This document shows positions 1-64,000 of a stretch of DNA of 64,000 nucleotides, piece by piece (positions within the stretch are counted from its first letter, which is position 1; every line of letters starts with the position of its first letter). The stretch comes from Ureibacillus massiliensis 4400831 = CIP 108448 = CCUG 49529 (GTDB lineage: Bacteria; Bacillota; Bacilli; Bacillales_A; Planococcaceae). The position numbers and the translations under genes were made by a program. The stretch covers positions 1-64,000 of the forward strand of contig NZ_JPVQ01000002.1 of the NCBI RefSeq assembly GCF_000772965.1, given 5' to 3'. The notes below the pieces were generated by a model. It searched no databases and was not told where the DNA came from. It saw nothing but the letters and a program-made list of their open reading frames with translations.

Positions 1-34
1 CTATTCTTTCTTGTGTCTACTTGTTCGAAGTTTA

Positions 35-54
35 CTTTTGTCCCAGCCTCTTTT
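35..54 (-). repeat. Possible copy of a GAGGCTGGGACAAAA-type intergenic motif
   Basis: Read on the minus strand, this spot downstream of mlpA contains AGAGGCTGGGACAAAAGT. I recall similar GAGGCTGGGACAAAA strings as recurrent intergenic sequences in several Firmicutes genomes, but that is memory, not a search. Only one copy is seen in this window, and the window edge cuts the region. Positions 1-95 otherwise show no gene I can support. Confidence 0.25.
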
Positions 55-95
55 ATATTATGATAATTTATAGAATTGCAGCAATTTATTCTAAA

Positions 96-1322
96 CTACT
101 TCACATTCTGCCCAATGAGCGCAATGGCTGGCTGGGTACTTAATGTTTCATCTAATAGCTGATTGACATTAATTAATGAGACTTGTTCAATTTCAGCAAT
201 GATTTCATCCATTGAAATATGCTTCCCATGGATTAATTCATTTCGACCATTGTGACTCATTCGGGAATTTGTTCCTTCTAAGCTTAATACAAAGCTCCCC
301 TTTAGCTGTCCCTTTGCATTGAAAACTTCCGTTTCCGTTACGCCTTCTCGTCTAATATTCATTAATGTTTCATCAATCGATTGCTGCAGAAGCGGGTATT
401 GCTGATTGTTCGTACTACCGTATATTGTAAGGGAACCGACATCCATGTAGCTCGAATGATAAGAAAAGATTGTATAAGCTAATCCTTTATCTTCACGAAT
501 TTCTTGGAATAAGCGGGAAGACATATTGCCACCTAAAATGTTATTCATCACAATAAAGTTGAAATAATCCTCATCCTTCACCCCAACTCCTGGATAGGCA
601 ATCGCGATATGAGACTGTTCCACATCACGATTTTTCACAAAACGACCTGAATGAAATATTGGATAGGTTAAAGTTTGCTCAACCGCTTCAGGTGAGCGCT
701 CAAAGTGACTAAACAGTTTCTCAATATGTAACAATAAATCAGTCGTAATATTTCCTGCAACAGAAATGACAATATTTTCTGGGTAATAATGCTTAGTCAT
801 ATAATTTCGAATTGTATCCGCTGTGAAGGCTTCAAGTGTTTTACTACTACCTAATATAGGTAATCCTAGTGCATCCTTTGGGTACATGACTTGCCATAAT
901 TGCTCATGGACATCATCATCAGGGGCATCTTCGCTCATTAAAATTTCTTCTAATACAACTTGTCTCTCTTTTTCTAATTCAATAGGATCAAAAATAGAGT
1001 TAAAAAACATGTCTGCTAATATAGAGACAGCCATTTCTCCATGATGATATAACACTTTTGCGTAATAGCACGTGTTTTCTTTTGTTGTAAAGGCATTGAT
1101 TTCTCCACCGATACGATCGAATTCCTCAGCAATTACTCTTGCCGTTCTTGTTTTCGTTCCTTTAAATAACATATGCTCAATGAAATGTGTAATCCCGTTT
1201 TCTTCTCGTTCTTCAAATCGAGATCCAGCACCAACCCAAATACCAACTGAAACAGATCTAACATGCGGTATTGCTTCTGACACGATCCGAACACCATTTT
1301 GACATGTATATACCGATACCAT
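96..1322 (-). CDS. mlpA: M16-family zinc peptidase MlpA (YmxG)
   Basis: This 408-residue protein is a processing-peptidase-like M16 metalloprotease. The inverted zinc motif HxxEH is present as HFIEH at residues 46-50. The distal glutamate lies in VVLEEI near residue 126. The C-terminal half has the usual inactive M16 domain, including a GGNMSSRLFQEIREDKGLAY segment. Length matches the B. subtilis enzyme (about 409). The substrate is unknown; the B. subtilis homologue has been linked to regulation of extracellular protease production. The start ATG has a GGAG-type ribosome site. It has its own promoter at 1401-1428 and is separated from pnp by the plus-strand ABC genes, so it is not cotranscribed with pnp here. 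Confidence 0.93.
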   Translation of the reverse strand: MVSVYTCQNGVRIVSEAIPHVRSVSVGIWVGAGSRFEEREENGITHFIEHMLFKGTKTRTARVIAEEFDRIGGEINAFTTKENTCYYAKVLYHHGEMAVSILADMFFNSIFDPIELEKERQVVLEEILMSEDAPDDDVHEQLWQVMYPKDALGLPILGSSKTLEAFTADTIRNYMTKHYYPENIVISVAGNITTDLLLHIEKLFSHFERSPEAVEQTLTYPIFHSGRFVKNRDVEQSHIAIAYPGVGVKDEDYFNFIVMNNILGGNMSSRLFQEIREDKGLAYTIFSYHSSYMDVGSLTIYGSTNNQQYPLLQQSIDETLMNIRREGVTETEVFNAKGQLKGSFVLSLEGTNSRMSHNGRNELIHGKHISMDEIIAEIEQVSLINVNQLLDETLSTQPAIALIGQNVK

Positions 1323-1400
1323 TTGCTTTTATCTCCTACTCCAAAAAATCTAACATTAAATAATCATAAGATAAACTGCCAAATCATTCAACTGAATGGA

Positions 1401-1428
1401 ATTATACGCATTCTTCTAGAAACTTCAA
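1401..1428 (-). promoter_or_regulatory. Probable sigma-A promoter of mlpA
   Basis: On the minus strand TTGAAG (1428-1423) and TATAAT (1406-1401) are separated by 16 nt. The perfect -10 lies about 80 nt upstream of the mlpA ATG. A TTCTAGAA palindrome sits inside the spacer at 1413-1420 and could be an operator, but that is speculation. The rest of the 1323-1656 gap holds this promoter and the divergent control region of the ABC genes. Confidence 0.55.
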
Positions 1429-1566
1429 AGATATTTCTAAATGACTATTTTAGTATATCCGCAAAATAATTGTACGAAAATTGTCTAGCACACCCTAAAA
1501 TCCATTTTTCCCTTCCAAGTACAATCCAATTCCCTTCAATATCTATTTATAAATACTATTTTCAAA

Positions 1567-1625
1567 TTTCTTAAGAATTTCTTCAGAATTATCCTTCAAA
1601 TTTCTTCATTTTCATTGTCTATACT
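1567..1625 (+). promoter_or_regulatory. Direct-repeat operator and -10 box upstream of the ABC transporter
   Basis: The repeats TTTCTTAAG (1567-1575), TTTCTTCAG (1578-1586) and TTTCTTCAT (1601-1609) are spaced 11 and 23 nt apart. A weaker CCTTC lies between the last two. They precede a good -10 box TATACT (1620-1625) that has no recognisable -35. Spacing of about one helical turn is typical of OmpR-family response regulators, which bind direct repeats in place of a -35. This suggests activation of the transporter by a two-component system. No kinase or regulator gene lies next to it. Confidence 0.45.
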
Positions 1626-1656
1626 AATAATCAATCAACAACAAAGGAATGAGGAC

Positions 1657-2355
1657 ATGATGATACAAGTTCAATCACTAAATCACACATTTAAAATCGG
1701 AAAAAAAGGAAAGGAGAAAAAAATCGAAGTACTAAAGGATATAGATTTTGAAATTCAACAAGGGGAAATCGTCTCTATTGTAGGAAAAAGCGGTTCTGGT
1801 AAATCTACATTGTTGCAAGTTATTGCTGGATTTATGAAGCCTGATTCAGGTTCCATTAAAGTAAATAATACCGAAATTGCACAATTCAACGAAAAGCAAA
1901 GTGCTGCTTTCAGGTTGAGTCATTTCGGCTTTATCTTCCAAAACTTTCAGCTACTCCCGAACCAAAACGTATTTGAAAATGTTGAACTACCGCTAAAAAT
2001 TAAAGGAGTACAAGCACCTATTCGTAAAATAATGGCTGATAAAATTTTATCTAAAGTAGGATTATTAGAATTTGCAGATCATTATCCTAATGAACTGTCA
2101 GGTGGACAGCAGCAACGTGTTTCGATTGCAAGAGCGATGATTACAAATCCGCCTATTATTTTAGCGGATGAGCCGACAGGTAGTCTTGACTCCCAAACTG
2201 AAAAAGAAATACTTGAACTAATATTAAAATTAAATCAAACAGAAAATATCACATTTATGATCATTACCCATGATGAGGAAGTGGCACAAATTGCACACAG
2301 AAAACTTCGTATGCATGATGGCCAATTGTTAGGAGAGAAAAACTATGTTATTTAA
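1657..2355 (+). CDS. ABC transporter ATP-binding protein (MacB/LolD-like)
   Basis: From the ATG at 1657 this is a 232-residue ATPase. Walker [10 protein letters not shown] is at about 43-51, the ABC signature LSGGQ at 147-151 and Walker B ILADEP at 168-173, with THDEE near the end as the H-loop. It resembles ATPases paired with FtsX/MacB-type permeases. The start is set by AAAGGA at 1643-1648; an upstream in-frame ATG at 1615 would lie inside the likely promoter. The gene overlaps the permease gene by 11 nt, so the two are cotranscribed and probably translationally coupled. Substrate unknown; peptide or antibiotic export, or envelope stress relief, is possible. Confidence 0.85.
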
Positions 2356-3628
2356 AGATCAACTTTCATTCGTATTTCAACATATGAGAAAAAATAAACT
2401 TCGAGTGACGATGACGATTCTTGCTGCTATGATGGGGTGTGCATTTCTTATCGTACTTGCGTCAGTAGGCTTTGGTATTCAAGAGACAGTAAAAGGAGAA
2501 ATTTTAAATCAGGAGTCTATAACGGAAATTTCTCTTTGGGGTGAAGAACCATTAACTAGTGAAGATGAAGAATTTATACAAAATATCGATCATGTAAATG
2601 TTGTATTAAACCGACAAGAAATCAGTGGTTCGATTCGTACTACATTTGAAGATCGTGAAGCAGAATCTATTGGAACGATTGTAAATATGGAAGCACAATC
2701 AAAGCTACCAACGAATTTAATTGAAGGTCGTCTTCCAGAAAACGCAAATGAAATCGTTGTTGGATACCATTATGCACAAAAATTATTGAACGAATCAGAT
2801 AGAAAAATAATAGAACAAAAATCAAAAGAAGCGACAGAAGAAGGATCTTGGTATGACGGATCTGAAGAAGGCTATAAAGGAGAAATTTTAAATAAAACGG
2901 TTCAGCTCCAATTTTTTGATGAAGAGACATTTGAATATTTAGAGCCTAATAGCTATACGATTGTCGGCATTTTAAAAGCACCAGATTATGATTTCCAAAT
3001 TGATAATAGTATTCTTTTTAGTGATGACTTATTGGATGAGCAACCTGATTTAATCGCCTATCCTTCAACAACGATCTATGTTGATTCACTTGAAAATGTA
3101 ATGCCCGTGTTAGATATATTGAAAGAAAACAATTATCCCGTTTATTCGCCAATTGAACAAGTTAAAGAAATTGATTTATTTTTCCTCATCTTTAAAATCG
3201 GACTTATTTTTATAGGGACAATTTCAATTTTGATTGCTTCAATCGGGATTTTTAATACTATGACTATGGCGGTAACCGAACGAACACGTGAGATCGGTGT
3301 ACTTAAAGCGATCGGTGCTTCCCCATCGATCATTCAACGTCTCTTTTTGATGGAAAGCGCGATGATTGGGATTATAGGTACTTTCCTTGCAGTAGTTTTA
3401 TCTTATGGGATTAGTTTTATAATTAATGCAATTTTACCTTATATCGTTTCGTTCGCTTTATCTGATGAAGATTTACTAGCAAATGATATAACATTTTCGT
3501 CAATTCCAATTGGACTTGTCGTTACAGCGGCCTGCATTAGTATATTCGTGGCGATTTTATCAGGCTTTAGACCTGCTAGAAAAGCAACTAGAATTGAAGT
3601 TATTCAGGCACTACGTCAGGAACTTTAA
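2345..3628 (+). CDS. ABC transporter permease, MacB/FtsX type
   Basis: This 427-residue membrane protein has the MacB permease layout. One N-terminal membrane helix lies at about 20-45. A large extracytoplasmic domain covers about 50-290. Three C-terminal helices form the FtsX domain, including the cytoplasmic loop TMAVTERTREIGVLKAIGAS that couples to the ATPase. It ends with RPARKATRIEVIQALRQEL, typical of the family. It overlaps the ATPase gene by 11 nt and is followed at once by a strong terminator. The pair stands alone on the plus strand, between pnp and mlpA, where B. subtilis has ylxY on the same strand as its neighbours. Confidence 0.85.
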   Translation: MLFKDQLSFVFQHMRKNKLRVTMTILAAMMGCAFLIVLASVGFGIQETVKGEILNQESITEISLWGEEPLTSEDEEFIQNIDHVNVVLNRQEISGSIRTTFEDREAESIGTIVNMEAQSKLPTNLIEGRLPENANEIVVGYHYAQKLLNESDRKIIEQKSKEATEEGSWYDGSEEGYKGEILNKTVQLQFFDEETFEYLEPNSYTIVGILKAPDYDFQIDNSILFSDDLLDEQPDLIAYPSTTIYVDSLENVMPVLDILKENNYPVYSPIEQVKEIDLFFLIFKIGLIFIGTISILIASIGIFNTMTMAVTERTREIGVLKAIGASPSIIQRLFLMESAMIGIIGTFLAVVLSYGISFIINAILPYIVSFALSDEDLLANDITFSSIPIGLVVTAACISIFVAILSGFRPARKATRIEVIQALRQEL

Positions 3629-3659
3629 AATTAGACTGGTCTACCAACCAAAAAATGGG

Positions 3660-3689
3660 GATGAAGAGTACCTCTTCATCTCTTTTTTC
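3660..3689 (+). terminator. Rho-independent terminator of the ABC operon
   Basis: GATGAAGAG (3660-3668) and CTCTTCATC (3672-3680) form a perfect 9-bp stem with a 3-nt loop, followed by TCTTTTTTC. It lies 32 nt after the permease stop codon. Confidence 0.85.
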
Positions 3690-3750
3690 ATGCTCTAAAC
3701 TAAAAATGAATTAATTATGTTTACCCTTCAACATAGATGACAAGTTATTA

Positions 3751-3790
3751 AGAAAAATAAAAAACAGAAAACGAAATATTTCATTTCCTG
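3751..3790 (-). terminator. Rho-independent terminator after pnp
   Basis: On the minus strand the arms at 3790-3778 and 3777-3765 form a 13-bp helix when two G-U pairs are allowed. A T-rich run TTTTTTATTTTTC follows at 3764-3752. It lies about 80 nt downstream of the pnp stop and faces the ABC operon terminator. Confidence 0.7.
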
Positions 3791-3824
3791 CTTGCGTTTT
3801 TCTTCATTTTTTTCATGAATGCCT

Positions 3825-3853
3825 GGCACCTGTAAAAAACTCTACACAGTGCC
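3825..3853. repeat. Short inverted repeat (GGCACCTGT / ACAGTGCC)
   Basis: GGCACCTGT (3825-3833) pairs with ACAGTGCC (3846-3853), 8 bp with one bulged C, around a 12-nt loop. It lies between the pnp stop and its terminator. The motif resembles GTGCC/GGCAC palindromes that I recall as repeated in Bacillaceae intergenic regions, but it has only one copy in this window. Confidence 0.4.
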
Positions 3854-3872
3854 TAGTAGCATTATTCATAAA

Positions 3873-5990
3873 CTATTGCTGTGCTTGTTCAGCACGTTCT
3901 TTTTCTTCTTTTATTACAACTTTGCGTGAAAGGTTAACACGACCTTGGTTGTCAATTTCGATACATTTCACTAATAGTTGATCCCCAAGCTTTAATACAT
4001 CTTCTACTTTATTCGTACGTTCTTCTTGGATTTCAGAAATGTGTAACAATCCATCTTTTCCAGGGAAGATTTCACAGAAAGCACCGAATTTTTCGATACG
4101 TCTTACAGTTGCCATGTAGTACTCGCCAACTTTTGCTTCACGAACGATTGATTCGATAATTTCTTTTGCACGTTTGTTCATTTCTTCATTAGGTGATGAA
4201 ATGTAAATTGTACCGTCTTGTTCTGTATCAATTTTTACGCCCGTTTCATCGATGATTTTGTTGATTGTTTTACCACCAGAACCAATTACATCACGAATTT
4301 TATCTGGATTAATACGAATCACTTCAATTTTCGGTGCGTATGTTGATAAATGTTTACGAGGCTCTGCAAGGGTTGCAAGCATTGATTCTAAAATAATCAT
4401 ACGACCAGCTTTCGCTTGTTGTAATGCCTCTTCTAAAATATTACGTGATAAACCATCAATTTTTATATCCATTTGAAGTGCAGTAACCCCTTTTGCTGTA
4501 CCTGCCACTTTAAAGTCCATATCTCCAAGGTGGTCTTCCATACCTTGAATATCCGTTAAAATTGAATAATGTTCACCTTTTTTCACAAGACCCATTGCAA
4601 TACCTGCAACCGGTGCCTTAATAGGAACACCTGCGTCCATCATTGCAAGTGTAGAAGCACAGATAGATGCTTGAGAAGTTGAACCATTTGATTCTAAAAC
4701 CTCAGATACACAACGGATTGCATATGGGAAGTCTTTTTCATCTGGAATGACTGCAAGTAACGCACGTTCACCTAAAGCACCATGACCAATCTCACGACGA
4801 CCAGGACCGCGCATTGGACCAGTTTCCCCTACTGAGAATTGAGGGAAGTTATAGTGGTGCATGAAGCGTTTAGATTCCTCTAAACCAAGACCATCAATAA
4901 TTTGTACATCTCCTAATGGTCCTAAAGTACAAATTGACAAAGCTTGAGTTTGTCCACGAGTAAATAACCCTGAACCGTGAGCACGTTGTAATAAACCTAC
5001 TTCAGAAGATAAAGGTCGGATTTCATCCACTTTACGTCCATCAGGGCGAACCTTCTCTTCAGTGATTAAACGGCGCACTTCTTCCTTCACCATTTTATCT
5101 AATATTGTTTTAACTTGTTTTAACGTCTCTTCATCTGCTTCTTGTTCTTCGTAGCTTGCAATTACACGCTCTTTTACAGCAGAGATTGCATCTTCACGCG
5201 CATGCTTTTCAACAGTTTGAATAGCTGCGTTCATATCTTCTTCGCAAGCTGCTTTAATTTGAGCTTCGATTTCTTTATCGACTTCAAATAATGTTACTGC
5301 GATTTTTTCTTTTCCTACTTCAGCAACGATTTGTTCTTGGAAGGCAATTAATTTTTTAATTTCTTCATGACCGAACATGATTGCCTCTAACATAATTTCT
5401 TCAGGTACTTCTAAAGCCCCTGCTTCTACCATGTTGATAGCATCCTTGTTACCCGCTACTGATAAGTGAACAGTACTTCTTTCAACTTGTTCGACAGTTG
5501 GATTAATGATAAACTCTCCATCTACATATCCAACATGTACACCCGCGATTGGTCCGTTAAATGGAATATCTGAAATCGATAATGCTAAAGATGAACCAAT
5601 CATTGCTGCCATATCAGTAGGACCGTTTGGATCAGATGACATTACCATTGAAATAACTTGTACTTCGTTACGGAAGCCATCTGGGAACATTGGTCGGATT
5701 GGACGGTCAATTAAACGTGACACTAAGATAGCGTGTTCTGAAGGTCTACCTTCACGTTTGATGAAACCACCAGGAATTTTACCTGCTGCGTATAAACGTT
5801 CTTCATAGTTAACTGTTAATGGGAAGAAGTCTAATGCTTTTGGTTGTTTAGACATTGTAGCTGTTGCAAGAACAGCAGACTCACCGTATCGAACTAAAGC
5901 TGCACCATTTGCTTGTTTTGCAAGTTGGCCAACTTCAATTACTAATGGACGGCCAGCCCATTCATAAGTATAAACTTTTTTTTCGGTCAT
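3873..5990 (-). CDS. pnp: Polyribonucleotide nucleotidyltransferase (PNPase)
   Basis: This 705-residue phosphorolytic 3'-5' exoribonuclease degrades mRNA in the cytoplasm. It carries two RNase PH-like domains (about 10-140 and 310-540) joined by an all-alpha linker. A KH domain with [11 protein letters not shown] follows at about 555-615, then an S1 domain at about 620-690. Motifs [21 protein letters not shown] and the active-site region [18 protein letters not shown] are intact. Full length for the family. It has its own promoter at 6030-6058 with a short leader and a terminator at 3751-3790, so it appears monocistronic. In B. subtilis it follows rpsO, as here. Confidence 0.97.
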
Positions 5991-6029
5991 TGAGTGAACC
6001 CCTTTCTAATAAAACACGACGTAACAATT

Positions 6030-6058
6030 TATATACCACACCATAGTAAGTGTATCAA
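6030..6058 (-). promoter_or_regulatory. Sigma-A promoter of pnp
   Basis: TTGATA (6058-6053), a 17-nt spacer and TATATA (6035-6030) read on the minus strand, about 40 nt upstream of the pnp ATG. The predicted leader is only about 30 nt. Upstream, 6059-6217 is very AT-rich with no gene I can support; it may provide an UP-element-like context. Confidence 0.65.
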
Positions 6059-6219
6059 AAAAGTTTTTCCTATGCTAAATATTTTCAATAAAAAACTGTT
6101 TTTTCCGTTAAATTTTAGTATTTATTATTATAAAGCTTTATTTATAAATATAGTTTATACAAAATTTTAAAAATTCCATTAAAAATTATCTTTATTTTTA
6201 ATTTTTTAAAATATCGTTT

Positions 6220-6252
6220 ACATAAATAAAAAGCGGGAAAATTCCCGCTTTT
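6220..6252 (-). terminator. Rho-independent terminator after rpsO
   Basis: On the minus strand AAAAGCGGGA (6252-6243) pairs with TCCCGCTTTT across a 4-nt loop and is followed by TATTTATG. It separates rpsO from pnp and lies about 130 nt beyond the rpsO stop. Confidence 0.8.
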
Positions 6253-6261
6253 CATATACCA

Positions 6262-6375
6262 CTTAGACGTTTACTTTGCAGGATTGTCTAATCTCGCCAA
6301 TCGCAAAAATATTGTTCATAACAATTTTCGATTGAACAAATTTAAAACCTAATAAGCAAATGAAAACGTCTTAAG
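6262..6375 (-). repeat. Long-range inverted repeat in the rpsO 3' untranslated region
   Basis: CTTAGACGTTT (6262-6272) is complementary to AAACGTCTTAAG (6364-6375) apart from one bulged base. The pair encloses about 91 nt between the rpsO stop codon and its terminator, so the whole 3' UTR could fold into a closed domain. No gene is visible inside. Confidence 0.4.
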
Positions 6376-6380
6376 CTTTA

Positions 6381-6650
6381 TTATCGACGTAAACCTAATT
6401 TTTGGATTAACTCACGGTAACGTTGAACGTCAGTATCACGTAAGTATCTTAATAAGTGACGACGACGACCTACTTTTTTAAGAAGACCACGTTCAGAGTG
6501 GAAATCTTTTTTGTGTGTACGTAAGTGTTCGTTAAGTGCATTGATTTCTTCAGTTAAAACTGCGATTTGCACTTCTGGAGAACCAGTATCTCCCTCGTGA
6601 GTACGGTACTCAGCGATAATTTCATTTTTGCGTTCTTTTGTAATTGCCAT
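6381..6650 (-). CDS. rpsO: 30S ribosomal protein S15
   Basis: The 89-residue protein has the S15 sequence throughout: [51 protein letters not shown], and the C-terminal [10 protein letters not shown]15 binds the 16S rRNA central domain early in 30S assembly. Length is exactly that of the Bacillus protein. AGGAGG lies upstream of the ATG. The gene has its own promoter (6754-6782), a roughly 100-nt structured leader and a terminator, so it is probably monocistronic. Confidence 0.98.
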
Positions 6651-6747
6651 AATAAATGGACCTCCTAAAATAATTTTTTTAACACCACCAGCACAGCAGT
6701 CGTTGGAGAATCGTAAAGCCGAGCTGAGGCTAGCGCACTAAGTGCAC
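6651..6747 (-). promoter_or_regulatory. Candidate S15 autoregulatory leader of rpsO
   Basis: The predicted rpsO leader is about 97 nt, far longer than a plain ribosome site needs. On the minus strand it contains GCAC/GTGC and AGCC/GGCT dyads and a CAGC-rich segment before the AGGAGG. S15 is known to repress its own mRNA through varied leader structures in bacteria, including Geobacillus. Assignment to a particular class was not possible by eye. Confidence 0.45.
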
Positions 6748-6753
6748 TTATGA

Positions 6754-6782
6754 ATAGTAACATACTTTGAAATCTCAAGCAA
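6754..6782 (-). promoter_or_regulatory. Sigma-A promoter of rpsO with extended -10
   Basis: TTGCTT (6782-6777), a 17-nt spacer and TACTAT (6759-6754) read on the minus strand, with TGT just before the -10. It lies just beyond the ribF stop codon. Confidence 0.6.
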
Positions 6783-6805
6783 CATATTCAATTTAAAGAG
6801 CCTTG

Positions 6806-7753
6806 TTAAAGATTTTGAAAGTAACGAATCGCCTCTTGTTTATCTTTTTCAATTTGAGCCTTTAATGAATCGATTCCATCAAATTTTTTCTCATTTCGAA
6901 TTCTTTTATACCAACCAACGACAACTTCTTCACCATAAATATTTTTATCAAAATCTAATATATGAACTTCGATCGATAATTGTTTATCCTCTGGGTTTTT
7001 AAAGGTTGGTTTATACCCAACATTACACACGCCGTCATGCCATCTATTTTGCACTAATATTCTCACGGCATATACACCAACTGCTGGGATAAAGCTCCCC
7101 TCTGCAGATTGAATGTTTGCTGTTGGGAATCCGATTGTACGGCCACGCTTATCTCCATGTATAACAAGCCCAGGTACTTCGAATGGGCGGCCTAATAATT
7201 TATGAACCTCTTCCATTTCCCCAATTTGTAAGCTTTTACGTATTCTTGTGGAGCTTATTTTTTCTGCATCATCTGTTAACTTATTAATTACTGATACTCC
7301 ATAATCTCCATTGCTTAAAGATTCCATCGTCTCCATATTGCCTTTTCCGAAAGAACCAAAAGTAAAATCAAAACCTGCCGTTACATGAACAACATTTAAA
7401 TCACGAATAAAATAATTAATAAAATCTTCTGGTGATAGTTTTGCAAAGTCTGACGTGAACTGTACAACAAATACAGTATCAACACCAATTTCTTTCAAAA
7501 TATTAATCTTTTGTTGAAGGGGCGTTATGTAAAACACCTTCTCCTTACGTCCACCTAAAACGATGGATGGATGAGGATCAAAGGTCATAACAGCACTTTT
7601 CGCATTTAACTCTTTTGATTTGTCTATCGCATTTTTAATAACGGCTTGATGCCCTCTATGTACACCGTCAAAAAATCCTAGTGCCAATGAGTAGGAAGTT
7701 GAAGTGTCAACCTCTTTTAATTGGTGTGGATATTTTAAATGAATCACATTCAT
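6806..7753 (-). CDS. ribF: Bifunctional riboflavin kinase / FAD synthetase
   Basis: This 315-residue enzyme phosphorylates riboflavin to FMN and adenylylates FMN to FAD (called ribC in B. subtilis). The N-terminal nucleotidyltransferase domain has the HxGH motif HRGH at 32-35 in GFFDGVHRGHQ, and SSTRIRKSLQIG near 165-180. The C-terminal kinase domain starts near residue 185 with GDKRGRTIGFPTANI and continues to HILDFDKNIYGE. Usual length. It lies 13 nt downstream of truB with AGGAGG before its ATG, so the two are cotranscribed. Confidence 0.96.
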   Translation of the reverse strand: MNVIHLKYPHQLKEVDTSTSYSLALGFFDGVHRGHQAVIKNAIDKSKELNAKSAVMTFDPHPSIVLGGRKEKVFYITPLQQKINILKEIGVDTVFVVQFTSDFAKLSPEDFINYFIRDLNVVHVTAGFDFTFGSFGKGNMETMESLSNGDYGVSVINKLTDDAEKISSTRIRKSLQIGEMEEVHKLLGRPFEVPGLVIHGDKRGRTIGFPTANIQSAEGSFIPAVGVYAVRILVQNRWHDGVCNVGYKPTFKNPEDKQLSIEVHILDFDKNIYGEEVVVGWYKRIRNEKKFDGIDSLKAQIEKDKQEAIRYFQNL

Positions 7754-7766
7754 CTTCTTTGGCCTC

Positions 7767-8684
7767 CTATTGCTCTAATGGGAACATTTTCTCTGGCTTC
7801 ATTAGATCTGGTTTTTCTGGATGTTGAATATAAACTGCAAGAGCTTTTTCATTTTTCACAAATACTATTTTATCATGTTCTTTTAATAAATCATCCATTG
7901 GAAGAACTTGTCCATTTAAAATTTGTTTTTCATTGGATTGATTGATTTCAATTGAAGGGTATTGTGTTAAGGCATGCTCTACAGGATAAATAATTTCCTC
8001 AATCTTGGATTCATTCATTGCATTTTCAACATGTTCTAACGTCACACAATGCTCTTTTGTAAATGTGCCAGATTTAGTACGAACAAGTGATGCCATATGC
8101 GCAGGATAGCCTAATATTTCGCCAATTTGAACGGCTAATGTACGAATATAAGTGCCTTTACTACAAGCAATTCGAATTTTAAAAGTGATTTCTTCCCCTT
8201 CAAATTGCGTTACACTACTTTCCTCTAAAAGCTCTATGGAATAAATGGTTACTCTTCTAATCGGCCGTTCAACCACTTCTCCTTTTCGAGCATATTCATA
8301 TAGTTTTTTCCCATTTACTTTTACTGCTGAATACATTGGTGGTGTTTGCTCAATTTCACCAGTTAATTGTTCTAAAGCTTTTTGAAGCTTGCTCCGAGAA
8401 ATTGTTTTAAATGAAGAATCCTGTTCAACAATTTCTCCTTCTGCATCTTCAGTAGTTGTGGTAAAACTAATTGAGACAACGGCTTCATATTCTTTTCCAG
8501 CATCTGTTAAGTATTCAGCAATACGTGTAGCCTGGCCGATACAAATTGGGAGTACTCCTTCTACACTAGGATCTAAAGTACCAGTATGACCAACTTTTTT
8601 TGTCTTTAATATTCTTCGTAATTTCATAACGCAGTCATGACTCGTCATACCGCGCTCTTTCCATAATGGAAGGATGCCATTCAT
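7767..8684 (-). CDS. truB: tRNA pseudouridine(55) synthase TruB
   Basis: This 305-residue enzyme makes pseudouridine 55 in the T-loop of tRNAs. The catalytic aspartate is D38 in GHTGTLDPSVEGVLP. Further TruB motifs are PMYSAVKVNGKKLYEYAR near 115-135 and CSKGTYIRTL near 175-185. A PUA-like C-terminal region follows. The ATG is preceded by TGGAGG. A bidirectional terminator lies between it and rbfA, so truB-ribF may need their own start or read-through; no convincing promoter was found in 8685-8790. Confidence 0.96.
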   Translation of the reverse strand: MNGILPLWKERGMTSHDCVMKLRRILKTKKVGHTGTLDPSVEGVLPICIGQATRIAEYLTDAGKEYEAVVSISFTTTTEDAEGEIVEQDSSFKTISRSKLQKALEQLTGEIEQTPPMYSAVKVNGKKLYEYARKGEVVERPIRRVTIYSIELLEESSVTQFEGEEITFKIRIACSKGTYIRTLAVQIGEILGYPAHMASLVRTKSGTFTKEHCVTLEHVENAMNESKIEEIIYPVEHALTQYPSIEINQSNEKQILNGQVLPMDDLLKEHDKIVFVKNEKALAVYIQHPEKPDLMKPEKMFPLEQ

Positions 8685-8791
8685 TGGATAACCTCCATGT
8701 ATTTTAATTATGTTTATTTGAAATGTTTCTTAGGGAACCTAGAATTTTCACGCTACATCAATCGAAACATACATCGACCTTTGCCTTAAAA

Positions 8792-8842
8792 CTAAAAAAC
8801 CTGCCTGCATGTGAATATGCAGTTGCAGGCTTTTTTGTTGTT
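8792..8842. terminator. Bidirectional terminator-like hairpin between rbfA and truB
   Basis: GCCTGCA (8803-8809) pairs with TGCAGGC (8824-8830) around a 14-nt loop. On the minus strand TTTTTTAGTTTT follows the stem; on the plus strand TTTTTTGTTG follows. It lies about 55 nt after rbfA and would act as a terminator or attenuator before truB. Confidence 0.65.
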
Positions 8843-8883
8843 TATACTTTTTTCCCTTTTTTGAAATCAAAAAAGGCGTTTAT

Positions 8884-9225
8884 TTATTGTTGATTTAAAT
8901 TACGTAATAATTGTTCAATCTTATTACCGTATTCAACAGAAGCATCGTACTCGAACGTTATTTCTGGTGTTCTTCGTAAGCGAATTCGATGACCGATTTC
9001 TGTTCGAATGAACCCAGCAGCTTTCATTAAAGCATTTAACGTTTCTTGACGTTCTTTTTCATTTCCTAAAGAGGTAATGTAAACTGTTGCTTGTTGAAGG
9101 TCTCCTGTTACATGTACATCTGTAACAGTAACAAAGCCCACGCGCGGGTCTTTTATTTTACGACCAATAATATCTCCAAGCTCCTTTTTCATTTGCTCTG
9201 CAATACGATTTGCACGTAATGACAT
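8884..9225 (-). CDS. rbfA: 30S ribosome-binding factor A
   Basis: This 113-residue KH-like cold-shock protein binds 30S precursors and helps 16S 5'-end maturation. Family sequence is clear: [17 protein letters not shown] near the start, [14 protein letters not shown] at about 22-36, and [18 protein letters not shown] near 83-100. Usual length. It follows ylxP by 52 nt at the end of the nusA-infB cluster and is followed by a hairpin terminator. Confidence 0.96.
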
Positions 9226-9277
9226 ACTTTGTCACCCCTAAACTACTATTCGTTAGGGTTATTAATCCCCTAAAACC

Positions 9278-9556
9278 TTATAAATATTCGCGCCAAACAT
9301 CTAGTTGGTCCCATTCTGGATTTGACTGAAGATATGCAAGCGCGTTGTTAATTTCTCGTTCTGCACTCAACTTTGATGATGCGACAGCAACAAGAGCAAT
9401 TCTTGTACGCTGCCACACATCTTGGTGATCAATTTCAGCAACTGAGACGTTAAACTTCTGTTTTGTACGAGTGATCATTCGTTGGAGAACTGCACGTTTT
9501 TCTTTTAGCGAATGGGCAGTTTGAATCATAAATTCAACTTCTGCGTAAACGATCAC
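9278..9556 (-). CDS. ylxP: DUF503-family protein YlxP
   Basis: This 92-residue protein belongs to the small DUF503 family conserved between infB and rbfA in Bacillales. Recognisable parts are the [13 protein letters not shown] segment near 16-29 and the core [26 protein letters not shown], which I identify from position and pattern. A role in ribosome assembly or translation is suspected for the family but is not shown by the sequence. It overlaps infB by 4 nt, implying translational coupling. Confidence 0.9.
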
Positions 9557-11841
9557 GTGCGTTTAATTTCTTCCATTACGAAGGCTTCGATAATATCGCC
9601 TTCTTTTACATCGTTGAAGTTTTTAATTGTGATACCACATTCGTAACCTTTTGCGACTTCTTTCGCGTCGTCTTTGAAACGTTTTAATGAATCAAGTTCT
9701 CCTTCAAATACAACAATTCCATCACGAATGACACGTACACCAGAATCACGAGTAACTTTTCCTTCTATTATATAAGATCCCGCGATTGTACCCACTTTCG
9801 ATACTTTAATTGTTTGTCGAACTTCCGCTTGACCGATGATTTTTTCTTCATATTCAGGATCAAGCATACCTTTCATAGCCGATTCAATTTCTTCGATTAC
9901 TTTGTAGATAATTCTATGAAGACGGATATCTACGCCCTCTTCTTCTGCAGCACGCTTTGCATTAACATCAGGGCGTACGTTAAATCCAATTACAATTGCA
10001 TTTGAAGCTGCTGCAAGAGTGATATCAGATTCTGTAATTGCACCTACACCTGTATGAATAATTTTTACATTAACGCCTTCTACATCGATTTTCATCAATG
10101 AGGCAACCATTGCTTCAACAGTACCTTGAACATCCGCTTTAACGATGATGTTTAATTCTTTCACATCACCTTGGCTCATTTGTTCGAATAAATTATCTAA
10201 TGTAACGCGTTGTTTTTCTGAGCGATTCGCTTGGATAGCAGTCATTGCACGAGATTCCCCAACCTGACGAGCAGTTTTTTCATCTTCGAATACAACGAAA
10301 CGGTCACCAGCTTGTGGAACTTCATTGATTCCTGTAATTTCAACTGGTGTTGCAGGTCCTGCTTCTTTTACACGTCTACCCATATCGTTCACCATTGCAC
10401 GAACACGTCCGTATGCATGACCAACAACGATTGGATCTCCTATACGTAATGTACCATCCTGTACTAGAAGGGTTGCAACAGAACCACGACCTTTATCTAA
10501 TTGCGCTTCAATAACAGTACCAATTGCATTTTTATCAGGGTTTGCTTTTAGTTCAGCAACCTCAGCAATTAATAAAATCATTTCTAATAGTGTATCGATA
10601 CCTTCGCCTTTTAATGCAGAAATAGGTACGAAGATTGTATCGCCGCCCCAATCCTCTGGAACTAAGCCATGTTCTGTTAGTTCTTGCATTACACGGTCAG
10701 GATTTGCAGATGGTTTATCCATTTTATTTACCGCAACGATAATTGGCACTTCTGCAGCTTTCGCATGGTTGATTGCTTCAACTGTTTGAGGCATTACACC
10801 ATCATCAGCAGCAACTACAATAATCGCTAAGTCAGTAATTTTCGCCCCACGAGCACGCATTGTTGTAAATGCTGCGTGTCCAGGAGTATCTAAAAACGTA
10901 ATTTTTTTACCATCAATATTTACTTGATATGCACCGATATGTTGTGTAATACCACCAGCTTCTCCAGCTGTAACTTTTGTATTACGAATTGAATCTAGTA
11001 ATGTTGTTTTACCATGGTCAACGTGCCCCATGATTGTTACAACAGGTGGACGTTCTACTAATTCTTCTTCATTTATTTCTTCTTGCTCGAAGTATACTTC
11101 TAGATCTGTTTTATCAACGCGAACTTCTTCTTCTACTTCGACACCATAATCTGCACAAATTAACTCAATTGCATCTTTATCTAAATCTTGGTTTATTGTC
11201 GCCATGACACCAAGCATAAATAATTTTTTAATAAGCTCAGATGGTTCTCTGTGTAGTTTTTTTGCAAGTTCTGCAACTGTTAATGATTCATAGAATGTAA
11301 TTTTTTCAGGTAATTCTTTTGGAGTAATAGGCTGTGATGGTTGATGCGTTTTAGGATGACGACGCTTTCCACCGTGAATACCTGGCTTTTTACGTTGATT
11401 AAAGCCACCTTTTTTATTCCCCTGATTATTATCTTGATTAAAGCTTCTTTGATTTTTATTTTTTGGTCTGTCGTTGCTTTGTGTTTGCGATTGTGATTGT
11501 GATTTTGATTGTGTTTGTTTCTGATTGTTTTGTGTTATATTAGCTGATCGATTGTTGTTTTTTTCAGGCATTTTATTTTCTTTTCTAGTTTCCTTTTTTT
11601 GTTGGTCCTGTCTATTAGAAACAGGCTTTGTTTGTCTTTCTTGCTGTTTTGGTGATGAAGTGTTTTGTTTAGCTGTATTACCTTGTTGGTTAAATACAGT
11701 ATCCAATTGAGACACAGCATCACTCGTCAGCGTAGACATATGATTAGAAACATTTATATTTAATTTTTTTAGCTCTTCAATGACTTCTTTACTCGATTTA
11801 TTCACTTTTTTTGCATATTCATGAACTCTTAATTTGGTCAT
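9553..11841 (-). CDS. infB: Translation initiation factor IF-2
   Basis: This 762-residue GTPase delivers fMet-tRNA to the 30S subunit and promotes subunit joining. It has an N-terminal IF2_N domain (about 1-50), then a low-complexity Q/N/K-rich linker (about 55-165), then a second IF2_N domain. The G domain carries GHVDHGKTT near 272, DTPGHAAF and NKMD. Domains II, III and the C-terminal tRNA-binding domain IV follow. All G motifs are intact. The linker is repetitive at DNA level ([10 protein letters not shown]). It lies 14 nt after ylxQ within the rimP-nusA-infB operon. Confidence 0.97.
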
Positions 11842-11855
11842 CAGCTCACCCCCGA

Positions 11856-12164
11856 TTATTTTTCGTTGAGTAGACTAGACATTTTTTTCGCGAAACCACT
11901 ATCTACTATAGCTAGTGCGACTCGTGCTTGTTTACCAGTAGCATGTCCCAGTTGGTAGCGATCACCAATCACATGATACTCAACATTGTAATACGTACAT
12001 TTATCTTGAATTTTTTTGGTAGAATTGTGCGATGCATCCGATGCTAACAAGATAAGTTTAGCATTCCCAGTTTGTATCGCTTTCACTACTAATTCTTCAC
12101 CTGATATGATTTTACGCGCTCTTGCTGCTAACCCCAGTAATTGGAACAGCTTTTCGTTTATCAT
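11856..12164 (-). CDS. ylxQ: L7Ae-like K-turn RNA-binding protein YlxQ
   Basis: This 102-residue protein has the L7Ae/L30e fold signature [22 protein letters not shown] at the N-terminus and [18 protein letters not shown] in the middle. The family binds kink-turn RNAs; YlxQ is a non-essential paralogue of L7Ae/RplGB with no settled target. It overlaps rnpM by 4 nt and precedes infB, the conserved Bacillales arrangement. Confidence 0.92.
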
Positions 12165-12439
12165 AAAATCGACTCCCTACGAATTAATCTTAATAATTCG
12201 TCGTACACTTCCTCAGGTATTTTCGCTTCTAATTGTCGTTCTAACATATTTTTCTTTCGAGCCAACTCAATGGCTTCTTCAGATTTTGAAACGTAAGCGC
12301 CGCGGCCAGACTTTTTACCTGTTGGATCAACAGAAACCTCGCCTTCCTTAGATCGAACAATACGTAGCATCGATTTTTTCGGAAGCATTTCACCTGTAAC
12401 AACGCATTTACGTAGTGGTACTTTTCTATTTGTCGACAT
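12161..12439 (-). CDS. rnpM: RNase P modulator RnpM (YlxR)
   Basis: This 92-residue basic protein shows the YlxR family pattern: RKVPLRKCVVTGEMLPKKS near the start, the DPTGKKSGRGAYVSKS loop at about 38-53, and a helical C-terminus. The B. subtilis homologue binds RNase P RNA and was renamed RnpM for modulating RNase P activity; it has also been linked to transcription control. It sits between nusA and ylxQ and overlaps the latter by 4 nt. Confidence 0.93.
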   Translation of the reverse strand: MSTNRKVPLRKCVVTGEMLPKKSMLRIVRSKEGEVSVDPTGKKSGRGAYVSKSEEAIELARKKNMLERQLEAKIPEEVYDELLRLIRRESIL

Positions 12440-12517
12440 GAGAATTCACCTTCCTATTAGCTCATTACATGAATCGATCTGTAATTGAACTTATAAATAT
12501 TGAGTATTCTAAGATGA

Positions 12518-13666
12518 TTATTCTTCGTCGTCTTGATATAAATCGTATTCTACATCGTATGTTTCTTGTTTTTCTTCAGCATCATCATACTGTGGAATGA
12601 ACGTGCTCGTTTCTGATGGATAAATGCCTAATTCACGGGCATCTGTTTCACTTTTTATATCAATTTTCCATCCTGTTAATTTTGCAGCTAAGCGAGCATT
12701 TTGTCCGCGCTTCCCAATAGCTAAAGATAATTGATAATCTGGTACTACAACAGTTGTTGATTTTTCTTCTTCATTTACTTGTACGTCTAATACCTTTGAA
12801 GGGCTTAATGCATTGGCAACAAAAACAACTGGATCTTCTGACCATTCAACGATATCAATTTTCTCACCGTTTAGTTCGTTTACAATTGTTTGAACTCTTT
12901 GTCCTTTTGCACCAACACATGCTCCAACTGCATCTACTTCTTCGTTATGAGCATGTACAGAGATTTTTGAGCGATCACCAGCTTCACGTGCAATCGATTT
13001 AATCTCTACTATTCCTTCAAAAATTTCTGGTACTTCCATTTCGAAAAGACGACGAAGCAATCCAGGATGTGTTCTTGAAACAATAACTTGTGGTCCGCGT
13101 GTAGTACGTTCTACTTTTGTTATATAGACTTTAATACGTTGCTGAGGTTTATAGACTTCACCTTGAATTTGTTCATTTACTGGTAGAGCAGCTTCCACTT
13201 TACCTAAACTAATATAAATATTACGAGAATCCATACGTTCAATCGTACCGTTGACAATATCATCTGTACGATCAACGAATTCTTCATAAATAATTCCACG
13301 TTCTGCTTCACGTACACGTTGAGTAACAACTTGTTTTGCAGTTTGAGCGGCAATACGTCCAAAATTACGTGGTGTTACTTCTTGTTCTAGAATATCCCCA
13401 ACCTCATAAGCAGGATTTATTTCCTTTGCTTCTTCAAGGGAAATTTGAAGACGGTCATCCTCTACCTCTTCCACTACATCTTTTCGAGAAAAGACCTTCA
13501 TTGAGCCATTTTCTAAATTCAAATCAACACGTACATTTTGCGCTTGATTAAAATTACGTTTATATGCAGTAACTAAGGCTGCCTCAATTGCTTCAATAAG
13601 TACATCTCTTGAAATACCTTTTTGTTGTTCTAGAGCAGTTAAAGCATCTAGTAAATCACTACTCAT
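12518..13666 (-). CDS. nusA: Transcription termination/antitermination factor NusA
   Basis: This 382-residue RNA polymerase-associated factor controls pausing, termination and antitermination. The N-terminal polymerase-binding domain spans about 1-125. The S1 domain follows at about 135-200, then KH1 (GACVGAKGQRVQTIVNEL near 250) and KH2 (LAIGKRGQNARLAAKLTG near 315-335). A short acidic tail ends the protein, with no C-terminal acidic repeats, as in other Bacillales. It lies 25 nt after rimP. Confidence 0.97.
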   Translation of the reverse strand: MSSDLLDALTALEQQKGISRDVLIEAIEAALVTAYKRNFNQAQNVRVDLNLENGSMKVFSRKDVVEEVEDDRLQISLEEAKEINPAYEVGDILEQEVTPRNFGRIAAQTAKQVVTQRVREAERGIIYEEFVDRTDDIVNGTIERMDSRNIYISLGKVEAALPVNEQIQGEVYKPQQRIKVYITKVERTTRGPQVIVSRTHPGLLRRLFEMEVPEIFEGIVEIKSIAREAGDRSKISVHAHNEEVDAVGACVGAKGQRVQTIVNELNGEKIDIVEWSEDPVVFVANALSPSKVLDVQVNEEEKSTTVVVPDYQLSLAIGKRGQNARLAAKLTGWKIDIKSETDARELGIYPSETSTFIPQYDDAEEKQETYDVEYDLYQDDEE

Positions 13667-13691
13667 CTAAATTCACTCCTAAAATTTCTAG

Positions 13692-14168
13692 TTATGATGA
13701 AAAGTCAATTGCAAGACGAGCCTTTGCAATTTTATCTTTTTCAATAAAAACATTAATTTTACGTGTTTTGATACGAACTTCCATTTCAAGGCCAACTTCA
13801 GTATATGCTGTTAAGTAGCCTTCGAATTCTTTCATATCTTTAATTGGCTCGTATGTTTTTACATGAATAAACTTTCCGATAGCTTTTTGGAAGTCTGATT
13901 CTTTTTTCAATGGACGTTCAGCCCCGGGAGAAGATACTTCCAAATAATAGTTTTGTTCTATCGGATCTTTTTCATCGAGTACAACACTCAGTTTTTCACT
14001 TACTAAAGCGCATTGGTCAATATCGATTCCACCTTCTGGGGTATCAATATAAACTCGCAGAAACCAATTCCGTCCTTCTCTCACAAATTCAATATCAACA
14101 AGTTCGAGGTTTAACTCATCTAATATAGGTGTGACATACTCTTCAATTACTGATGGTACTTTGCTCAT
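13692..14168 (-). CDS. rimP: Ribosome maturation factor RimP
   Basis: This 158-residue protein is needed for 30S maturation. It shows the family core RVYIDTPEGGIDIDQC near 48-63, SEKLSVVLDEKDPI, and the hallmark YLEVSSPGAERPLKKESDF at about 80-98. The C-terminal SH3-like domain follows. It is first in the rimP-nusA-rnpM-ylxQ-infB-ylxP-rbfA cluster, and a CGGGAGGAAATT-like ribosome site precedes its ATG. Confidence 0.95.
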   Translation of the reverse strand: MSKVPSVIEEYVTPILDELNLELVDIEFVREGRNWFLRVYIDTPEGGIDIDQCALVSEKLSVVLDEKDPIEQNYYLEVSSPGAERPLKKESDFQKAIGKFIHVKTYEPIKDMKEFEGYLTAYTEVGLEMEVRIKTRKINVFIEKDKIAKARLAIDFSS

Positions 14169-14555
14169 AATTTCCTCCCAACGTACACGTTCTTGTTCTT
14201 TTACAGCTTATATTTCCATGTTGTAGTCTATATATACAAAGAACGTAGTAAAACGAAATGTTGTGTAAATTTTCAAATTACAACATTCTAACGATATGAA
14301 ACAGCAATTCCACCAAATACTGGTGTTATTGACGAGTCATCGCCAACTGTTTTTACGGAAATTTTCAAGCCATACAACAGAAAAGAGCGGGAGAAACCCA
14401 CTCTTTTGCTGCAAGACTATCAACAAATTATTACCATTACAATAGCATAAAACATAATTGAATGCAAATTTGCGTAAATTTGACACATGTTTCAAATAGA
14501 TTTTTTCAAGGGATTATTGTATTCTACTGCCAATCAAACAACTTCCCTCAATTTA
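14169..14555 (-). other. Intergenic region between polC and rimP
   Basis: These 387 nt hold the polC terminator hairpin at 14381-14407 and must contain the promoter of the rimP-nusA-infB operon. A TATATA box lies at about 14231-14236 on the minus strand, but no convincing -35 could be placed 16-18 nt upstream. Positions 14409-14555, next to polC, show no gene or clear signal. Confidence 0.35.
14374..14407 (-). terminator. Terminator-like hairpin after polC
   Basis: On the minus strand AAAAGAGTGGG (14407-14397) pairs with CCCGCTCTTTT (14391-14381) with one G-U pair, around a 5-nt loop. The stem ends in TTTT, but the following CTGTTGT is a weak T-run. It lies about 150 nt after the polC stop. 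Confidence 0.6.
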
Positions 14556-17500
14556 CTAAAACAATGAGAGCTGATTCGCATCGGGTAGGCCCTCTAAACA
14601 GCCGAGCTGATCCATATATTCTATCAATGTTTTTGAAACGCGGCCGCGTTGTTGAAGATCTTCTTTTGATAAAAACTCTCCGTCTCCCCTAGCAGCAACA
14701 ATCGCTTTAGCAACGTTTGTTCCTAACCCTGGAATTGCATCAAACGGAGGAATCAATGAATTACCATCAATTACCCATTCACTTGCTTGCGAACGGTATA
14801 AGTCAACCTTTTTAATGCTCATACCCCGTTCACACATTTCTAGCGCAATTTCTAAAACCGTTTGTAAATCTTTTTCCTTTTTCGATGCATCTAAACCTTT
14901 TGCTACAATCTCTTCAATTTTTGCTCGAATCATTGAAGAACCTTGGGACATTACTATTAAATCAAAATCACTTGCACGAACGGTAAAATATGTCGCGTAA
15001 TAAACAAGCGGATGGTGCACTTTAAACCAGGCAATACGTACTGCGTTTAATACATAGGCTGTTGCATGGGCTTTAGGGAACATGTACTTAATCTTTTTAC
15101 AAGAATCAATATACCAATTTGGTACATTTTCAGCTCGCATTGCTTTTTCCATATCCTCCGTTAACCCTTTCCCTTTACGAACGGACTCCATTATTTTAAA
15201 GGCAAGACCAGGCTCTAATCCTTGGTAAATTAAATAAACCATAATGTCATCACGACAACCGATAACCTCTGCTAATACACAAGTTCCATTATGTATTAGC
15301 TCTTGGGCATTTCCTAACCAAACGTCCGTGCCGTGGGATAAACCGGAAATTTGTAGTAGCTCACTAAAAGTTGTCGGCTTTGTTTCCTCTAACATTTGAC
15401 GAACGAATTTTGTACCAAACTCCGGAATACCAAGTGTTCCTGTTTTACACATAATTTGTTCTTCAGTAACACCTAGGCTCTCTGTATTGGAAAAGATTTT
15501 CATTACCTCAGGATCATCTGTCGGAATTGCTTTTGGATCGATACCCGTCAAATCTTGTAGCATACGGAGTACCGTCGGATCATCGTGTCCGAGTATATCA
15601 AGTTTTAAAATATTATCATGAATAGAATGGAAGTCAAAATGCGTTGTTTTCCATTCTGAATCCTGCGCATCTGCAGGGTATTGGACAGGTGTGAAATCAT
15701 AAATATCCATATAGTCAGGTACAACCAGAATACCACCAGGGTGTTGCCCAGTTGTTCGTTTAACACCCGTACATCCTTGTACAAGCCGGTCAACTTCTGC
15801 ACCACGGAATGTTTTATTGTGATCTGTTGCATAACCTTTTACATAACCGTAGGCTGTTTTTTCCGCAACGGTACCAATTGTTCCTGCACGATATACATAA
15901 TCTTCTCCGAATAATTCCTTCGTATAGTTATGTGCATGGGCCTGATATTCACCACTAAAGTTTAAATCGATATCCGGTACTTTGTCTCCATTAAATCCTA
16001 AGAAGGTTTCAAACGGAATATCGTGTCCATCTTTTTTCAAGCTTGTCCCACATTCAGGACATTCTTTATTCGGTAAGTCGAACCCTGATCCGACAGATCC
16101 ATCTGTAAAGAATTCATTGTAATGGCATTTAGGACAAATATAGTGCGGCGGTAATGGATTTACTTCGGTAATTTCCATCATTGTTGCCACAAAAGATGAT
16201 CCTACGGAACCACGAGACCCAACTAAATATCCATCTGAAAGAGATTTTTTTACAAGCTGCGCTGAGATTAAATAAACCACCCCAAAACCGTGCCCTAAAA
16301 TGGAATCTAACTCTTTCTCAATACGCTTTTCAACAATTTCAGGCAATGTTTCACCGTAAATTTTGTGCGCCATTTCATAGGTCATATTCGTAATGGTTTC
16401 GTTAGATCCTTCAATATTTGGTGTATAAAGCTTGTCCTTAATCGGCACAACTTCACCGACCATATCAGCTATTTTTCGAGAATTTGTTACGACGATTTCT
16501 TTTGCTAAATCAGGACCTAAGAAATCAAACTCCTCCAACATTTCATTCGTTGTGCGGAAATGTACTTTCGGAAGCTTATGACGATTAAGTGGATTTGCTC
16601 CACCTTGTGAGCTAACTAATATTTCTCTAAAAATATGATCATTTTCATGTAAGTAATGAACATTCCCCGTAGCTACTACTGGCTTGTCCAATTTTTTACC
16701 TAGCTTTACTAATTTTCGAATGATGTCCTCTAAATTCCACTCGTCATGGACTACGCCACCATCAATCAGTTGTGAATAAACCGGCTTAGGATGAACCTCA
16801 ATATAATCATAAAATCCCGCTACCTTTTCTGCCTCTTCCGGTGATTTATTCATCATCGTTTCAAATAATTCACCGTTACTACATCCAGATCCAACTATAA
16901 GTCCTTTACGTAGTTTCGTTAAATCTGAACGTCTAATTCTTGGGACACGATGATAAGTTTGTGTATGAGCAATGGAAATCAGCTTAAACATGTTTTTTAA
17001 GCCTTCATTGTCAACAGCTAAGATTGTACAATGATATGGTCTTGCCGTTTTGTAGCTGTCATTACCCCCAACATGTTTATTAAAGTCATCATGGTATTCA
17101 ATACCTTTTTCTTTTGCTTCTTTTAGCAAATGTAACATTAACTCACCTGTTGCTTCTGTATCGTAAATAGCACGGTGATGTTGTGTTAATTCAATACCAT
17201 ATCTTTTACTTAATGTATTTAAACGATGGCTCTTTAAAGTTGGATTTAACATACGTGATAATTCCAATGTATCAATAACAGGATGAACAACACCTTGAAT
17301 TCCTGCTTTAGCGTATGCCGTATATAAGAACCCAATATCAAAGGAAGCGTTATGGGCAACTACAATGGCATCTCCGATAAATTCCCGAAACTCTGAAACA
17401 ACCTGATCAACCTCAGGCGCGTTTGTTAACATATCATCCGTAATATGTGTTAATTCAATAATCTTTGGCGTTAATGGTCTATGTGGGTTTGCAAATCTTT

Positions 17501-18884
17501 CGAATTTATCAATGACTTTACCTTCTTTAATTTTAACTGCAGCTAATTCAATGATTGTATCGTATGCTGTAGATAAACCTGTTGTTTCAACGTCAAAAAC
17601 AACATATGTAGCACTATCTAATTCGATATGCTGTTCTGCGTAAGCAATCGGTGCACCATCATCTACTAAATTTGCTTCTAAGCCATATATAATTTTTATC
17701 CCATGTTTTTTCCCTGCTGAATAAGCCTCAGGGAAGCCTTGCGCAACAGCGTGATCTGTTATAGCAATTGCAGGATGCCCCCATTTTGCAGCCTGAGCTA
17801 CAAGACTATCTATCGATGTTACTGCATCCATTGTACTCATTGGCGTATGTAAGTGTAATTCAACACGTTTTTCATTTTCGGGTGCTGTATCTTTACGAGA
17901 TTCTTTATGAATCTCATGTATGCCCTGAGCCATAATGACTAGGTCACGAACGAATGTGTCATTTTGAACTGCACCGCGCACTTTCACCCACATACCTTTT
18001 TTCAGTAATTTCATCATTTCGGCATCTTCGTCATTGCGGGAGAACATTTTCACTAACATTGAATCTGTGTAATCGGTCATTTTCAATTCTAAAAGTGAAC
18101 GTCCACTTTTTAGTTCTTTTATATCCACAGCAAAAACATATCCCTCAATAACTACACTACGCTCTTCTTCTTGAATGCGACGGATCTCTGTAATTTCTTG
18201 TTCTTTAATTTGACTACCCAAATGGAATGGTCCTTCGTGTACAGCGGTTGTAGATTTTTCACTTTTATTACTTTCACGACTTTGAAAGTCTTCCATCGCT
18301 TGTCTAGCAAGTTCTGCTTCTTCAAGCTGACGCTGCTGTACGTATTCTTCCTGAGCTATTCGCATTTCATCTGTTAAATCAGACATTTGGAAATCAATTG
18401 TGAATTGCGGGAATCCAAGATTCATATAGGCCTTTGTTAATTTATCTGCATATTTTGACTTTAACGTTAATTGCTCTACTTCTAAAACACAATCTACAAC
18501 AAGCTTAGTTCCCGTCCATTTTGGAATTTGTGAAATTAATCGTTCTTTTAATGTTGGTGACATTTGATCTATTTGATTTACGGCTGTTAACCAATAATCC
18601 GTAATGAGTTGTTCACTTACCTCTGGATTTCTCGTTTCAATAGAAATGTTCGTTTGAGCTATATTGGCAAACTGTTCAGCCATTCTCGTAATGAATAATT
18701 GATATAGTTTAAAAGGTAAAATATTTGAAAGTTTAATAGAAAAACTCCAAATACGATTCTTTTTATGAACCGTTACACGCGTGAGCTCACCTTGTTCAAA
18801 AAAGGACATATACACATCTTCTGTTAATTGCAGCTGTTGCAATAGTGTTAGAAATAGTTGTCTTTCTTTTTGGTTGTCTGACAA
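14556..18884 (-). CDS. polC: DNA polymerase III alpha subunit, PolC type
   Basis: This 1442-residue protein is the main replicative polymerase of low-GC Gram-positives, with built-in 3'-5' proofreading. An OB domain lies at about 235-330. A PHP domain begins with [15 protein letters not shown] near 340 and is split by the DnaQ-type exonuclease that starts at [11 protein letters not shown]. The polymerase core follows, with [14 protein letters not shown], zinc-type cysteines (CPKC, CPEC) and [12 protein letters not shown]. The C-terminal NQLSLF is a beta-clamp-binding peptide. Full length for PolC. In B. subtilis proS lies immediately upstream; here rasP does, after only 95 nt. Confidence 0.98.
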
Positions 18885-18916
18885 AATAACTCACCTACTT
18901 TCCATAATTAAAATGA

Positions 18917-18954
18917 TTTAACCTTATTCAGAAAAAGGACTGAATAAGGTTAAA
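18917..18954. repeat. Perfect 15-bp inverted repeat between rasP and polC
   Basis: TTTAACCTTATTCAG (18917-18931) and CTGAATAAGGTTAAA (18940-18954) are exact reverse complements around an 8-nt loop. In the minus-strand transcript this hairpin follows the rasP stop and precedes the polC ribosome site. Only a weak T-run (TCATTTTAATT) follows, so it may be a terminator, an attenuator or an mRNA-processing element. It occupies the site where B. subtilis carries proS. Confidence 0.65.
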
Positions 18955-18979
18955 TTTTGAACTTTACTATTTATTTTAC

Positions 18980-20233
18980 CTAAAAGAAGAACCTTTGAAT
19001 ATCGTTCCATGTAACTACAACCATTAAAAGCATTAATAAAACGATACCTACAAAATGAACCATGCCCTCTTTTTGTCGGTCAATAGGCTTTCCTCGTACT
19101 GCTTCAATACCAAAGAACAGTAATCGTCCACCATCTAGTGCAGGTAATGGTAATAAGTTCATAATACCGAGATTAATACTTAATAAAGCTGCCCAGTTCA
19201 TCAAATTAAAAATCCCATATTGAGCAACTGTTTCAGTCGCTTTATAAATCCCCACCGGACCAGATAGGGCATCAATTGAAAATTGTCCAGTCACTAATTT
19301 CCCTAGCAGCTCCCCAATAAGGATTGTATAATCCCATGTTTGAGTTGCACCAAAGACGACTGCTTTAATTGGATCCTTCTCAATTGGTCTAAGTACGCCA
19401 ATTTGTCCGAACTCTGTACCATTTTCTTCAAGTGTACTTGGTGTAATTACTAATTCTAATTCTTGTCCGTCTCGTTCTACTATAAAGTTTAATGGTTTAC
19501 CTGGATTTTCTTGAACCGTTCCAGAAAGCTCTGTCCAATTGTCAATCTCTTGTCCATTGATGGCTTTAACATAGTCTCCAGATTCCATTCCTGCAACTTG
19601 TGCTGCTGAATTATCCTGTACTGAAGAAATGATAGGCTCATTGGATGGAACACCGCTTAAAAAGCCTAATGCCATTAAAATGAAAAACGCTAAAATGAAA
19701 TTAAATAATGGTCCTGCAAATATTGCCATTGCTCTTTGACCAACTGTTTTTGAATTAAACTGACGATCAACAGGAGCAATCATTAGCTCTGTACCATTTT
19801 CAACGATTGTAGCATTTCTAGAAACGGAATAACGAACCATGTGCTCGTCTTCATCATATCCTTCGATAAAGAGATCTTTCTCTAAATCTGCTCGTTCTAC
19901 CTCTAAAAATACAACATTCGGATGTTGAACATTTTGATTTAAATAGATTTTTTCAGCTATATCATCATTATTTAATATAATTCCGACGCGATAGCCTGGC
20001 TGAAGTTCAATTTGATCAACATCTTCACCAGCCATTCGAACATATCCACCTAATGGGAGTAGTCGAATCGTGTAAAGAGTTTCCCCTTTCATCATACCAA
20101 ATATTTTTGGACCCATTCCAATTGCAAACTCACGGACCATAATCCCTGCCCGTTTTGCAAAAATAAAATGGCCTAACTCATGAAAGAAAACTAAGGATCC
20201 AAATATAATGATAAACGCGATAACCGTTTGCAT
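18980..20233 (-). CDS. rasP: Site-2 (intramembrane) metalloprotease RasP
   Basis: This 417-residue membrane zinc protease (RseP/YluC family) cleaves within membrane segments of anti-sigma factors and signal peptides. The HExxH motif is HELGH at 18-22 in the first membrane helix. A PDZ domain spans about 215-290 (VAGMESGDYVKAINGQEIDN). The second catalytic motif NLLPLPALDGGRLLFFG lies near 360-376. An insertion between helices 1 and 2 (about 70-160) is usual for Bacillales. It follows dxr in the cdsA-dxr-rasP order and is separated from polC by a 15-bp hairpin. Confidence 0.96.
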   Translation of the reverse strand: MQTVIAFIIIFGSLVFFHELGHFIFAKRAGIMVREFAIGMGPKIFGMMKGETLYTIRLLPLGGYVRMAGEDVDQIELQPGYRVGIILNNDDIAEKIYLNQNVQHPNVVFLEVERADLEKDLFIEGYDEDEHMVRYSVSRNATIVENGTELMIAPVDRQFNSKTVGQRAMAIFAGPLFNFILAFFILMALGFLSGVPSNEPIISSVQDNSAAQVAGMESGDYVKAINGQEIDNWTELSGTVQENPGKPLNFIVERDGQELELVITPSTLEENGTEFGQIGVLRPIEKDPIKAVVFGATQTWDYTILIGELLGKLVTGQFSIDALSGPVGIYKATETVAQYGIFNLMNWAALLSINLGIMNLLPLPALDGGRLLFFGIEAVRGKPIDRQKEGMVHFVGIVLLMLLMVVVTWNDIQRFFF

Positions 20234-20250
20234 TCTTTCCCCACCTTTTA

Positions 20251-20328
20251 GAGCAAAATGATTTGTGTTTGCTCAAAATTACCTATACTTTTCACATTCA
20301 TAAAGGGAAACCGATTTTGTTGGTTTCC
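20251..20328 (-). repeat. Two small hairpins in the dxr-rasP gap
   Basis: GGAAACC/GGTTTCC (20306-20312 with 20322-20328) and GAGCAAA/TTTGCTC (20251-20257 with 20268-20274) are perfect 7-bp dyads. In the transcript they follow dxr and lie just before the rasP Shine-Dalgarno AAAGGTGGGG. Neither has a T-run, so they are more likely spacer structures or translation modulators than terminators. Confidence 0.4.
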
Positions 20329-20366
20329 AATAAACCACACCTATACAACAGCGAACGGTATGTAAA

Positions 20367-21512
20367 TTATTTTACCATGCTTAATACTGTTTTTCTCGTT
20401 TCGGAATCAACATGTAAGATTGTTTCTAGATCTGGCATTAAAATATTACTATGTGCGTTCATAATATTTTCTATTACATCTTCTATTTGTAAAAATGCGA
20501 TTTTTCCCTGTAAGAACAGAGAAACTGCTGCTTCATTTGCTGCATTCATAGCAGTTAAAATTGTTCCACCTGTTCGACCTGCTTGATACGCTAGCTTCAA
20601 TGCACGGAAGCGATCAAAATCTACTTCTTTAAAATGAAGTTGTCCAATTTGAGCTAAATTTAAGCGCTCACTATTGTTCACTTGAAGTCTATCTGGATAA
20701 CTTAGGGCATATTGAATTGGAACTCGCATATCGGGGGTACCTAGTTGAGCAATAACACTTGTATCATCATACTCAACTAGAGAATGAATAATACTTTCTT
20801 TATGCAATAATACATCAATATTATCATATGGCATATTAAATAAAACATGCGCTTCTATTACTTCTAACCCTTTATTCATCATCGTTGCAGAATCTATCGT
20901 AATTTTTGCACCCATTGACCAATTTGGATGATTTAATGCATCCTTCACAGTAACATGACTTAATTCTTCCCGTGTTTTGTCTCTAAAAGATCCACCTGAT
21001 GCAGTTAAAATAATCCGTTTAACTTGCTTTCTATTTTCACCATTCATTGATTGAAAAACAGCTGAGTGCTCACTGTCAACTGGTAAAATAGGAACATTAT
21101 ATTTTTCTGCTTCAGCCATTACGATATGACCCGCTGTAACTAATGTTTCTTTATTGGCAATGGCAATCGTTTTACCAAGGCGGATAGCAGCTAGTGTAGC
21201 TTCTAACCCAATACTTCCCAAAACAGCATTTAATAACACCGTTGAATCAGGATGTGTAGCAACATCAACTAACCCTTTTGTTCCACTTGTAAAATGAATC
21301 GTAGGATATTGTTTTTGTAACTCTACTGCGTCCTTTTCATCTTGTACAGAAACTAGTTCCGGCTGAAGTTGATTTATAATTTCTTTTGTTTTGTCTATAT
21401 TTTTTCCTGCCGAAAATGCAACAAGTTTAAATTGATCAGGGTGTGAAAGTAATATATCGATTGTTTGCAACCCAATAGAACCTGTTGCACCTAATAGGCT
21501 AATTTTTTTCAA
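20367..21512 (-). CDS. dxr: 1-deoxy-D-xylulose-5-phosphate reductoisomerase
   Basis: Dxr converts DXP to MEP, the committed step of the MEP isoprenoid pathway, using NADPH. The Rossmann motif GATGSIG is at 8-14. The metal and substrate residues lie in [12 protein letters not shown] near 145. [10 protein letters not shown] and [27 protein letters not shown] follow. The start is a TTG at 21512, giving 381 residues, because AAAGGAA lies at 21527-21521; the longer reading to 21566 lacks a ribosome site and adds 18 non-conserved residues. It supplies precursors for UppS, encoded two genes upstream. Confidence 0.95.
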
Positions 21513-21626
21513 AACATTTCTTCCTTTCAAAACACTACTATTTTTGTCCTTTGACAGCCAATACAATACTTGTGAAATAAGGCCTATTAGGAAATTGAAA
21601 CGTTAAATCTCCTTACAGACAATTAT

Positions 21627-22421
21627 TTATTGCACGAAATGCAACAAATTCAATAATGGTAATACAAATAATAAACTATCAAAACGATCTAATATTCCAC
21701 CATGTCCAGGTAAAATCCAACCTGAGTCTTTTATTGAATAATGCCTTTTTATTGCTGACTCTACTAGGTCTCCTAATTGACCAAATATCGAAATAATAAT
21801 CGTGACGATAACAAAGTACGGCCAAGAAACATTAAGCGGAACAATAAATTGAAAAATAACCGCACAAATAACGGCTATGAGTATACCTCCTATAAAACCT
21901 TCCACAGTTTTGTTAGGGGATATTTCCGGCCAAAGTTTATTTTTCCCTAATTTTCGACCTGTAAAATAGGCCCCTGAATCGGTTGTCCACACAACGATTA
22001 GTGCATAAATAATGTATTCTAAACCTGCATCACGAGTTGCAATTAAATAATAAAAACCAAGTCCAACATATAAAGAGCCCAGCAGAATAAAACCAATTTC
22101 ATCAAATGAGAAACTATTTTTAACAACAACCGTATATGCTAACAAAAGTATTATTGCGATGGTTAATAGCTCGTATTTTGAATAAGTAGTCATTTGTTCA
22201 ACCTGCATCGCCCAATCATTTGGCATTAATACAGCGACTAGGATGAGCGTAGCAATTAATCCTGGAATGGAAAAAATTGAAATTCCTTTCATTCTTAGAA
22301 TTTCATACAATCCTACAATGGCTAGTCCATAAACTCCAATAGTAAAGGGTAAATTGCCGTATATTACAAACGGGATAAACAATGCAGCAGCGATGACTGC
22401 TGTAATAATCCGTTGCTTCAA
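21627..22421 (-). CDS. cdsA: Phosphatidate cytidylyltransferase CdsA
   Basis: This 264-residue integral membrane enzyme makes CDP-diacylglycerol from phosphatidic acid and CTP, the branch point for phospholipids. About seven hydrophobic segments are visible. The family signature is present near the C-terminus as GQLGDLVESAIKRHYSIKDSG followed by LPGHGGILDRFDSL. Usual length. It starts 1 nt after the uppS stop and precedes dxr, the standard Bacillales operon order. Confidence 0.96.
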   Translation of the reverse strand: MKQRIITAVIAAALFIPFVIYGNLPFTIGVYGLAIVGLYEILRMKGISIFSIPGLIATLILVAVLMPNDWAMQVEQMTTYSKYELLTIAIILLLAYTVVVKNSFSFDEIGFILLGSLYVGLGFYYLIATRDAGLEYIIYALIVVWTTDSGAYFTGRKLGKNKLWPEISPNKTVEGFIGGILIAVICAVIFQFIVPLNVSWPYFVIVTIIISIFGQLGDLVESAIKRHYSIKDSGWILPGHGGILDRFDSLLFVLPLLNLLHFVQ

Positions 22422-22422
22422 A

Positions 22423-23202
22423 TTATTCTTCTCCTTTCAACCCTCCATACCGACGATTTCTATTTTGGTAAGCAGTAATTGCTTCGGAAAATGTACTTTC
22501 ATTAAAATCCGGCCAAAGAGTATCGGTAAACCAAAATTCTGTATAAGCAAGCTGCCATAACATAAAATTACTTAATCTGACCTCTCCACTCGTTCGAATC
22601 AGTAAATCAGGTTCAGGTAAGTGGGATGTCATTAAGTATTGGTTTACTTTGAATTCATTAATGTCTTCGATTGCGAGGTTACCGCTATTTACTTCATTTA
22701 TTATTTCCTTCATTGCCTGAACTATTTCTGCTCTACTACCATAGTTCATAGCAAAATTTAAGATTAGGCCTGTATTATTTTTCGTTTTTTCCATCGCATT
22801 ATTTAAAACCGCTTGTGTATGCTTTGGAAGCCCTTCCTTATTCCCCATCATTGTTACACGTATATTCCGTTCCATTAATTCGGGTAAAAAGGAATTTAGA
22901 AATTTTTCAGGCAAACCCATTAAATAATCGACTTCTGATTTTGGGCGTTTCCAGTTTTCTGTTGAAAATGCATAAAGTGTTAACACTTTAATGCCAATAT
23001 GATCAGCGAAACGAGCAATTTTTCGTACTGTTTTCATACCCTCGTGATGTCCAGCAATACGAGGTAATGCACGCTTTTTCGCCCAGCGTCCGTTTCCGTC
23101 CATTATAATTGCAATATGGGAAGGCAGTAATTCACTATTAGACAAATCATCGTCTATTAATGAATGTTCTTGCTTTTTTTGTTTTTTTCCAAAGATTTTC
23201 AT
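22423..23202 (-). CDS. uppS: Undecaprenyl diphosphate synthase
   Basis: UppS condenses FPP with eight IPP to make the C55 lipid carrier for cell wall synthesis. The catalytic aspartate is D35 in IAIIMDGNGRWA. GMKTVRKIA, YAFSTENWKRP and the C-terminal DLLIRTSGEVRLSNFMLWQ are intact. The start is placed at 23202 (MKIFGKK, 259 residues), with GTGGGGGA upstream. A longer in-frame ATG at 23250 falls within the predicted promoter -10 box and cannot be transcribed from it. It heads the uppS-cdsA-dxr-rasP cluster. Confidence 0.96.
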   Translation of the reverse strand: MKIFGKKQKKQEHSLIDDDLSNSELLPSHIAIIMDGNGRWAKKRALPRIAGHHEGMKTVRKIARFADHIGIKVLTLYAFSTENWKRPKSEVDYLMGLPEKFLNSFLPELMERNIRVTMMGNKEGLPKHTQAVLNNAMEKTKNNTGLILNFAMNYGSRAEIVQAMKEIINEVNSGNLAIEDINEFKVNQYLMTSHLPEPDLLIRTSGEVRLSNFMLWQLAYTEFWFTDTLWPDFNESTFSEAITAYQNRNRRYGGLKGEE

Positions 23203-23245
23203 TTGTATTCCCCCACTTGACAATAAATCGGACGTATTCTTAATC

Positions 23246-23274
23246 ATCATATCAAAAACAACAGTTTGTGTCCT
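23246..23274 (-). promoter_or_regulatory. Promoter of the uppS-cdsA-dxr cluster, extended -10
   Basis: On the minus strand AGGACA (23274-23269), a 17-nt spacer ending in TGA, and TATGAT (23251-23246). The TG-extended -10 compensates for the partial -35. It overlaps the first ATG of the longer uppS reading, which supports the start at 23202. Confidence 0.5.
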
Positions 23275-23349
23275 TCTTAATCATCAATCATTTAAGTCAT
23301 TTTATAATTATTATAAAAATAAATTTATGTATGTTATTAAAAATTTCAT

Positions 23350-23389
23350 TTCTGAAATAAAAAGACGTCCTTTATGACAGGACGTCTTT
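23350..23389 (-). terminator. Rho-independent terminator after frr
   Basis: AAAGACGTCC (23361-23370) pairs perfectly with GGACGTCTTT (23380-23389) around a 9-nt loop. TTTATTTC follows on the minus strand. It ends the pyrH-frr transcript about 100 nt past the frr stop. Confidence 0.85.
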
Positions 23390-23490
23390 AGTGACATAAA
23401 GTTCATTCAAAATCTGTACAAGCCCATATAACTCGTTTCAATAAAATTCATATTTACATTTACCGTAATAGGAGAATGTCACTATATGAA

Positions 23491-24048
23491 CTATACTGAA
23501 AGGATTTCTTTTTCCTTATCTTTTGCAACTTCGTCAATTTTTGTGATGAATTGATCCGTTAGTTTTTGAATATCATCATTATATCCACGTAAGTCGTCTT
23601 CTGTAATTTCACCATTTTTCTCCAATTTTTTCAAATCGTCATTTGCATCACGGCGAACATTACGAATTGCAACCTTTGCTTCTTCCGCTTCTTTTTTTAC
23701 TACTTTAACTAATTCTTTACGACGCTCTTCTGTTAAAGCTGGAATTGTTAAACGAATTACACTACCATCATTTGTTGGAGTGATTCCAATGTCGGATTTC
23801 ATAATTGCTTTTTCAATTTCACCTAGAATCGATTTATCATATGGTGTAATGACTAAAAGTCTAGCTTCTGGTACAGCAACACCAGCTAATTGGTTAATTG
23901 GCGTTGGTGCACCATAATAGTCTACAGTAATGCGGTCTAAAAGTGATGCATTTGCACGTCCAGCGCGAATTGATGCTAATTCACGAGTAAATGCAGAGAT
24001 AGACTTATTCATTTTTTCTTTTGCTTGTTCCAAAACTTGTTTTGTCAT
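23491..24048 (-). CDS. frr: Ribosome recycling factor
   Basis: This 185-residue protein splits post-termination ribosomes together with EF-G. It shows RRF sequence throughout: the [21 protein letters not shown] helix, [14 protein letters not shown], and the [23 protein letters not shown] helix. The length is exact for the family. Its ATG overlaps the pyrH stop by 1 nt, so the two are coupled, and a strong terminator follows. Confidence 0.98.
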
Positions 24049-24773
24049 TATACATTCCTCCTAACAACTGTCCCTATTTTATCACCAAGAACGGCACGTT
24101 TAATATTACCTTTTTCCATAATTGAGAATACTATTAATGGGATATCATTGTCCATACATAAAGTGGAAGCTGTTGAATCCATTACCTGTAATCCTTTTTG
24201 AATGACCTCTAAATAAGTAAGAGTGTCATATTTTACAGCATTTTCATCTGTTTTTGGATCCGCAGAGTAAACACCATCTACATTGTTTTTCGCCATTAAA
24301 ATAGCCTCTGCATCAATCTCAGCTGCACGTAGAGCTGCTGTTGTGTCTGTTGAGAAGAATGGGTTACCTGTACCTGCCGCAAAAATAACTACACGTTTTT
24401 TCTCTAAATGACGTACTGCTTTACGACGAATGTATGGCTCAGCAACTTGTGTCATCACAATGGAAGACTGTACACGAGTTTCAATTTCTAATTTTTCAAG
24501 AGCATCTTGTAATGCTAATGAATTCATTACTGTTGCAAGCATTCCCATATAATCGGCTGAAGCACGGTCCATTCCCATTTCGCTTCCAACTTTTCCGCGC
24601 CAAATATTACCACCACCAACTACTACTGCAACTTCAACTCCTAAATCTACAACACCTTTAATATCTTCAGCAACTGACTTAATAATTTTTGGTGATAATC
24701 CGAAACCAGCTTCACCTGCTAATGCTTCCCCACTTATTTTAATCACTACTCGTTTGTACTGTGGCACACTCAT
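24048..24773 (-). CDS. pyrH: UMP kinase PyrH
   Basis: This 241-residue bacterial UMP kinase makes UDP for RNA, cell wall and lipid carrier metabolism. Family motifs are [15 protein letters not shown] at about 12-26, [11 protein letters not shown] near 52-62, the [20 protein letters not shown] loop at 130-150, and [10 protein letters not shown]. The length is typical. A structured leader lies upstream at 24821-24892, and a tsf terminator separates it from tsf, so a dedicated promoter is expected; none was firmly identified. Confidence 0.97.
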
Positions 24774-24820
24774 TGTAATCCTCCGATACTCGTTAAATTT
24801 AAAGGAATTCTCCTAAAAAT

Positions 24821-24892
24821 GCATACGCTTTTTCTGTAAAACCCGCATATTATCCATTAAGATTGAACTCAATATAATTTTAATGCGTATGT
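24821..24892 (-). repeat. Nested inverted repeats in the pyrH leader
   Basis: CATACGC (24822-24828) pairs with GCGTATG (24885-24891). Inside, CATTAA (24855-24860) pairs with TTAATG (24880-24885), and ATTGA (24862-24866) with TCAAT (24869-24873). The first two share base 24885, so they cannot form completely at once. The 5' UTR of pyrH could therefore switch between folds. No known riboswitch class was recognised. Confidence 0.35.
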
Positions 24893-24902
24893 ATATGTCT
24901 TT

Positions 24903-24943
24903 TCTTGAAAAATAGGGAACACGGTAATGTGCTCCCTATTTTT
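24903..24943 (-). terminator. Rho-independent terminator after tsf
   Basis: On the minus strand AATAGGGAGCAC (24940-24929) pairs with GTGTTCCCTATT (24922-24911) with one G-U pair around a 6-nt loop, then TTTCAAG. It lies about 25 nt past the tsf stop and isolates tsf from pyrH. Confidence 0.8.
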
Positions 24944-24967
24944 ACATTATTAACGTTAGTTTTAAAA

Positions 24968-25855
24968 TTAGTTATTTCCTTTAACTTGGCTCATAACTTC
25001 TTCTGCAAAGTTATCTTCGCGTTTTTCGATACCTTCACCAACAGCAAAACGAACGAATGAAGTTACGTTACCACCAGTTGATTTAACGAAATCACGAACT
25101 TTTTGATCTGAGTTTTTAACGAAAGTTTGATCAAGTAAACAGATTTCTTCGAAGAATTTACCAAGGCGACCTTCAACCATTTTAGCAACGATATTTTCTG
25201 GTTTACCTTCGTTTAATGCTTGTTCTGTTAACACTTTACGTTCACGTTCGATTTCTTCTTGAGAAACTTCGTCACGAGAAACATATTTAGGGTTAATAGC
25301 AGCAATGTGCATAGCTACGTCTTTTGCAGCAGCTTCATCAGTTGATCCTTCTAGAACAACTAATACACCAATACGTCCACCCATGTGTAAGTAAGAACCG
25401 AATGCATCTGCATCAGTTTTTGTTTTGATTTCAAAACGACGAAGAGTAATTTTTTCACCGATTGTCGCAACAGCAGATGAAATTTGATCTGCAATTTTAA
25501 CGCCTTCAGCATTTGAAATTTCTAAAGCCGCTTCTACAGATTCAGGTTTTGCAGCAAGTAATTGCTCTGCAAGATTTGATACTAATACTTGGAATTTATC
25601 GTTTTTCGCAACAAAGTCAGTTTCAGCATTAACCTCAAGGATAATCGCTTCATTACCTTTAGATAAAATGTAAGTAGTACCTTCTGCAGCAATACGGTCT
25701 GCTTTTTTAGCAGCTGATGATAAACCTTTTTCACGTAAGAAGTCGATTGCAGCGTCAATGTCACCATTTGTTTCTACAAGCGCTTTTTTACAGTCCATCA
25801 TACCTGCGCCAGTTTTTTCGCGAAGTTCTTTTACTAATTGTGCAGTAATTGCCAT
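24968..25855 (-). CDS. tsf: Translation elongation factor Ts
   Basis: EF-Ts, 295 residues, is the nucleotide exchange factor for EF-Tu. It has the N-terminal UBA-like segment [19 protein letters not shown] and [23 protein letters not shown]. The signature [14 protein letters not shown], which contacts the EF-Tu nucleotide site, lies near 75-88. The C-terminal core carries AMHIAA-type motifs. Full length. AAGGAGG precedes the ATG. A strong terminator lies between rpsB and tsf, so tsf may depend on read-through or its own promoter. Confidence 0.98.
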
Positions 25856-25981
25856 TGGGGTATTTCCTCCTTAAGATTGTACATAGTTTGACAAATTAAT
25901 TTAATTTATTTTTAGACTTTTGGATTCGTTTATGTGGGTTTTATAAAAAAACGGAGAACTTACGAATACTTTAGCCTAAAT

Positions 25982-26024
25982 TTCTTAAAAAAAGGTGATA
26001 AGGGGAACATCCACTTATCACCTT
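25982..26024 (-). terminator. Rho-independent terminator between rpsB and tsf
   Basis: On the minus strand AAGGTGATAAG (26024-26014) pairs with CTTATCACCTT (26002-25992) around an 11-nt loop, followed by TTTTTAAG. It lies 10 nt past the rpsB stop. It could set the S2 to EF-Ts ratio by partial termination. Confidence 0.85.
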
Positions 26025-26033
26025 ATTAGTGAA

Positions 26034-26756
26034 TTACTCAGCTACTACTTCTTCAGCTGCTGGAGCTTCAGATTCACCTTGTTTAGACTCGATTAGAGCA
26101 TCAGCCATTTTAGCAGTTAAAAGTTTAACAGCGCGGATAGCATCATCGTTTGCAGGAATTACGTAGTCGATTTCATCTGGATCACAGTTTGTATCAACAA
26201 TACCTACGATAGGAATATTTAATTTACGAGCTTCTGCCACAGCAATACGTTCTTTGCGTGGGTCAACTACGAACATTACATCCGGAATATCAGTCATATC
26301 ACGAATACCGCCTAAGAATTTAACAAGACGTTCGTGTTCTTTTTTAAGTTGAATAACTTCTTTTTTAGGAAGTACAGCGAAAGTACCGTCTTCTTCCATT
26401 TTTTCGATTGCTTTCATACGAGCAACACGTTTTTGGATTGTACCGAAGTTTGTTAAAGTACCACCTAACCAACGTTGGTTGATGAAGTAGTTACCAGAGC
26501 GAATTGCTTCCTCTTCGATAGCTTCTTGAGCTTGTTTTTTAGTACCAACAAATAGTACTTTACCGCCATCTTGACCAACTTGGCGCATGAAGTCATAAGC
26601 TTCTTCTAGCTTCTTAACCGTTTTTTGTAAATCGATAATATAGATACCGTTACGTTCTACAAAAATGTATTTTTTCATTTTTGGATTCCAACGGCGAGTT
26701 TGGTGACCGAAATGTACACCAGCTTCTAGTAATTGTTTCATTGAAATTACTGACAT
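26034..26756 (-). CDS. rpsB: 30S ribosomal protein S2
   Basis: This 240-residue S2 protein joins late in 30S assembly and contacts S1-like factors and 16S rRNA. The family sequence is clear: [19 protein letters not shown] at 9-27, [20 protein letters not shown] near 95, and [19 protein letters not shown] near 155. An acidic alanine-rich tail ends the protein. TTAGGAGGAAA precedes the ATG. It sits behind a near-consensus promoter and an unusually long structured leader of about 300 nt. Confidence 0.98.
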
Positions 26757-27056
26757 GTGTGTTTCCTCCTAATGTTTTGGTTTTTTCCCTCCGCAATTTT
26801 CATTTGTAACAAGCAACTTTTATGACTAAAAGCACCACTTACTACATCAAATTGCGTGTGTTTTATCAAATTCGCCTTGGCGTATTTGCCGCCCAGATTT
26901 TTTCGAGCCCGCTCGAAAATTTACCTTTAAAAATCTGTGGCATCCGCCGGAGGCATTTAACTTCATACGCCTACAACTTTGAGAAGCAGTCGGCTTCTGT
27001 TTCCGCCTCAAATTTATGACACAAGTAACATTTTAAATGAAGTTAATTTAACACCA
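26757..27056 (-). promoter_or_regulatory. Long structured 5' leader of rpsB
   Basis: About 300 nt lie between the predicted start site and the rpsB ATG, with no ORF in the sense direction that I can support. A nested dyad fills 26879-26971. Its outer stem is GGCGTAT/ATACGCC (26879-26885 with 26965-26971). Inside are CAGATTTT/AAAATCTG (26894-26901 with 26930-26937) and the apical TTTCGAG/CTCGAAA (26901-26907 with 26912-26918). A separate hairpin AGAAGC/GCTTCT lies at 26982-26998. The dyad is more GC-rich than its surroundings. It could be an S2-responsive leader, another structured RNA, or an inserted palindromic repeat. Confidence 0.6.
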
Positions 27057-27062
27057 ATTGAT

Positions 27063-27091
27063 AATATAACATACTCTATAATTTGCTGCAA
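27063..27091 (-). promoter_or_regulatory. Strong sigma-A promoter of rpsB
   Basis: TTGCAG (27091-27086), a 17-nt spacer ending in TGT, and TATATT (27068-27063) read on the minus strand. The -35 is near consensus with optimal spacing and an extended -10. The -35 lies just 7 nt beyond the stop codon of swrB, separating ribosomal genes from the fla/che operon. Confidence 0.75.
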
Positions 27092-27097
27092 GGAATT

Positions 27098-27676
27098 TTA
27101 AGTATTGAATTTAATTAATAATTCAATTTCAGTTTTCCCTTTGTTTGTTAGTTTAGCTATTTCTTCAATTGATTTGCCTTCACCACGTAATGTCATTACT
27201 TGTTGCTCAAATGAGATAGGCGTTTCTTCTTGATTTGACACTTTATCTTCATTTTTATTTTTAGGCTCTACTGAAGGATTTTTATATTTATTATAAGCAT
27301 TTTGAACAATCGCTTTTGGTACTTGAATCTTATTTTCTAGTGGAAGGTCAAGTGAATTAGGCTCTACTTTTTCACTTTTAGTTAAAGCTTTTTCATCGAA
27401 TGTTGCTGCTACTTGACTTATACTATTTTGAGCTTCGGCAATTTTAGTTTGAACAACTTTTCCATTTTTTAAAGTTGAAAGCTCTTGAATTAAACGATCA
27501 TTCTCTTCTTTCATTTCTACTAAATACAAGCCGATTGTATCTTCCATTTCCCGAAGCAATTGATTTTGTTTTACTTCTAAATCTTGAAATTTTGCAACCT
27601 TGGCATTTAATATTGCAATTAAATAAAAGCATAATAACTGCGAAACTATAAGTAATACTACTAAAATTGTTATCAT
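27098..27676 (-). CDS. swrB: SwrB-like flagellar assembly protein (DUF6115)
   Basis: This 192-residue protein begins with a single membrane helix (about 2-22), continues as a charged, likely coiled-coil region (about 25-75), and ends with GEGKSIEEIAKLTNKGKTEIELLIKF, a helix-turn-helix-like C-terminal motif typical of SwrB/YlxL. In B. subtilis SwrB is a membrane-anchored protein that promotes assembly of the flagellar basal body and swarming. It is the last gene of the fla/che operon, as in B. subtilis. Sequence outside the two ends is divergent, so the assignment rests on layout and position. Confidence 0.75.
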   Translation of the reverse strand: MITILVVLLIVSQLLCFYLIAILNAKVAKFQDLEVKQNQLLREMEDTIGLYLVEMKEENDRLIQELSTLKNGKVVQTKIAEAQNSISQVAATFDEKALTKSEKVEPNSLDLPLENKIQVPKAIVQNAYNKYKNPSVEPKNKNEDKVSNQEETPISFEQQVMTLRGEGKSIEEIAKLTNKGKTEIELLIKFNT

Positions 27677-27685
27677 TTGTATCTC

Positions 27686-27994
27686 CTATCCACTGAAATC
27701 TATAAAATGCCCTTTGTATGGATGCTCAGCTTCTTTTTCCTGCTGATTATTCTTTTTTTGATGATTTTGTTTTTGTGTAGAATCTTGATTGCCTTTATTC
27801 TGATCATCATCGGAGATTTTGTCAGTTGGTTCAGAATCATTTACTGTAGTCTGTTTACGTTCTAATTCTTTTTTTAAAGCTTCATGGGCATTTAATTGCT
27901 GTTGGATAACATTTTGTTGATGTTGTTCCGATAGTTTTCCTGCATCCATTGTTTTAGGAATAGCAATCTGCAGTTCTACACCCTTTAAACTCAT
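27686..27994 (-). CDS. Small hydrophilic protein between sigD and swrB
   Basis: This 102-residue protein has no recognised function. The N-terminus VELQIAIPKTMDAGKLSEQ is followed by a glutamine, asparagine and lysine-rich middle (about 30-88) that looks disordered. The end HPYKGHFIDFSG looks like a conserved short motif; I recall similar small proteins with HPYKG-type ends downstream of sigD in other Bacillales. No signal peptide or membrane segment. It lies 37 nt after sigD and 10 nt before swrB, with GGAGG before the ATG. The position suggests a role in motility or SigD control, which is inference. Confidence 0.7.
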   Translation of the reverse strand: MSLKGVELQIAIPKTMDAGKLSEQHQQNVIQQQLNAHEALKKELERKQTTVNDSEPTDKISDDDQNKGNQDSTQKQNHQKKNNQQEKEAEHPYKGHFIDFSG

Positions 27995-28030
27995 AAATAA
28001 ATGAACCTCCTACACCTGTAAGACTACCTC

Positions 28031-28798
28031 TTACACATTTATCATTTCCGAATTTAACAAATTCCTTAGCTTGAACAATGCTTTTGAATGAATCTGTGAT
28101 ATACGTGATGTTGATAAATTTAGAAATTCTCCAATTTCAGTTAACGTCATTTCTTCTGTGTAAAATAAACTTAAAACCAGTTGCTCTTTTTCATTTAAGT
28201 TTCGAATATTTTTTTCTAAGTCATCTAAAAGTTCAGAAAAAATAGCACTTTGTTCTGGAGTTTTCGTATGTTCATCTCTTATAACAAACTCTTTACCTTC
28301 TGCATCATCTTGATCCTGCTGTTCATTGATAGAAAGAACATTTGAGAAAAAGTATTCTTGTACAGTTTGATATATTTCATCTACTGGAACTTCCATATGT
28401 TCAGCTACCTCTTCTGGTGTTACATGACGCATAAGCTGCTGCTCTAATTTTTCAATTTGTGCTTCCATTTTTTTTGCTTTATCTCTAGCAGAACGTGGTA
28501 GCCAATCTTCTTTTCTTAAACCATCTATAATGGCACCTCTTACTCGAAAAGATGCATATGTATCAAATTTCAAATCTCTATTTATGTCAAATTTATTGAG
28601 TGCATCAAATAGCCCCATCATCCCTAAACTAGTTAGCTCATCCTTAGAAACATTTTTAGGTAATCCTGAACTGATTCTTTGCACATGATAGGAAACGAGT
28701 GATTTATATTTTTTTATTAAAATATCACCTGCTTGCGGATCACGATTTTGAATCCAGCTATTCCAAATTTTTTGTTCATCATAAGTTGGTTGTCCCAT
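28031..28798 (-). CDS. sigD: Flagellar RNA polymerase sigma factor SigD
   Basis: SigD (FliA family, sigma-28) directs late flagellar, motor, flagellin and autolysin genes. The ATG at 28798 gives 255 residues (B. subtilis 254); AGAGAGG lies 8 nt upstream, whereas an in-frame GTG at 28807 overlaps it. Region 2 shows LTSLGMMGLFDALNKFD and TYASFRVRGAIIDGLRKEDW. Region 4 shows LNEKEQLVLSLFYTEEMTLTEIG and LSTSRISQIHSKAL. It has a terminator upstream and its own extended -10 promoter. Activity is presumably held in check by FlgM, which is not in this window. Confidence 0.97.
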   Translation of the reverse strand: MGQPTYDEQKIWNSWIQNRDPQAGDILIKKYKSLVSYHVQRISSGLPKNVSKDELTSLGMMGLFDALNKFDINRDLKFDTYASFRVRGAIIDGLRKEDWLPRSARDKAKKMEAQIEKLEQQLMRHVTPEEVAEHMEVPVDEIYQTVQEYFFSNVLSINEQQDQDDAEGKEFVIRDEHTKTPEQSAIFSELLDDLEKNIRNLNEKEQLVLSLFYTEEMTLTEIGEFLNLSTSRISQIHSKALFKLRNLLNSEMINV

Positions 28799-28837
28799 CG
28801 AATCCACCTCTCTAATTCGCGCAAAAGTTCTATCAAC

Positions 28838-28846
28838 ATTATATCA
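28838..28846 (-). promoter_or_regulatory. Extended -10 promoter of sigD
   Basis: On the minus strand TGATATAAT (28846-28838) is a perfect TG-extended -10. No good -35 lies 16-18 nt upstream; a T7 run (28863-28857) is there instead. It starts transcription about 35 nt before the sigD ATG and lies downstream of a terminator, so sigD can be expressed apart from the fla/che operon. Confidence 0.6.
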
Positions 28847-28918
28847 AATAATCGACAAAAAAACACACGCATCTATATAACTAAATATTGAGAGTTTCTA
28901 CTAAATTTTCGGCAAAAC

Positions 28919-28950
28919 ATAAGAAAAAAGAGCCGTTTTCAGACTCTTAT
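28919..28950 (-). terminator. Terminator between the cheD-linked membrane gene and sigD
   Basis: On the minus strand AGAGTC (28947-28942) pairs with GGCTCT (28934-28929), one G-U, extended by two A-T pairs, around a 7-nt loop. TTTTTTCTTATG follows. It would reduce read-through of the long fla/che transcript into sigD. Confidence 0.65.
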
Positions 28951-28966
28951 TTCAAAGTTTTCTATT

Positions 28967-29335
28967 TTATTGAGGAACTTTGACATCATTATCCATCATC
29001 ATGCGAACAATATTGGCAATCTCTTCTGGATTATCTAATTCGTCCTTAGCGCTTGTATGATGATTATTTGATACATCTTGAAGTGCGTTTGAATTGTCAT
29101 TGTCATTTATCGTCTGTTGAGGATGATGCTCAAAAATACTGTCCTCGGGAGTATACATTATGTAACCAAAAATATAACGAAATATATACATTACAAAAAA
29201 TCCAACTAATGCAAATATAAACGATCCAATTAATATATTCAGTGGTGAGTATGGTTTTTGGAAAGTGAGAAGAAAATATAATGAAAATGAAATTAATGCC
29301 GCCCAAAAATTTAGTAATATGGAACCAACCATCAT
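28967..29335 (-). CDS. Small membrane protein between cheD and sigD, function unknown
   Basis: This 122-residue protein has two strongly hydrophobic segments (about 5-24 and 32-58), a linker with HHPQQ, and an acidic, asparagine-rich cytoplasmic tail that ends in NPEEIANIVRMMMDNDVKVPQ. The end looks like a short conserved helix. No known domain was recognised. Its start overlaps the cheD stop by 4 nt, so it is translated with the chemotaxis genes, and it is followed by the terminator before sigD. A role in motility is suggested by position only. Confidence 0.75.
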   Translation of the reverse strand: MMVGSILLNFWAALISFSLYFLLTFQKPYSPLNILIGSFIFALVGFFVMYIFRYIFGYIMYTPEDSIFEHHPQQTINDNDNSNALQDVSNNHHTSAKDELDNPEEIANIVRMMMDNDVKVPQ

Positions 29336-29829
29336 ATTTCACTCACTCCTTGATTAACTGTACGTATATTTAACATACATGTAGTGGGGTTAAATTCTAT
29401 CGTTCTTCCACTGTTTCCTCCAGTATCCTCTGCAACGATTGGGATACCAAATTTTTTCAACTCTGTTTTTACAGCTTCAACATTTCGAGGCCCTATTCTC
29501 ATCGAATCTTTATCCGTTGTAAATCGAAACATTTGGGCCCCTCCTGCAATTTTTGCTTTCAAACGAAATGGTTGAACTCCTTCTAGCTTTAACATGTCAA
29601 TTAATCCTTTTATACCTGTGTCAGCAAATTTAGCTTCATTTATAGTATCTGTCTTCCCTAGACTTGAGTCTGGTAACATTACATGAACTAGTCCCGCTAT
29701 TTTCTTCGATTCATCGTATAATACAACTCCCACACACGAACCAAGTCCAGAAGTTCTAATTGTATTAGGTTCTTTTACTACATCCATTTGGGCAATTCCA
29801 ACTTTAATTACTTGGTTTGAAAGGTTCAT
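29332..29829 (-). CDS. cheD: Chemoreceptor glutamine deamidase CheD
   Basis: This 165-residue protein deamidates receptor glutamines and is also a partner and activator of CheC. The catalytic cysteine is C32 in SGLGSCVGVVLYD and the histidine is H49 in GLVHVMLP. The later motif AKIAGGAQMF is typical. It lies 1 nt after cheC and overlaps the downstream membrane gene by 4 nt. Length matches the family (about 166). Confidence 0.96.
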   Translation of the reverse strand: MNLSNQVIKVGIAQMDVVKEPNTIRTSGLGSCVGVVLYDESKKIAGLVHVMLPDSSLGKTDTINEAKFADTGIKGLIDMLKLEGVQPFRLKAKIAGGAQMFRFTTDKDSMRIGPRNVEAVKTELKKFGIPIVAEDTGGNSGRTIEFNPTTCMLNIRTVNQGVSEI

Positions 29830-29830
29830 T

Positions 29831-30454
29831 TTAAGCTATACCTAAAGCTTTAAATATAGCTTTAAATGATTCAGGATCAGGTAATAAAAAGAAATGCCCA
29901 CGAACTTCTTCGGAGTCTTCATGCTCGTCTTCAAAAATGGATGTATTAATAACAATGACATTATCGCTTACTTGTGATATTTCAATTAAACCGATGCTAA
30001 TAATTGCTCCAAACATATCAACAGAAAGCCCTGGTACTGTTGGATATATTTTTAAACCAGTAAAGTCTGATAAAGCGGATAAATAAGATCCTGATAATAT
30101 ATTTCCCATCTCTTGCATGGCAGATAACCCGAGCTCAGAAACAGGATTATCATGGAAGTCGAAGCTATCATCATTTATTAATCTTTTAATAAAACGATTC
30201 GCTTGCTCAATTGGTAAAATGAAAAACATACTTCCTTCTGCATCACCTTCGATTCGAAGAAAAATGCCAACTACTACTGTCTCTGGCCCACCAGCTAGAT
30301 CCATCATATCGTTAAAATTGACCATCTCAACTTTTGGGACTCTCATATCAATTTTTTTTCCCAGTAAATCAGAAAGAGCTGTTGCTGCATGAGCAGCTCC
30401 AATGTTACCAATTTCCTTGAGAACATCTAAATGAATAGAAGTTATTTTACTCAT
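29831..30454 (-). CDS. cheC: CheY-P phosphatase CheC
   Basis: This 207-residue protein dephosphorylates CheY-P and takes part in adaptation with CheD. The two active-site repeats are E14 and N17 in LKEIGNIGAAHAATAL and the second copy in MQEMGNILSGSYLSAL at about 115-130. Both are intact, so both sites should be active. It lies between cheW and cheD in the standard order. Confidence 0.95.
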   Translation of the reverse strand: MSKITSIHLDVLKEIGNIGAAHAATALSDLLGKKIDMRVPKVEMVNFNDMMDLAGGPETVVVGIFLRIEGDAEGSMFFILPIEQANRFIKRLINDDSFDFHDNPVSELGLSAMQEMGNILSGSYLSALSDFTGLKIYPTVPGLSVDMFGAIISIGLIEISQVSDNVIVINTSIFEDEHEDSEEVRGHFFLLPDPESFKAIFKALGIA

Positions 30455-30492
30455 ACTTTTATCCCTACTTTTATTTATTCGAGCAATAACAC

Positions 30493-30939
30493 TTATCTTT
30501 CTGGATTTAGTACCTTATCTAATTGTAATAAAATTAGTAAGCGATTTTCGATTTTTGCAACTCCAGAAATAAAATCCACTTCAATTGAACCGACTACATT
30601 AGGCTGATGTTCAATTGCACTTAAAGGGATATCAATTACATCATTTGCTGAGTCAACAACGAAACCGACTTCCATTTCATCAAGCGTCACGATAATAATT
30701 CGAGTTGAATCAACATATCCGGAAGCAGGTAGGTCAAATCGTTCGCGTAAATCAATAATCGGCGTTACAACTCCTCGAAGATTAATAACACCTTTTACAT
30801 ACTTTGCAGCCTTTGGTACTCGTGTTATATGCATTAGTTTCTCAATGCCTTGAATATTTGAAACGGGTATCGCATATTCTTTATCGGCTAATTTGAAAAT
30901 TATCACTTTTATATATTCTTGATCAACTAAACTCGTCAT
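30493..30939 (-). CDS. cheW: Chemotaxis coupling protein CheW
   Basis: This 148-residue SH3-like adaptor links CheA to receptors. Motifs include KVIIFKLADKEYAIPVSNIQGIE near the start, TRVPKAAKYVKGVINLRGVVTPIIDLR at about 35-61, and SGVAKIENRLLILLQLDKVL at the end. It follows cheA by 25 nt. Normal length and no extra domains. Confidence 0.96.
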   Translation of the reverse strand: MTSLVDQEYIKVIIFKLADKEYAIPVSNIQGIEKLMHITRVPKAAKYVKGVINLRGVVTPIIDLRERFDLPASGYVDSTRIIIVTLDEMEVGFVVDSANDVIDIPLSAIEHQPNVVGSIEVDFISGVAKIENRLLILLQLDKVLNPER

Positions 30940-30964
30940 CTCTATTACACCTCTTCCGATATCT

Positions 30965-33034
30965 TTATTTCATTAATGCGTTACAGTCTACAATTAAGGC
31001 TACTTTACCGTTTCCTAAAATCGTAGCACCTGAAATAGCAAAAATATTTGTTAAGTAGTTACCTAAGGATTTCAAAACGATTTCTTGTTGGCCAATAAAT
31101 GAATCAACTACTAACCCTGCAAGCTTTTCTCCTTTACGAACAATAACAATTGATTGATATTCATCATCAATCGCATTTTCTCTAGGTACTTCAAATACTT
31201 CTTCAAGATAAACGAGAGGTACAACCTTCCCTCTAAAGTCGATAACTTTTTGATTATGTGCATTAAGAATATCAGATTTCTTAATAATTGAAGTTTCGAT
31301 AATCGAAGAAAGAGGAATTGCATAAATCTCTTGTTCTATTTCAACTAGCATTACTGAAATAATCGATAACGTTAATGGCAATTGTATAGAAAATATGGAA
31401 CCAACATCTTGCGTCGATTCAATGGAAATACTACCGCCTAATGATTCGATTGTTGTTTTTACAACGTCAAGTCCAACTCCACGACCTGAAATATCAGAAA
31501 TTACTTCTGCTGTCGAGAAACCAGATGCTAATATTAATTCATTAATTTGTTTATCTGTTAAAGAGTTCGCACTTTCTTTTGTAACAATTCCTTTTGAAAT
31601 AGCTTTTTCAAGTACTCTATCTTTATTAATACCAGCGCCATCATCTTCAATTTCGATAAATACATAGTTACCACTATGGTAAGCACGTAATACTACCGTT
31701 CCTTCTTCAGGTTTTCCTTTAGCGCGACGCACTTCTGGACTTTCAATACCATGATCAAGAGAATTTCGTATTAAATGAACTAACGGATCTCCAATTTCAT
31801 CAATTACAGTACGATCTAGTTCCGTTTCTGCACCGATGATTTCTAGATTAATTTTTTTATGTAAATCACGTGATAATGAGCGAACCATTTTAGGGAAACG
31901 GTTAAATACTGTGTCGACAGGTACCATGCGCATTGTAAGAACAATGTTTTGTAAGTCACCCATTGTACGACTCATACGTTCAACCGTTTCATTTAACTCA
32001 CCATGATTTACTTCTGTTGAAATAGATTGTAAACGTCCTCTATCAATCACTAATTCTTCAAATAGATTCATTAGGATATCTAAACGTTCAATACTTACAC
32101 GAATTGTTTTACTTGCTGCATGTTGGTTTGTTTTAGAGCCATTAGATGGTGCTTTTGTTTGATTATTTGCCTCTGGTTTTGGATTATTTTCAATCACAAC
32201 AGGTTTTTCTGCTACTTCTACAGATGTTGGCTCATCATGCGTTATTTCAGTTGCTGAATTGGCAAATAGCTCCTGTGATAGCTTCGTTACAATAACACTA
32301 TCAACCTCTGAAACTTTCATTATTTTCTTTTGAATTTCTTCAGCACTTTCTTTCGTTAATAAAGCAACTTGAAATTGTTGATCAAATTTTTCTTCTTCTA
32401 ATTGATCGACAGTTGGAACGGACTTAATCACATCTCCGCTTTTTTCTAAAATATCAAAGACCATAAATACACGTGCTGCTTTAAGCAAACAGTCTTCTCT
32501 TAAAGAAACTGCAATCTCATAAGCATTAATTTCTTGTTCAGACGATTGTTGTAATACTGTTTTTTCATAATCATCATATTGTAATTTAGGGAGCGTCGTT
32601 GCTTCCGTTACAGTTATGGCAACCTCTTCCTTTGCTTGAATCGCTTGAATAGGCTGTCCACTTTCTATTGCCTTTAATTTCTCAACAGTTACTTTTACAT
32701 CACGTTTCCCATCGCCACCATCAGCAATGTCCATAATCATTGCTTCTAGATGATCAACTGACTCAAACACTACGTCAAGAATTTCAGAATTAACACTTAT
32801 TTTATGGTTTCGAATTGCATCTAAAACATTTTCCATTTTATGTGTTAAATCTGCCAAATCTTCATAACCCATTGTTGCTGACATACCTTTTAATGTATGG
32901 GCGGAGCGAAAAATTTCATTTACAATTGCGATATCTTCTGGATTCTTCTCTAATTCTAATAAATTATCACTACAAGACTGTAAATGTTCTTTACTTTCTT
33001 CAATGAACATTTCTAAATATTGATTCATTTCCAT
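30965..33034 (-). CDS. cheA: Chemotaxis histidine kinase CheA
   Basis: CheA phosphorylates CheY and CheB in response to receptors. From the ATG at 33034 it has 689 residues. The phosphotransfer domain carries H46 in FRSAHTLKGMSATMGY. A CheY-binding domain follows near 165-260, then an alanine/threonine-rich linker, dimerisation helices, and the ATPase with HLIRNSLDHGIE (N-box) and DISGRGVGLDVVK (G-box). A CheW-like domain ends it. A GTG at 33046 is an alternative start, but GGGAG would then abut it. It is separated from cheB by 18 nt. Confidence 0.96.
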   Translation of the reverse strand: MEMNQYLEMFIEESKEHLQSCSDNLLELEKNPEDIAIVNEIFRSAHTLKGMSATMGYEDLADLTHKMENVLDAIRNHKISVNSEILDVVFESVDHLEAMIMDIADGGDGKRDVKVTVEKLKAIESGQPIQAIQAKEEVAITVTEATTLPKLQYDDYEKTVLQQSSEQEINAYEIAVSLREDCLLKAARVFMVFDILEKSGDVIKSVPTVDQLEEEKFDQQFQVALLTKESAEEIQKKIMKVSEVDSVIVTKLSQELFANSATEITHDEPTSVEVAEKPVVIENNPKPEANNQTKAPSNGSKTNQHAASKTIRVSIERLDILMNLFEELVIDRGRLQSISTEVNHGELNETVERMSRTMGDLQNIVLTMRMVPVDTVFNRFPKMVRSLSRDLHKKINLEIIGAETELDRTVIDEIGDPLVHLIRNSLDHGIESPEVRRAKGKPEEGTVVLRAYHSGNYVFIEIEDDGAGINKDRVLEKAISKGIVTKESANSLTDKQINELILASGFSTAEVISDISGRGVGLDVVKTTIESLGGSISIESTQDVGSIFSIQLPLTLSIISVMLVEIEQEIYAIPLSSIIETSIIKKSDILNAHNQKVIDFRGKVVPLVYLEEVFEVPRENAIDDEYQSIVIVRKGEKLAGLVVDSFIGQQEIVLKSLGNYLTNIFAISGATILGNGKVALIVDCNALMK

Positions 33035-33052
33035 GCAAGACCACACTCCCTA

Positions 33053-34183
33053 TTAAGACAAATATTTCATAATCACACCTGCAATATCATCTACATCTGC
33101 TATTTCGTCAACTAGATTTGTTTCTACTGCAGCTTTTGGCATACCATAAACAATACAAGTTTCCTGTGACTCAGCAATTGCAACAACATTACCATTTTGT
33201 TTTAAGGCTTTTAAGCCCTTTGAACCATCATAGCCCATCCCTGTCATAATGACAGCAATTTTATCAAAGTCGTTAAATCGACTTACTTCCTCAAACATGA
33301 CATCCACGGCAGGTCTATGGCCTAAACGTGGCGGTTCTGTTTGATCTAATACAATCTCTAAATTTTTACCAACCTTGCGTAGTTTAAGATGATATCCACC
33401 CGGTGATATATAAGCTGTCCCATTTTGAATCGTTTCACCATGCTCTGCTTCTTTTACTGAAATGCTACTAAGATGATTTAATCTTTCAGATAGAGATTTT
33501 GTAAATCCAGGTGGCATGTGCTGTACGATTAATATTGGTGCATTAATCGATTTAGGTAATTTTGTAATAACTTCTTGTAATGCACGAGGTCCACCTGTTG
33601 ATGTTCCAATTAATACAATTTTTTTTGAGGTTTTACTCCAATTAGTACGAATTGGTCGGTCCACCTTTTGTTGTAACGGTTGCTGTAGTTCATGACCTCG
33701 CGTAAAACTTTTAATGTTCGTTTCCATTTCTCGGGATGCTTTATTTACTACAGTTTTTTTTAATTTAGCAACAGATACTTGCGCAGCTTGTTGAACTTTA
33801 TGGATTACTTCATCCTTGATTTTGTGTAAATCAAGGGATATAGCCCCACTTGGTTTTGCAACAAAATCTACTGCACCCTTTTCCATTGCTGTAATCGTGG
33901 CTTCTGCCCCTTGCTGAGTTGAGCTTGACAACATAATTACCGGTACTGGACATACATCCATAATTTCAGTTAATGCTTCAAGGCCATTCATGACCGGCAT
34001 TTCTACATCCATTGTGACAACATCTGGCTTTAATTGCTGAATTTTCTTAATGGCATCTAATCCATTGCGGGCTGTTCCAATTACTTCTACACTCGATTGG
34101 TCAATAAAAAAATCTGAAATTAACTTTCTCATGAACGCAGAATCATCCACAATTAACAGCCTACTTTTTTTCGAAGAGTCCAT
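33053..34183 (-). CDS. cheB: Chemotaxis response regulator methylesterase CheB
   Basis: CheB removes methyl groups from receptors when phosphorylated by CheA. The receiver domain (about 1-125) has D59 in VVTMDVEMPVMNG. The methylesterase domain (about 185-375) has the catalytic serine in IGTSTGGPRAL, histidine in IVQHMPPGFTKSL and aspartate in VIMTGMGYDGSKG. The start is uncertain: ATG at 34183 (376 residues) lies 4 nt after flhG, while a GTG at 34195 would overlap flhG and abut AAAAGGG. I chose the ATG. Confidence 0.94.
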   Translation of the reverse strand: MDSSKKSRLLIVDDSAFMRKLISDFFIDQSSVEVIGTARNGLDAIKKIQQLKPDVVTMDVEMPVMNGLEALTEIMDVCPVPVIMLSSSTQQGAEATITAMEKGAVDFVAKPSGAISLDLHKIKDEVIHKVQQAAQVSVAKLKKTVVNKASREMETNIKSFTRGHELQQPLQQKVDRPIRTNWSKTSKKIVLIGTSTGGPRALQEVITKLPKSINAPILIVQHMPPGFTKSLSERLNHLSSISVKEAEHGETIQNGTAYISPGGYHLKLRKVGKNLEIVLDQTEPPRLGHRPAVDVMFEEVSRFNDFDKIAVIMTGMGYDGSKGLKALKQNGNVVAIAESQETCIVYGMPKAAVETNLVDEIADVDDIAGVIMKYLS

Positions 34184-34187
34184 TAAC

Positions 34188-35057
34188 TTAACCACGCCCT
34201 TTCGAAAAGATACTTCTTAATTTTGTTAAAAAAGTATTTGTAGTTGGCGCATAAACTTCATCCTTTTGGTGATGAATGAACCGTGAAACCATTTCATTTA
34301 ATGTCTTTGTAATAGGAGCATTCGGATAACCGATTGAAAAAGGCGTTTGACTTATAACTGATTTCCGAACACACTCATCCTCGGGTAATGCACCTAAAAC
34401 ATTGATATCTTTTGATAAAAATTTACTCATTGTACTTTTCAATCTATCAGCAGTATCGCGGCCTTCTTCATTTGTAAAAGCTCTATTCACTACTAAATAG
34501 AAGGTTTTATTTTCATCTCTTATATGAATAAATTTCATCATCGAATACGCATCTGTTATTGACGTTGGTTCAGTAGTTGAAATAACAACGATCTCATTTA
34601 TCGAAGCAAGTAAGTCTAATGACCACTGCGTCGCTCCTGCACCCATATCAAATAAAATATAATCATACGTTTTTTGTAATGTTTCAAACGCTTCAATTAA
34701 AGAATCAAACATTTTAGATGACCATTCGACTAAGGAAGTAAATCCAGAACCACCAGAAATATACTTTAAATTATATGGTCCTTCTAAAATAATTTGATCT
34801 AAAGTAGCACTACCTGATAAATAATCTTTTAGATTGTATTGGGCAGTTTTCCCAATCAAAATATTGACATTACCCATTCCGATATCCATATCAAGTATAA
34901 CTACCTTTTTCCCTTGATTCGCCAACTGAATCGCAAAGTTTGTAGAAAAATTACTTTTCCCTACTCCACCCTTGCCACTAACAACAGCGATGGATCTTCC
35001 CAAAGTACCTTGACTTTCCATCATTTTCATTCTAAGTTTTTCGGCTTGATCTCTCAT
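34188..35057 (-). CDS. flhG: MinD-like ATPase FlhG (YlxH)
   Basis: This 289-residue P-loop ATPase sets flagellar number and position with the GTPase FlhF. The deviant Walker A KGGVGKS lies at about 29-35. The N-terminal MRDQAEKLR matches the DQAxxLR-type activator motif by which FlhG stimulates FlhF. DMDIGMGNVNILIG and the Walker B-like DYILFDMGAGA are present. A C-terminal amphipathic stretch that could bind membrane is visible. It overlaps flhF by 4 nt. Confidence 0.94.
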   Translation of the reverse strand: MRDQAEKLRMKMMESQGTLGRSIAVVSGKGGVGKSNFSTNFAIQLANQGKKVVILDMDIGMGNVNILIGKTAQYNLKDYLSGSATLDQIILEGPYNLKYISGGSGFTSLVEWSSKMFDSLIEAFETLQKTYDYILFDMGAGATQWSLDLLASINEIVVISTTEPTSITDAYSMMKFIHIRDENKTFYLVVNRAFTNEEGRDTADRLKSTMSKFLSKDINVLGALPEDECVRKSVISQTPFSIGYPNAPITKTLNEMVSRFIHHQKDEVYAPTTNTFLTKLRSIFSKGRG

Positions 35058-36196
35058 TTGAATTCACCTTGGAAAAATAAGTCTAGCAAAACATCTAGCT
35101 TTGCTTCCTGGATATCTTCAGGAACTTCTTGTCCATCTGTATAATAAGCTAGTCCTTTATTATATTTAATCATTAAATTGAAAATAGTGCCAATAGAATT
35201 TGTCTCGTCTATCTTGGTAAATATAAACTTTTCAATTGGTACATCATTAAATTGTTCAATAATAATTTCCATATCTTTTTCTTTAGAAGTTAGTGATAGG
35301 ACTAAAAAGGATTCAGACATGTCTCTGAAGTCAATCAATTCCTTAATATCGCTTACATATTTTCCCTCTTTATAATTACGACCAGCAGTATCAATAAACA
35401 CTAAATCAACATTCTCCATTTTTTGGACAGCTCTTTGATAATCCTGTGCATTATAAACAATTTCAAGAGGAGCTTGTAAAAGATTTGCATAGATTTTTAA
35501 TTGTTCAATTGCCGCTATTCGATATGTATCTGTCGTGATAAATCCGATTCGTTTCTTCTTTTCTAAAACGGATCGAGCAGCCATTTTTGCAATTGTTGTC
35601 GTTTTCCCAACTCCAGTTGGGCCAAATACATTTATATATTTCTTTTCATAAGTTAAACCGCCAAATGAAAGCTTTTCTAATTTCACTCTTAACGATAGTT
35701 CAACTTGCTCCCACATTTGCTTTTGTGTCATTTGAGAATTTGAATTTTGATAATGCACAAAAAGCTCATCACTAATTTCGGTGATGAGCTCCTCACTAAG
35801 CTCTTGTTTTTTTAAGAATTGAACAATAGGTAAAAATAGTTCAGGGTATTGAGATTGCACTGATTGTCTTTGAATAGACTTCATCATTGATTTTAAATCT
35901 GCGAGTTCTTTTTTTAATACATCTGTTGAAGTTACTTTTTCATCCAATTTTGGTTGAGTAGTAGAAGCAGAAAGATTTAATCCCACTTCCAAATCAGGTA
36001 ATTGCTCTACTTTTGGTTTTACTTCAATTTGATCTACACCAGCTAATACTTCAAAGTGCTTTTGTTTAATTAACCCAAATAGCTTTTTCGTTTCAACTAC
36101 TTTTGAATTTATAATGACAGCATCTTCGCCTAGTTCTGCTCGTATTGATTTCATCGCTTCAGCAATGGAAGGAGCTATATATTTTTTCATTTTCAT
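35054..36196 (-). CDS. flhF: Flagellar SRP-family GTPase FlhF
   Basis: This 380-residue GTPase directs flagellum placement. The N-terminal B domain (about 1-110) is basic, then variable. The N and G domains follow, with Walker [15 protein letters not shown] near 192-205, DTYRIAAIEQLK, DTAGRNYKEGK near 272 and TKIDETNSIG. The start may be either of two near-adjacent ATGs (MKMKKYIAP); both overlap the flhA stop. It overlaps flhG by 4 nt. Confidence 0.95.
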   Translation of the reverse strand: MKMKKYIAPSIAEAMKSIRAELGEDAVIINSKVVETKKLFGLIKQKHFEVLAGVDQIEVKPKVEQLPDLEVGLNLSASTTQPKLDEKVTSTDVLKKELADLKSMMKSIQRQSVQSQYPELFLPIVQFLKKQELSEELITEISDELFVHYQNSNSQMTQKQMWEQVELSLRVKLEKLSFGGLTYEKKYINVFGPTGVGKTTTIAKMAARSVLEKKKRIGFITTDTYRIAAIEQLKIYANLLQAPLEIVYNAQDYQRAVQKMENVDLVFIDTAGRNYKEGKYVSDIKELIDFRDMSESFLVLSLTSKEKDMEIIIEQFNDVPIEKFIFTKIDETNSIGTIFNLMIKYNKGLAYYTDGQEVPEDIQEAKLDVLLDLFFQGEFK

Positions 36197-38226
36197 TCTA
36201 CATTCACCACTCCAACACTTTGGATTTCAATGTTTGCGTCTAATTCGTTATAAGATAGAATCGGTATCTGTGGAAAATATCGTTCCGTTAATTGTCTTAA
36301 ATACAATCGAATTGCAGGTGAGCATAAAATAATTGGCGATTGTTCCATATACGATACTCTTTCAACTTCTTTAGCAATTGACTCTAATACATTTTGCGAA
36401 TCCTGTGGATTCATTGCCAAATAATTGCCATGTTCAGTTTGTTGAATACTATCTGCAATTAATTTTTCTAATTTCGCTGGAACTGTAATTACCTTTAAGG
36501 TTGGCCCGCCTAATCCATACTGAGCTGTAATTTGTCGAGCAAGGGCTTGTCTTACATATTCCGTTAAAATATCCGTATCACTTGTTAGTTTTGAATAATC
36601 CGCTAAAGTTTCAAAAATAATAGGTAGATTTCGTATTGAAACATTTTCTCTTAATAGTTTAGCCAATACTTTTTGAATTTCACCAATCGAAAGTGGCGTT
36701 GGTGTTAATTCTTCTACTAAAATTGGATAGCTTTCACGTAAATGATCAATTAATTGTTTTGTTTCTTGTCGACCTAATAATTCGTGTGCGTTTGCACGTA
36801 TCATTTCAGTTAAATGAGTTGAAACGACACTCGGTGGATCTACCACTGTATAGCCAAGCATTTCAGCTTCTTCTTTTGTTTTTTCAGTAATCCATTTCGC
36901 CGGTAATCCAAAGGAAGGTTCAATCGTATCGATTCCTTCAATTGAATTATCATCGCCAGGGCTCATTGCTAAATAATGATCTAGAAGCAATTCACCTTTA
37001 GCCATTTCATTCCCTTTAATTTTAATGCGATATTCATTCGGTTGTAGTTGAATATTATCTCGAATACGTACAACTGGAATTACGATCCCTAGTTCAAGTG
37101 CTAATTGTCTACGAATCATAACAACCCGATCAAGTAAATCGCCACCCTGTGCTGCATCTACAAGTGGAATTAATCCATATCCAAACTCAAATTCAATTGG
37201 ATCAACATTTAACAGGTTCACCACATTTTCTTGACTCTTCATCGTATCAGTAGCAACTTCTTCTTCGATTTCAAGCGCTTCTTCAGGTGTTTCTGTTTTC
37301 TTACGATCTGCTAAGTATGCTCCTAGTGCTAAAACAGCAGCAATCGGAAGAGTGATCCAGTCTGGAAGCGGCGTAAATAATCCTAATAATAGAATGGTAC
37401 CCGCTGCAACATATAATAGTTTCGCCTGTGCAAATAATTGACTTGTAATATCATGTCCTAAATTGCCTTCAGAAGCTGCTCGTGTTACTACTAAACCTGT
37501 TGCCGTTGAGATAAGTAAGGCTGGAATTTGCGCTACAAGACCATCACCTACAGTTAACTTTGAGAAATGGCTTGCGGCATCATTTAATGTGTATCCTAAT
37601 TGAGCCATACCGATAATCATACCGAATAGTAGGTTAATGAAAACCATAATGATTGAGGCAATGGCATCACCTTTTACGAATTTTGTTGCCCCATCCATGG
37701 CCCCATAAAAATCTGATTCACGAGAAACCTTGTCACGGCGTTCACGTGCTTCTTTTTCTGAGATCATCCCAGCATTTAAATCAGCATCGATACTCATTTG
37801 TTTACCTGGCATCGCATCCAAAGTGAAACGTGCTGCAACTTCAGCGACACGCTCTGAACCTTTTGTGATTACGATAAAGTTCACAATGACTAATAGCATG
37901 AAAATTACTAATCCGACTAATATATTTCCTCCAGTTACAAACTCACCAAAAGTTTCTACTACATCCCCTGCATCACCTTCTGCTAAAATCGCACGAGTTG
38001 TAGAAATACTTAACGCTAAACGGAAGAGAGTAAGTAACAATATGATTGAAGGGAAAATTGCAAAGTCCAATGCTTCTTTCATGTTCATTGCAGTTAATAG
38101 AACTAACAATGATAAAGTAATGTTAATAATAATTAAAAAACTTAGTAGCCATGTTGGAAGAGGGATTACAAGCATCGCTACAATTAAAATTACAACTGCT
38201 AACACACCAATGTCGCGAAATTTCAT
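36193..38226 (-). CDS. flhA: Flagellar type III export protein FlhA
   Basis: This 677-residue membrane component of the export gate has about eight N-terminal membrane helices (1-325). The conserved cytoplasmic FHIPEP loop is seen as KGSERVAEVAARFTLDAMPGKQMSIDADLNAG at about 125-155 in segments. The C-terminal domain (about 350-677) docks chaperone-substrate complexes. Full length. It follows the flhB pair by 30 nt with AGGAGG before its ATG. Confidence 0.97.
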   Translation of the reverse strand: MKFRDIGVLAVVILIVAMLVIPLPTWLLSFLIIINITLSLLVLLTAMNMKEALDFAIFPSIILLLTLFRLALSISTTRAILAEGDAGDVVETFGEFVTGGNILVGLVIFMLLVIVNFIVITKGSERVAEVAARFTLDAMPGKQMSIDADLNAGMISEKEARERRDKVSRESDFYGAMDGATKFVKGDAIASIIMVFINLLFGMIIGMAQLGYTLNDAASHFSKLTVGDGLVAQIPALLISTATGLVVTRAASEGNLGHDITSQLFAQAKLLYVAAGTILLLGLFTPLPDWITLPIAAVLALGAYLADRKKTETPEEALEIEEEVATDTMKSQENVVNLLNVDPIEFEFGYGLIPLVDAAQGGDLLDRVVMIRRQLALELGIVIPVVRIRDNIQLQPNEYRIKIKGNEMAKGELLLDHYLAMSPGDDNSIEGIDTIEPSFGLPAKWITEKTKEEAEMLGYTVVDPPSVVSTHLTEMIRANAHELLGRQETKQLIDHLRESYPILVEELTPTPLSIGEIQKVLAKLLRENVSIRNLPIIFETLADYSKLTSDTDILTEYVRQALARQITAQYGLGGPTLKVITVPAKLEKLIADSIQQTEHGNYLAMNPQDSQNVLESIAKEVERVSYMEQSPIILCSPAIRLYLRQLTERYFPQIPILSYNELDANIEIQSVGVVNVE

Positions 38227-38256
38227 ATAAGTCCCTCCTACTCTCTACTAAGTACT

Positions 38257-38940
38257 TTAAATTTTTCGTTTAATTCGATATACATAAGCAAGTATTTCTG
38301 CCACAGCTTTAAAAAACTCTTCTGGCACAAAATCTCCTATTTCAACTTTGTCATACATGGCTCTAGCTAATGGTCGATTTTCAACCATTACTACATCATG
38401 TTCTTTCGCGATTAATTTAATCTTTTGAGCTACAAAATCTGTACCTTTCGCAATTACCTTTGGTGCATCCATATTCTGCTCATCATATTTCAGTGCAATT
38501 GCATAGTGAGTTGGATTTGTTATAACAACATCCGCACTCGGTATTTCTTGCATCATTCTTCTCATAGCCATTTCACGTTGACGTTGCTTGATTTTCGATT
38601 TAACTTGTGGGTCACCTTCAGCGTTTTTATGTTCATCTTTTATATCTTGTTTCGACATTTTTAAGTTCTTTTCATACTCGTATTTTTCATAAACATAATC
38701 CAAAATAGCGATGAATATAAGAACTAGTGCTGCGGCGATTCCCATTAATGCAGTTAAACTTGCAACGGTTGATAATATATCCCAAGGATTTTGAAAAGCT
38801 AGACTTAAAACATCTGCCATATTCATCCAAATAATTAAAGTAGTAACTGCTCCGATAAAGGCAACCTTTAATAAAGATTTAAGTAAATTAATAATTGCCC
38901 TCAATGAGATTATTTTTTTAATCCCTTTTATCGGATCCAT
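38257..38940 (-). CDS. flhB: FlhB, C-terminal part (separate reading frame)
   Basis: This 227-residue frame covers membrane helices 3 and 4 and the cytoplasmic switch domain of FlhB, the substrate-specificity switch of the flagellar exporter. The autocleavage site NPTH is intact in DVVITNPTHYAIALKYDE near 125, as are KMSKQDIKDEHKNAEGDP and KQRQREMAMRRMM. It starts MDPIKGIKK, which in intact FlhB is an internal sequence after LKK. Its ATG lies within the A7 run at 38940-38946. No Shine-Dalgarno precedes the ATG. Joined to the upstream frame it gives about 362 residues, the size of B. subtilis FlhB (360). Confidence 0.9.
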   Translation of the reverse strand: MDPIKGIKKIISLRAIINLLKSLLKVAFIGAVTTLIIWMNMADVLSLAFQNPWDILSTVASLTALMGIAAALVLIFIAILDYVYEKYEYEKNLKMSKQDIKDEHKNAEGDPQVKSKIKQRQREMAMRRMMQEIPSADVVITNPTHYAIALKYDEQNMDAPKVIAKGTDFVAQKIKLIAKEHDVVMVENRPLARAMYDKVEIGDFVPEEFFKAVAEILAYVYRIKRKI

Positions 38941-39344
38941 TTTTTTAAATCGAATTTCAAGGTTTCTGTTGTAAAAAGCAGTCCGAATTGAAAATAGTTA
39001 GCCCCAATTCCTGTCACTACTGCAATAAGAAGAAATGGTAAAAGGATGGAAGCCATTTCAGTAAGGGTTTGTGCATATATTTCCATTACCGTTTCTTCGG
39101 TTATAGACTCAATCAGTATATTTTTTTCAATGAATTGATGAAAGAATGAAAACAAACCTTCTAACATAAATGGTGCCCAAACATAAAGGAACAAAAATAA
39201 TATAAGCAATAATACCGCTGCTGTTACATCCTGACTTTTAACGACTTGTCCTTTTTTCCTTGCATCTTGTCGCTTTTTCGGTGTCGCCTTTTCAGTCTTT
39301 TCTCCTGCAAAAAATTGCAAGTCTAATTGAAGAAATAACTTCAC
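38928..39344 (-). CDS. flhB: FlhB, N-terminal part (separate reading frame)
   Basis: This 138-residue frame has the FlhB N-terminus DLQFFAGEKTEKATPKKRQD and membrane helices 1 and 2, then reads LLFTTETLKFDLKK before ending WIR and a TAA at 38928-38930. The GTG start at 39344 follows the fliR stop directly, with AGGTGG upstream. The true continuation, MDPIKGIKK, lies in the -1 frame at the A7 run. So flhB is either frameshifted by a one-base deletion (natural or sequencing) or read through by slippage. I list the halves separately and regard the gene as one unit. Confidence 0.9.
   Translation of the reverse strand: MKLFLQLDLQFFAGEKTEKATPKKRQDARKKGQVVKSQDVTAAVLLLILFLFLYVWAPFMLEGLFSFFHQFIEKNILIESITEETVMEIYAQTLTEMASILLPFLLIAVVTGIGANYFQFGLLFTTETLKFDLKKWIR
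38940..38946 (-). other. Slippery A AAA AAA heptamer at the flhB frame junction
   Basis: On the minus strand the codons run GAT TTA AAA AAA TGG. The seven As form A_AAA_AAA in the correct phase for a -1 tandem slip, after which reading continues ATG GAT CCG, joining FDLKK directly to MDPIKG. An eighth A would give an intact gene. No strong upstream Shine-Dalgarno or downstream stem-loop was seen near it. Confidence 0.6.
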
Positions 39345-40121
39345 CTAAGCACCACCTAACAAGTTCATTAAATCTCTCATAGCAATGATCATGATTTCCA
39401 CTAAATTTTGCATCACCTGAATCATGACACCCATGACAATGAACAAAACTAAAAAACCAATGGCTATTTTTATCGGAAAACCAACAACGAAAATATTTAA
39501 CTGTGGAACTGTTTTTCCAGTAATCCCTAATGCCACCGTCACAAGAAATAATGTTGCAACAACTGGCGCAGACATTTGAAATGCGATGGCAAAAACAGAT
39601 CCGAATAATTTTATGATATATTCTACTGTCCCAACATTTCCGAAGTTTGGATATAGCTGATCAATAGGCATAAATTGAAAACTATAAAAGATACCATCTA
39701 ATATTAAATGATGTCCATTGATTGCAAGTAAGACAAATATTAAGAGTACGTTAAAAAATTGACCCATGAGCGGACTTTGAGTACCTGTTTGTGGATCGAT
39801 AATATTTGCCATAGCAAAACCCATTTCAAAATCAATAAAGCCCCCAGCTATTTGTACAGCAGAAAACACAATATAAGCACAGACACCGAGCATTAATCCG
39901 ATGATTGCTTCTTTTAGAATAAGTAATATGTAATTTCCATCTATAGCAAATGGTTCAACATTAAATGTATAATACATCATCCAAGAAAGGACGAGTGCTA
40001 ATGCAATTTTCAGTTGAGGTGGTATTGTTCGATATGAAAAAAACGGGATTGATACGAAAAAAGCTGATACTCTCACAAAAATTAATAATAAAACAGATAA
40101 TTTTGGAATAAGTTCTGTCAT
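39345..40121 (-). CDS. fliR: Flagellar export gate protein FliR
   Basis: This 258-residue membrane protein forms the export gate with FliP and FliQ. About six hydrophobic helices are visible, along with family sequences near the N-terminus (IPFFSYRTIPPQLKIALAL at 25-43) and GFAMANIIDPQTGTQSPLMGQ near 100-120. Typical length. It lies 4 nt after fliQ; its stop codon is followed immediately by the GTG of flhB. Confidence 0.95.
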   Translation of the reverse strand: MTELIPKLSVLLLIFVRVSAFFVSIPFFSYRTIPPQLKIALALVLSWMMYYTFNVEPFAIDGNYILLILKEAIIGLMLGVCAYIVFSAVQIAGGFIDFEMGFAMANIIDPQTGTQSPLMGQFFNVLLIFVLLAINGHHLILDGIFYSFQFMPIDQLYPNFGNVGTVEYIIKLFGSVFAIAFQMSAPVVATLFLVTVALGITGKTVPQLNIFVVGFPIKIAIGFLVLFIVMGVMIQVMQNLVEIMIIAMRDLMNLLGGA

Positions 40122-40125
40122 TTAA

Positions 40126-40395
40126 TCACCCAATGTATCGATCTAAATTATTTAATATACCGTATACAAAAGATGTTATTTGAGATAGCATCCATGGACC
40201 AAAAAATACAATACCTACAAGGACTGCAACAATTTTTGGAACAAATGCTAATGTTTGCTCTTGAATAGACGTTGTTGCTTGGAAAATACTCACCGCGAGA
40301 CCCGAAATTAAAGCTATTAATAACAAGGGACCCGAGACAATGAGTACAGTCCATATCGCTTGTTCTGCAATTGAAATGACCATTTCTTGTGTCAT
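40126..40395 (-). CDS. fliQ: Flagellar export gate protein FliQ
   Basis: This 89-residue protein consists of two membrane helices and belongs to the FliPQR gate. Recognised by SIAEQAIWTVLIVSGPLLL and AVSIFQATTSIQEQTLAFVPK. ATG at 40395 was chosen because GGGG lies 9 nt before it; a TTG at 40404 is an in-frame alternative. It starts 12 nt after the fliP stop. Confidence 0.96.
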   Translation of the reverse strand: MTQEMVISIAEQAIWTVLIVSGPLLLIALISGLAVSIFQATTSIQEQTLAFVPKIVAVLVGIVFFGPWMLSQITSFVYGILNNLDRYIG

Positions 40396-40407
40396 ATGTA
40401 TCAACCC

Positions 40408-41073
40408 CTAAAAACTTTGAAGTAAGGATTTTACGACCAAATACCACCCATCAACTAAAACAAATAATAAAATTTTAAATGGTAATGAAATCATAACAGG
40501 CGGTAACATCATCATCCCCATTGACATAAGGACACTCGCTACGACCATATCTATCACTATAAATGGAATAAAAATCATAAACCCAATTTGAAATGCTGTT
40601 TTTAATTCACTTAATGCAAATGCCGGAACAAGCATGGTTAGTGGAATTTCTTCTACTGTTTCAGGACGTTCCGCTTGGTTATAGTTAATGAATAATTCTA
40701 AATCTTCCTGTCTTGTATGCTGTGCCATAAATTGTTTGAATGGCGTACTTGCTCTATCATAAGCTTCTTCAATGCCAATTTCCTCGTTAAATAACGGTTG
40801 GAGCGCATTGTCGTTTACTTCTTGAAGAGTAGGCGCCATGACAAAAAATGTTAAGAATAGTGCAAGACCTATAATGACCTGGTTTGGCGGCATAGTGTTT
40901 GTCGCTAACGCTGTTCTTGTAAAAGATAGTACAATCACTATTCTTGCAAAGGAAGTCATCAATATTAATATACTTGGAGCGAGTGAAAGAACTGTTAATA
41001 GAAGCAGTAATTGTATGGATGTAGACACATTTGTTGGATCACTGTTAGAAAAGAAGGAGATAAATTCTTCCAT
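40408..41073 (-). CDS. fliP: Flagellar export gate protein FliP
   Basis: This 221-residue protein is the core of the export gate. Signature sequences are LLLLLTVLSLAPSILILMTSF and RTALATNTMPPNQVIIGLALFLTFFVMAP, and IPFIVIDMVVASVLMSMGMMMLPPVMISLPFK near the C-terminus in segments. No long cleaved signal peptide is seen; the protein begins MEEFISFFSNSDPT and is slightly short at the N-terminus. It overlaps the fliO stop by 1 nt. Confidence 0.97.
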   Translation of the reverse strand: MEEFISFFSNSDPTNVSTSIQLLLLLTVLSLAPSILILMTSFARIVIVLSFTRTALATNTMPPNQVIIGLALFLTFFVMAPTLQEVNDNALQPLFNEEIGIEEAYDRASTPFKQFMAQHTRQEDLELFINYNQAERPETVEEIPLTMLVPAFALSELKTAFQIGFMIFIPFIVIDMVVASVLMSMGMMMLPPVMISLPFKILLFVLVDGWYLVVKSLLQSF

Positions 41074-41795
41074 TACTCATCGCGCTCCTTTTCCTTCCAT
41101 TTTTCCAATTCATCACGACGCTCTTTTTTAATATCAGATAATCGTTTATTTAATATTTCTCCAAAACTATTTTGATTATGTTCTTTTGGCTCACTTTTTG
41201 ATTTTGGATTTATCTTTTTTAATAGTTCTGCAATATATGGTGTTGTAGAAGTAAAGGTTTGTTTTTCTTCAAAGTTGTTAATTAATGACTCAATTTCCTC
41301 ATTATCGTCAATCTCTTTTATTAATTGGACATTCTCTCCGACACCAACAATATAAATTGACTTTCCAACTTGAAGAATTTGTACAGATTTTTGTGAACCT
41401 AACGTGACACCACCAATATTACGTACTAAACTATTTTGCTGATAATTTCGGCTTTTTTTGTTGATGAACTTTAAAACAAATAATAATAAAGCAAGTACAA
41501 AAATAAGTGAAAACAACATTTTAATATAATCCCAAGCACTTAAACCTTGTCCCATCGTTAACTCATTTTGTGTTTGGGAGTCAAATTTTCCTTCTTGATC
41601 GGACTGTTCTTGATCATCCTGTTTTTGTTCATCCTGTTTTTGTTCATCCTGATTAGTTTGCGGATTTTGTAACCAATCATTAACCATTTGGTTGTTCGAC
41701 GTCGCATTTACTGTAGCTTGTACTGGTGCACATATCGTCATGATTACAATGAATACAATTGCAGACCAAACCTTTAACTTAAATGAAGCATGCAT
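41073..41795 (-). CDS. fliO: Flagellar protein FliO (FliZ in B. subtilis)
   Basis: This 240-residue protein is anchored by one membrane helix at about 90-110 (YIKMLFSLIFVLALLLFVLKF). An N-terminal hydrophobic segment ending APVQATVNA looks like a signal peptide. Between them lies an acidic DEQKQ-type repeat. The cytoplasmic part has VRNIGGVTLGSQKSVQILQVGKSIYIVGVGENV in segments, the FliO domain. It helps assemble FliP in the export gate. It lies between cheY and fliP, as in B. subtilis. Confidence 0.92.
   Translation of the reverse strand: MHASFKLKVWSAIVFIVIMTICAPVQATVNATSNNQMVNDWLQNPQTNQDEQKQDEQKQDDQEQSDQEGKFDSQTQNELTMGQGLSAWDYIKMLFSLIFVLALLLFVLKFINKKSRNYQQNSLVRNIGGVTLGSQKSVQILQVGKSIYIVGVGENVQLIKEIDDNEEIESLINNFEEKQTFTSTTPYIAELLKKINPKSKSEPKEHNQNSFGEILNKRLSDIKKERRDELEKWKEKERDE
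41615..41656. repeat. 15-bp tandem repeat within fliO
   Basis: A 15-nt unit, TGTTTTTGTTCATCC on the plus strand, is repeated just under three times with small changes. It encodes repeats of DEQKQ in the disordered linker of FliO. The length is a multiple of 3, so gain or loss of units would keep the frame. Confidence 0.6.
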
Positions 41796-41799
41796 TAGA

Positions 41800-42162
41800 T
41801 CAACCTAAAGCTTTTTGAATTGCTTCAATTACTCGATCCGCTTGGAATGGTTTAACGATGAAATCTTTTGCACCAGCTTGAATTGCATCAATTACCATTG
41901 CCTGTTGCCCCATAGCTGAACACATAATAACAATCGCATTTGGATCAGTTCCTTTAATCGCTTTTAACGCAGCAATCCCATCCATTTCTGGCATTGTAAT
42001 ATCCATTGTTACTAAATCAGGCTTTAATTCATTATATTGTTCAACAGCTTGTGCTCCATCTGCTGCTTCTCCAACTACTTCAAATCCATTTTTCGTTAAA
42101 ATATCTTTAATCATCATGCGCATGAATGCAGCATCGTCAACAATTAGTATCTTTTTAGACAT
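41800..42162 (-). CDS. cheY: Chemotaxis response regulator CheY
   Basis: This 120-residue single-domain receiver is phosphorylated by CheA and binds FliM and FliY at the switch. Phosphoacceptor D54 lies in VTMDITMPEMDG. The acidic pair is at D9 and D10, and the conserved lysine lies in DFIVKPF near 104. It lies between fliY and fliO, the Bacillus arrangement. No fused domain. Confidence 0.97.
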   Translation of the reverse strand: MSKKILIVDDAAFMRMMIKDILTKNGFEVVGEAADGAQAVEQYNELKPDLVTMDITMPEMDGIAALKAIKGTDPNAIVIMCSAMGQQAMVIDAIQAGAKDFIVKPFQADRVIEAIQKALG

Positions 42163-42186
42163 AGTATGATTCCTCCAATTTAAACT

Positions 42187-43416
42187 CTATCTTAAGTTAT
42201 TTAATCGATCCGCTTGGCTTACAATATCTGTTATACGTACTCCAAAGTTTTCATCAATTACAACAACTTCACCTTTGGCAATTAAACGATTATTGACTAA
42301 AATATCTACTGGTTCACCAGCAAGTTTATCTAATTCAATAATAGAACCTGTAGACAGTTGTAATATTTCTTTTACCGAATGCTTCGTACGACCGAGCTCG
42401 ACTGTTACTTGCAAAGGTATATCAAGTAACATATTTAAGTTACGTGCTTCACTTTGTGTAATATTTGGCTGCTCAAATGCAGCAAATTGTGCCTGCTGAA
42501 CATTTACATTCTGCTGTGGCGGCTGTTGATAACGTGGTGTTGAAAAAATCGGCGGCTCTTCAAATACAGTCGCAGCAGCTTGTTGTGAATGAATCGGTTC
42601 TTGAGTTGCAGGCTGATTCATCGGTTGCTGTGTTGTGTTTTGTTGTTGTGTCTGTTGAACTGGTGCACTTGAAACTTGTGCAGGCTGTTCAGCAACTGGT
42701 TGATTCACTTCAGCACCTGGCTCACCTAATAATGTTTTGACAATATCTTTACTAAAATTAAGTGGCAATAATTGCATAATGTTGGAATCAATTAATTCGC
42801 CAATTTTCAATCTAAATGATACTTTTACTAATAAATCTTCCTGAGGTATATTATCGTGACCTTCATTTTGTTGGAAATTTAATAAATCAATTGAAGGTGG
42901 AGAAATATCCACTTTTTTATTAAAGATTGTTGACATCGAGGTTGCAGCTGAACCCATCATTTGGTTCATTGCTTCTTGCACTGCACTCAGTTGTATTTCA
43001 CCTAATTCAGGCTTCGGATTTAAACCGTCCCCACCTAACATTAAATCTGCTATGATTGCAGCATCTGTTTGTTTAATCACTAGGAGGTTCATTCCAACGA
43101 GACCAATTGTATATTCAACTTGAACAGCAACGTACGGTTGAGGAAACTCCTCTTCTAAACGATTTCGATTGATCATCGAAACAACAGGTGTTGTAATATC
43201 TACTTTTTGTCCTAGTAATGCAGATAAAGCTGTAGCAGAACTACCGAAAGAGATATTTCCTACTTCACCAAGTGCATCCTGCTCCATTGGACTAAGATAA
43301 TCCTCAACACGGAGTTCTTCGGTTGATGATGATTCAGGTTCATTATTGTTTTCTTCTAATGATTCGCCTCTTAATAGCGCTTCAATTTCTTCTTGGGAGA
43401 GCATTCCATCATTCAT
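42187..43416 (-). CDS. fliY: Flagellar switch protein and CheY-P phosphatase FliY
   Basis: This 409-residue C-ring protein combines a CheC-type phosphatase with a FliN domain. An N-terminal CheY-binding peptide MLSQEEIEALL is followed by the phosphatase domain with EVGNISFGSSATAL near 50 and EAMNQMMGSAATSM near 150. A long Q/P-rich linker (about 230-320) is followed by the SpoA-like FliN domain (IPLQVTVELGRTKHSVKEIL). It overlaps fliM by 8 nt. It is about 30 residues longer than B. subtilis FliY, mostly in the linker. Confidence 0.95.
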   Translation of the reverse strand: MNDGMLSQEEIEALLRGESLEENNNEPESSSTEELRVEDYLSPMEQDALGEVGNISFGSSATALSALLGQKVDITTPVVSMINRNRLEEEFPQPYVAVQVEYTIGLVGMNLLVIKQTDAAIIADLMLGGDGLNPKPELGEIQLSAVQEAMNQMMGSAATSMSTIFNKKVDISPPSIDLLNFQQNEGHDNIPQEDLLVKVSFRLKIGELIDSNIMQLLPLNFSKDIVKTLLGEPGAEVNQPVAEQPAQVSSAPVQQTQQQNTTQQPMNQPATQEPIHSQQAAATVFEEPPIFSTPRYQQPPQQNVNVQQAQFAAFEQPNITQSEARNLNMLLDIPLQVTVELGRTKHSVKEILQLSTGSIIELDKLAGEPVDILVNNRLIAKGEVVVIDENFGVRITDIVSQADRLNNLR

Positions 43417-44404
43417 CCTCGTCTCCTCCTTTCAAAGAGTCCAAAATTTGTATAGCCATTTTCTTATTTAGTTTACCAGGTTGTACTGTGAATTTCGGTA
43501 AATTTCCGACTTTTAGAATAAGAGGATCATCAATTTTTTTATCTAATTGAATAACATCTCCCACATTCATAAAGAGAAAATCTTCTATCGTAATATCAGT
43601 AGCACCTAGTTCGGCAATTAAGTCAAGTTCAGCTTGCTTGACACGTGTTTCTAACATTTTTAACTGTTCAGGGGAAGATTCTTTCGTATTTGACTGCATC
43701 CAATATTGAACAGATAAATTATGAATAATCGGTTCTAGTACAACATGTGGAATACAAATATTAATCATACCCGTTGTTTCACCAATAATCGTATTTAAGG
43801 AAATGACTACGACTGTTTCATTAGGTGAAATCATCTGTAAAAACTGTGGGTTTACTTCTAGCTCGATTAACATTGGATCGATCTCAGCAATATTGTCCCA
43901 CGCTTCCCTTAAATTATCAAAAGCACGTTCAAATAAGTTGGTCATTATTTTTTGTTCAATTTCTGTTAAGTTGTCAACATTACTATAGCTTGCACCTGAT
44001 CCCCCCATTAATCGGTCCATCATCGAATAGGCAATATTCGGATTGATTTCCATTAAAATATTACCATCTAATGGTGGTACTTCAAATATATTTATTAATG
44101 TCATATTGGGAATCGATCGTACAAACTCTTCAAAAGGAATTTGGTCAACGGAAGCAACATTTATTTGAACATAGGTTCTCAATTGAGCAGAGAAAAATGT
44201 TGTCAGAAGACGAGCAAAATTTTCATGAATTCTCGTTAAGCTTCGAATTTGATCCTTTGAAAATCGAAGTGCACGCTTAAAATCATAGGTTTTAATTTTT
44301 TTCGTTTCTTCTTCTTTTTTCATTTCATCTGCTGACATTTCCCCAGTTGAAATTGCAGAGAGTAGTGCATCTATCTCTGATTGGGATAATACATCGCCTG
44401 CCAT
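43409..44404 (-). CDS. fliM: Flagellar motor switch protein FliM
   Basis: This 331-residue C-ring protein binds CheY-P. The N-terminal CheY-binding peptide VLSQSEIDALLSAI is clear. The middle domain has VDQIPFEEFVRSIPNMTLINIF near 95. The C-terminal SpoA domain has ITIEDFLFMNVGDVIQLDKK. Usual length. It lies 52 nt after fliL and overlaps fliY by 8 nt. Confidence 0.97.
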   Translation of the reverse strand: MAGDVLSQSEIDALLSAISTGEMSADEMKKEEETKKIKTYDFKRALRFSKDQIRSLTRIHENFARLLTTFFSAQLRTYVQINVASVDQIPFEEFVRSIPNMTLINIFEVPPLDGNILMEINPNIAYSMMDRLMGGSGASYSNVDNLTEIEQKIMTNLFERAFDNLREAWDNIAEIDPMLIELEVNPQFLQMISPNETVVVISLNTIIGETTGMINICIPHVVLEPIIHNLSVQYWMQSNTKESSPEQLKMLETRVKQAELDLIAELGATDITIEDFLFMNVGDVIQLDKKIDDPLILKVGNLPKFTVQPGKLNKKMAIQILDSLKGGDEDE

Positions 44405-44456
44405 TTACCCACCTCCATTTCAAGATGATTTACATTGTTCGGCATGACTGAACAAA

Positions 44457-44897
44457 TTACTGAATGATGTAGGAGGTAATGTAGACTTGTTCAACTGTAC
44501 CTACTTGCATCAATTCGTTTAATTGTGTTTTTATAGTGGATTGTAAAAAGATTTTCCCTTGCTTTCCTTGTAAATCCTCTTCCGTTAACTCAGAGAGCTC
44601 TTGTATAATGATATCTTTAATTTGGAAATCTCGCTTCGTTAACTCTTCAGCAGCTTTTTTACTGTCCGTCTGAATTTTTAATTGCAAACGAACAAAACTA
44701 TCATCTGCTAAATTCGTTGTCATTTCAGGAACATCGATTGATGCTTCTAAAATCTCATCAATCGTAGGTTCTCCAGTTGCAGCTTTTTGATTATTAAATT
44801 GCGTTAATAATACAAAAATTACAACACCTATTAGCGTAATTGTTACTAAAATAATCAGCATTACGGTTAGCAATTTATTACTATTGTTATTCTTCAT
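44457..44897 (-). CDS. fliL: Flagellar basal body protein FliL
   Basis: FliL supports stator function near the motor. From ATG 44897 it has 146 residues, near the 140 of B. subtilis: one membrane helix (about 10-32) followed by an extracytoplasmic domain with DDSFVRLQLKIQTDSKKA. The start was chosen because GAGG lies 8 nt upstream; ATG at 44903 would abut it. It overlaps the end of swrD by 11 nt. Confidence 0.93.
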   Translation of the reverse strand: MKNNNSNKLLTVMLIILVTITLIGVVIFVLLTQFNNQKAATGEPTIDEILEASIDVPEMTTNLADDSFVRLQLKIQTDSKKAAEELTKRDFQIKDIIIQELSELTEEDLQGKQGKIFLQSTIKTQLNELMQVGTVEQVYITSYIIQ

Positions 44898-45108
44898 CTT
44901 CATCACCTCGTAGATGCGGGTTTGATAGTATTTGGATATCACGATAAAAACTTGTTATTTTTTGACGCACCTCTTTTGCACTTTCTAAAACAATAAATTT
45001 GCGCCCAGTTGTAAGCGTAATTGTTGTATCAGGAAATGATTCCACTGTTTCTATGTATATAGCGTTGATGGAGAATGGTTTTCCGTTTAATCGAGTAAGT
45101 TCTATCAT
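44887..45108 (-). CDS. swrD: Flagellar protein SwrD (FlbD/YlzI family)
   Basis: This 73-residue protein matches the FlbD family: MIELTRLNGKPFSINAIYI near the start and TITLTTGRKFIVLES at about 30-44. In B. subtilis SwrD supports flagellar torque and swarming, probably through the stators. The ATG at 45108 is fixed by the conserved first residues. Its only strong Shine-Dalgarno, AGGAGG (45149-45144), lies 35 nt upstream with a GC-rich hairpin in between (45116-45140), an unusual layout. It overlaps the fliL start. Confidence 0.93.
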   Translation of the reverse strand: MIELTRLNGKPFSINAIYIETVESFPDTTITLTTGRKFIVLESAKEVRQKITSFYRDIQILSNPHLRGDEDEE

Positions 45109-45151
45109 TGAAATAGGGCCGGGTCAGTGAGAGCCGGCCCGACCCTCCTTT
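45109..45151 (-). promoter_or_regulatory. Hairpin between the swrD Shine-Dalgarno and ATG
   Basis: In the transcript AAAGGAGGGTC (45151-45141) is followed by GGGCCGG (45140-45134), an 11-nt loop, CCGGCCC (45122-45116) and TATTTCA before the ATG. If the stem is folded, the SD-to-ATG spacing falls from 35 to about 10 nt. A competing pair GGGTC/GACCC (45145-45141 with 45125-45121) would involve the SD. The segment is all G+C-rich in an AT-rich context. Confidence 0.6.
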
Positions 45152-45220
45152 GCAATGAGATATTAATTATATTTAAGTATTCTATTTAGCCATTAAAATA
45201 ACATTGCTAGTTTACTAGGA

Positions 45221-46531
45221 TTAACGTTTTAAGTTTACAAGCTCTTGAAGAATTTCATCAGATGTTGTAATAATACGAGAGTTGGCTTGGAAACCACGTT
45301 GAGTAACAATCATTTCAGTAAATTCTTCAGATAAGTCAACATTGGACATTTCTAAGAAACCAGCTTCGATCGAACCAATACCATTCTCTGTAGCAGTACC
45401 AACTACTGGTTGACCTGAGTTAGACGTTTCTTTGTAATAGTTACTACCTGCTTTTTCAAGTCCACCTGTATTTGGGAATTTTGCTAACTGGATTTGTCCT
45501 GCCACTTGTAATTTCCCGTTTTCATCAACAAAGTTAATTGTACCATCTTGAGCAATCGACATACTTTGTGCAGTTGTTGGAATTTGGATAGGTCTTAAAG
45601 CTTCAGTTAATGTTGTTGTATAAACTGTACCTGTACCTGTTTGGATTAATGTTTCCTCGATAGTATCAAATATATCAGCAGTAAAGCTTGTGATAGGACT
45701 GTCATCCGCTGTAAAGTCAACAACATTACCATCTTCATCAACTAGAGTATTTTCACCAGTGACTTCATATCGAGCATTATCAATCGTTACAAAAAGCTTA
45801 CCTGTAGATGAATCAATCTCGATGTCTACTAATTGTGCATCACCATTTTCGTCTTCGTAATCTGCTTGTATTTGCGTAAAACCGTCAGCGTCATCATAAG
45901 ATTGAAGTTTGCCATCGACAATAACAAGAGCTCCATCTAAGTCAGCAGCTTCATCTACATCATCTGGGTTAATAGTTGCCCCATCAGTAACATACTCACC
46001 ATCTTCATTCACTAACAATGTAAATGATTGGTTATTAAATGTAAGAGTTTCTGTAGTTAACCCCATAATTGGAACAGTAGCTGATGTAAGTGTTGCATCA
46101 TAACCAACGAGATATTTACCGTCAGAATTGACTACATAACCATCTCGATCCATGTAAAAGTTTCCTGCGCGTGTATATTGCGTATTAGTAAATCCTGCTT
46201 TTCCTTCTGTACTATCTGCGACTTGGAAGAAGCCATCACCAGAAATCGCTAAGTCAAGAGTACGAGCTGTTGTTTGTAATGATCCTGTAGAGTGAATTGT
46301 GTCAATTGCAGCAATTTGAGAACCTAGACCTACTTGTTTTGGATTTACACCCCCACGAGTTTCAGTCGAAGCTGATGCACCTGCAGTTGTTTGTGAGATT
46401 AAATCCTTAAATACTACACGACCTTTTTTGAAGCCATAAGTGTTCACGTTTGAGATGTTATTCCCAATTACGTCAAGTTTTGTTTGGAAGTTTTTTAAAC
46501 CTGAAATACCAGAGTACATAGAACGTAACAT
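45221..46531 (-). CDS. flgE: Flagellar hook protein FlgE
   Basis: This 436-residue hook subunit has the rod/hook N-terminus MLRSMYSGISGLKNFQTKLDVIGNNISNVNTYG in segments and the C-terminus EEFTEMIVTQRGFQANSRIITTSDEILQELVNLKR, the D0 helices shared by flagellar axial proteins. The large middle (about 140-330) forms the surface D1/D2 domains and is acidic and variable. Secretion uses the type III system; no signal peptide. AAGGGAG precedes the ATG, and an 85-nt structured leader lies upstream. Confidence 0.95.
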   Translation of the reverse strand: MLRSMYSGISGLKNFQTKLDVIGNNISNVNTYGFKKGRVVFKDLISQTTAGASASTETRGGVNPKQVGLGSQIAAIDTIHSTGSLQTTARTLDLAISGDGFFQVADSTEGKAGFTNTQYTRAGNFYMDRDGYVVNSDGKYLVGYDATLTSATVPIMGLTTETLTFNNQSFTLLVNEDGEYVTDGATINPDDVDEAADLDGALVIVDGKLQSYDDADGFTQIQADYEDENGDAQLVDIEIDSSTGKLFVTIDNARYEVTGENTLVDEDGNVVDFTADDSPITSFTADIFDTIEETLIQTGTGTVYTTTLTEALRPIQIPTTAQSMSIAQDGTINFVDENGKLQVAGQIQLAKFPNTGGLEKAGSNYYKETSNSGQPVVGTATENGIGSIEAGFLEMSNVDLSEEFTEMIVTQRGFQANSRIITTSDEILQELVNLKR

Positions 46532-46616
46532 TGTATCGTTCTCCCTTCAATTTTTATATGAGTGTCTCGCGTCTATCAGTCGGCGAGCTTTAGGCATCCT
46601 TTTCAGGTCCTGCCTA
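46532..46616 (-). promoter_or_regulatory. Structured leader before flgE
   Basis: The 85-nt gap has two tight hairpins in the transcript. The first, arms 46616-46611 and 46596-46591, is TAGGCA/TGCCTA with an internal loop, a CCT/AGG helix and a GAAA tetraloop. The second is CTCGC/GCGAG (46587-46583 with 46570-46566). GGA occurs twice in the first hairpin, including AAAGGATG, which resembles a CsrA site. The element begins just after the stop codon of the upstream gene. It does not match any riboswitch class I know. Confidence 0.5.
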
Positions 46617-46997
46617 TCATAGCACGATTGTGCCATCAATGTTTGTAAATAATTGATTTTTTGCTTCAGTGCGTTCCATCGCTGTAATTACCGTTGCATT
46701 TTTAGCACTTACAATCAACGCGGCTTGCTCCATCAATACTAAAGGTTGATTGACTCCTTTTGAACGTGCTTCAAATACTTTATCCGTTACCACTTGCCAT
46801 TCTTCATCTGAAATGCTTATGTTGCGCTCGATTAACCGTTCATTTGCATGTTTACTAATTTTTAGTTCTTGGCTATTTGTTGCCTCTTGCAAATGTTCAA
46901 GGAATGACTGTTTTGTTTGAATCGTATTTGTTTTTAGACTTTTTTGTGGTTGTAATAGCGGTTGCAATGGCACGTGCTGAATTTGTATTCTATGCAT
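46617..46997 (-). CDS. Flagellar operon protein, TIGR02530-like family
   Basis: This 126-residue protein is found between flgD and flgE in many Gram-positive flagellar operons. The region ISKHANERLIERNISISDEEW at about 45-65 (in segments) and MEQAALIVSAKNATVITAMERTEAKNQLFTNIDGTIVL at the end identify it. Its function is unknown; a hook assembly role is suspected from position. No signal peptide. It lies 14 nt after flgD. Confidence 0.85.
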   Translation of the reverse strand: MHRIQIQHVPLQPLLQPQKSLKTNTIQTKQSFLEHLQEATNSQELKISKHANERLIERNISISDEEWQVVTDKVFEARSKGVNQPLVLMEQAALIVSAKNATVITAMERTEAKNQLFTNIDGTIVL

Positions 46998-47011
46998 GTG
47001 CTTTCACCAGC

Positions 47012-47665
47012 CTATTCACTTATTAGTTCGAATTGATCCTTCTTTAAAACCTTTTCGTTTTGCAAAATAAATTCAATCACTGAATTGTTAGTTTTTACAG
47101 AATCGATTATCGATTGAACCCATTCTCCATCTTCCTCATATCGAACCTTTCGCCCTATTAATTTACTAGCTTCAACTAATGGATTTTCGGTAGGCTCTAC
47201 TGTTGACGGTCTATTAAAGATAGATGAAATATGTCCTGGTGTAATTTCTTTTCCATCCTTAAGTACGAAATAAGGTTCACCATCAATGAATTTTAATTGT
47301 TCAATGACACCCGTTCCTTCATTTACAATGAGGTTACCCTCTTCATCGACTTCCTCTGTTAATTCATGCCATTGTATCTCTTTTCCAATGAACGTTGTAT
47401 AATCCATCAGCTGTGATTGATGCTGTGAATCTAGTAAGTTTTCAATAGCTTTCGTCATATTTTGCATTTGCTCTAATGAACTAAACTGAGCTAATTGAGC
47501 AATATATTCAGTATTATCCATTGGTTGAGTAGGGTCTTGATGTTGTAATTGCGTTACCAATAGCTGTAAGAAGGCATCTTTCCCTAATGAATTACTCCCA
47601 GTTTGTTTAGTAGTCGTTCTATTAGACAAGTAATAATCGTTGGAAATCGGATTTGTATTTGCCAT
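47012..47665 (-). CDS. flgD: Flagellar hook capping protein FlgD
   Basis: This 217-residue hook cap scaffold shows the N-terminal signature GKDAFLQLLVTQLQHQDPTQPMDNTEYIAQLAQFSSLEQM at about 28-68 in segments, the key FlgD region. The C-terminal part is shorter and less conserved than in enterics, as is usual in Bacillales. It lies 3 nt after fliK and precedes the hook-region gene. Confidence 0.93.
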   Translation of the reverse strand: MANTNPISNDYYLSNRTTTKQTGSNSLGKDAFLQLLVTQLQHQDPTQPMDNTEYIAQLAQFSSLEQMQNMTKAIENLLDSQHQSQLMDYTTFIGKEIQWHELTEEVDEEGNLIVNEGTGVIEQLKFIDGEPYFVLKDGKEITPGHISSIFNRPSTVEPTENPLVEASKLIGRKVRYEEDGEWVQSIIDSVKTNNSVIEFILQNEKVLKKDQFELISE

Positions 47666-47668
47666 CTG

Positions 47669-49000
47669 CTACACCTCCTCGTTGATCAAATAATCTTTAA
47701 AGCTTAAACTTTCCTCATCTTCATCATGTTCATCTTGGTTTTCATTTTCTTGTTCTTGCTGTTGCCTAAACATATTACTGAACATGCTTTGATCACGGAA
47801 GTTACGATCAGTTTCCTGTAAACTTTGTGCTATATCGATTCGATCCATTTGAATATTTGCGTGTGCAAATGCAGATTTTAATTGATGCAACTGACCATCA
47901 AGTAATTCTTTTGCCGCCTGCGTTGTTGCAAGCAATCTTGCAGATAGAACACCATCTTGTTGCATAATTTCAATTCGAATAGAGCCTAAATTTTCAGGAT
48001 AAAGTTTCAACAAAAGCTTCATTGTACCTTGTGTATTCGACAATTGACTACGATTCATTAAATATTGAATTTCTTTAACTAACGCTTCTCCCTGAGCATT
48101 CTTTTCTACTGGAAGTGTGATTGTAAAAGTTTTCACACTTGTATTTGTTGTTTGCTGGGTTGATATAGGTGTTTGCATAGTTTCCGTTGTGTTTTCTGTT
48201 TGCTTCACTACTTGCTGCTGAGAGCTCTGAGTAACACTGTTATTTGATACTGCACTTTGAACTGTTTGAGTTGTAACTGTCGCAATTTGCTTTGTTGTTG
48301 AGTCTGTAGAAGATACCAAGTCCTCTTTTGTAGACTTATGTACCTGTTCAACTACCATTTTTATTACATCTTTTAAATTCAGTAATTGAAGAGGTTGGTC
48401 ACCCATTAAATCTCCATTCTTACCAACAATTTGTGCAAGCTTTAAAAATTGAATAAGTTGTTCCGCTTCTTTTGGTGTAACTTTATGTTCACCTTGTAGG
48501 GCAGTTGCAAGCTGACTTATTATATTTGGAGCTTGTTCATTTACCATTTGGACAAATTGCCAAATATTATTCAGTTCAATGTTCTCAGTATCTAAAAGGT
48601 TTTCCATCATTTTTGATAGCTCTTCACTATCCATATTTAATAAAGACAGTAAATCTTCTAAATTCATCGATTCATCGATAGATTTCATTTGCCCTTCCCC
48701 ATCGACTTGAATCGTAAGAAACCCTTCATCATGTGAAATACCAAGTAAATCTAACACTTCTTCAATTGACTCTGAGTCTAGTAGATTATTTAATGCCTCT
48801 ACATCAACTGTTTCTTCCTTTGCAGTATCAGTTTTAGTTGTATTATTTTGGCTTGCTACAATTTTACTGAAAACTTCACCAAATTTACCGCTAGTTTCTC
48901 CAAGTGCTTTCGAAGTATTTGCTGTCGTAGCTTTTGTTGATGTTTGTCCAGTTGAAATTGTTTGACTCATCGATGTTAATTGCATGATTCCTAAATTCAT
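47669..49000 (-). CDS. fliK: Flagellar hook-length control protein FliK
   Basis: From ATG 49000 this is 443 residues; GGAAGGAGG lies just upstream, so the longer GTG-type start at 49018 is unlikely. FliK measures hook length and triggers the FlhB specificity switch. The N-terminal two-thirds is low-complexity (T, Q, S-rich). The C-terminal FliK domain carries LLLKLYPENLGSIRIEIMQQDGVLSARLLA near 335-365 in segments. An acidic tail ends it. Its partner FlhB is split in this window. Confidence 0.88.
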   Translation of the reverse strand: MNLGIMQLTSMSQTISTGQTSTKATTANTSKALGETSGKFGEVFSKIVASQNNTTKTDTAKEETVDVEALNNLLDSESIEEVLDLLGISHDEGFLTIQVDGEGQMKSIDESMNLEDLLSLLNMDSEELSKMMENLLDTENIELNNIWQFVQMVNEQAPNIISQLATALQGEHKVTPKEAEQLIQFLKLAQIVGKNGDLMGDQPLQLLNLKDVIKMVVEQVHKSTKEDLVSSTDSTTKQIATVTTQTVQSAVSNNSVTQSSQQQVVKQTENTTETMQTPISTQQTTNTSVKTFTITLPVEKNAQGEALVKEIQYLMNRSQLSNTQGTMKLLLKLYPENLGSIRIEIMQQDGVLSARLLATTQAAKELLDGQLHQLKSAFAHANIQMDRIDIAQSLQETDRNFRDQSMFSNMFRQQQEQENENQDEHDEDEESLSFKDYLINEEV

Positions 49001-49033
49001 ATTTTCACCTCCTTCCAAGAAGATGTTTTTTTG

Positions 49034-49624
49034 TTATCTTGATAGCAACTCTGTGAACTTTGCAGCATCTGTTGGATTCATCTTGGAAAGAACTTCTGAT
49101 AAAGTATCAGATTTTAAACTTGATAAAATACGTACAGCCTCATCTTGACTCATTGCTACTAGAATTGGAGCAGCTTCTTTCGCAGACATTTTTTCGAAGG
49201 CAGATACGATTTCAGTAAACTCTTTCTTTGCAGTATCTTGTTCCCTCTGTATGCGGTCAATTTCATATTCTAGTTCTTCTTGAAGGATAGCCGCTTCTTC
49301 AGTTTTTGATTTTTCACTTTCAAGTTGTGATTGGAGCTGGGCAATCTCAGCTTCTTTTTGCTCTATTTGTGCTTGTAACTCCACAATTTTTTCATCAAAT
49401 TCTTGAATTGGCTTACTTGTTTCTTGCTGTGATGGAACAAATGGTAAATTACCAGTTAATTCTTTTGTTTTCTCGAAGATGTTTGTATTTGTAATCGTTG
49501 CAATGACTAGTAGCACCGCGATAACAAACATTAATGGTATTAGAAACCAAAAGAAAATCTTTTGAAAAACACCCGGTGATTTTACTTCTTCAATATTGTT
49601 CTCTTGATAATTTGGCCTTGTCAT
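49034..49624 (-). CDS. ylxF: YlxF-like protein with MgtE N-domain motif
   Basis: From ATG 49624 (AGGTGATCCT before it) this is a 196-residue protein: a short N-terminus, one membrane helix (about 27-50), a long coiled coil (about 75-140), and a C-terminal MgtE_N-like helical domain with KMSAKEAAPILVAMSQDEAVRIL and SEVLSKMNPTDAAKF. NCBI-type naming calls this family MotE/YlxF. A role in flagellar assembly is inferred from its fixed place between fliJ and fliK. It begins 4 nt after the fliJ stop. Confidence 0.85.
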   Translation of the reverse strand: MTRPNYQENNIEEVKSPGVFQKIFFWFLIPLMFVIAVLLVIATITNTNIFEKTKELTGNLPFVPSQQETSKPIQEFDEKIVELQAQIEQKEAEIAQLQSQLESEKSKTEEAAILQEELEYEIDRIQREQDTAKKEFTEIVSAFEKMSAKEAAPILVAMSQDEAVRILSSLKSDTLSEVLSKMNPTDAAKFTELLSR

Positions 49625-49628
49625 AGGA

Positions 49629-50078
49629 TCACCTGATTTCTTTCTTGTTGTACATAAGTAAAGAAATTTCATCAAGTCTAAGCATTTCTAACTTATCTTG
49701 CTCTTCTTTATATGCTTCGAAGTCTTTTTCCCGCATTTTTTCAAACTTACGTACTTCCAAGTTTTTTTCAACTAATTTTTGTTCGTGCCAATTCATTTTT
49801 GTTCTTGCCTGAATAACCTTTTGTTGCATATCAGTTATAGAATGTTCAAGACTACCAAGGAATTTTGCATAATGATGAATTTCATCAATTGTTGCTCCAA
49901 TTTTTAATTTGTCATTTTGAAATTCTATTAATTCTTCTTTCTTTTTCAATAATTCATATAATTTCGTTGCAACTTCTTCAAAAGAATTGACAGCTTGTTT
50001 ATACGCCATCTCGGTTTGTTGTTTTTCTTGTTCTCGGATTGTTAATACTTTTTCAAATCGATACTGATATTGAAGCAT
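49629..50078 (-). CDS. fliJ: Flagellar export chaperone FliJ
   Basis: This 149-residue, almost wholly helical coiled-coil protein begins MLQYQYRFEKVLTIREQEKQ, the FliJ pattern. FliJ interacts with the FliI ATPase and FlhA and helps couple energy for export. Its ATG shares 1 nt with the fliI stop, so translation is coupled. The length (about 147) is normal. Confidence 0.93.
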   Translation of the reverse strand: MLQYQYRFEKVLTIREQEKQQTEMAYKQAVNSFEEVATKLYELLKKKEELIEFQNDKLKIGATIDEIHHYAKFLGSLEHSITDMQQKVIQARTKMNWHEQKLVEKNLEVRKFEKMREKDFEAYKEEQDKLEMLRLDEISLLMYNKKEIR

Positions 50079-51403
50079 TATTTGCCACCACCATTCGACA
50101 ATGCTATAAGTTCCTTCACAGTTTCATCCAATGTGACTTTATCTTTATAGCCCTGTTTTAAGAATTTTGTAATCAGTGGTTCGTAATAAATCGCCTCATC
50201 TATTTCTTTTGAAGTGCCTTTTTTATATGCACCAATATTAATCAAGTCCTCTGACTTTGAGTATGTATAGTAAAGATCGCGTAGACGTTCTGCTGCTTTT
50301 ACATGCTCATCAGTTGATATATGGTTCATTAAGCGACTGATACTCTTTAATACATTAATCGCAGGATATTGTCCTTTATTAGCGAGTGTCCGATCTAACA
50401 CAATGTGACCATCCAAAATCCCTCTTACTGTATCGGCTATTGGCTCATTCATATCATCACCATCAACTAATACGGTATAAAAGGCAGTAATGGTACCTTT
50501 TAGATTTGTACCAGTTCGTTCTAATAGCTTTGGCAAAATTGAAAACACAGACGGTGTATACCCTTTTTGTGCAGGCGGTTCACCTGTTGCTAGTCCAATT
50601 TCACGCTGTGCCATTGCAACTCGAGTAACAGAGTCCATCATCAACATGACATTTAATCCACGGTCTCTAAAATATTCAGCGATTGCTGTTGCAGTAAAAG
50701 CACCTTTTATACGCATAAGTGCCGGTTGGTCACCCGTAGCAGCAACAACAATCGAACGACTTAAACCTTCTTCACCTAAATCTCTTTCGATAAACTCTCG
50801 AACTTCACGTCCACGTTCACCTATTAATGCAATAACATTTAAATCAGCTCTTGTATTCCTTGCAATCATACCTAATAATGTACTTTTCCCAACACCGGAA
50901 CCAGCAAAAATACCTACACGTTGTCCCGTTCCAACTGTTAACATACCATCTATTGCTTTTACACCAACTTCAAGTTGTTCATTTATAGGTGGTCTTGTAA
51001 GAGGATTAGGAGGTTCTTTTTCAGTCTGAACAGTTACTAATCCCCTTGGCAAGACAGAGCCATCAAATGGATTTCCCATTGAATCAAGTACTTTACCTAT
51101 TAACTCTGGCCCGACTTTTATTTCTAATGGTCTACCTGTACCTTCAACTAAACAGCCTATTGAAATTTCACGAATAGAAGTGAAGGGCATTAAAACTACA
51201 AATTCATCTTTAAAACCTACAACTTCTGCTAGTATGATTTGATGTCCATTTTTAGGAGAATGAACGTGTATTTTACAAACGTCACCTATGGAACTATCTG
51301 GACCTTGTGACTCAATCATTAAGCCAACAACTCTTGTAACCTTACCGAACTTTTTAAAAGTTGATATATTGGGGATTTGGTCAATTAATTGAGACGCTCG
51401 CAT
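50078..51403 (-). CDS. fliI: Flagellar export ATPase FliI
   Basis: This 441-residue F1-beta-like ATPase unfolds and feeds export substrates. Walker A GSGVGKST lies at 168-175, then GERGREVREFIE near 200, Walker B LMMDSVTRVAMAQREIGL near 245-262, and RTGTNLKGTITAFYTVLVDGDDMNEPI. All core motifs intact. It begins 4 nt after the fliH stop. Confidence 0.97.
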   Translation of the reverse strand: MRASQLIDQIPNISTFKKFGKVTRVVGLMIESQGPDSSIGDVCKIHVHSPKNGHQIILAEVVGFKDEFVVLMPFTSIREISIGCLVEGTGRPLEIKVGPELIGKVLDSMGNPFDGSVLPRGLVTVQTEKEPPNPLTRPPINEQLEVGVKAIDGMLTVGTGQRVGIFAGSGVGKSTLLGMIARNTRADLNVIALIGERGREVREFIERDLGEEGLSRSIVVAATGDQPALMRIKGAFTATAIAEYFRDRGLNVMLMMDSVTRVAMAQREIGLATGEPPAQKGYTPSVFSILPKLLERTGTNLKGTITAFYTVLVDGDDMNEPIADTVRGILDGHIVLDRTLANKGQYPAINVLKSISRLMNHISTDEHVKAAERLRDLYYTYSKSEDLINIGAYKKGTSKEIDEAIYYEPLITKFLKQGYKDKVTLDETVKELIALSNGGGK

Positions 51404-51407
51404 CCAA

Positions 51408-52187
51408 TCATTCCTTACTCTCTAAAATTTCACTTAACTTCATTCTAAGCTCATGCAATTGTTCATCTATCGATACAACAATTCGTCCATGATTCGTTTC
51501 GATATAGCATTCCGTATCTGCTAGTTCTTCGAGTACAAATATAAAGAACGGTACATCCGTTGGGAAAATTTCAACTAATTCATCACGATTGCTCGATACC
51601 AATCGATGATATTTTGGAGAAACATAAAGTTTTATTTCTTTCATTTCTCTCGCTTCTTTTAAACCACGCTTAACAATAGAAAGGAAAGTCTCGTCATTAC
51701 GATCTAAGGTTGTAGCTATAATTCGTTCAGCAGTAGTCAATGCTAACTCTAAAATAACTGCTTCTTGATCTTCGATATATCTCTTCGCATTTTCCTTTGA
51801 ATCTTCAATTGTTTGATTTGCAATTTTGAGAGCTTGCTGCATATCAGCATTGGCCTTTTTGATACCTTCTTCATAACCTTCTTGAAATCCCTCATCATAG
51901 GCTGTCTTTTGAAGTACGATTTTTTCCTCTTCCCAAAGCTTTCTTAAATGATTTAGTTCTTCAAGTTGATTATTTCGATATTGTTCAAATTCTTCTTTTT
52001 CAGCAAGAAATTGATTTTTTTCGTCTGTTAATTTCTTTGTTTGAGCTTTAAACAATTCTTCAACTGTTGGTTCTTGCTGTTCTATAGCATTTTCGTCAAA
52101 TTGTGCAGTAAAAAGATCACGGATTTGAATTTCTATCTGTTTATCCTCTGGCGGTGTTGAACTTATTGAACGGATAATTCTAGACAA
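51408..52187 (-). CDS. fliH: Flagellar assembly protein FliH
   Basis: FliH regulates and localises FliI. It is a helical protein (259 residues from TTG 52187) with a glutamate-rich coiled coil (about 45-105), a GYEEGIKKA segment, and a C-terminal domain beginning around LELALTTAERIIATTL. The start is uncertain: GGAGGAG (52203-52197) abuts ATG 52196 but lies 9 nt from TTG 52187, so I chose the TTG. The N-terminus overlaps the fliG stop. Confidence 0.88.
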   Translation of the reverse strand: MSRIIRSISSTPPEDKQIEIQIRDLFTAQFDENAIEQQEPTVEELFKAQTKKLTDEKNQFLAEKEEFEQYRNNQLEELNHLRKLWEEEKIVLQKTAYDEGFQEGYEEGIKKANADMQQALKIANQTIEDSKENAKRYIEDQEAVILELALTTAERIIATTLDRNDETFLSIVKRGLKEAREMKEIKLYVSPKYHRLVSSNRDELVEIFPTDVPFFIFVLEELADTECYIETNHGRIVVSIDEQLHELRMKLSEILESKE

Positions 52188-53193
52188 TGACGTCATCTCC
52201 TCCACCACGAGCGATGATGATTTCACCAGCATCTTCTAAACGACGGATAATCGCAACAATTCTTGTTTGCGCATCTTCAACATCCCGCAGTCGTACAGGA
52301 CCCATAATTTCCATTTCCTCTTTGAATGTATCTGCCATACGCTGAGACATATTGCGGAAAATAATTTCTTTTACCTCATCACTACATACTTTCATTGAAA
52401 GTAATAGATCCTCATTTTCACAATCACGGATAACTCTTTGAATAGAACGATTGTCCAATGTAACGATATCTTCGAATACAAACATACGTTTTTTAATTTC
52501 TTCAGCTAATTCAGGATCTTGAATCTCAAGTGCATCTAAAATTGTTTTTTCCGTTTGACGATCTACGCCGTTAAGTACTTCAACAACTGCATCAATACCA
52601 CCAGTTTCTGTATAATCCTGTGTCACCGTAGAAGATAATTTACGCTCAAGTACAGATTCTATTTCGCTAATAACCTCAGGTGAAGTTGAATCCATCATAG
52701 CAATTCGTTTTGCGATATCCGCTTGGACTTCCTGCGGTAAAGACGATAAAATAACTCCCGCCTGAGCTGGATCCAAATAAGACAGTATTAGAGCGATTGT
52801 TTGTGGATGCTCATTTTGAATAAAGTTAAATATTTGTGACGGATCTGCCTTTCTTGCAAAGTCAAATGGTCTCACCTGTAACGAAGAAGTTAAACGATTA
52901 ATAATTGCTTGTGCTTGGTCGTGTCCCAACGCTTTTTCCAATACCGTTTTCGCATATCCGATCCCGCCCTGTGAGATATAATCTTGGGCTAAAGCGATAT
53001 TATGGAATTCTTCTATTATGTCTTCTTTTACACCTGGTTCCACTTTTTTCACACCAGAAATTTCTAGCGTTAATCGTTCAATCTCTTCTTCATTCAAATG
53101 TTTATAAACTGAAGCAGATACTTCAGGTCCAAGCGAAATTAATAGAAGAGCAGCTTTTTGTTTGCCAGACAATTCTTTATCCTTTTTTGACAC
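52180..53193 (-). CDS. fliG: Flagellar motor switch protein FliG
   Basis: This 337-residue C-ring protein couples the stator to the rotor. The N-terminal domain binds FliF and starts KQKAALLLISLGPEVSASVYKHL. The middle domain carries the EHPQTIALILSYLDPAQAGVIL motif near 125-145. The C-terminal domain has the charged torque helix DIVTLDNRSIQRVIRDCENEDLL in the last 100 residues. Full length. It lies 15 nt after fliF and overlaps fliH. Confidence 0.97.
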   Translation of the reverse strand: MSKKDKELSGKQKAALLLISLGPEVSASVYKHLNEEEIERLTLEISGVKKVEPGVKEDIIEEFHNIALAQDYISQGGIGYAKTVLEKALGHDQAQAIINRLTSSLQVRPFDFARKADPSQIFNFIQNEHPQTIALILSYLDPAQAGVILSSLPQEVQADIAKRIAMMDSTSPEVISEIESVLERKLSSTVTQDYTETGGIDAVVEVLNGVDRQTEKTILDALEIQDPELAEEIKKRMFVFEDIVTLDNRSIQRVIRDCENEDLLLSMKVCSDEVKEIIFRNMSQRMADTFKEEMEIMGPVRLRDVEDAQTRIVAIIRRLEDAGEIIIARGGGDDVIV

Positions 53194-53208
53194 GGCTAAA
53201 CCCTCCCA

Positions 53209-54807
53209 TTAATCTTCAGTAATCCAACTTCGTAATAATTTTGCAAAGTCTTCTGGTTTTTCTTTCGCCATTTTTTCAAGCTGTTTACGGCGAACGGTAC
53301 TTTCTGTTTCTTTTTCATCATTTATATCTTCTACTAACAAGTCTCTTCTTTGTTCTTCAATTACTTCAAATTCTTGTTCTTCTTGTTTACGTCTTCTGCC
53401 AACTAACAACATCACTACGAGTAATACAATTACTACAACAAGAATTCCGCCGATAACCCATACCCACCATGGAATAGCAGGTGATTGTTCCTCAAGGCCA
53501 GTAGTATCATTTCCTAAGAATGGTTGAACTGAAACTACCACTTTATCCTCAATTTGTTGTGCTGTTAGCTCACCCGCTGCCTCTTTATCTATTGAAGTTC
53601 TAACGATCGTCGCAAGTATTTGCTCGATATCGTCTCTAACGCCCTCTGATAATGAAGCTGCATCGTCAGGAACAGGTGGCTCAACCATAACTTGAATTCC
53701 AATATCTCTGATTTTGTATGGACTTTCTTGAATATCTTTTGTAATTCGATTTACATCAGAGTTTATTGTTTCTTCTATACGTTCATATTCACCATTGTCT
53801 GTTGTTCCTTCAGCATAATCTGTGAAATTATCTGTTACATTTCCTGCTTCAGGCGTTCCATTTGCTGCACCTGAACCAGTATAGGATTCAGTAATACGTT
53901 GTGCACTAATTTCAATTCCTGACATATTTTCTTCATCTACAGGCTGTACTAAATTTTCTTGGCGATTTTCCTGCTTAAAGTCAATATCAGTTGTCACAGA
54001 CACTACAACTTTATCGTTCCCCATTAAAGTACCGAGCATTTGCTGAACTTGTCTTTGCAAATCTCGTTCAATCGTCTTTTTCACTTCCATTTGACCTGCA
54101 ACAGAGTCAATTGAACCTGAACCTGTTGATGCTGATTCTAAATCGTAGTACTCAGAGAATTGATTTGAAATGGTAATATTATCTGTACTTAAATTCGGAA
54201 TACTTTTTGACACAAGATTATAAAGTGTTTTTATTTGTTCATCTGAAAACTGATGTCCTGGTTCTGTATTTAAAATTACTGAAGCAGTTGCTTCTTGTGC
54301 TGCATCGTTTAAGAAAACTCCTTGCTCTGGTATTGCAAGCATCACATTTGCACTTTTAACACCATCAATTTGTTTAATTAAATTTTCGAGTTCAGTTTCT
54401 GTTGCAGCTTTTTTAATGACATCAAATTCATTATCAGTCATACCAAAACCAGCGTTTGAAGTGAAAAATGAATTATTAATTTCACCAGTTTCCGGATAAC
54501 CTTGTGAAGCCAAAGATACTTTTAAAGTATCAACTTGGTCTTCTGGTACTAAAATATTTGTACCTCCAGGCGCAATCTCATATGTAACACCTTGAGTATT
54601 TAACACCTCTGCTATTTGACCTGTTTCAGAGGCAGAAAGTTCTGTAAATAGAGGCACCATTGTAGTACGTGTAAAGAAATATGTTATAATTCCAGCTAAT
54701 GCGATGACACCTAATAGTGTCCCGATGATTGCGCCTTTTTGTTTTTTCGTTCGACTCTTCCAAAATTGTGTCGAGTCTGTTTTCACTTTTGTCAATCGTT
54801 CATTCAT
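53209..54807 (-). CDS. fliF: Flagellar MS-ring protein FliF
   Basis: This 532-residue protein forms the membrane/supramembrane ring. It has two membrane helices: about 25-45 (GAIIGTLLGVIALAGIITYFF) and about 440-465 (WWVWVIGGILVVVIVLLVVML). The periplasmic domain between them carries SASVILNTEPGHQFSDEQI. The C-terminal tail LEKMAKEKPEDFAKLLRSWI binds FliG. Full length for Bacillus. It starts about 60 nt after fliE and precedes fliG. Confidence 0.97.
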   Translation of the reverse strand: MNERLTKVKTDSTQFWKSRTKKQKGAIIGTLLGVIALAGIITYFFTRTTMVPLFTELSASETGQIAEVLNTQGVTYEIAPGGTNILVPEDQVDTLKVSLASQGYPETGEINNSFFTSNAGFGMTDNEFDVIKKAATETELENLIKQIDGVKSANVMLAIPEQGVFLNDAAQEATASVILNTEPGHQFSDEQIKTLYNLVSKSIPNLSTDNITISNQFSEYYDLESASTGSGSIDSVAGQMEVKKTIERDLQRQVQQMLGTLMGNDKVVVSVTTDIDFKQENRQENLVQPVDEENMSGIEISAQRITESYTGSGAANGTPEAGNVTDNFTDYAEGTTDNGEYERIEETINSDVNRITKDIQESPYKIRDIGIQVMVEPPVPDDAASLSEGVRDDIEQILATIVRTSIDKEAAGELTAQQIEDKVVVSVQPFLGNDTTGLEEQSPAIPWWVWVIGGILVVVIVLLVVMLLVGRRRKQEEQEFEVIEEQRRDLLVEDINDEKETESTVRRKQLEKMAKEKPEDFAKLLRSWITED

Positions 54808-54867
54808 TATGAGTCCTCCGGTACTTTTGAATACACCAACAATTTATATTCGATTGTAACCGTTAGA

Positions 54868-55170
54868 TTATATTGACATACGCATAATCTCCTGGTATGC
54901 ATCGATTACTTTATTACGAACTTCCATAGTTGCATTCAATGTAATACTTGCTTTTTGAGCAGCAATCATTACTTCATGTAATTCCACATCTTGTCCACTA
55001 ATTAACTTCTGAGTTAATACATCTGATTCCATTTGTTGATTGTTTACAGATGAAATCGCATCTTTTAATAAGTTAGAGAAATTTTGCTGCGCTTCATATG
55101 GTGTTGATAATTTAGTAGCTTGATTTGTTACTTGAGTTGGTGCCATTAAAGATACTGAGTTTATAGCCAT
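54868..55170 (-). CDS. fliE: Flagellar hook-basal body protein FliE
   Basis: This 100-residue rod-MS ring adaptor shows the family C-terminus DVELHEVMIAAQKASITLNATMEVRNKVIDAYQEIMRM in segments. The N-terminus is helical. It is exported by the flagellar type III system with no signal peptide. Order flgB-flgC-fliE-fliF is typical for Bacillus. Confidence 0.95.
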   Translation of the reverse strand: MAINSVSLMAPTQVTNQATKLSTPYEAQQNFSNLLKDAISSVNNQQMESDVLTQKLISGQDVELHEVMIAAQKASITLNATMEVRNKVIDAYQEIMRMSI

Positions 55171-55193
55171 TTATGAATCACCATTCCTATATG

Positions 55194-55646
55194 TTATTTG
55201 CCAATCTCTAAAGCTTTTGTAAGCATTGATTTATTTGCATTAAAAACTGTAACGTTTGCCTCATATGATCTTGTTGCAGACATTAGGTCAACCATCTCTT
55301 TTAATAAATCGACATTTGGCATTTCAACATATCCGTCTTCATTTGCATCGGGATGTGTTGGGTCATAAACAAGTTTAAAAGGTGTTTCAGTATCATCGTT
55401 AATAGCTGTTACTTTAACACCTTCACCCGTTCCATTTTTCCCCATCGCTACATTTAAAAAATTTGAAAATCTTCCTTCGTCACTAGATAAAGAAACTGAC
55501 TTCCTTCTATAAGGCTCCCATTCTCCATTGACTTGTCTTGCGCGAGTTGTGTCGACATTTGCGATATTTGACGAGACTACATCCATTCTTAAACGTTGAG
55601 CTGTTAAAGCAGATGCTGTTATATTCATACTTTTAAAAATCGACAT
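55194..55646 (-). CDS. flgC: Flagellar basal-body rod protein FlgC
   Basis: This 150-residue proximal rod protein begins MSIFKSMNITASALTAQRLRMDVVSSNIANVDTT in segments and ends NVDLLKEMVDLMSATRSYEANVTVFNANKSMLTKALEI, the axial D0 helices. It begins 2 nt after the flgB stop. Normal length. Confidence 0.96.
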   Translation of the reverse strand: MSIFKSMNITASALTAQRLRMDVVSSNIANVDTTRARQVNGEWEPYRRKSVSLSSDEGRFSNFLNVAMGKNGTGEGVKVTAINDDTETPFKLVYDPTHPDANEDGYVEMPNVDLLKEMVDLMSATRSYEANVTVFNANKSMLTKALEIGK

Positions 55647-55648
55647 GA

Positions 55649-56041
55649 CTAACGACCTCCTTTAATGACAGTGTTTAATGTGTTCAATTTCCCACTAATT
55701 CGATCAATCAACGCATTATAGTAGATTGTATTTTCTGCTAAGCTGGCTTGTTCAGCATCCATATCTACACCATTTCCGTTATGTCTATATCTGAAATTCT
55801 CGTAATTAAATACTTTAGAATTTGATTGAGCTATTTTAAAATCATAATGTCTCGTGTTTGTACGATTTGCAGAAATTGTCGTTCCTTGTTCCTCTGCCAG
55901 CACTTGTTTGAAGCTGACATCTTTAGCTTTATAATTTGGTGTGTCGACATTTGCAATATTTTGAGCAATTGCCTTATTTTTCAAAGAAGCATAATTGAGT
56001 CCTTTTTCTAAACTGCTGATTGTTCCTCCAAATAAACTCAA
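55649..56041 (-). CDS. flgB: Flagellar basal-body rod protein FlgB
   Basis: This proximal rod protein is the first gene of the fla/che operon. The TTG start at 56041 gives 130 residues beginning SLFGGTISSLEKGLNY; AAAAGGGG lies 6-7 nt before it. A GTG at 56050 is in frame but abuts the ribosome site. The core KAIAQNIANVDTPNYKAKDVSF is typical. B. subtilis FlgB has about 129 residues. Confidence 0.93.
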   Translation of the reverse strand: MSLFGGTISSLEKGLNYASLKNKAIAQNIANVDTPNYKAKDVSFKQVLAEEQGTTISANRTNTRHYDFKIAQSNSKVFNYENFRYRHNGNGVDMDAEQASLAENTIYYNALIDRISGKLNTLNTVIKGGR

Positions 56042-56138
56042 ACTTTTCACCCCTTTTAATAATATTACTTTTTGATGACATCCATAAATACAATTTTAAA
56101 TAAGTTAAACATATGTGTCTATTGCCTTTTGTCACTTT

Positions 56139-56167
56139 TTAATAGGCTAATTGCACTAATTTTTCAA
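56139..56167 (-). promoter_or_regulatory. Candidate sigma-A promoter of the fla/che operon
   Basis: On the minus strand TTGAAA (56167-56162), a 17-nt spacer and TATTAA (56144-56139). The predicted leader to flgB is about 90 nt. The rest of 56051-56311 is AT-rich with no gene. A GCC sits just before TATTAA, recalling a SigD -10 (GCCGATAT), but the match is poor. Confidence 0.4.
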
Positions 56168-56311
56168 CTTTTTTTCAATTTTTATTCATTTATTTCTTAC
56201 TAGATTCCTAATTTCGACATTTTGAAACCGGGACATCTCTAAATCTAAATATTATTATAATATATTTGTTTGAAATAAAAAGATATCAGTGTTTAACACC
56301 TATGTATTATT

Positions 56312-56350
56312 TATGTAATAAAAAAGGTTTCATCTTCCAGATGAAACCTT
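56312..56350 (-). terminator. Rho-independent terminator after codY
   Basis: AAGGTTTCATCT (56324-56335) and AGATGAAACCTT (56339-56350) form a perfect 12-bp stem with a 3-nt loop. TTTATTACAT follows on the minus strand. It ends the xerC-hslVU-codY transcript 14 nt past codY, so fla/che starts from its own promoter. Confidence 0.9.
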
Positions 56351-56363
56351 ACTTATTATATTC

Positions 56364-57143
56364 TTATTTCATTTTAATTTCTGCCAATGCAGTTAAGAAC
56401 TTGTCATTTAGTACTTTAATGTAAGTTCCCTTCATTCCAAGTGAACGTGATTCAATAACACCTGCTGATTCAAGTTTACGAAGTGCATTTACAATTACAG
56501 AACGTGTAATACCTACTCGATCAGCTATTTTTGAAGCGACTAATAAACCTTCATAGCCATCTAATTCTTCAAAGATATGCTCAATTGCTTCTAATTCACT
56601 ATAAGATAAAGAATTGATAGCCATTTGAACTACTGCTTTACTACGCGCTTCTTCTTCAATTTCTTCCGCTTTTTCACGTAAGATTTCCATACCAACAACA
56701 GTTGCACCGTACTCACCTAAAATTAGATCGTCATCTTCGAATTGATCTGATAAACGAGCTAAGATTAATGTACCAAGACGTTCTCCTCCACCGATAATAG
56801 GAACAATCGTTGTTAATCCATGCTGGAATAGTTCTTTATTTTCTACTGGGAAAACAGTATATTCGCTATCGATACCGATATTTGGAGATGATTCTGTTAT
56901 ATTAAATAAGTTATTTGTATATTCTTCTGGAAATTGACGTTCCTCAAACATTTTTTTAATACGTTCATTTTCAATCGTTTGATGAATTGAAAGTCCTAAG
57001 AGCTTACCTTTTCTACTTACTATAAAAACGTTACAGTCGATTATATCACCAAGCGTATCTGCCATTTCTTTAAAATTAACTGGTTTACCTGCTGATGCCT
57101 GTAGCATGGAGTTAATTTTACGTGTTTTACTTAATAAATTCAT
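56364..57143 (-). CDS. codY: GTP- and branched-chain amino acid-sensing regulator CodY
   Basis: This 259-residue repressor controls metabolism, competence and motility genes. A GAF domain (about 1-155) senses branched-chain amino acids, and a winged helix at about 200-245 carries [34 protein letters not shown] in segments. Length matches B. subtilis CodY. GGAGG precedes the ATG. It is the last gene of the xerC-hslV-hslU-codY operon. Confidence 0.98.
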
Positions 57144-57197
57144 TGGATAGTTCCTCCTAAAGGTTTCTATAATTATTTTTTTACAATGTTTTAACTT

Positions 57198-58598
57198 TTA
57201 TAAGATAAATTGTGATAGATCTTTATTTTTTGAAATTTCCCCTAATTTCTTATCAACATAGGCAGGTGTAATTTCAATATGTGCTGGTGCTATTTCTGAA
57301 GCTTCAAATGATAATTCTTCTAGTAAGCGTTCCAAAATTGTGTGCAATCTTCTTGCACCGATATTATCTGTTTCTTGATTTACATCTATAGCGATTTCGG
57401 AAATTCGTTCAATTGCATCGTCAGTAAATTCAATGGAAACCCCTTCCGTTTCCAACAACGCCTTATATTGTAATATCAACGATTGATCTGGTTCTTTTAA
57501 AATACGAACAAAATCTTCTTTCGTTAACTTTTCAAGCTCGACACGAATTGGAAAACGCCCTTGCAATTCAGGAATTAAATCACTCGGTTTTGACATATGG
57601 AATGCCCCTGCTGCAATAAACAAAATAAAGTCAGTTTTCACTGGACCATATTTTGTCGTGATAGTAGAACCTTCGACAATAGGTAGAATATCTCTTTGAA
57701 CACCTTCTCGAGATACATCAGCCGTAGAAGAAGATGAGCGACTAGCAATTTTATCAATTTCATCAATGAAGATAATACCTGATTGCTCTGCCCGTAAAAT
57801 TGCTTCTGAGTTTAGTTCATCTGAATCGATTAACTTGTTCGCCTCTTCAATCGTTAACACTCTTCTTGCATCTTTTACTTTCATTTTTCTTTTCTTCTTC
57901 TTTTTCGGCATAAGATTTGATAGCATATCCTGCATTCCTGAAGAACTCATATCAAGACCCATACCTGGCATTACATCAAAGAAAGCGTTATTTTGCTCAG
58001 TAACTTCAATAACTACCCAATCTTCTTCTAATTTTCCAGCTTTCAAGTCTTCCGCTATTTGAGTTCGTTTTGAACGGACTTCTACCTCATCTTGATCGAT
58101 TTCCTCTTGAGTTTTTTCAGCTTTTTGACCTCCAAAAAGCATTTCAAATGGGTTTTGTGTCGTTTTGCCCTTTTTCTTTGAAGGTGCTAATAATTTAACA
58201 ATAGCCTCATTTGCTAAGGTCTCTGCTTGACCTTTCACACCTTCCATCATTTCGTCTTTTACTAGTCTTCTGGAAGCTTCAACAAGATCTCGAACCATTG
58301 ATTCAACATCACGTCCAACATATCCAACCTCTGTAAACTTTGTCGCTTCTACCTTTACGAACGGTGCATTTGTTAACTTTGCAATACGGCGAGCAATTTC
58401 TGTCTTACCAACACCTGTAGGACCAATCATTAAAATATTTTTCGGAATAATCTCATTCTTCATCTCGTCACTTAATAAAGAACGTCTAAAACGATTGCGT
58501 AATGCAATAGCAACTGCTCGTTTAGCATCAGTTTGTCCAACTATAAAACGATTTAAATGCTCTGTTATTTGTCTTGGCGTTAAATTTTGTTCATTCAT
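57198..58598 (-). CDS. hslU: ATP-dependent protease ATPase subunit HslU (ClpY)
   Basis: This 466-residue AAA+ unfoldase works with HslV. Walker A GPTGVGKT lies at 59-66, followed by [16 protein letters not shown] near 95. An I domain spans about 120-235, with M/G-rich and KKKKK stretches. Walker B is [10 protein letters not shown] near 275-285. A C-terminal QFIL tail would dock into HslV. It overlaps hslV by 4 nt. Confidence 0.97.
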
Positions 58599-59143
58599 TC
58601 TTCTAGCGCCTCCACGATAATGTTATGATTAGTATACACACAAATGTCAGCAGCGACTTTTAATGCTGCTTCCGCTATTTCTTTAGCAGTTAATTGATCT
58701 CCTGCATGACTCTTCAATGCTCGACCAGCTGCCAATGCATAATTTCCACCAGATCCAATAGCTAAGATGCCATCATCTGGCTCGATTACTTCACCAGTTC
58801 CTGAGACTAATAAGAGGGTAGATTTATCCATTACTAGTAATAACGCTTCTAATTGGCGAAGCATTTTATCACCGCGCCATTGTTTTGCAACTTCAACAGC
58901 AGCTCTTTGTAAATTTCCGTTGTACTCATTTAACTTTGCTTCAAACATTTCAAATAATGTAAATGCATCTGCAACAGATCCAGCAAATCCAGCTAATACT
59001 TTACCTTGGTATAGTCTTCTCACTTTTCGAGCAGTATGTTTCATTACTACTGAATTCCCTAGAGTTACTTGACCATCACCTGACATAGCACATTTCCCAT
59101 TATGGTGAATCGCAAATATGGTAGTTGCATGAAATTGTCCCAT
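58595..59143 (-). CDS. hslV: ATP-dependent protease peptidase subunit HslV (ClpQ)
   Basis: ATG 59143 gives 182 residues starting [19 protein letters not shown] lies 6 nt upstream. The longer frame to 59179 would overlap xerC and lacks a site. HslV is an N-terminal nucleophile protease. Motifs [10 protein letters not shown] and [14 protein letters not shown] are intact. In B. subtilis the reported nucleophile is an N-terminal serine at position 2; here that residue is glycine, and the threonine of HATT (T7) is the position aligned to the E. coli nucleophile. I recall a similar Gly2 form in B. cereus-type proteins. Confidence 0.95.
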
Positions 59144-59159
59144 GATATCCCTCCTCAAA

Positions 59160-60059
59160 TTACGCTCTTGGATGAGCATTCATATAAGTATTTCGAAGGT
59201 GTTCTTTTGTCACATGCGTATATACCTGTGTTGATGACAAACTAGTATGTCCTAATAATTCCTGCACTGTTCGTAAATCTGCACCGTTATTTAATAGATG
59301 AGTGGCAAATGTGTGTCTTAACATATGCGGATAGATTTTTGTTTTTAAAGATGCCTGATCTATCATTTCCTTTAAAATAAAACGAACTCCGCCAGCTGTA
59401 AGACCTTCACCTCGTAAATTTACAAATAAACGGTCATGCTTCTTATTTTTCATTAATTTTGGACGAGCCTCTTCTACATATCTTATTATTGCGTCATGAG
59501 CATATTGCCCAAAAGGCACAATCCGCTCCTTTCTTCCTTTACCCATTACTCTTAAAATTGAATAATTTAAATCAATATCACTTATTTCTATGGATGTAAG
59601 TTCACTAACACGAATCCCTGTGGCATATAGCAACTCCAGTAGAGCAGTATTACGAATCGATTTTAAATCTTCACCTACATTGGCTTCAAATAATTTCGCC
59701 AGTTCTTCCTCGTAAAAAAAGTTAGGTAATCTTTTTTCTTTTTTAGGATGATAAAGCGAAGAAAAAGGTGCGTCATCCAACCGATACTCACGATTTAAAT
59801 AGCGGAAAAAAGATCTGATGGAGGAAATTTTTCTTGATATGGAGGTTCTTGCTTTTTTCTCATCATATAATTTAGTTACATATAATCGTGCATGCAAATA
59901 TTCCACTTCATCTAGGTTCGTTATACCCTCTGATTTACAAAATGTTAAAAAATCCTGTAAATCATAAACATACTCCCTAACTGTATGAACGGAAAAATTT
60001 CGTTCAAGTTGCATAAAGCGGATAAATTGTTCTAAGGCAATATCAATATCAATCCCCAT
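59160..60059 (-). CDS. xerC: Tyrosine recombinase XerC (CodV)
   Basis: XerC resolves chromosome dimers at dif together with XerD. From ATG 60059 (GGGAG upstream) it has 299 residues. The N-terminal SAM-like domain spans about 1-90. The catalytic residues are R150, K174, H245, R248, H271 and the nucleophile Y280 in STQVYTHV, all present. A GTG/ATG-type extension to 60074 has no ribosome site. In B. subtilis trmFO lies upstream; here the preceding gap has no such gene. Confidence 0.96.
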
Positions 60060-60074
60060 AACAAGCACTCCCAT

Positions 60075-60424
60075 TCAACAGATTCCGATACCACTTATTT
60101 AAATTCGTTTTAAATTATCCTAACAGCTACAAATTCCTAACTATATACCGATGTTTTCAAAATATATTTTAATTTACACATCTATGTAATTTGATCAAAA
60201 TATTTAAAGATTACTCTAAGTACTTACATTGTTAGCATATTGATTAATATAAGAGCTGACACAAATTCTATTACTACGTAATAAAACTCCCATTATGACA
60301 CTATACCTTACTTCGAAATATATCAAGTAATAAATGCATAAATTTTGTAAAAAAACAGTTAATCGTTAACAATTTAGAAAATAATAGCGGATTATTAATG
60401 ATTCAACATAAATTTCCTAAATTT
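60075..60424 (-). other. AT-rich intergenic region upstream of xerC
   Basis: This stretch is where B. subtilis has trmFO between topA and xerC. I found no reading frame or clear remnant of that gene. The region must contain the xerC-hslVU-codY promoter. The best candidate is CTTGAT with TATAGT about 16 nt downstream (minus strand, near 60328-60302), but it is weak. No CodY box was recognised. Confidence 0.5.
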
Positions 60425-60468
60425 GTATATAAATAAAAGCCTCTAAAATTATAACAACTTTTAGAGGC
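60425..60468 (-). terminator. Rho-independent terminator after topA
   Basis: GCCTCTAAAA (60439-60448) pairs perfectly with TTTTAGAGGC (60459-60468) around a 10-nt loop. TTTTATTTATA follows on the minus strand. It lies about 135 nt past the topA stop. Confidence 0.85.
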
Positions 60469-60602
60469 AAAAATCAAACTTATTGTCTGAGTATTCATAA
60501 AATTTCGATTTGTTCGAATTTGAACTTTATTAATGGATTATTCACATTTTTCCAAGGTTTTATTCCTATTTAAAATGTATTTTCTCAAAACATACTTCAC
60601 TA

Positions 60603-62681
60603 CTATTGCGAAGGTGCTTCTTCATAATCACATTTCGTACATTGAATTTGTATACCTTTTTTCAATTTCTTCTCAACCAATAATGAGCTACATTTTGGAC
60701 ATGGTCTGCTAATTGGCTTATCCCAAGATACGAAATCACATTCTGGATAACGGTTACATCCGTAAAAAATACGCTTCGTTTTGCTTTTACGTTCAACGAT
60801 TTCGCCTTCATTACAAGTTGGACATTTAACACCGATTGGCTTGATAATCGTTTTTGTATTTCTACAATCTGGGAAATTTGAACATGCCATAAATTTACCG
60901 AATCGACCCAGTTTAAATACCATTGGTGCGCCACATTTTTCACAGTCCTCACCAGCAGGTTCGTCTTTAATTTCGATTTTTTCCATAACTTCATCAGCAT
61001 GTTTAACATGTTTTTCAAAGTCACGATAAAACTCATCGATAATTTTAACCCACTCAGTTCTACCCTCTTCAATTTTATCAAGGTCTTCTTCCATTTTCGC
61101 TGTAAATTCAATATTAATAATCTCTGGGAAGAATTCCAACATAAATTGATGAACAATTTCTCCAAGCTCTGTCGGAACAAATCGTTTTGTATCTAATTGA
61201 ACATAGCCACGTTTTTGAATAACATCTAAAGTCGGTGCATATGTTGATGGTCGGCCTATACCTAACTCTTCTAGTTCTTTGACTAAACGAGCTTCTGTAT
61301 AACGTGGTGGCGGCTGAGTGAAATGTTGTTTTGGTTCTATATCTAAAGATTTCACTTTATCTCCAACAGCCATTTCTGGTAGTAGCTTTGTCGTCTCTTC
61401 TGATTGATCATCTGTACCCTCAATGTACAGTTTCATAAACCCAGGGAATTTGACCTGAGAGCCATTTGCACGGAATTGTACTCCTGAATTTACTAGATCT
61501 ACAGTAACCGTATCTAAGACAGCAGGAGCCATTTGACTTGCAATAAATCTTTCCCAAATTAATCGATATAAACGCAATTGGTCACGACTTAATACATCTT
61601 TTAATTGGTCTGGACTTCTTAAAGCACTAGTTGGTCGAATAGCTTCATGGGCATCTTGAGCGTTTGCAGATTTTTTCCCCTGCTTAATCTCACCTATGAC
61701 ATAATCTTTCCCATACTTTTCATTAATGTATTGAAATGCTTCAGATTTAGCTGTTTCAGAAATACGTGTGGAATCCGTACGCATATATGTGATTAAACCA
61801 ACTGTACCTTCTTTTTTCCCTATATCGATACCTTCATAAAGCTGTTGAGCTAACATCATCGTTTTCTTTGCTCTGAAATTTAATTTTCGAGCTGCTTCTT
61901 GTTGTAATGAAGATGTTGTAAATGCAGGAGAAGGGTTTCGTTTACGTTCTTTTTTCACCACATTGACTACTTCAAAATTCTTACCTTTAATTTGTTTTAA
62001 AATTGATTTTACTTGATCTTCATTTGTTAATTTTACTTTTTCATTGTCGTTACCATAAAACATTGCTTCAAAAGTCTTTGTCCCTTTTTCAAAGGTAGAT
62101 TCAATCGACCAATATTCTTCTGGCACAAAGTTTTTTATTTCATTTTCACGATCAATAATAAGTCTTAATGCTACCGATTGTACACGACCTGCTGATAAAC
62201 CTTTTTTAACTTTTTTCCAAAGAATCGGACTAATATTATAGCCAACCAATCTATCTAAGATACGACGAGCCTGCTGTGCATCGACTAAATCCATATTTAT
62301 AGGTCTAGGATTCTTGAATGACTCAATAATCGCATCCTTTGTAATCTCGTTGAATACAACTCGACATTCCGAGCTTGAATCAATATTTAAAGCAGTTGCT
62401 AAATGCCATGCAATTGCTTCTCCTTCGCGGTCTGGATCGGCTGCAAGATAGACTTTCTTTGCTTTTTTTGCTGCCGTTTTTAATTCCTGTAAAACTGGTC
62501 CTTTACCGCGAATGGTAATGTACTTAGGCTCATAATTATTTTCTGTATCGATTCCAGTCTGACTTCGCGGTAAATCACGAACATGTCCGATGGATGCTTT
62601 AACTTTATATTTTTTTCCTAAGTATCTTTCAATTGTTTTCGCTTTCGCTGGTGATTCTACTATCACTAAATAATCTGCCAT
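60603..62681 (-). CDS. topA: DNA topoisomerase I
   Basis: This 692-residue type IA enzyme relaxes negative supercoils. The Toprim domain has E9 and DPD at 82-84. The nucleophile Y299 lies in [13 protein letters not shown]. Three C-terminal zinc-finger motifs are complete: CEKC...CSNFPDC, CPTC...CNRYPEC and CPKC...CTKC. The length matches B. subtilis TopA (691). It follows dprA by about 130 nt and probably has its own promoter. Confidence 0.98.
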
Positions 62682-62746
62682 CTATACTTCCCCCTGTAGA
62701 GGTAAATTGTTAACAAAATATACTTTATTTTACACGTACATTTGAA

Positions 62747-62774
62747 ATATTACGAAAAATAATACCTGTTGCAA
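62747..62774 (-). promoter_or_regulatory. Candidate sigma-A promoter of topA
   Basis: On the minus strand TTGCAA (62774-62769), a 16-nt spacer and TAATAT (62752-62747), about 65 nt upstream of the topA ATG. The -35 match is 4 of 6. Confidence 0.45.
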
Positions 62775-62810
62775 AATGTATAACAGATTGAAAGATAATG
62801 CAACTTTTTT

Positions 62811-63707
62811 TCAATATTTACCTATAAACATTTTTCTTTCCTCTATTATTTGATACCCATTCCATACCGGAATTGCACCTTCTTTTAACAATTGATTAGT
62901 ACCCTTTGACGTATCAGAATCTATAGGTCCTGGTACAACGAATACATCCTTTCCATGTTCCAATGCATGGTCTGAAGTACTTAATGTACCACTTCTTAGT
63001 GCGGCTTCTGTCACAACTACCGCTTCACTTATACCGCTAATGATACGATTTCTCATTGGAAATTGCCATTTTTTAGGGCCGACATATGGTGGGTATTCTG
63101 TAATCAACAAATGGTTTTTAGCCATTTCTATCGAAAGCGACTTGTTTTCCTTTGGATAATAATGAAAAAAACCATTTCCTAATACACCAATTGTTTTTCC
63201 CCCATATTGAATTGTGGCTCGATGCGCTAAACTATCTGCTCCTTTTGCAAGACCACTTACAATAACGAAATCATTTTCAATTAATGGCGGTACTATATAA
63301 TCAATCGCAATTGCAGAATATTTGGTTGCATTTCTTGAACCGATAATAGCTATTTTATGCACTTTTTCTAAAAGAGAAACATCTCCCATTGCATAAATTA
63401 CAGTTGGCGGATCTTTTAACTCAAACAATTCCATTGGGTATTTTTCACTATCGAAGGAAATCGGAACAATTCCCTCTGATTTATAAGCATCCTCCAAGTT
63501 GACTTGTAACATTTTTAGATAATTTTCAACAATTATTTTAGATTTTTCTGTTGGAATTTGTAAAATACGTGCTAATTCGATAGTGGATATTGTAGGTAAA
63601 TTGTCTAACGAATGAATTGTTTTAATAAGCGATAAATACTTATTAAAAGTTAGAGGATAAACGTAATGTAATGCTAGTATTTGTAGGTATTTATTTTCAT
63701 GATTCAT
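62811..63707 (-). CDS. dprA: DNA processing protein DprA
   Basis: DprA loads RecA on incoming single-stranded DNA during transformation. From ATG 63707 (AAAGGAGAGG upstream) it has 298 residues. The Rossmann-like core shows GSRNATKYSAIAI near 122-134, VSGLAKGADSLAHRATI near 152-168, GVLGNGFFHYYPKENK, and PMRNRIISGISEAVVVTEA. A short N-terminal SAM-like region is present; no C-terminal winged helix is obvious. It follows the sucD terminator. An upstream frame to 63746 has no ribosome site. Confidence 0.96.
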   Translation of the reverse strand: MNHENKYLQILALHYVYPLTFNKYLSLIKTIHSLDNLPTISTIELARILQIPTEKSKIIVENYLKMLQVNLEDAYKSEGIVPISFDSEKYPMELFELKDPPTVIYAMGDVSLLEKVHKIAIIGSRNATKYSAIAIDYIVPPLIENDFVIVSGLAKGADSLAHRATIQYGGKTIGVLGNGFFHYYPKENKSLSIEMAKNHLLITEYPPYVGPKKWQFPMRNRIISGISEAVVVTEAALRSGTLSTSDHALEHGKDVFVVPGPIDSDTSKGTNQLLKEGAIPVWNGYQIIEERKMFIGKY

Positions 63708-63787
63708 TGATCGTATCACCTCTCCTTTTATATAGAAGAAACTCAAATAAGAAGATGTGACCGCAAGATTTTAATCGAACAAAATGT

Positions 63788-63821
63788 TCATAAAGAAAAG
63801 GTGTAGCATTAGAGCTACACC
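63788..63821 (-). terminator. Rho-independent terminator after sucD
   Basis: GGTGTAGC (63800-63807) pairs with GCTACACC (63814-63821) around a 6-nt loop, followed by TTTTCTTTATG on the minus strand. It lies 6 nt past the sucD stop and separates it from dprA. Confidence 0.85.
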
Positions 63822-63827
63822 CTTATT

Positions 63828-64000
63828 TTAATGGGTTTTACATTTTTCGTATAGACCTTTTTCTTTTAACACTTTAATAAGCGTCTCACCAATAACAGAT
63901 GGTGTAGGTGCAACTTCAATTCCAGCATCATTCATCGCTTTAATTTTATCTTTTGCCGTTCCTTTACCACCTGAAATTATCGCTCCAGCATGACCCATAC
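63828..64000 (-). CDS. sucD: Succinyl-CoA synthetase alpha subunit, C-terminal part (cut by window edge)
   Basis: The last 56 residues are visible, starting [19 protein letters not shown] and ending [11 protein letters not shown], then TAA. This matches the end of SucD, the ADP/GDP-forming succinate-CoA ligase alpha subunit of the TCA cycle; the GHAGAI motif lies in its CoA-ligase domain. The rest lies beyond position 64000. The order sucD-dprA-topA is the B. subtilis order. Confidence 0.93.

Follow-up and report, generated by a model that had tools for sequence, protein, structure and literature searches.

A one-base contraction of a poly-A run appears to interrupt flhB in a single Ureibacillus genome

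Homopolymer tracts whose length sets the reading frame have been described in several motility genes. In C. coli, a T8 tract in flhA contracts to T7 at a rate of 3e-4 and is restored at 7e-6, and in B. subtilis the swrA tract shortens from nine to eight bases at about 1e-4 and returns from eight to nine at about 1e-5 (PMC2831843). The same source describes P. putida flhB, which undergoes frameshifts in a poly(G) tract at its 5′ end, and homopolymer frameshifts are likewise described for H. pylori fliP and C. jejuni flgR (PMC3930126). Mutation of flhB in P. putida DOT-T1E impairs swimming (PMC3056050). In the type III secretion gene spa13 of Shigella, transcriptional slippage yields an extended, required product at 25 to 30% (PMC5009743).

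Here we describe an flhB gene of Ureibacillus massiliensis that is broken at a run of seven A residues within the stretch of DNA analyzed (64,000 nucleotides, hereafter the window). As with the C. coli flhA T8/T7 tract, H. pylori fliP, and the poly(G) tract of P. putida DOT-T1E flhB, the last of which is the same gene as that broken here (PMC2831843, PMC3056050), a change of one base in a homopolymer breaks an export-gate gene. Unlike those cases, the present one concerns a single genome, a run in the middle of the gene, and a Gram-positive Bacillales host. The closest parallel in the composition of the tract and in host order is swrA (A8/A9), where poly-A slippage likewise acts on a motility gene of the Bacillales (PMC2831843); however, swrA is a swarming gene with its tract at nucleotides 20 to 27, whereas flhB is a structural export gene with its tract in mid-gene. 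The Shigella spa13 case resembles this one in that slippage occurs in a type III secretion gene (PMC5009743), but the flhB genes of relatives of the present strain are unbroken. Among the titles listed for flhB and frameshifting in the literature, none reports the flhB break in this genome.

The gene lies on the minus strand between fliR (39345..40121, PF01311), its upstream neighbor, and flhA (36193..38226, PF00771), its downstream neighbor, both of which are open frames. These belong to a series of genes for flagella and chemotaxis, whose names other than fliR, flhB, and flhA we assume from their translations and the usual gene order. Two frames that overlap at the A7 run (38940..38946) were found in the position of flhB, as the initial annotation had reported. 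The 5′ piece (38928..39344, 138 aa) ends in FDLKKWIR-stop, with its TAA stop codon at 38928..38930, three codons past the run, and matches positions 1 to 115 of PF01312 (E 2.9e-31). The 3′ piece (38257..38940, 227 aa) begins MDPIKG at an internal ATG at 38940 and matches positions 116 to 335 of the same model (E 1.1e-96). Because the two pieces match consecutive parts of PF01312 (Bac_export_2; the FlhB/YscU/SpaS family) and jointly span the length of the model, they represent one FlhB in two frames. The 3′ piece carries the NPTH motif characteristic of this family (38506..38517), which we take to be the FlhB autocleavage site, and solved FlhB chains in the PDB match nearly all of this piece, with chains 3b0z_A and 3b0z_B adjoining at the motif, between query residues 142 and 143. 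From 38950 to 38928 on the minus strand, the A7 run occupies 38946..38940 and is followed by tggatccgataa. The zero frame across the run reads TTA AAA AAA TGG, and the heptamer A AAA AAA is therefore in phase, a further point on which the sequence agrees with the earlier description.

The ATG at 38940 is an ordinary internal codon of the C-terminal frame, with M, I, or sometimes L at this position in 80 relatives, and no Shine-Dalgarno sequence was seen by eye ahead of it. We did not find a second intact flhB in the genome: a search with the 5′ piece recovered nothing besides flhB, and one with the 3′ piece recovered only flhB and one short match. Two flagellin-domain genes elsewhere in the genome are open. 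The short match lies just past the window (C72:66109-66345, where C72 is the contig carrying the window), corresponds to the FlhB cytoplasmic domain, and sits in an open frame of 103 aa. A second, weaker match is also present in 23 of the 24 other genomes of the genus, in one of which it has internal stops.

With flhB of relatives compared, as the initial annotation had proposed, the frame was found to be uninterrupted at this site in every relative examined. A scan of contigs with the 3′ piece gave 388 relatives, and the set of named loci comprises the best 80 of these; the nearest were Ureibacillus and Lysinibacillus. Reading upstream from the homologous codon, we found a frame break at the A-run site in none of these best 80 of 388, and at least 133 upstream codons were open in 79 of them. 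The remaining locus (L048) has 100 open codons, its upstream frame breaking about 100 codons before the site and away from the A run. In that Psychrobacillus record, flhB is disrupted at about 2180-2300 by a messy, imperfect duplication that resembles an assembly fault. All 24 other genomes of the genus (25 including that of the window) carry a single open flhB frame of 362 to 404 aa. In a family-wide search, 237 of 261 genomes matched; among the 150 of these 237 matches that were listed, that of the window's own genome spans 246 aa, and the other 149 are all at least 327 aa with no sign of a break.

The closest genome (G015; locus L084) is 97% identical in amino acid sequence over the 3′ piece. 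This genome, a single contig, carries flhB as one 362-aa frame, with A8 at the site. A coding homopolymer thus differs between two close genomes, A7 versus A8, and sets the frame, in support of the earlier proposal that a single A is missing. Run length at the site ranges from 2 to 8 across the 80 named loci, with A8 in 12 of them and always in frame, and from 3 to 8 across the 24 same-genus genomes, with A8 in five, again all in frame. Judged from these alignments, A8 is one way of encoding Leu-Lys-Lys-Met/Ile, and the flhB break is a one-base contraction confined, among the genomes examined, to that of the window.

Such a contraction could be real, or a run that is truly A8 could have lost one A during base calling or assembly. 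The site is a homopolymer and the assembly is a draft of 156 contigs, both of which favor an error. The fidelity of the assembly was checked by aligning contigs C72 and C1 (239,999 and 240,317 bases, about 480 kb) to G015 and comparing open reading frames that were mechanically predicted in G015, were at least 120 aa long, and matched at 80% identity or more (n = 412; 205 and 207 on the two contigs). Only flhB fell into two frames in the assembly that carries the window (1/205 on C72, 0/207 on C1), making it the sole case among 412; on C1, one G015 frame had a coverage of 0.82 with no second piece. In the reverse comparison, one of 205 frames on C72, that of a chemoreceptor-like gene, was split in G015; on C1, a second piece was found for none of 208, and three frames had low coverage. 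The chemoreceptor-like gene is open in the present genome (C72:110578-112266), and its G015 relative is split where two bases have been inserted into an AT repeat.

Homopolymers within predicted frames gave a similar picture. Among 19 runs of at least eight bases (by their length in G015), 17 agree between the genomes; the two exceptions are the run of flhB and another that is shorter by three bases. Of 160 runs of seven, 157 have the same length as in G015. One of the three differing runs of seven falls in a 5′ leader, and neither of the other two splits a conserved frame. Four other places with unbalanced indels relative to G015 near the predicted ends of frames (102, 1639, 21533-21563, and 63720) also split no conserved frame. 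This 480-kb comparison does not support a general homopolymer failure of the assembly. Long A/T runs on C72 that differ in length are shorter in the window's genome in seven of eight cases, flhB included, a skew that mildly suggests undercalling. The corresponding counts for C1 are seven shorter and five longer. The assembly does not appear generally poor, and a single isolated error at this run, while possible, is in our judgment an unlikely source of the break.

The 3′ piece retains the marks of constraint. Relative to G015, the 3′ piece differs by 20 synonymous and seven nonsynonymous changes (omega 0.083) and the 5′ piece by 25 synonymous and five nonsynonymous changes (omega 0.044). Nine other flagellar and chemotaxis genes gave omega values of 0.008 to 0.136; flgE was left out because its value could not be computed. 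These omega values do not support an old pseudogene. Because the second half of flhB is still constrained, the lesion looks recent, and on these substitution counts the break is probably recent unless function persists. A branch test, which is weak and required five outgroups to agree, assigned no amino acid differences to the branch of the window's genome and one to that of G015, with 11 of 12 ambiguous.

The A8 run with an open frame in G015, the unbroken relatives, and the undecayed second half of the gene together make a recent slippage mutation in a single strain the most likely explanation, and we consider it probable that flhB has undergone a recent A8 to A7 contraction, in this genome alone, that yields a truncated FlhB and leaves the protein nonfunctional or leaky. 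Replication slippage would have shortened the run, and translation would then normally stop after 138 aa. The truncated protein would keep two of the four membrane helices, a topology that we assume for FlhB, and would lack the NPTH switch domain. Without working FlhB, the cell would be expected to form no flagella or poor ones, although slippage on A7 may still supply full-length FlhB at a few per cent. Motility is often lost in culture, and the change in flhB may have been favored there.

The initial annotation had also raised a more unusual reading, in which the dose of full-length FlhB is set at A AAA AAA, by transcriptional slippage or by programmed -1 frameshifting, or in which the two pieces cooperate, as a form of export-gate control. 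Besides the heptamer being in phase, this reading draws on published precedents. A 7-A cassette taken from a different gene produced 10% frameshifting when placed in an E. coli reporter (PMC3711429), and a cluster of insertion sequences with A_AAA_AAA represents a proven case of frameshifting that is aided by a stem-loop (PMC4066793). A structure is also predicted at flhB, where the annotation had seen no clear stem-loop: a fold at 38852..38934 on the minus strand (MFE -22.3 kcal/mol) begins 5 nt past the heptamer, and the 87 nt from that point gave a z score of -3.96, with repeats of -3.84 and -3.46. By this modeling, the fold lies where a stimulator could lie and its spacing fits, which leaves some room for recoding.

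Nevertheless, relatives do not support the fold. A z score of -2 or below was obtained at the same place in just two of 24 same-genus sequences, one of them G015, and in both of these the frames are intact; no conserved stimulatory structure at the flhB junction was found among the 24. Energies obtained by imposing the window's fold on the other sequences were set aside, because disrupted base pairs deprive them of meaning. Scanning the same 1.4 kb in 88 windows revealed a stronger predicted fold inside the 3′ part of flhB (38324-38410, minus strand; z -5.38, 87-nt window). In our reading, the fold after the heptamer is a product of chance. Recoding is further opposed by the lack of a visible Shine-Dalgarno sequence for the 3′ piece and by the finding that the break, with its A7 overlap, is shared by no relative examined, be it the 80 named loci (the best 80 of 388), the 24 same-genus genomes, or the other 149 family matches listed; this is the outcome that the annotation itself had set as a refutation. 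With unbroken frames in relatives and an unconserved fold, programmed recoding of flhB is unsupported, and we regard either form of it as extremely improbable. Some slippage at A7 remains compatible with the data, as had been suggested, but it would be adventitious rather than programmed: the published frameshifting at A7-type sequences (PMC3711429, PMC4066793) makes some leak at flhB plausible without any program. Homopolymer frameshifts in flhA, fliP, swrA, and P. putida flhB are already in the literature. A claim of novel control at this locus is not supported. This locus should be taken as one genome with a broken flhB and is not to be cited as a split FlhB or as programmed frameshifting.

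A reversible motility contingency switch, in which flhB alternates between A8 and A7 and the assembly caught the OFF state, would likewise explain an A7 run facing A8 in so close a genome. Switching rates have been published for comparable tracts in C. coli flhA and B. subtilis swrA, and P. putida flhB undergoes frameshifts in its 5′ poly(G) tract (PMC2831843). However, the tract is not maintained, given run lengths of 2 to 8 in the 80 loci and 3 to 8 in the 24 same-genus genomes, and runs of at least eight are ordinary, being present in seven of 100 predicted frames in the first 104 kb. The tract also lies in mid-gene, whereas those of swrA, flhA, and P. putida flhB are described at the 5′ end (PMC2831843). 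Phase variation therefore appears quite unlikely, although if it were true, an export-gate gene would be added to the poly-A tracts already known to switch motility in Gram-positive bacteria. A composite, in which the A8/A7 switch has a leaky OFF state because FlhB is restored on a minor fraction of transcripts, or by a minor fraction of ribosomes, owing to A7 and the fold, such that a low level of the export gate is kept, seems to us highly unlikely.

Sequence conservation between the two genomes is uneven elsewhere in the window. The stretch at 44652-49064, comprising flgE and its neighbors, is nearly identical to G015 and has zero differences across 45616-48063, while the contig overall is 5.2% divergent; this near-identity suggests recent recombination.
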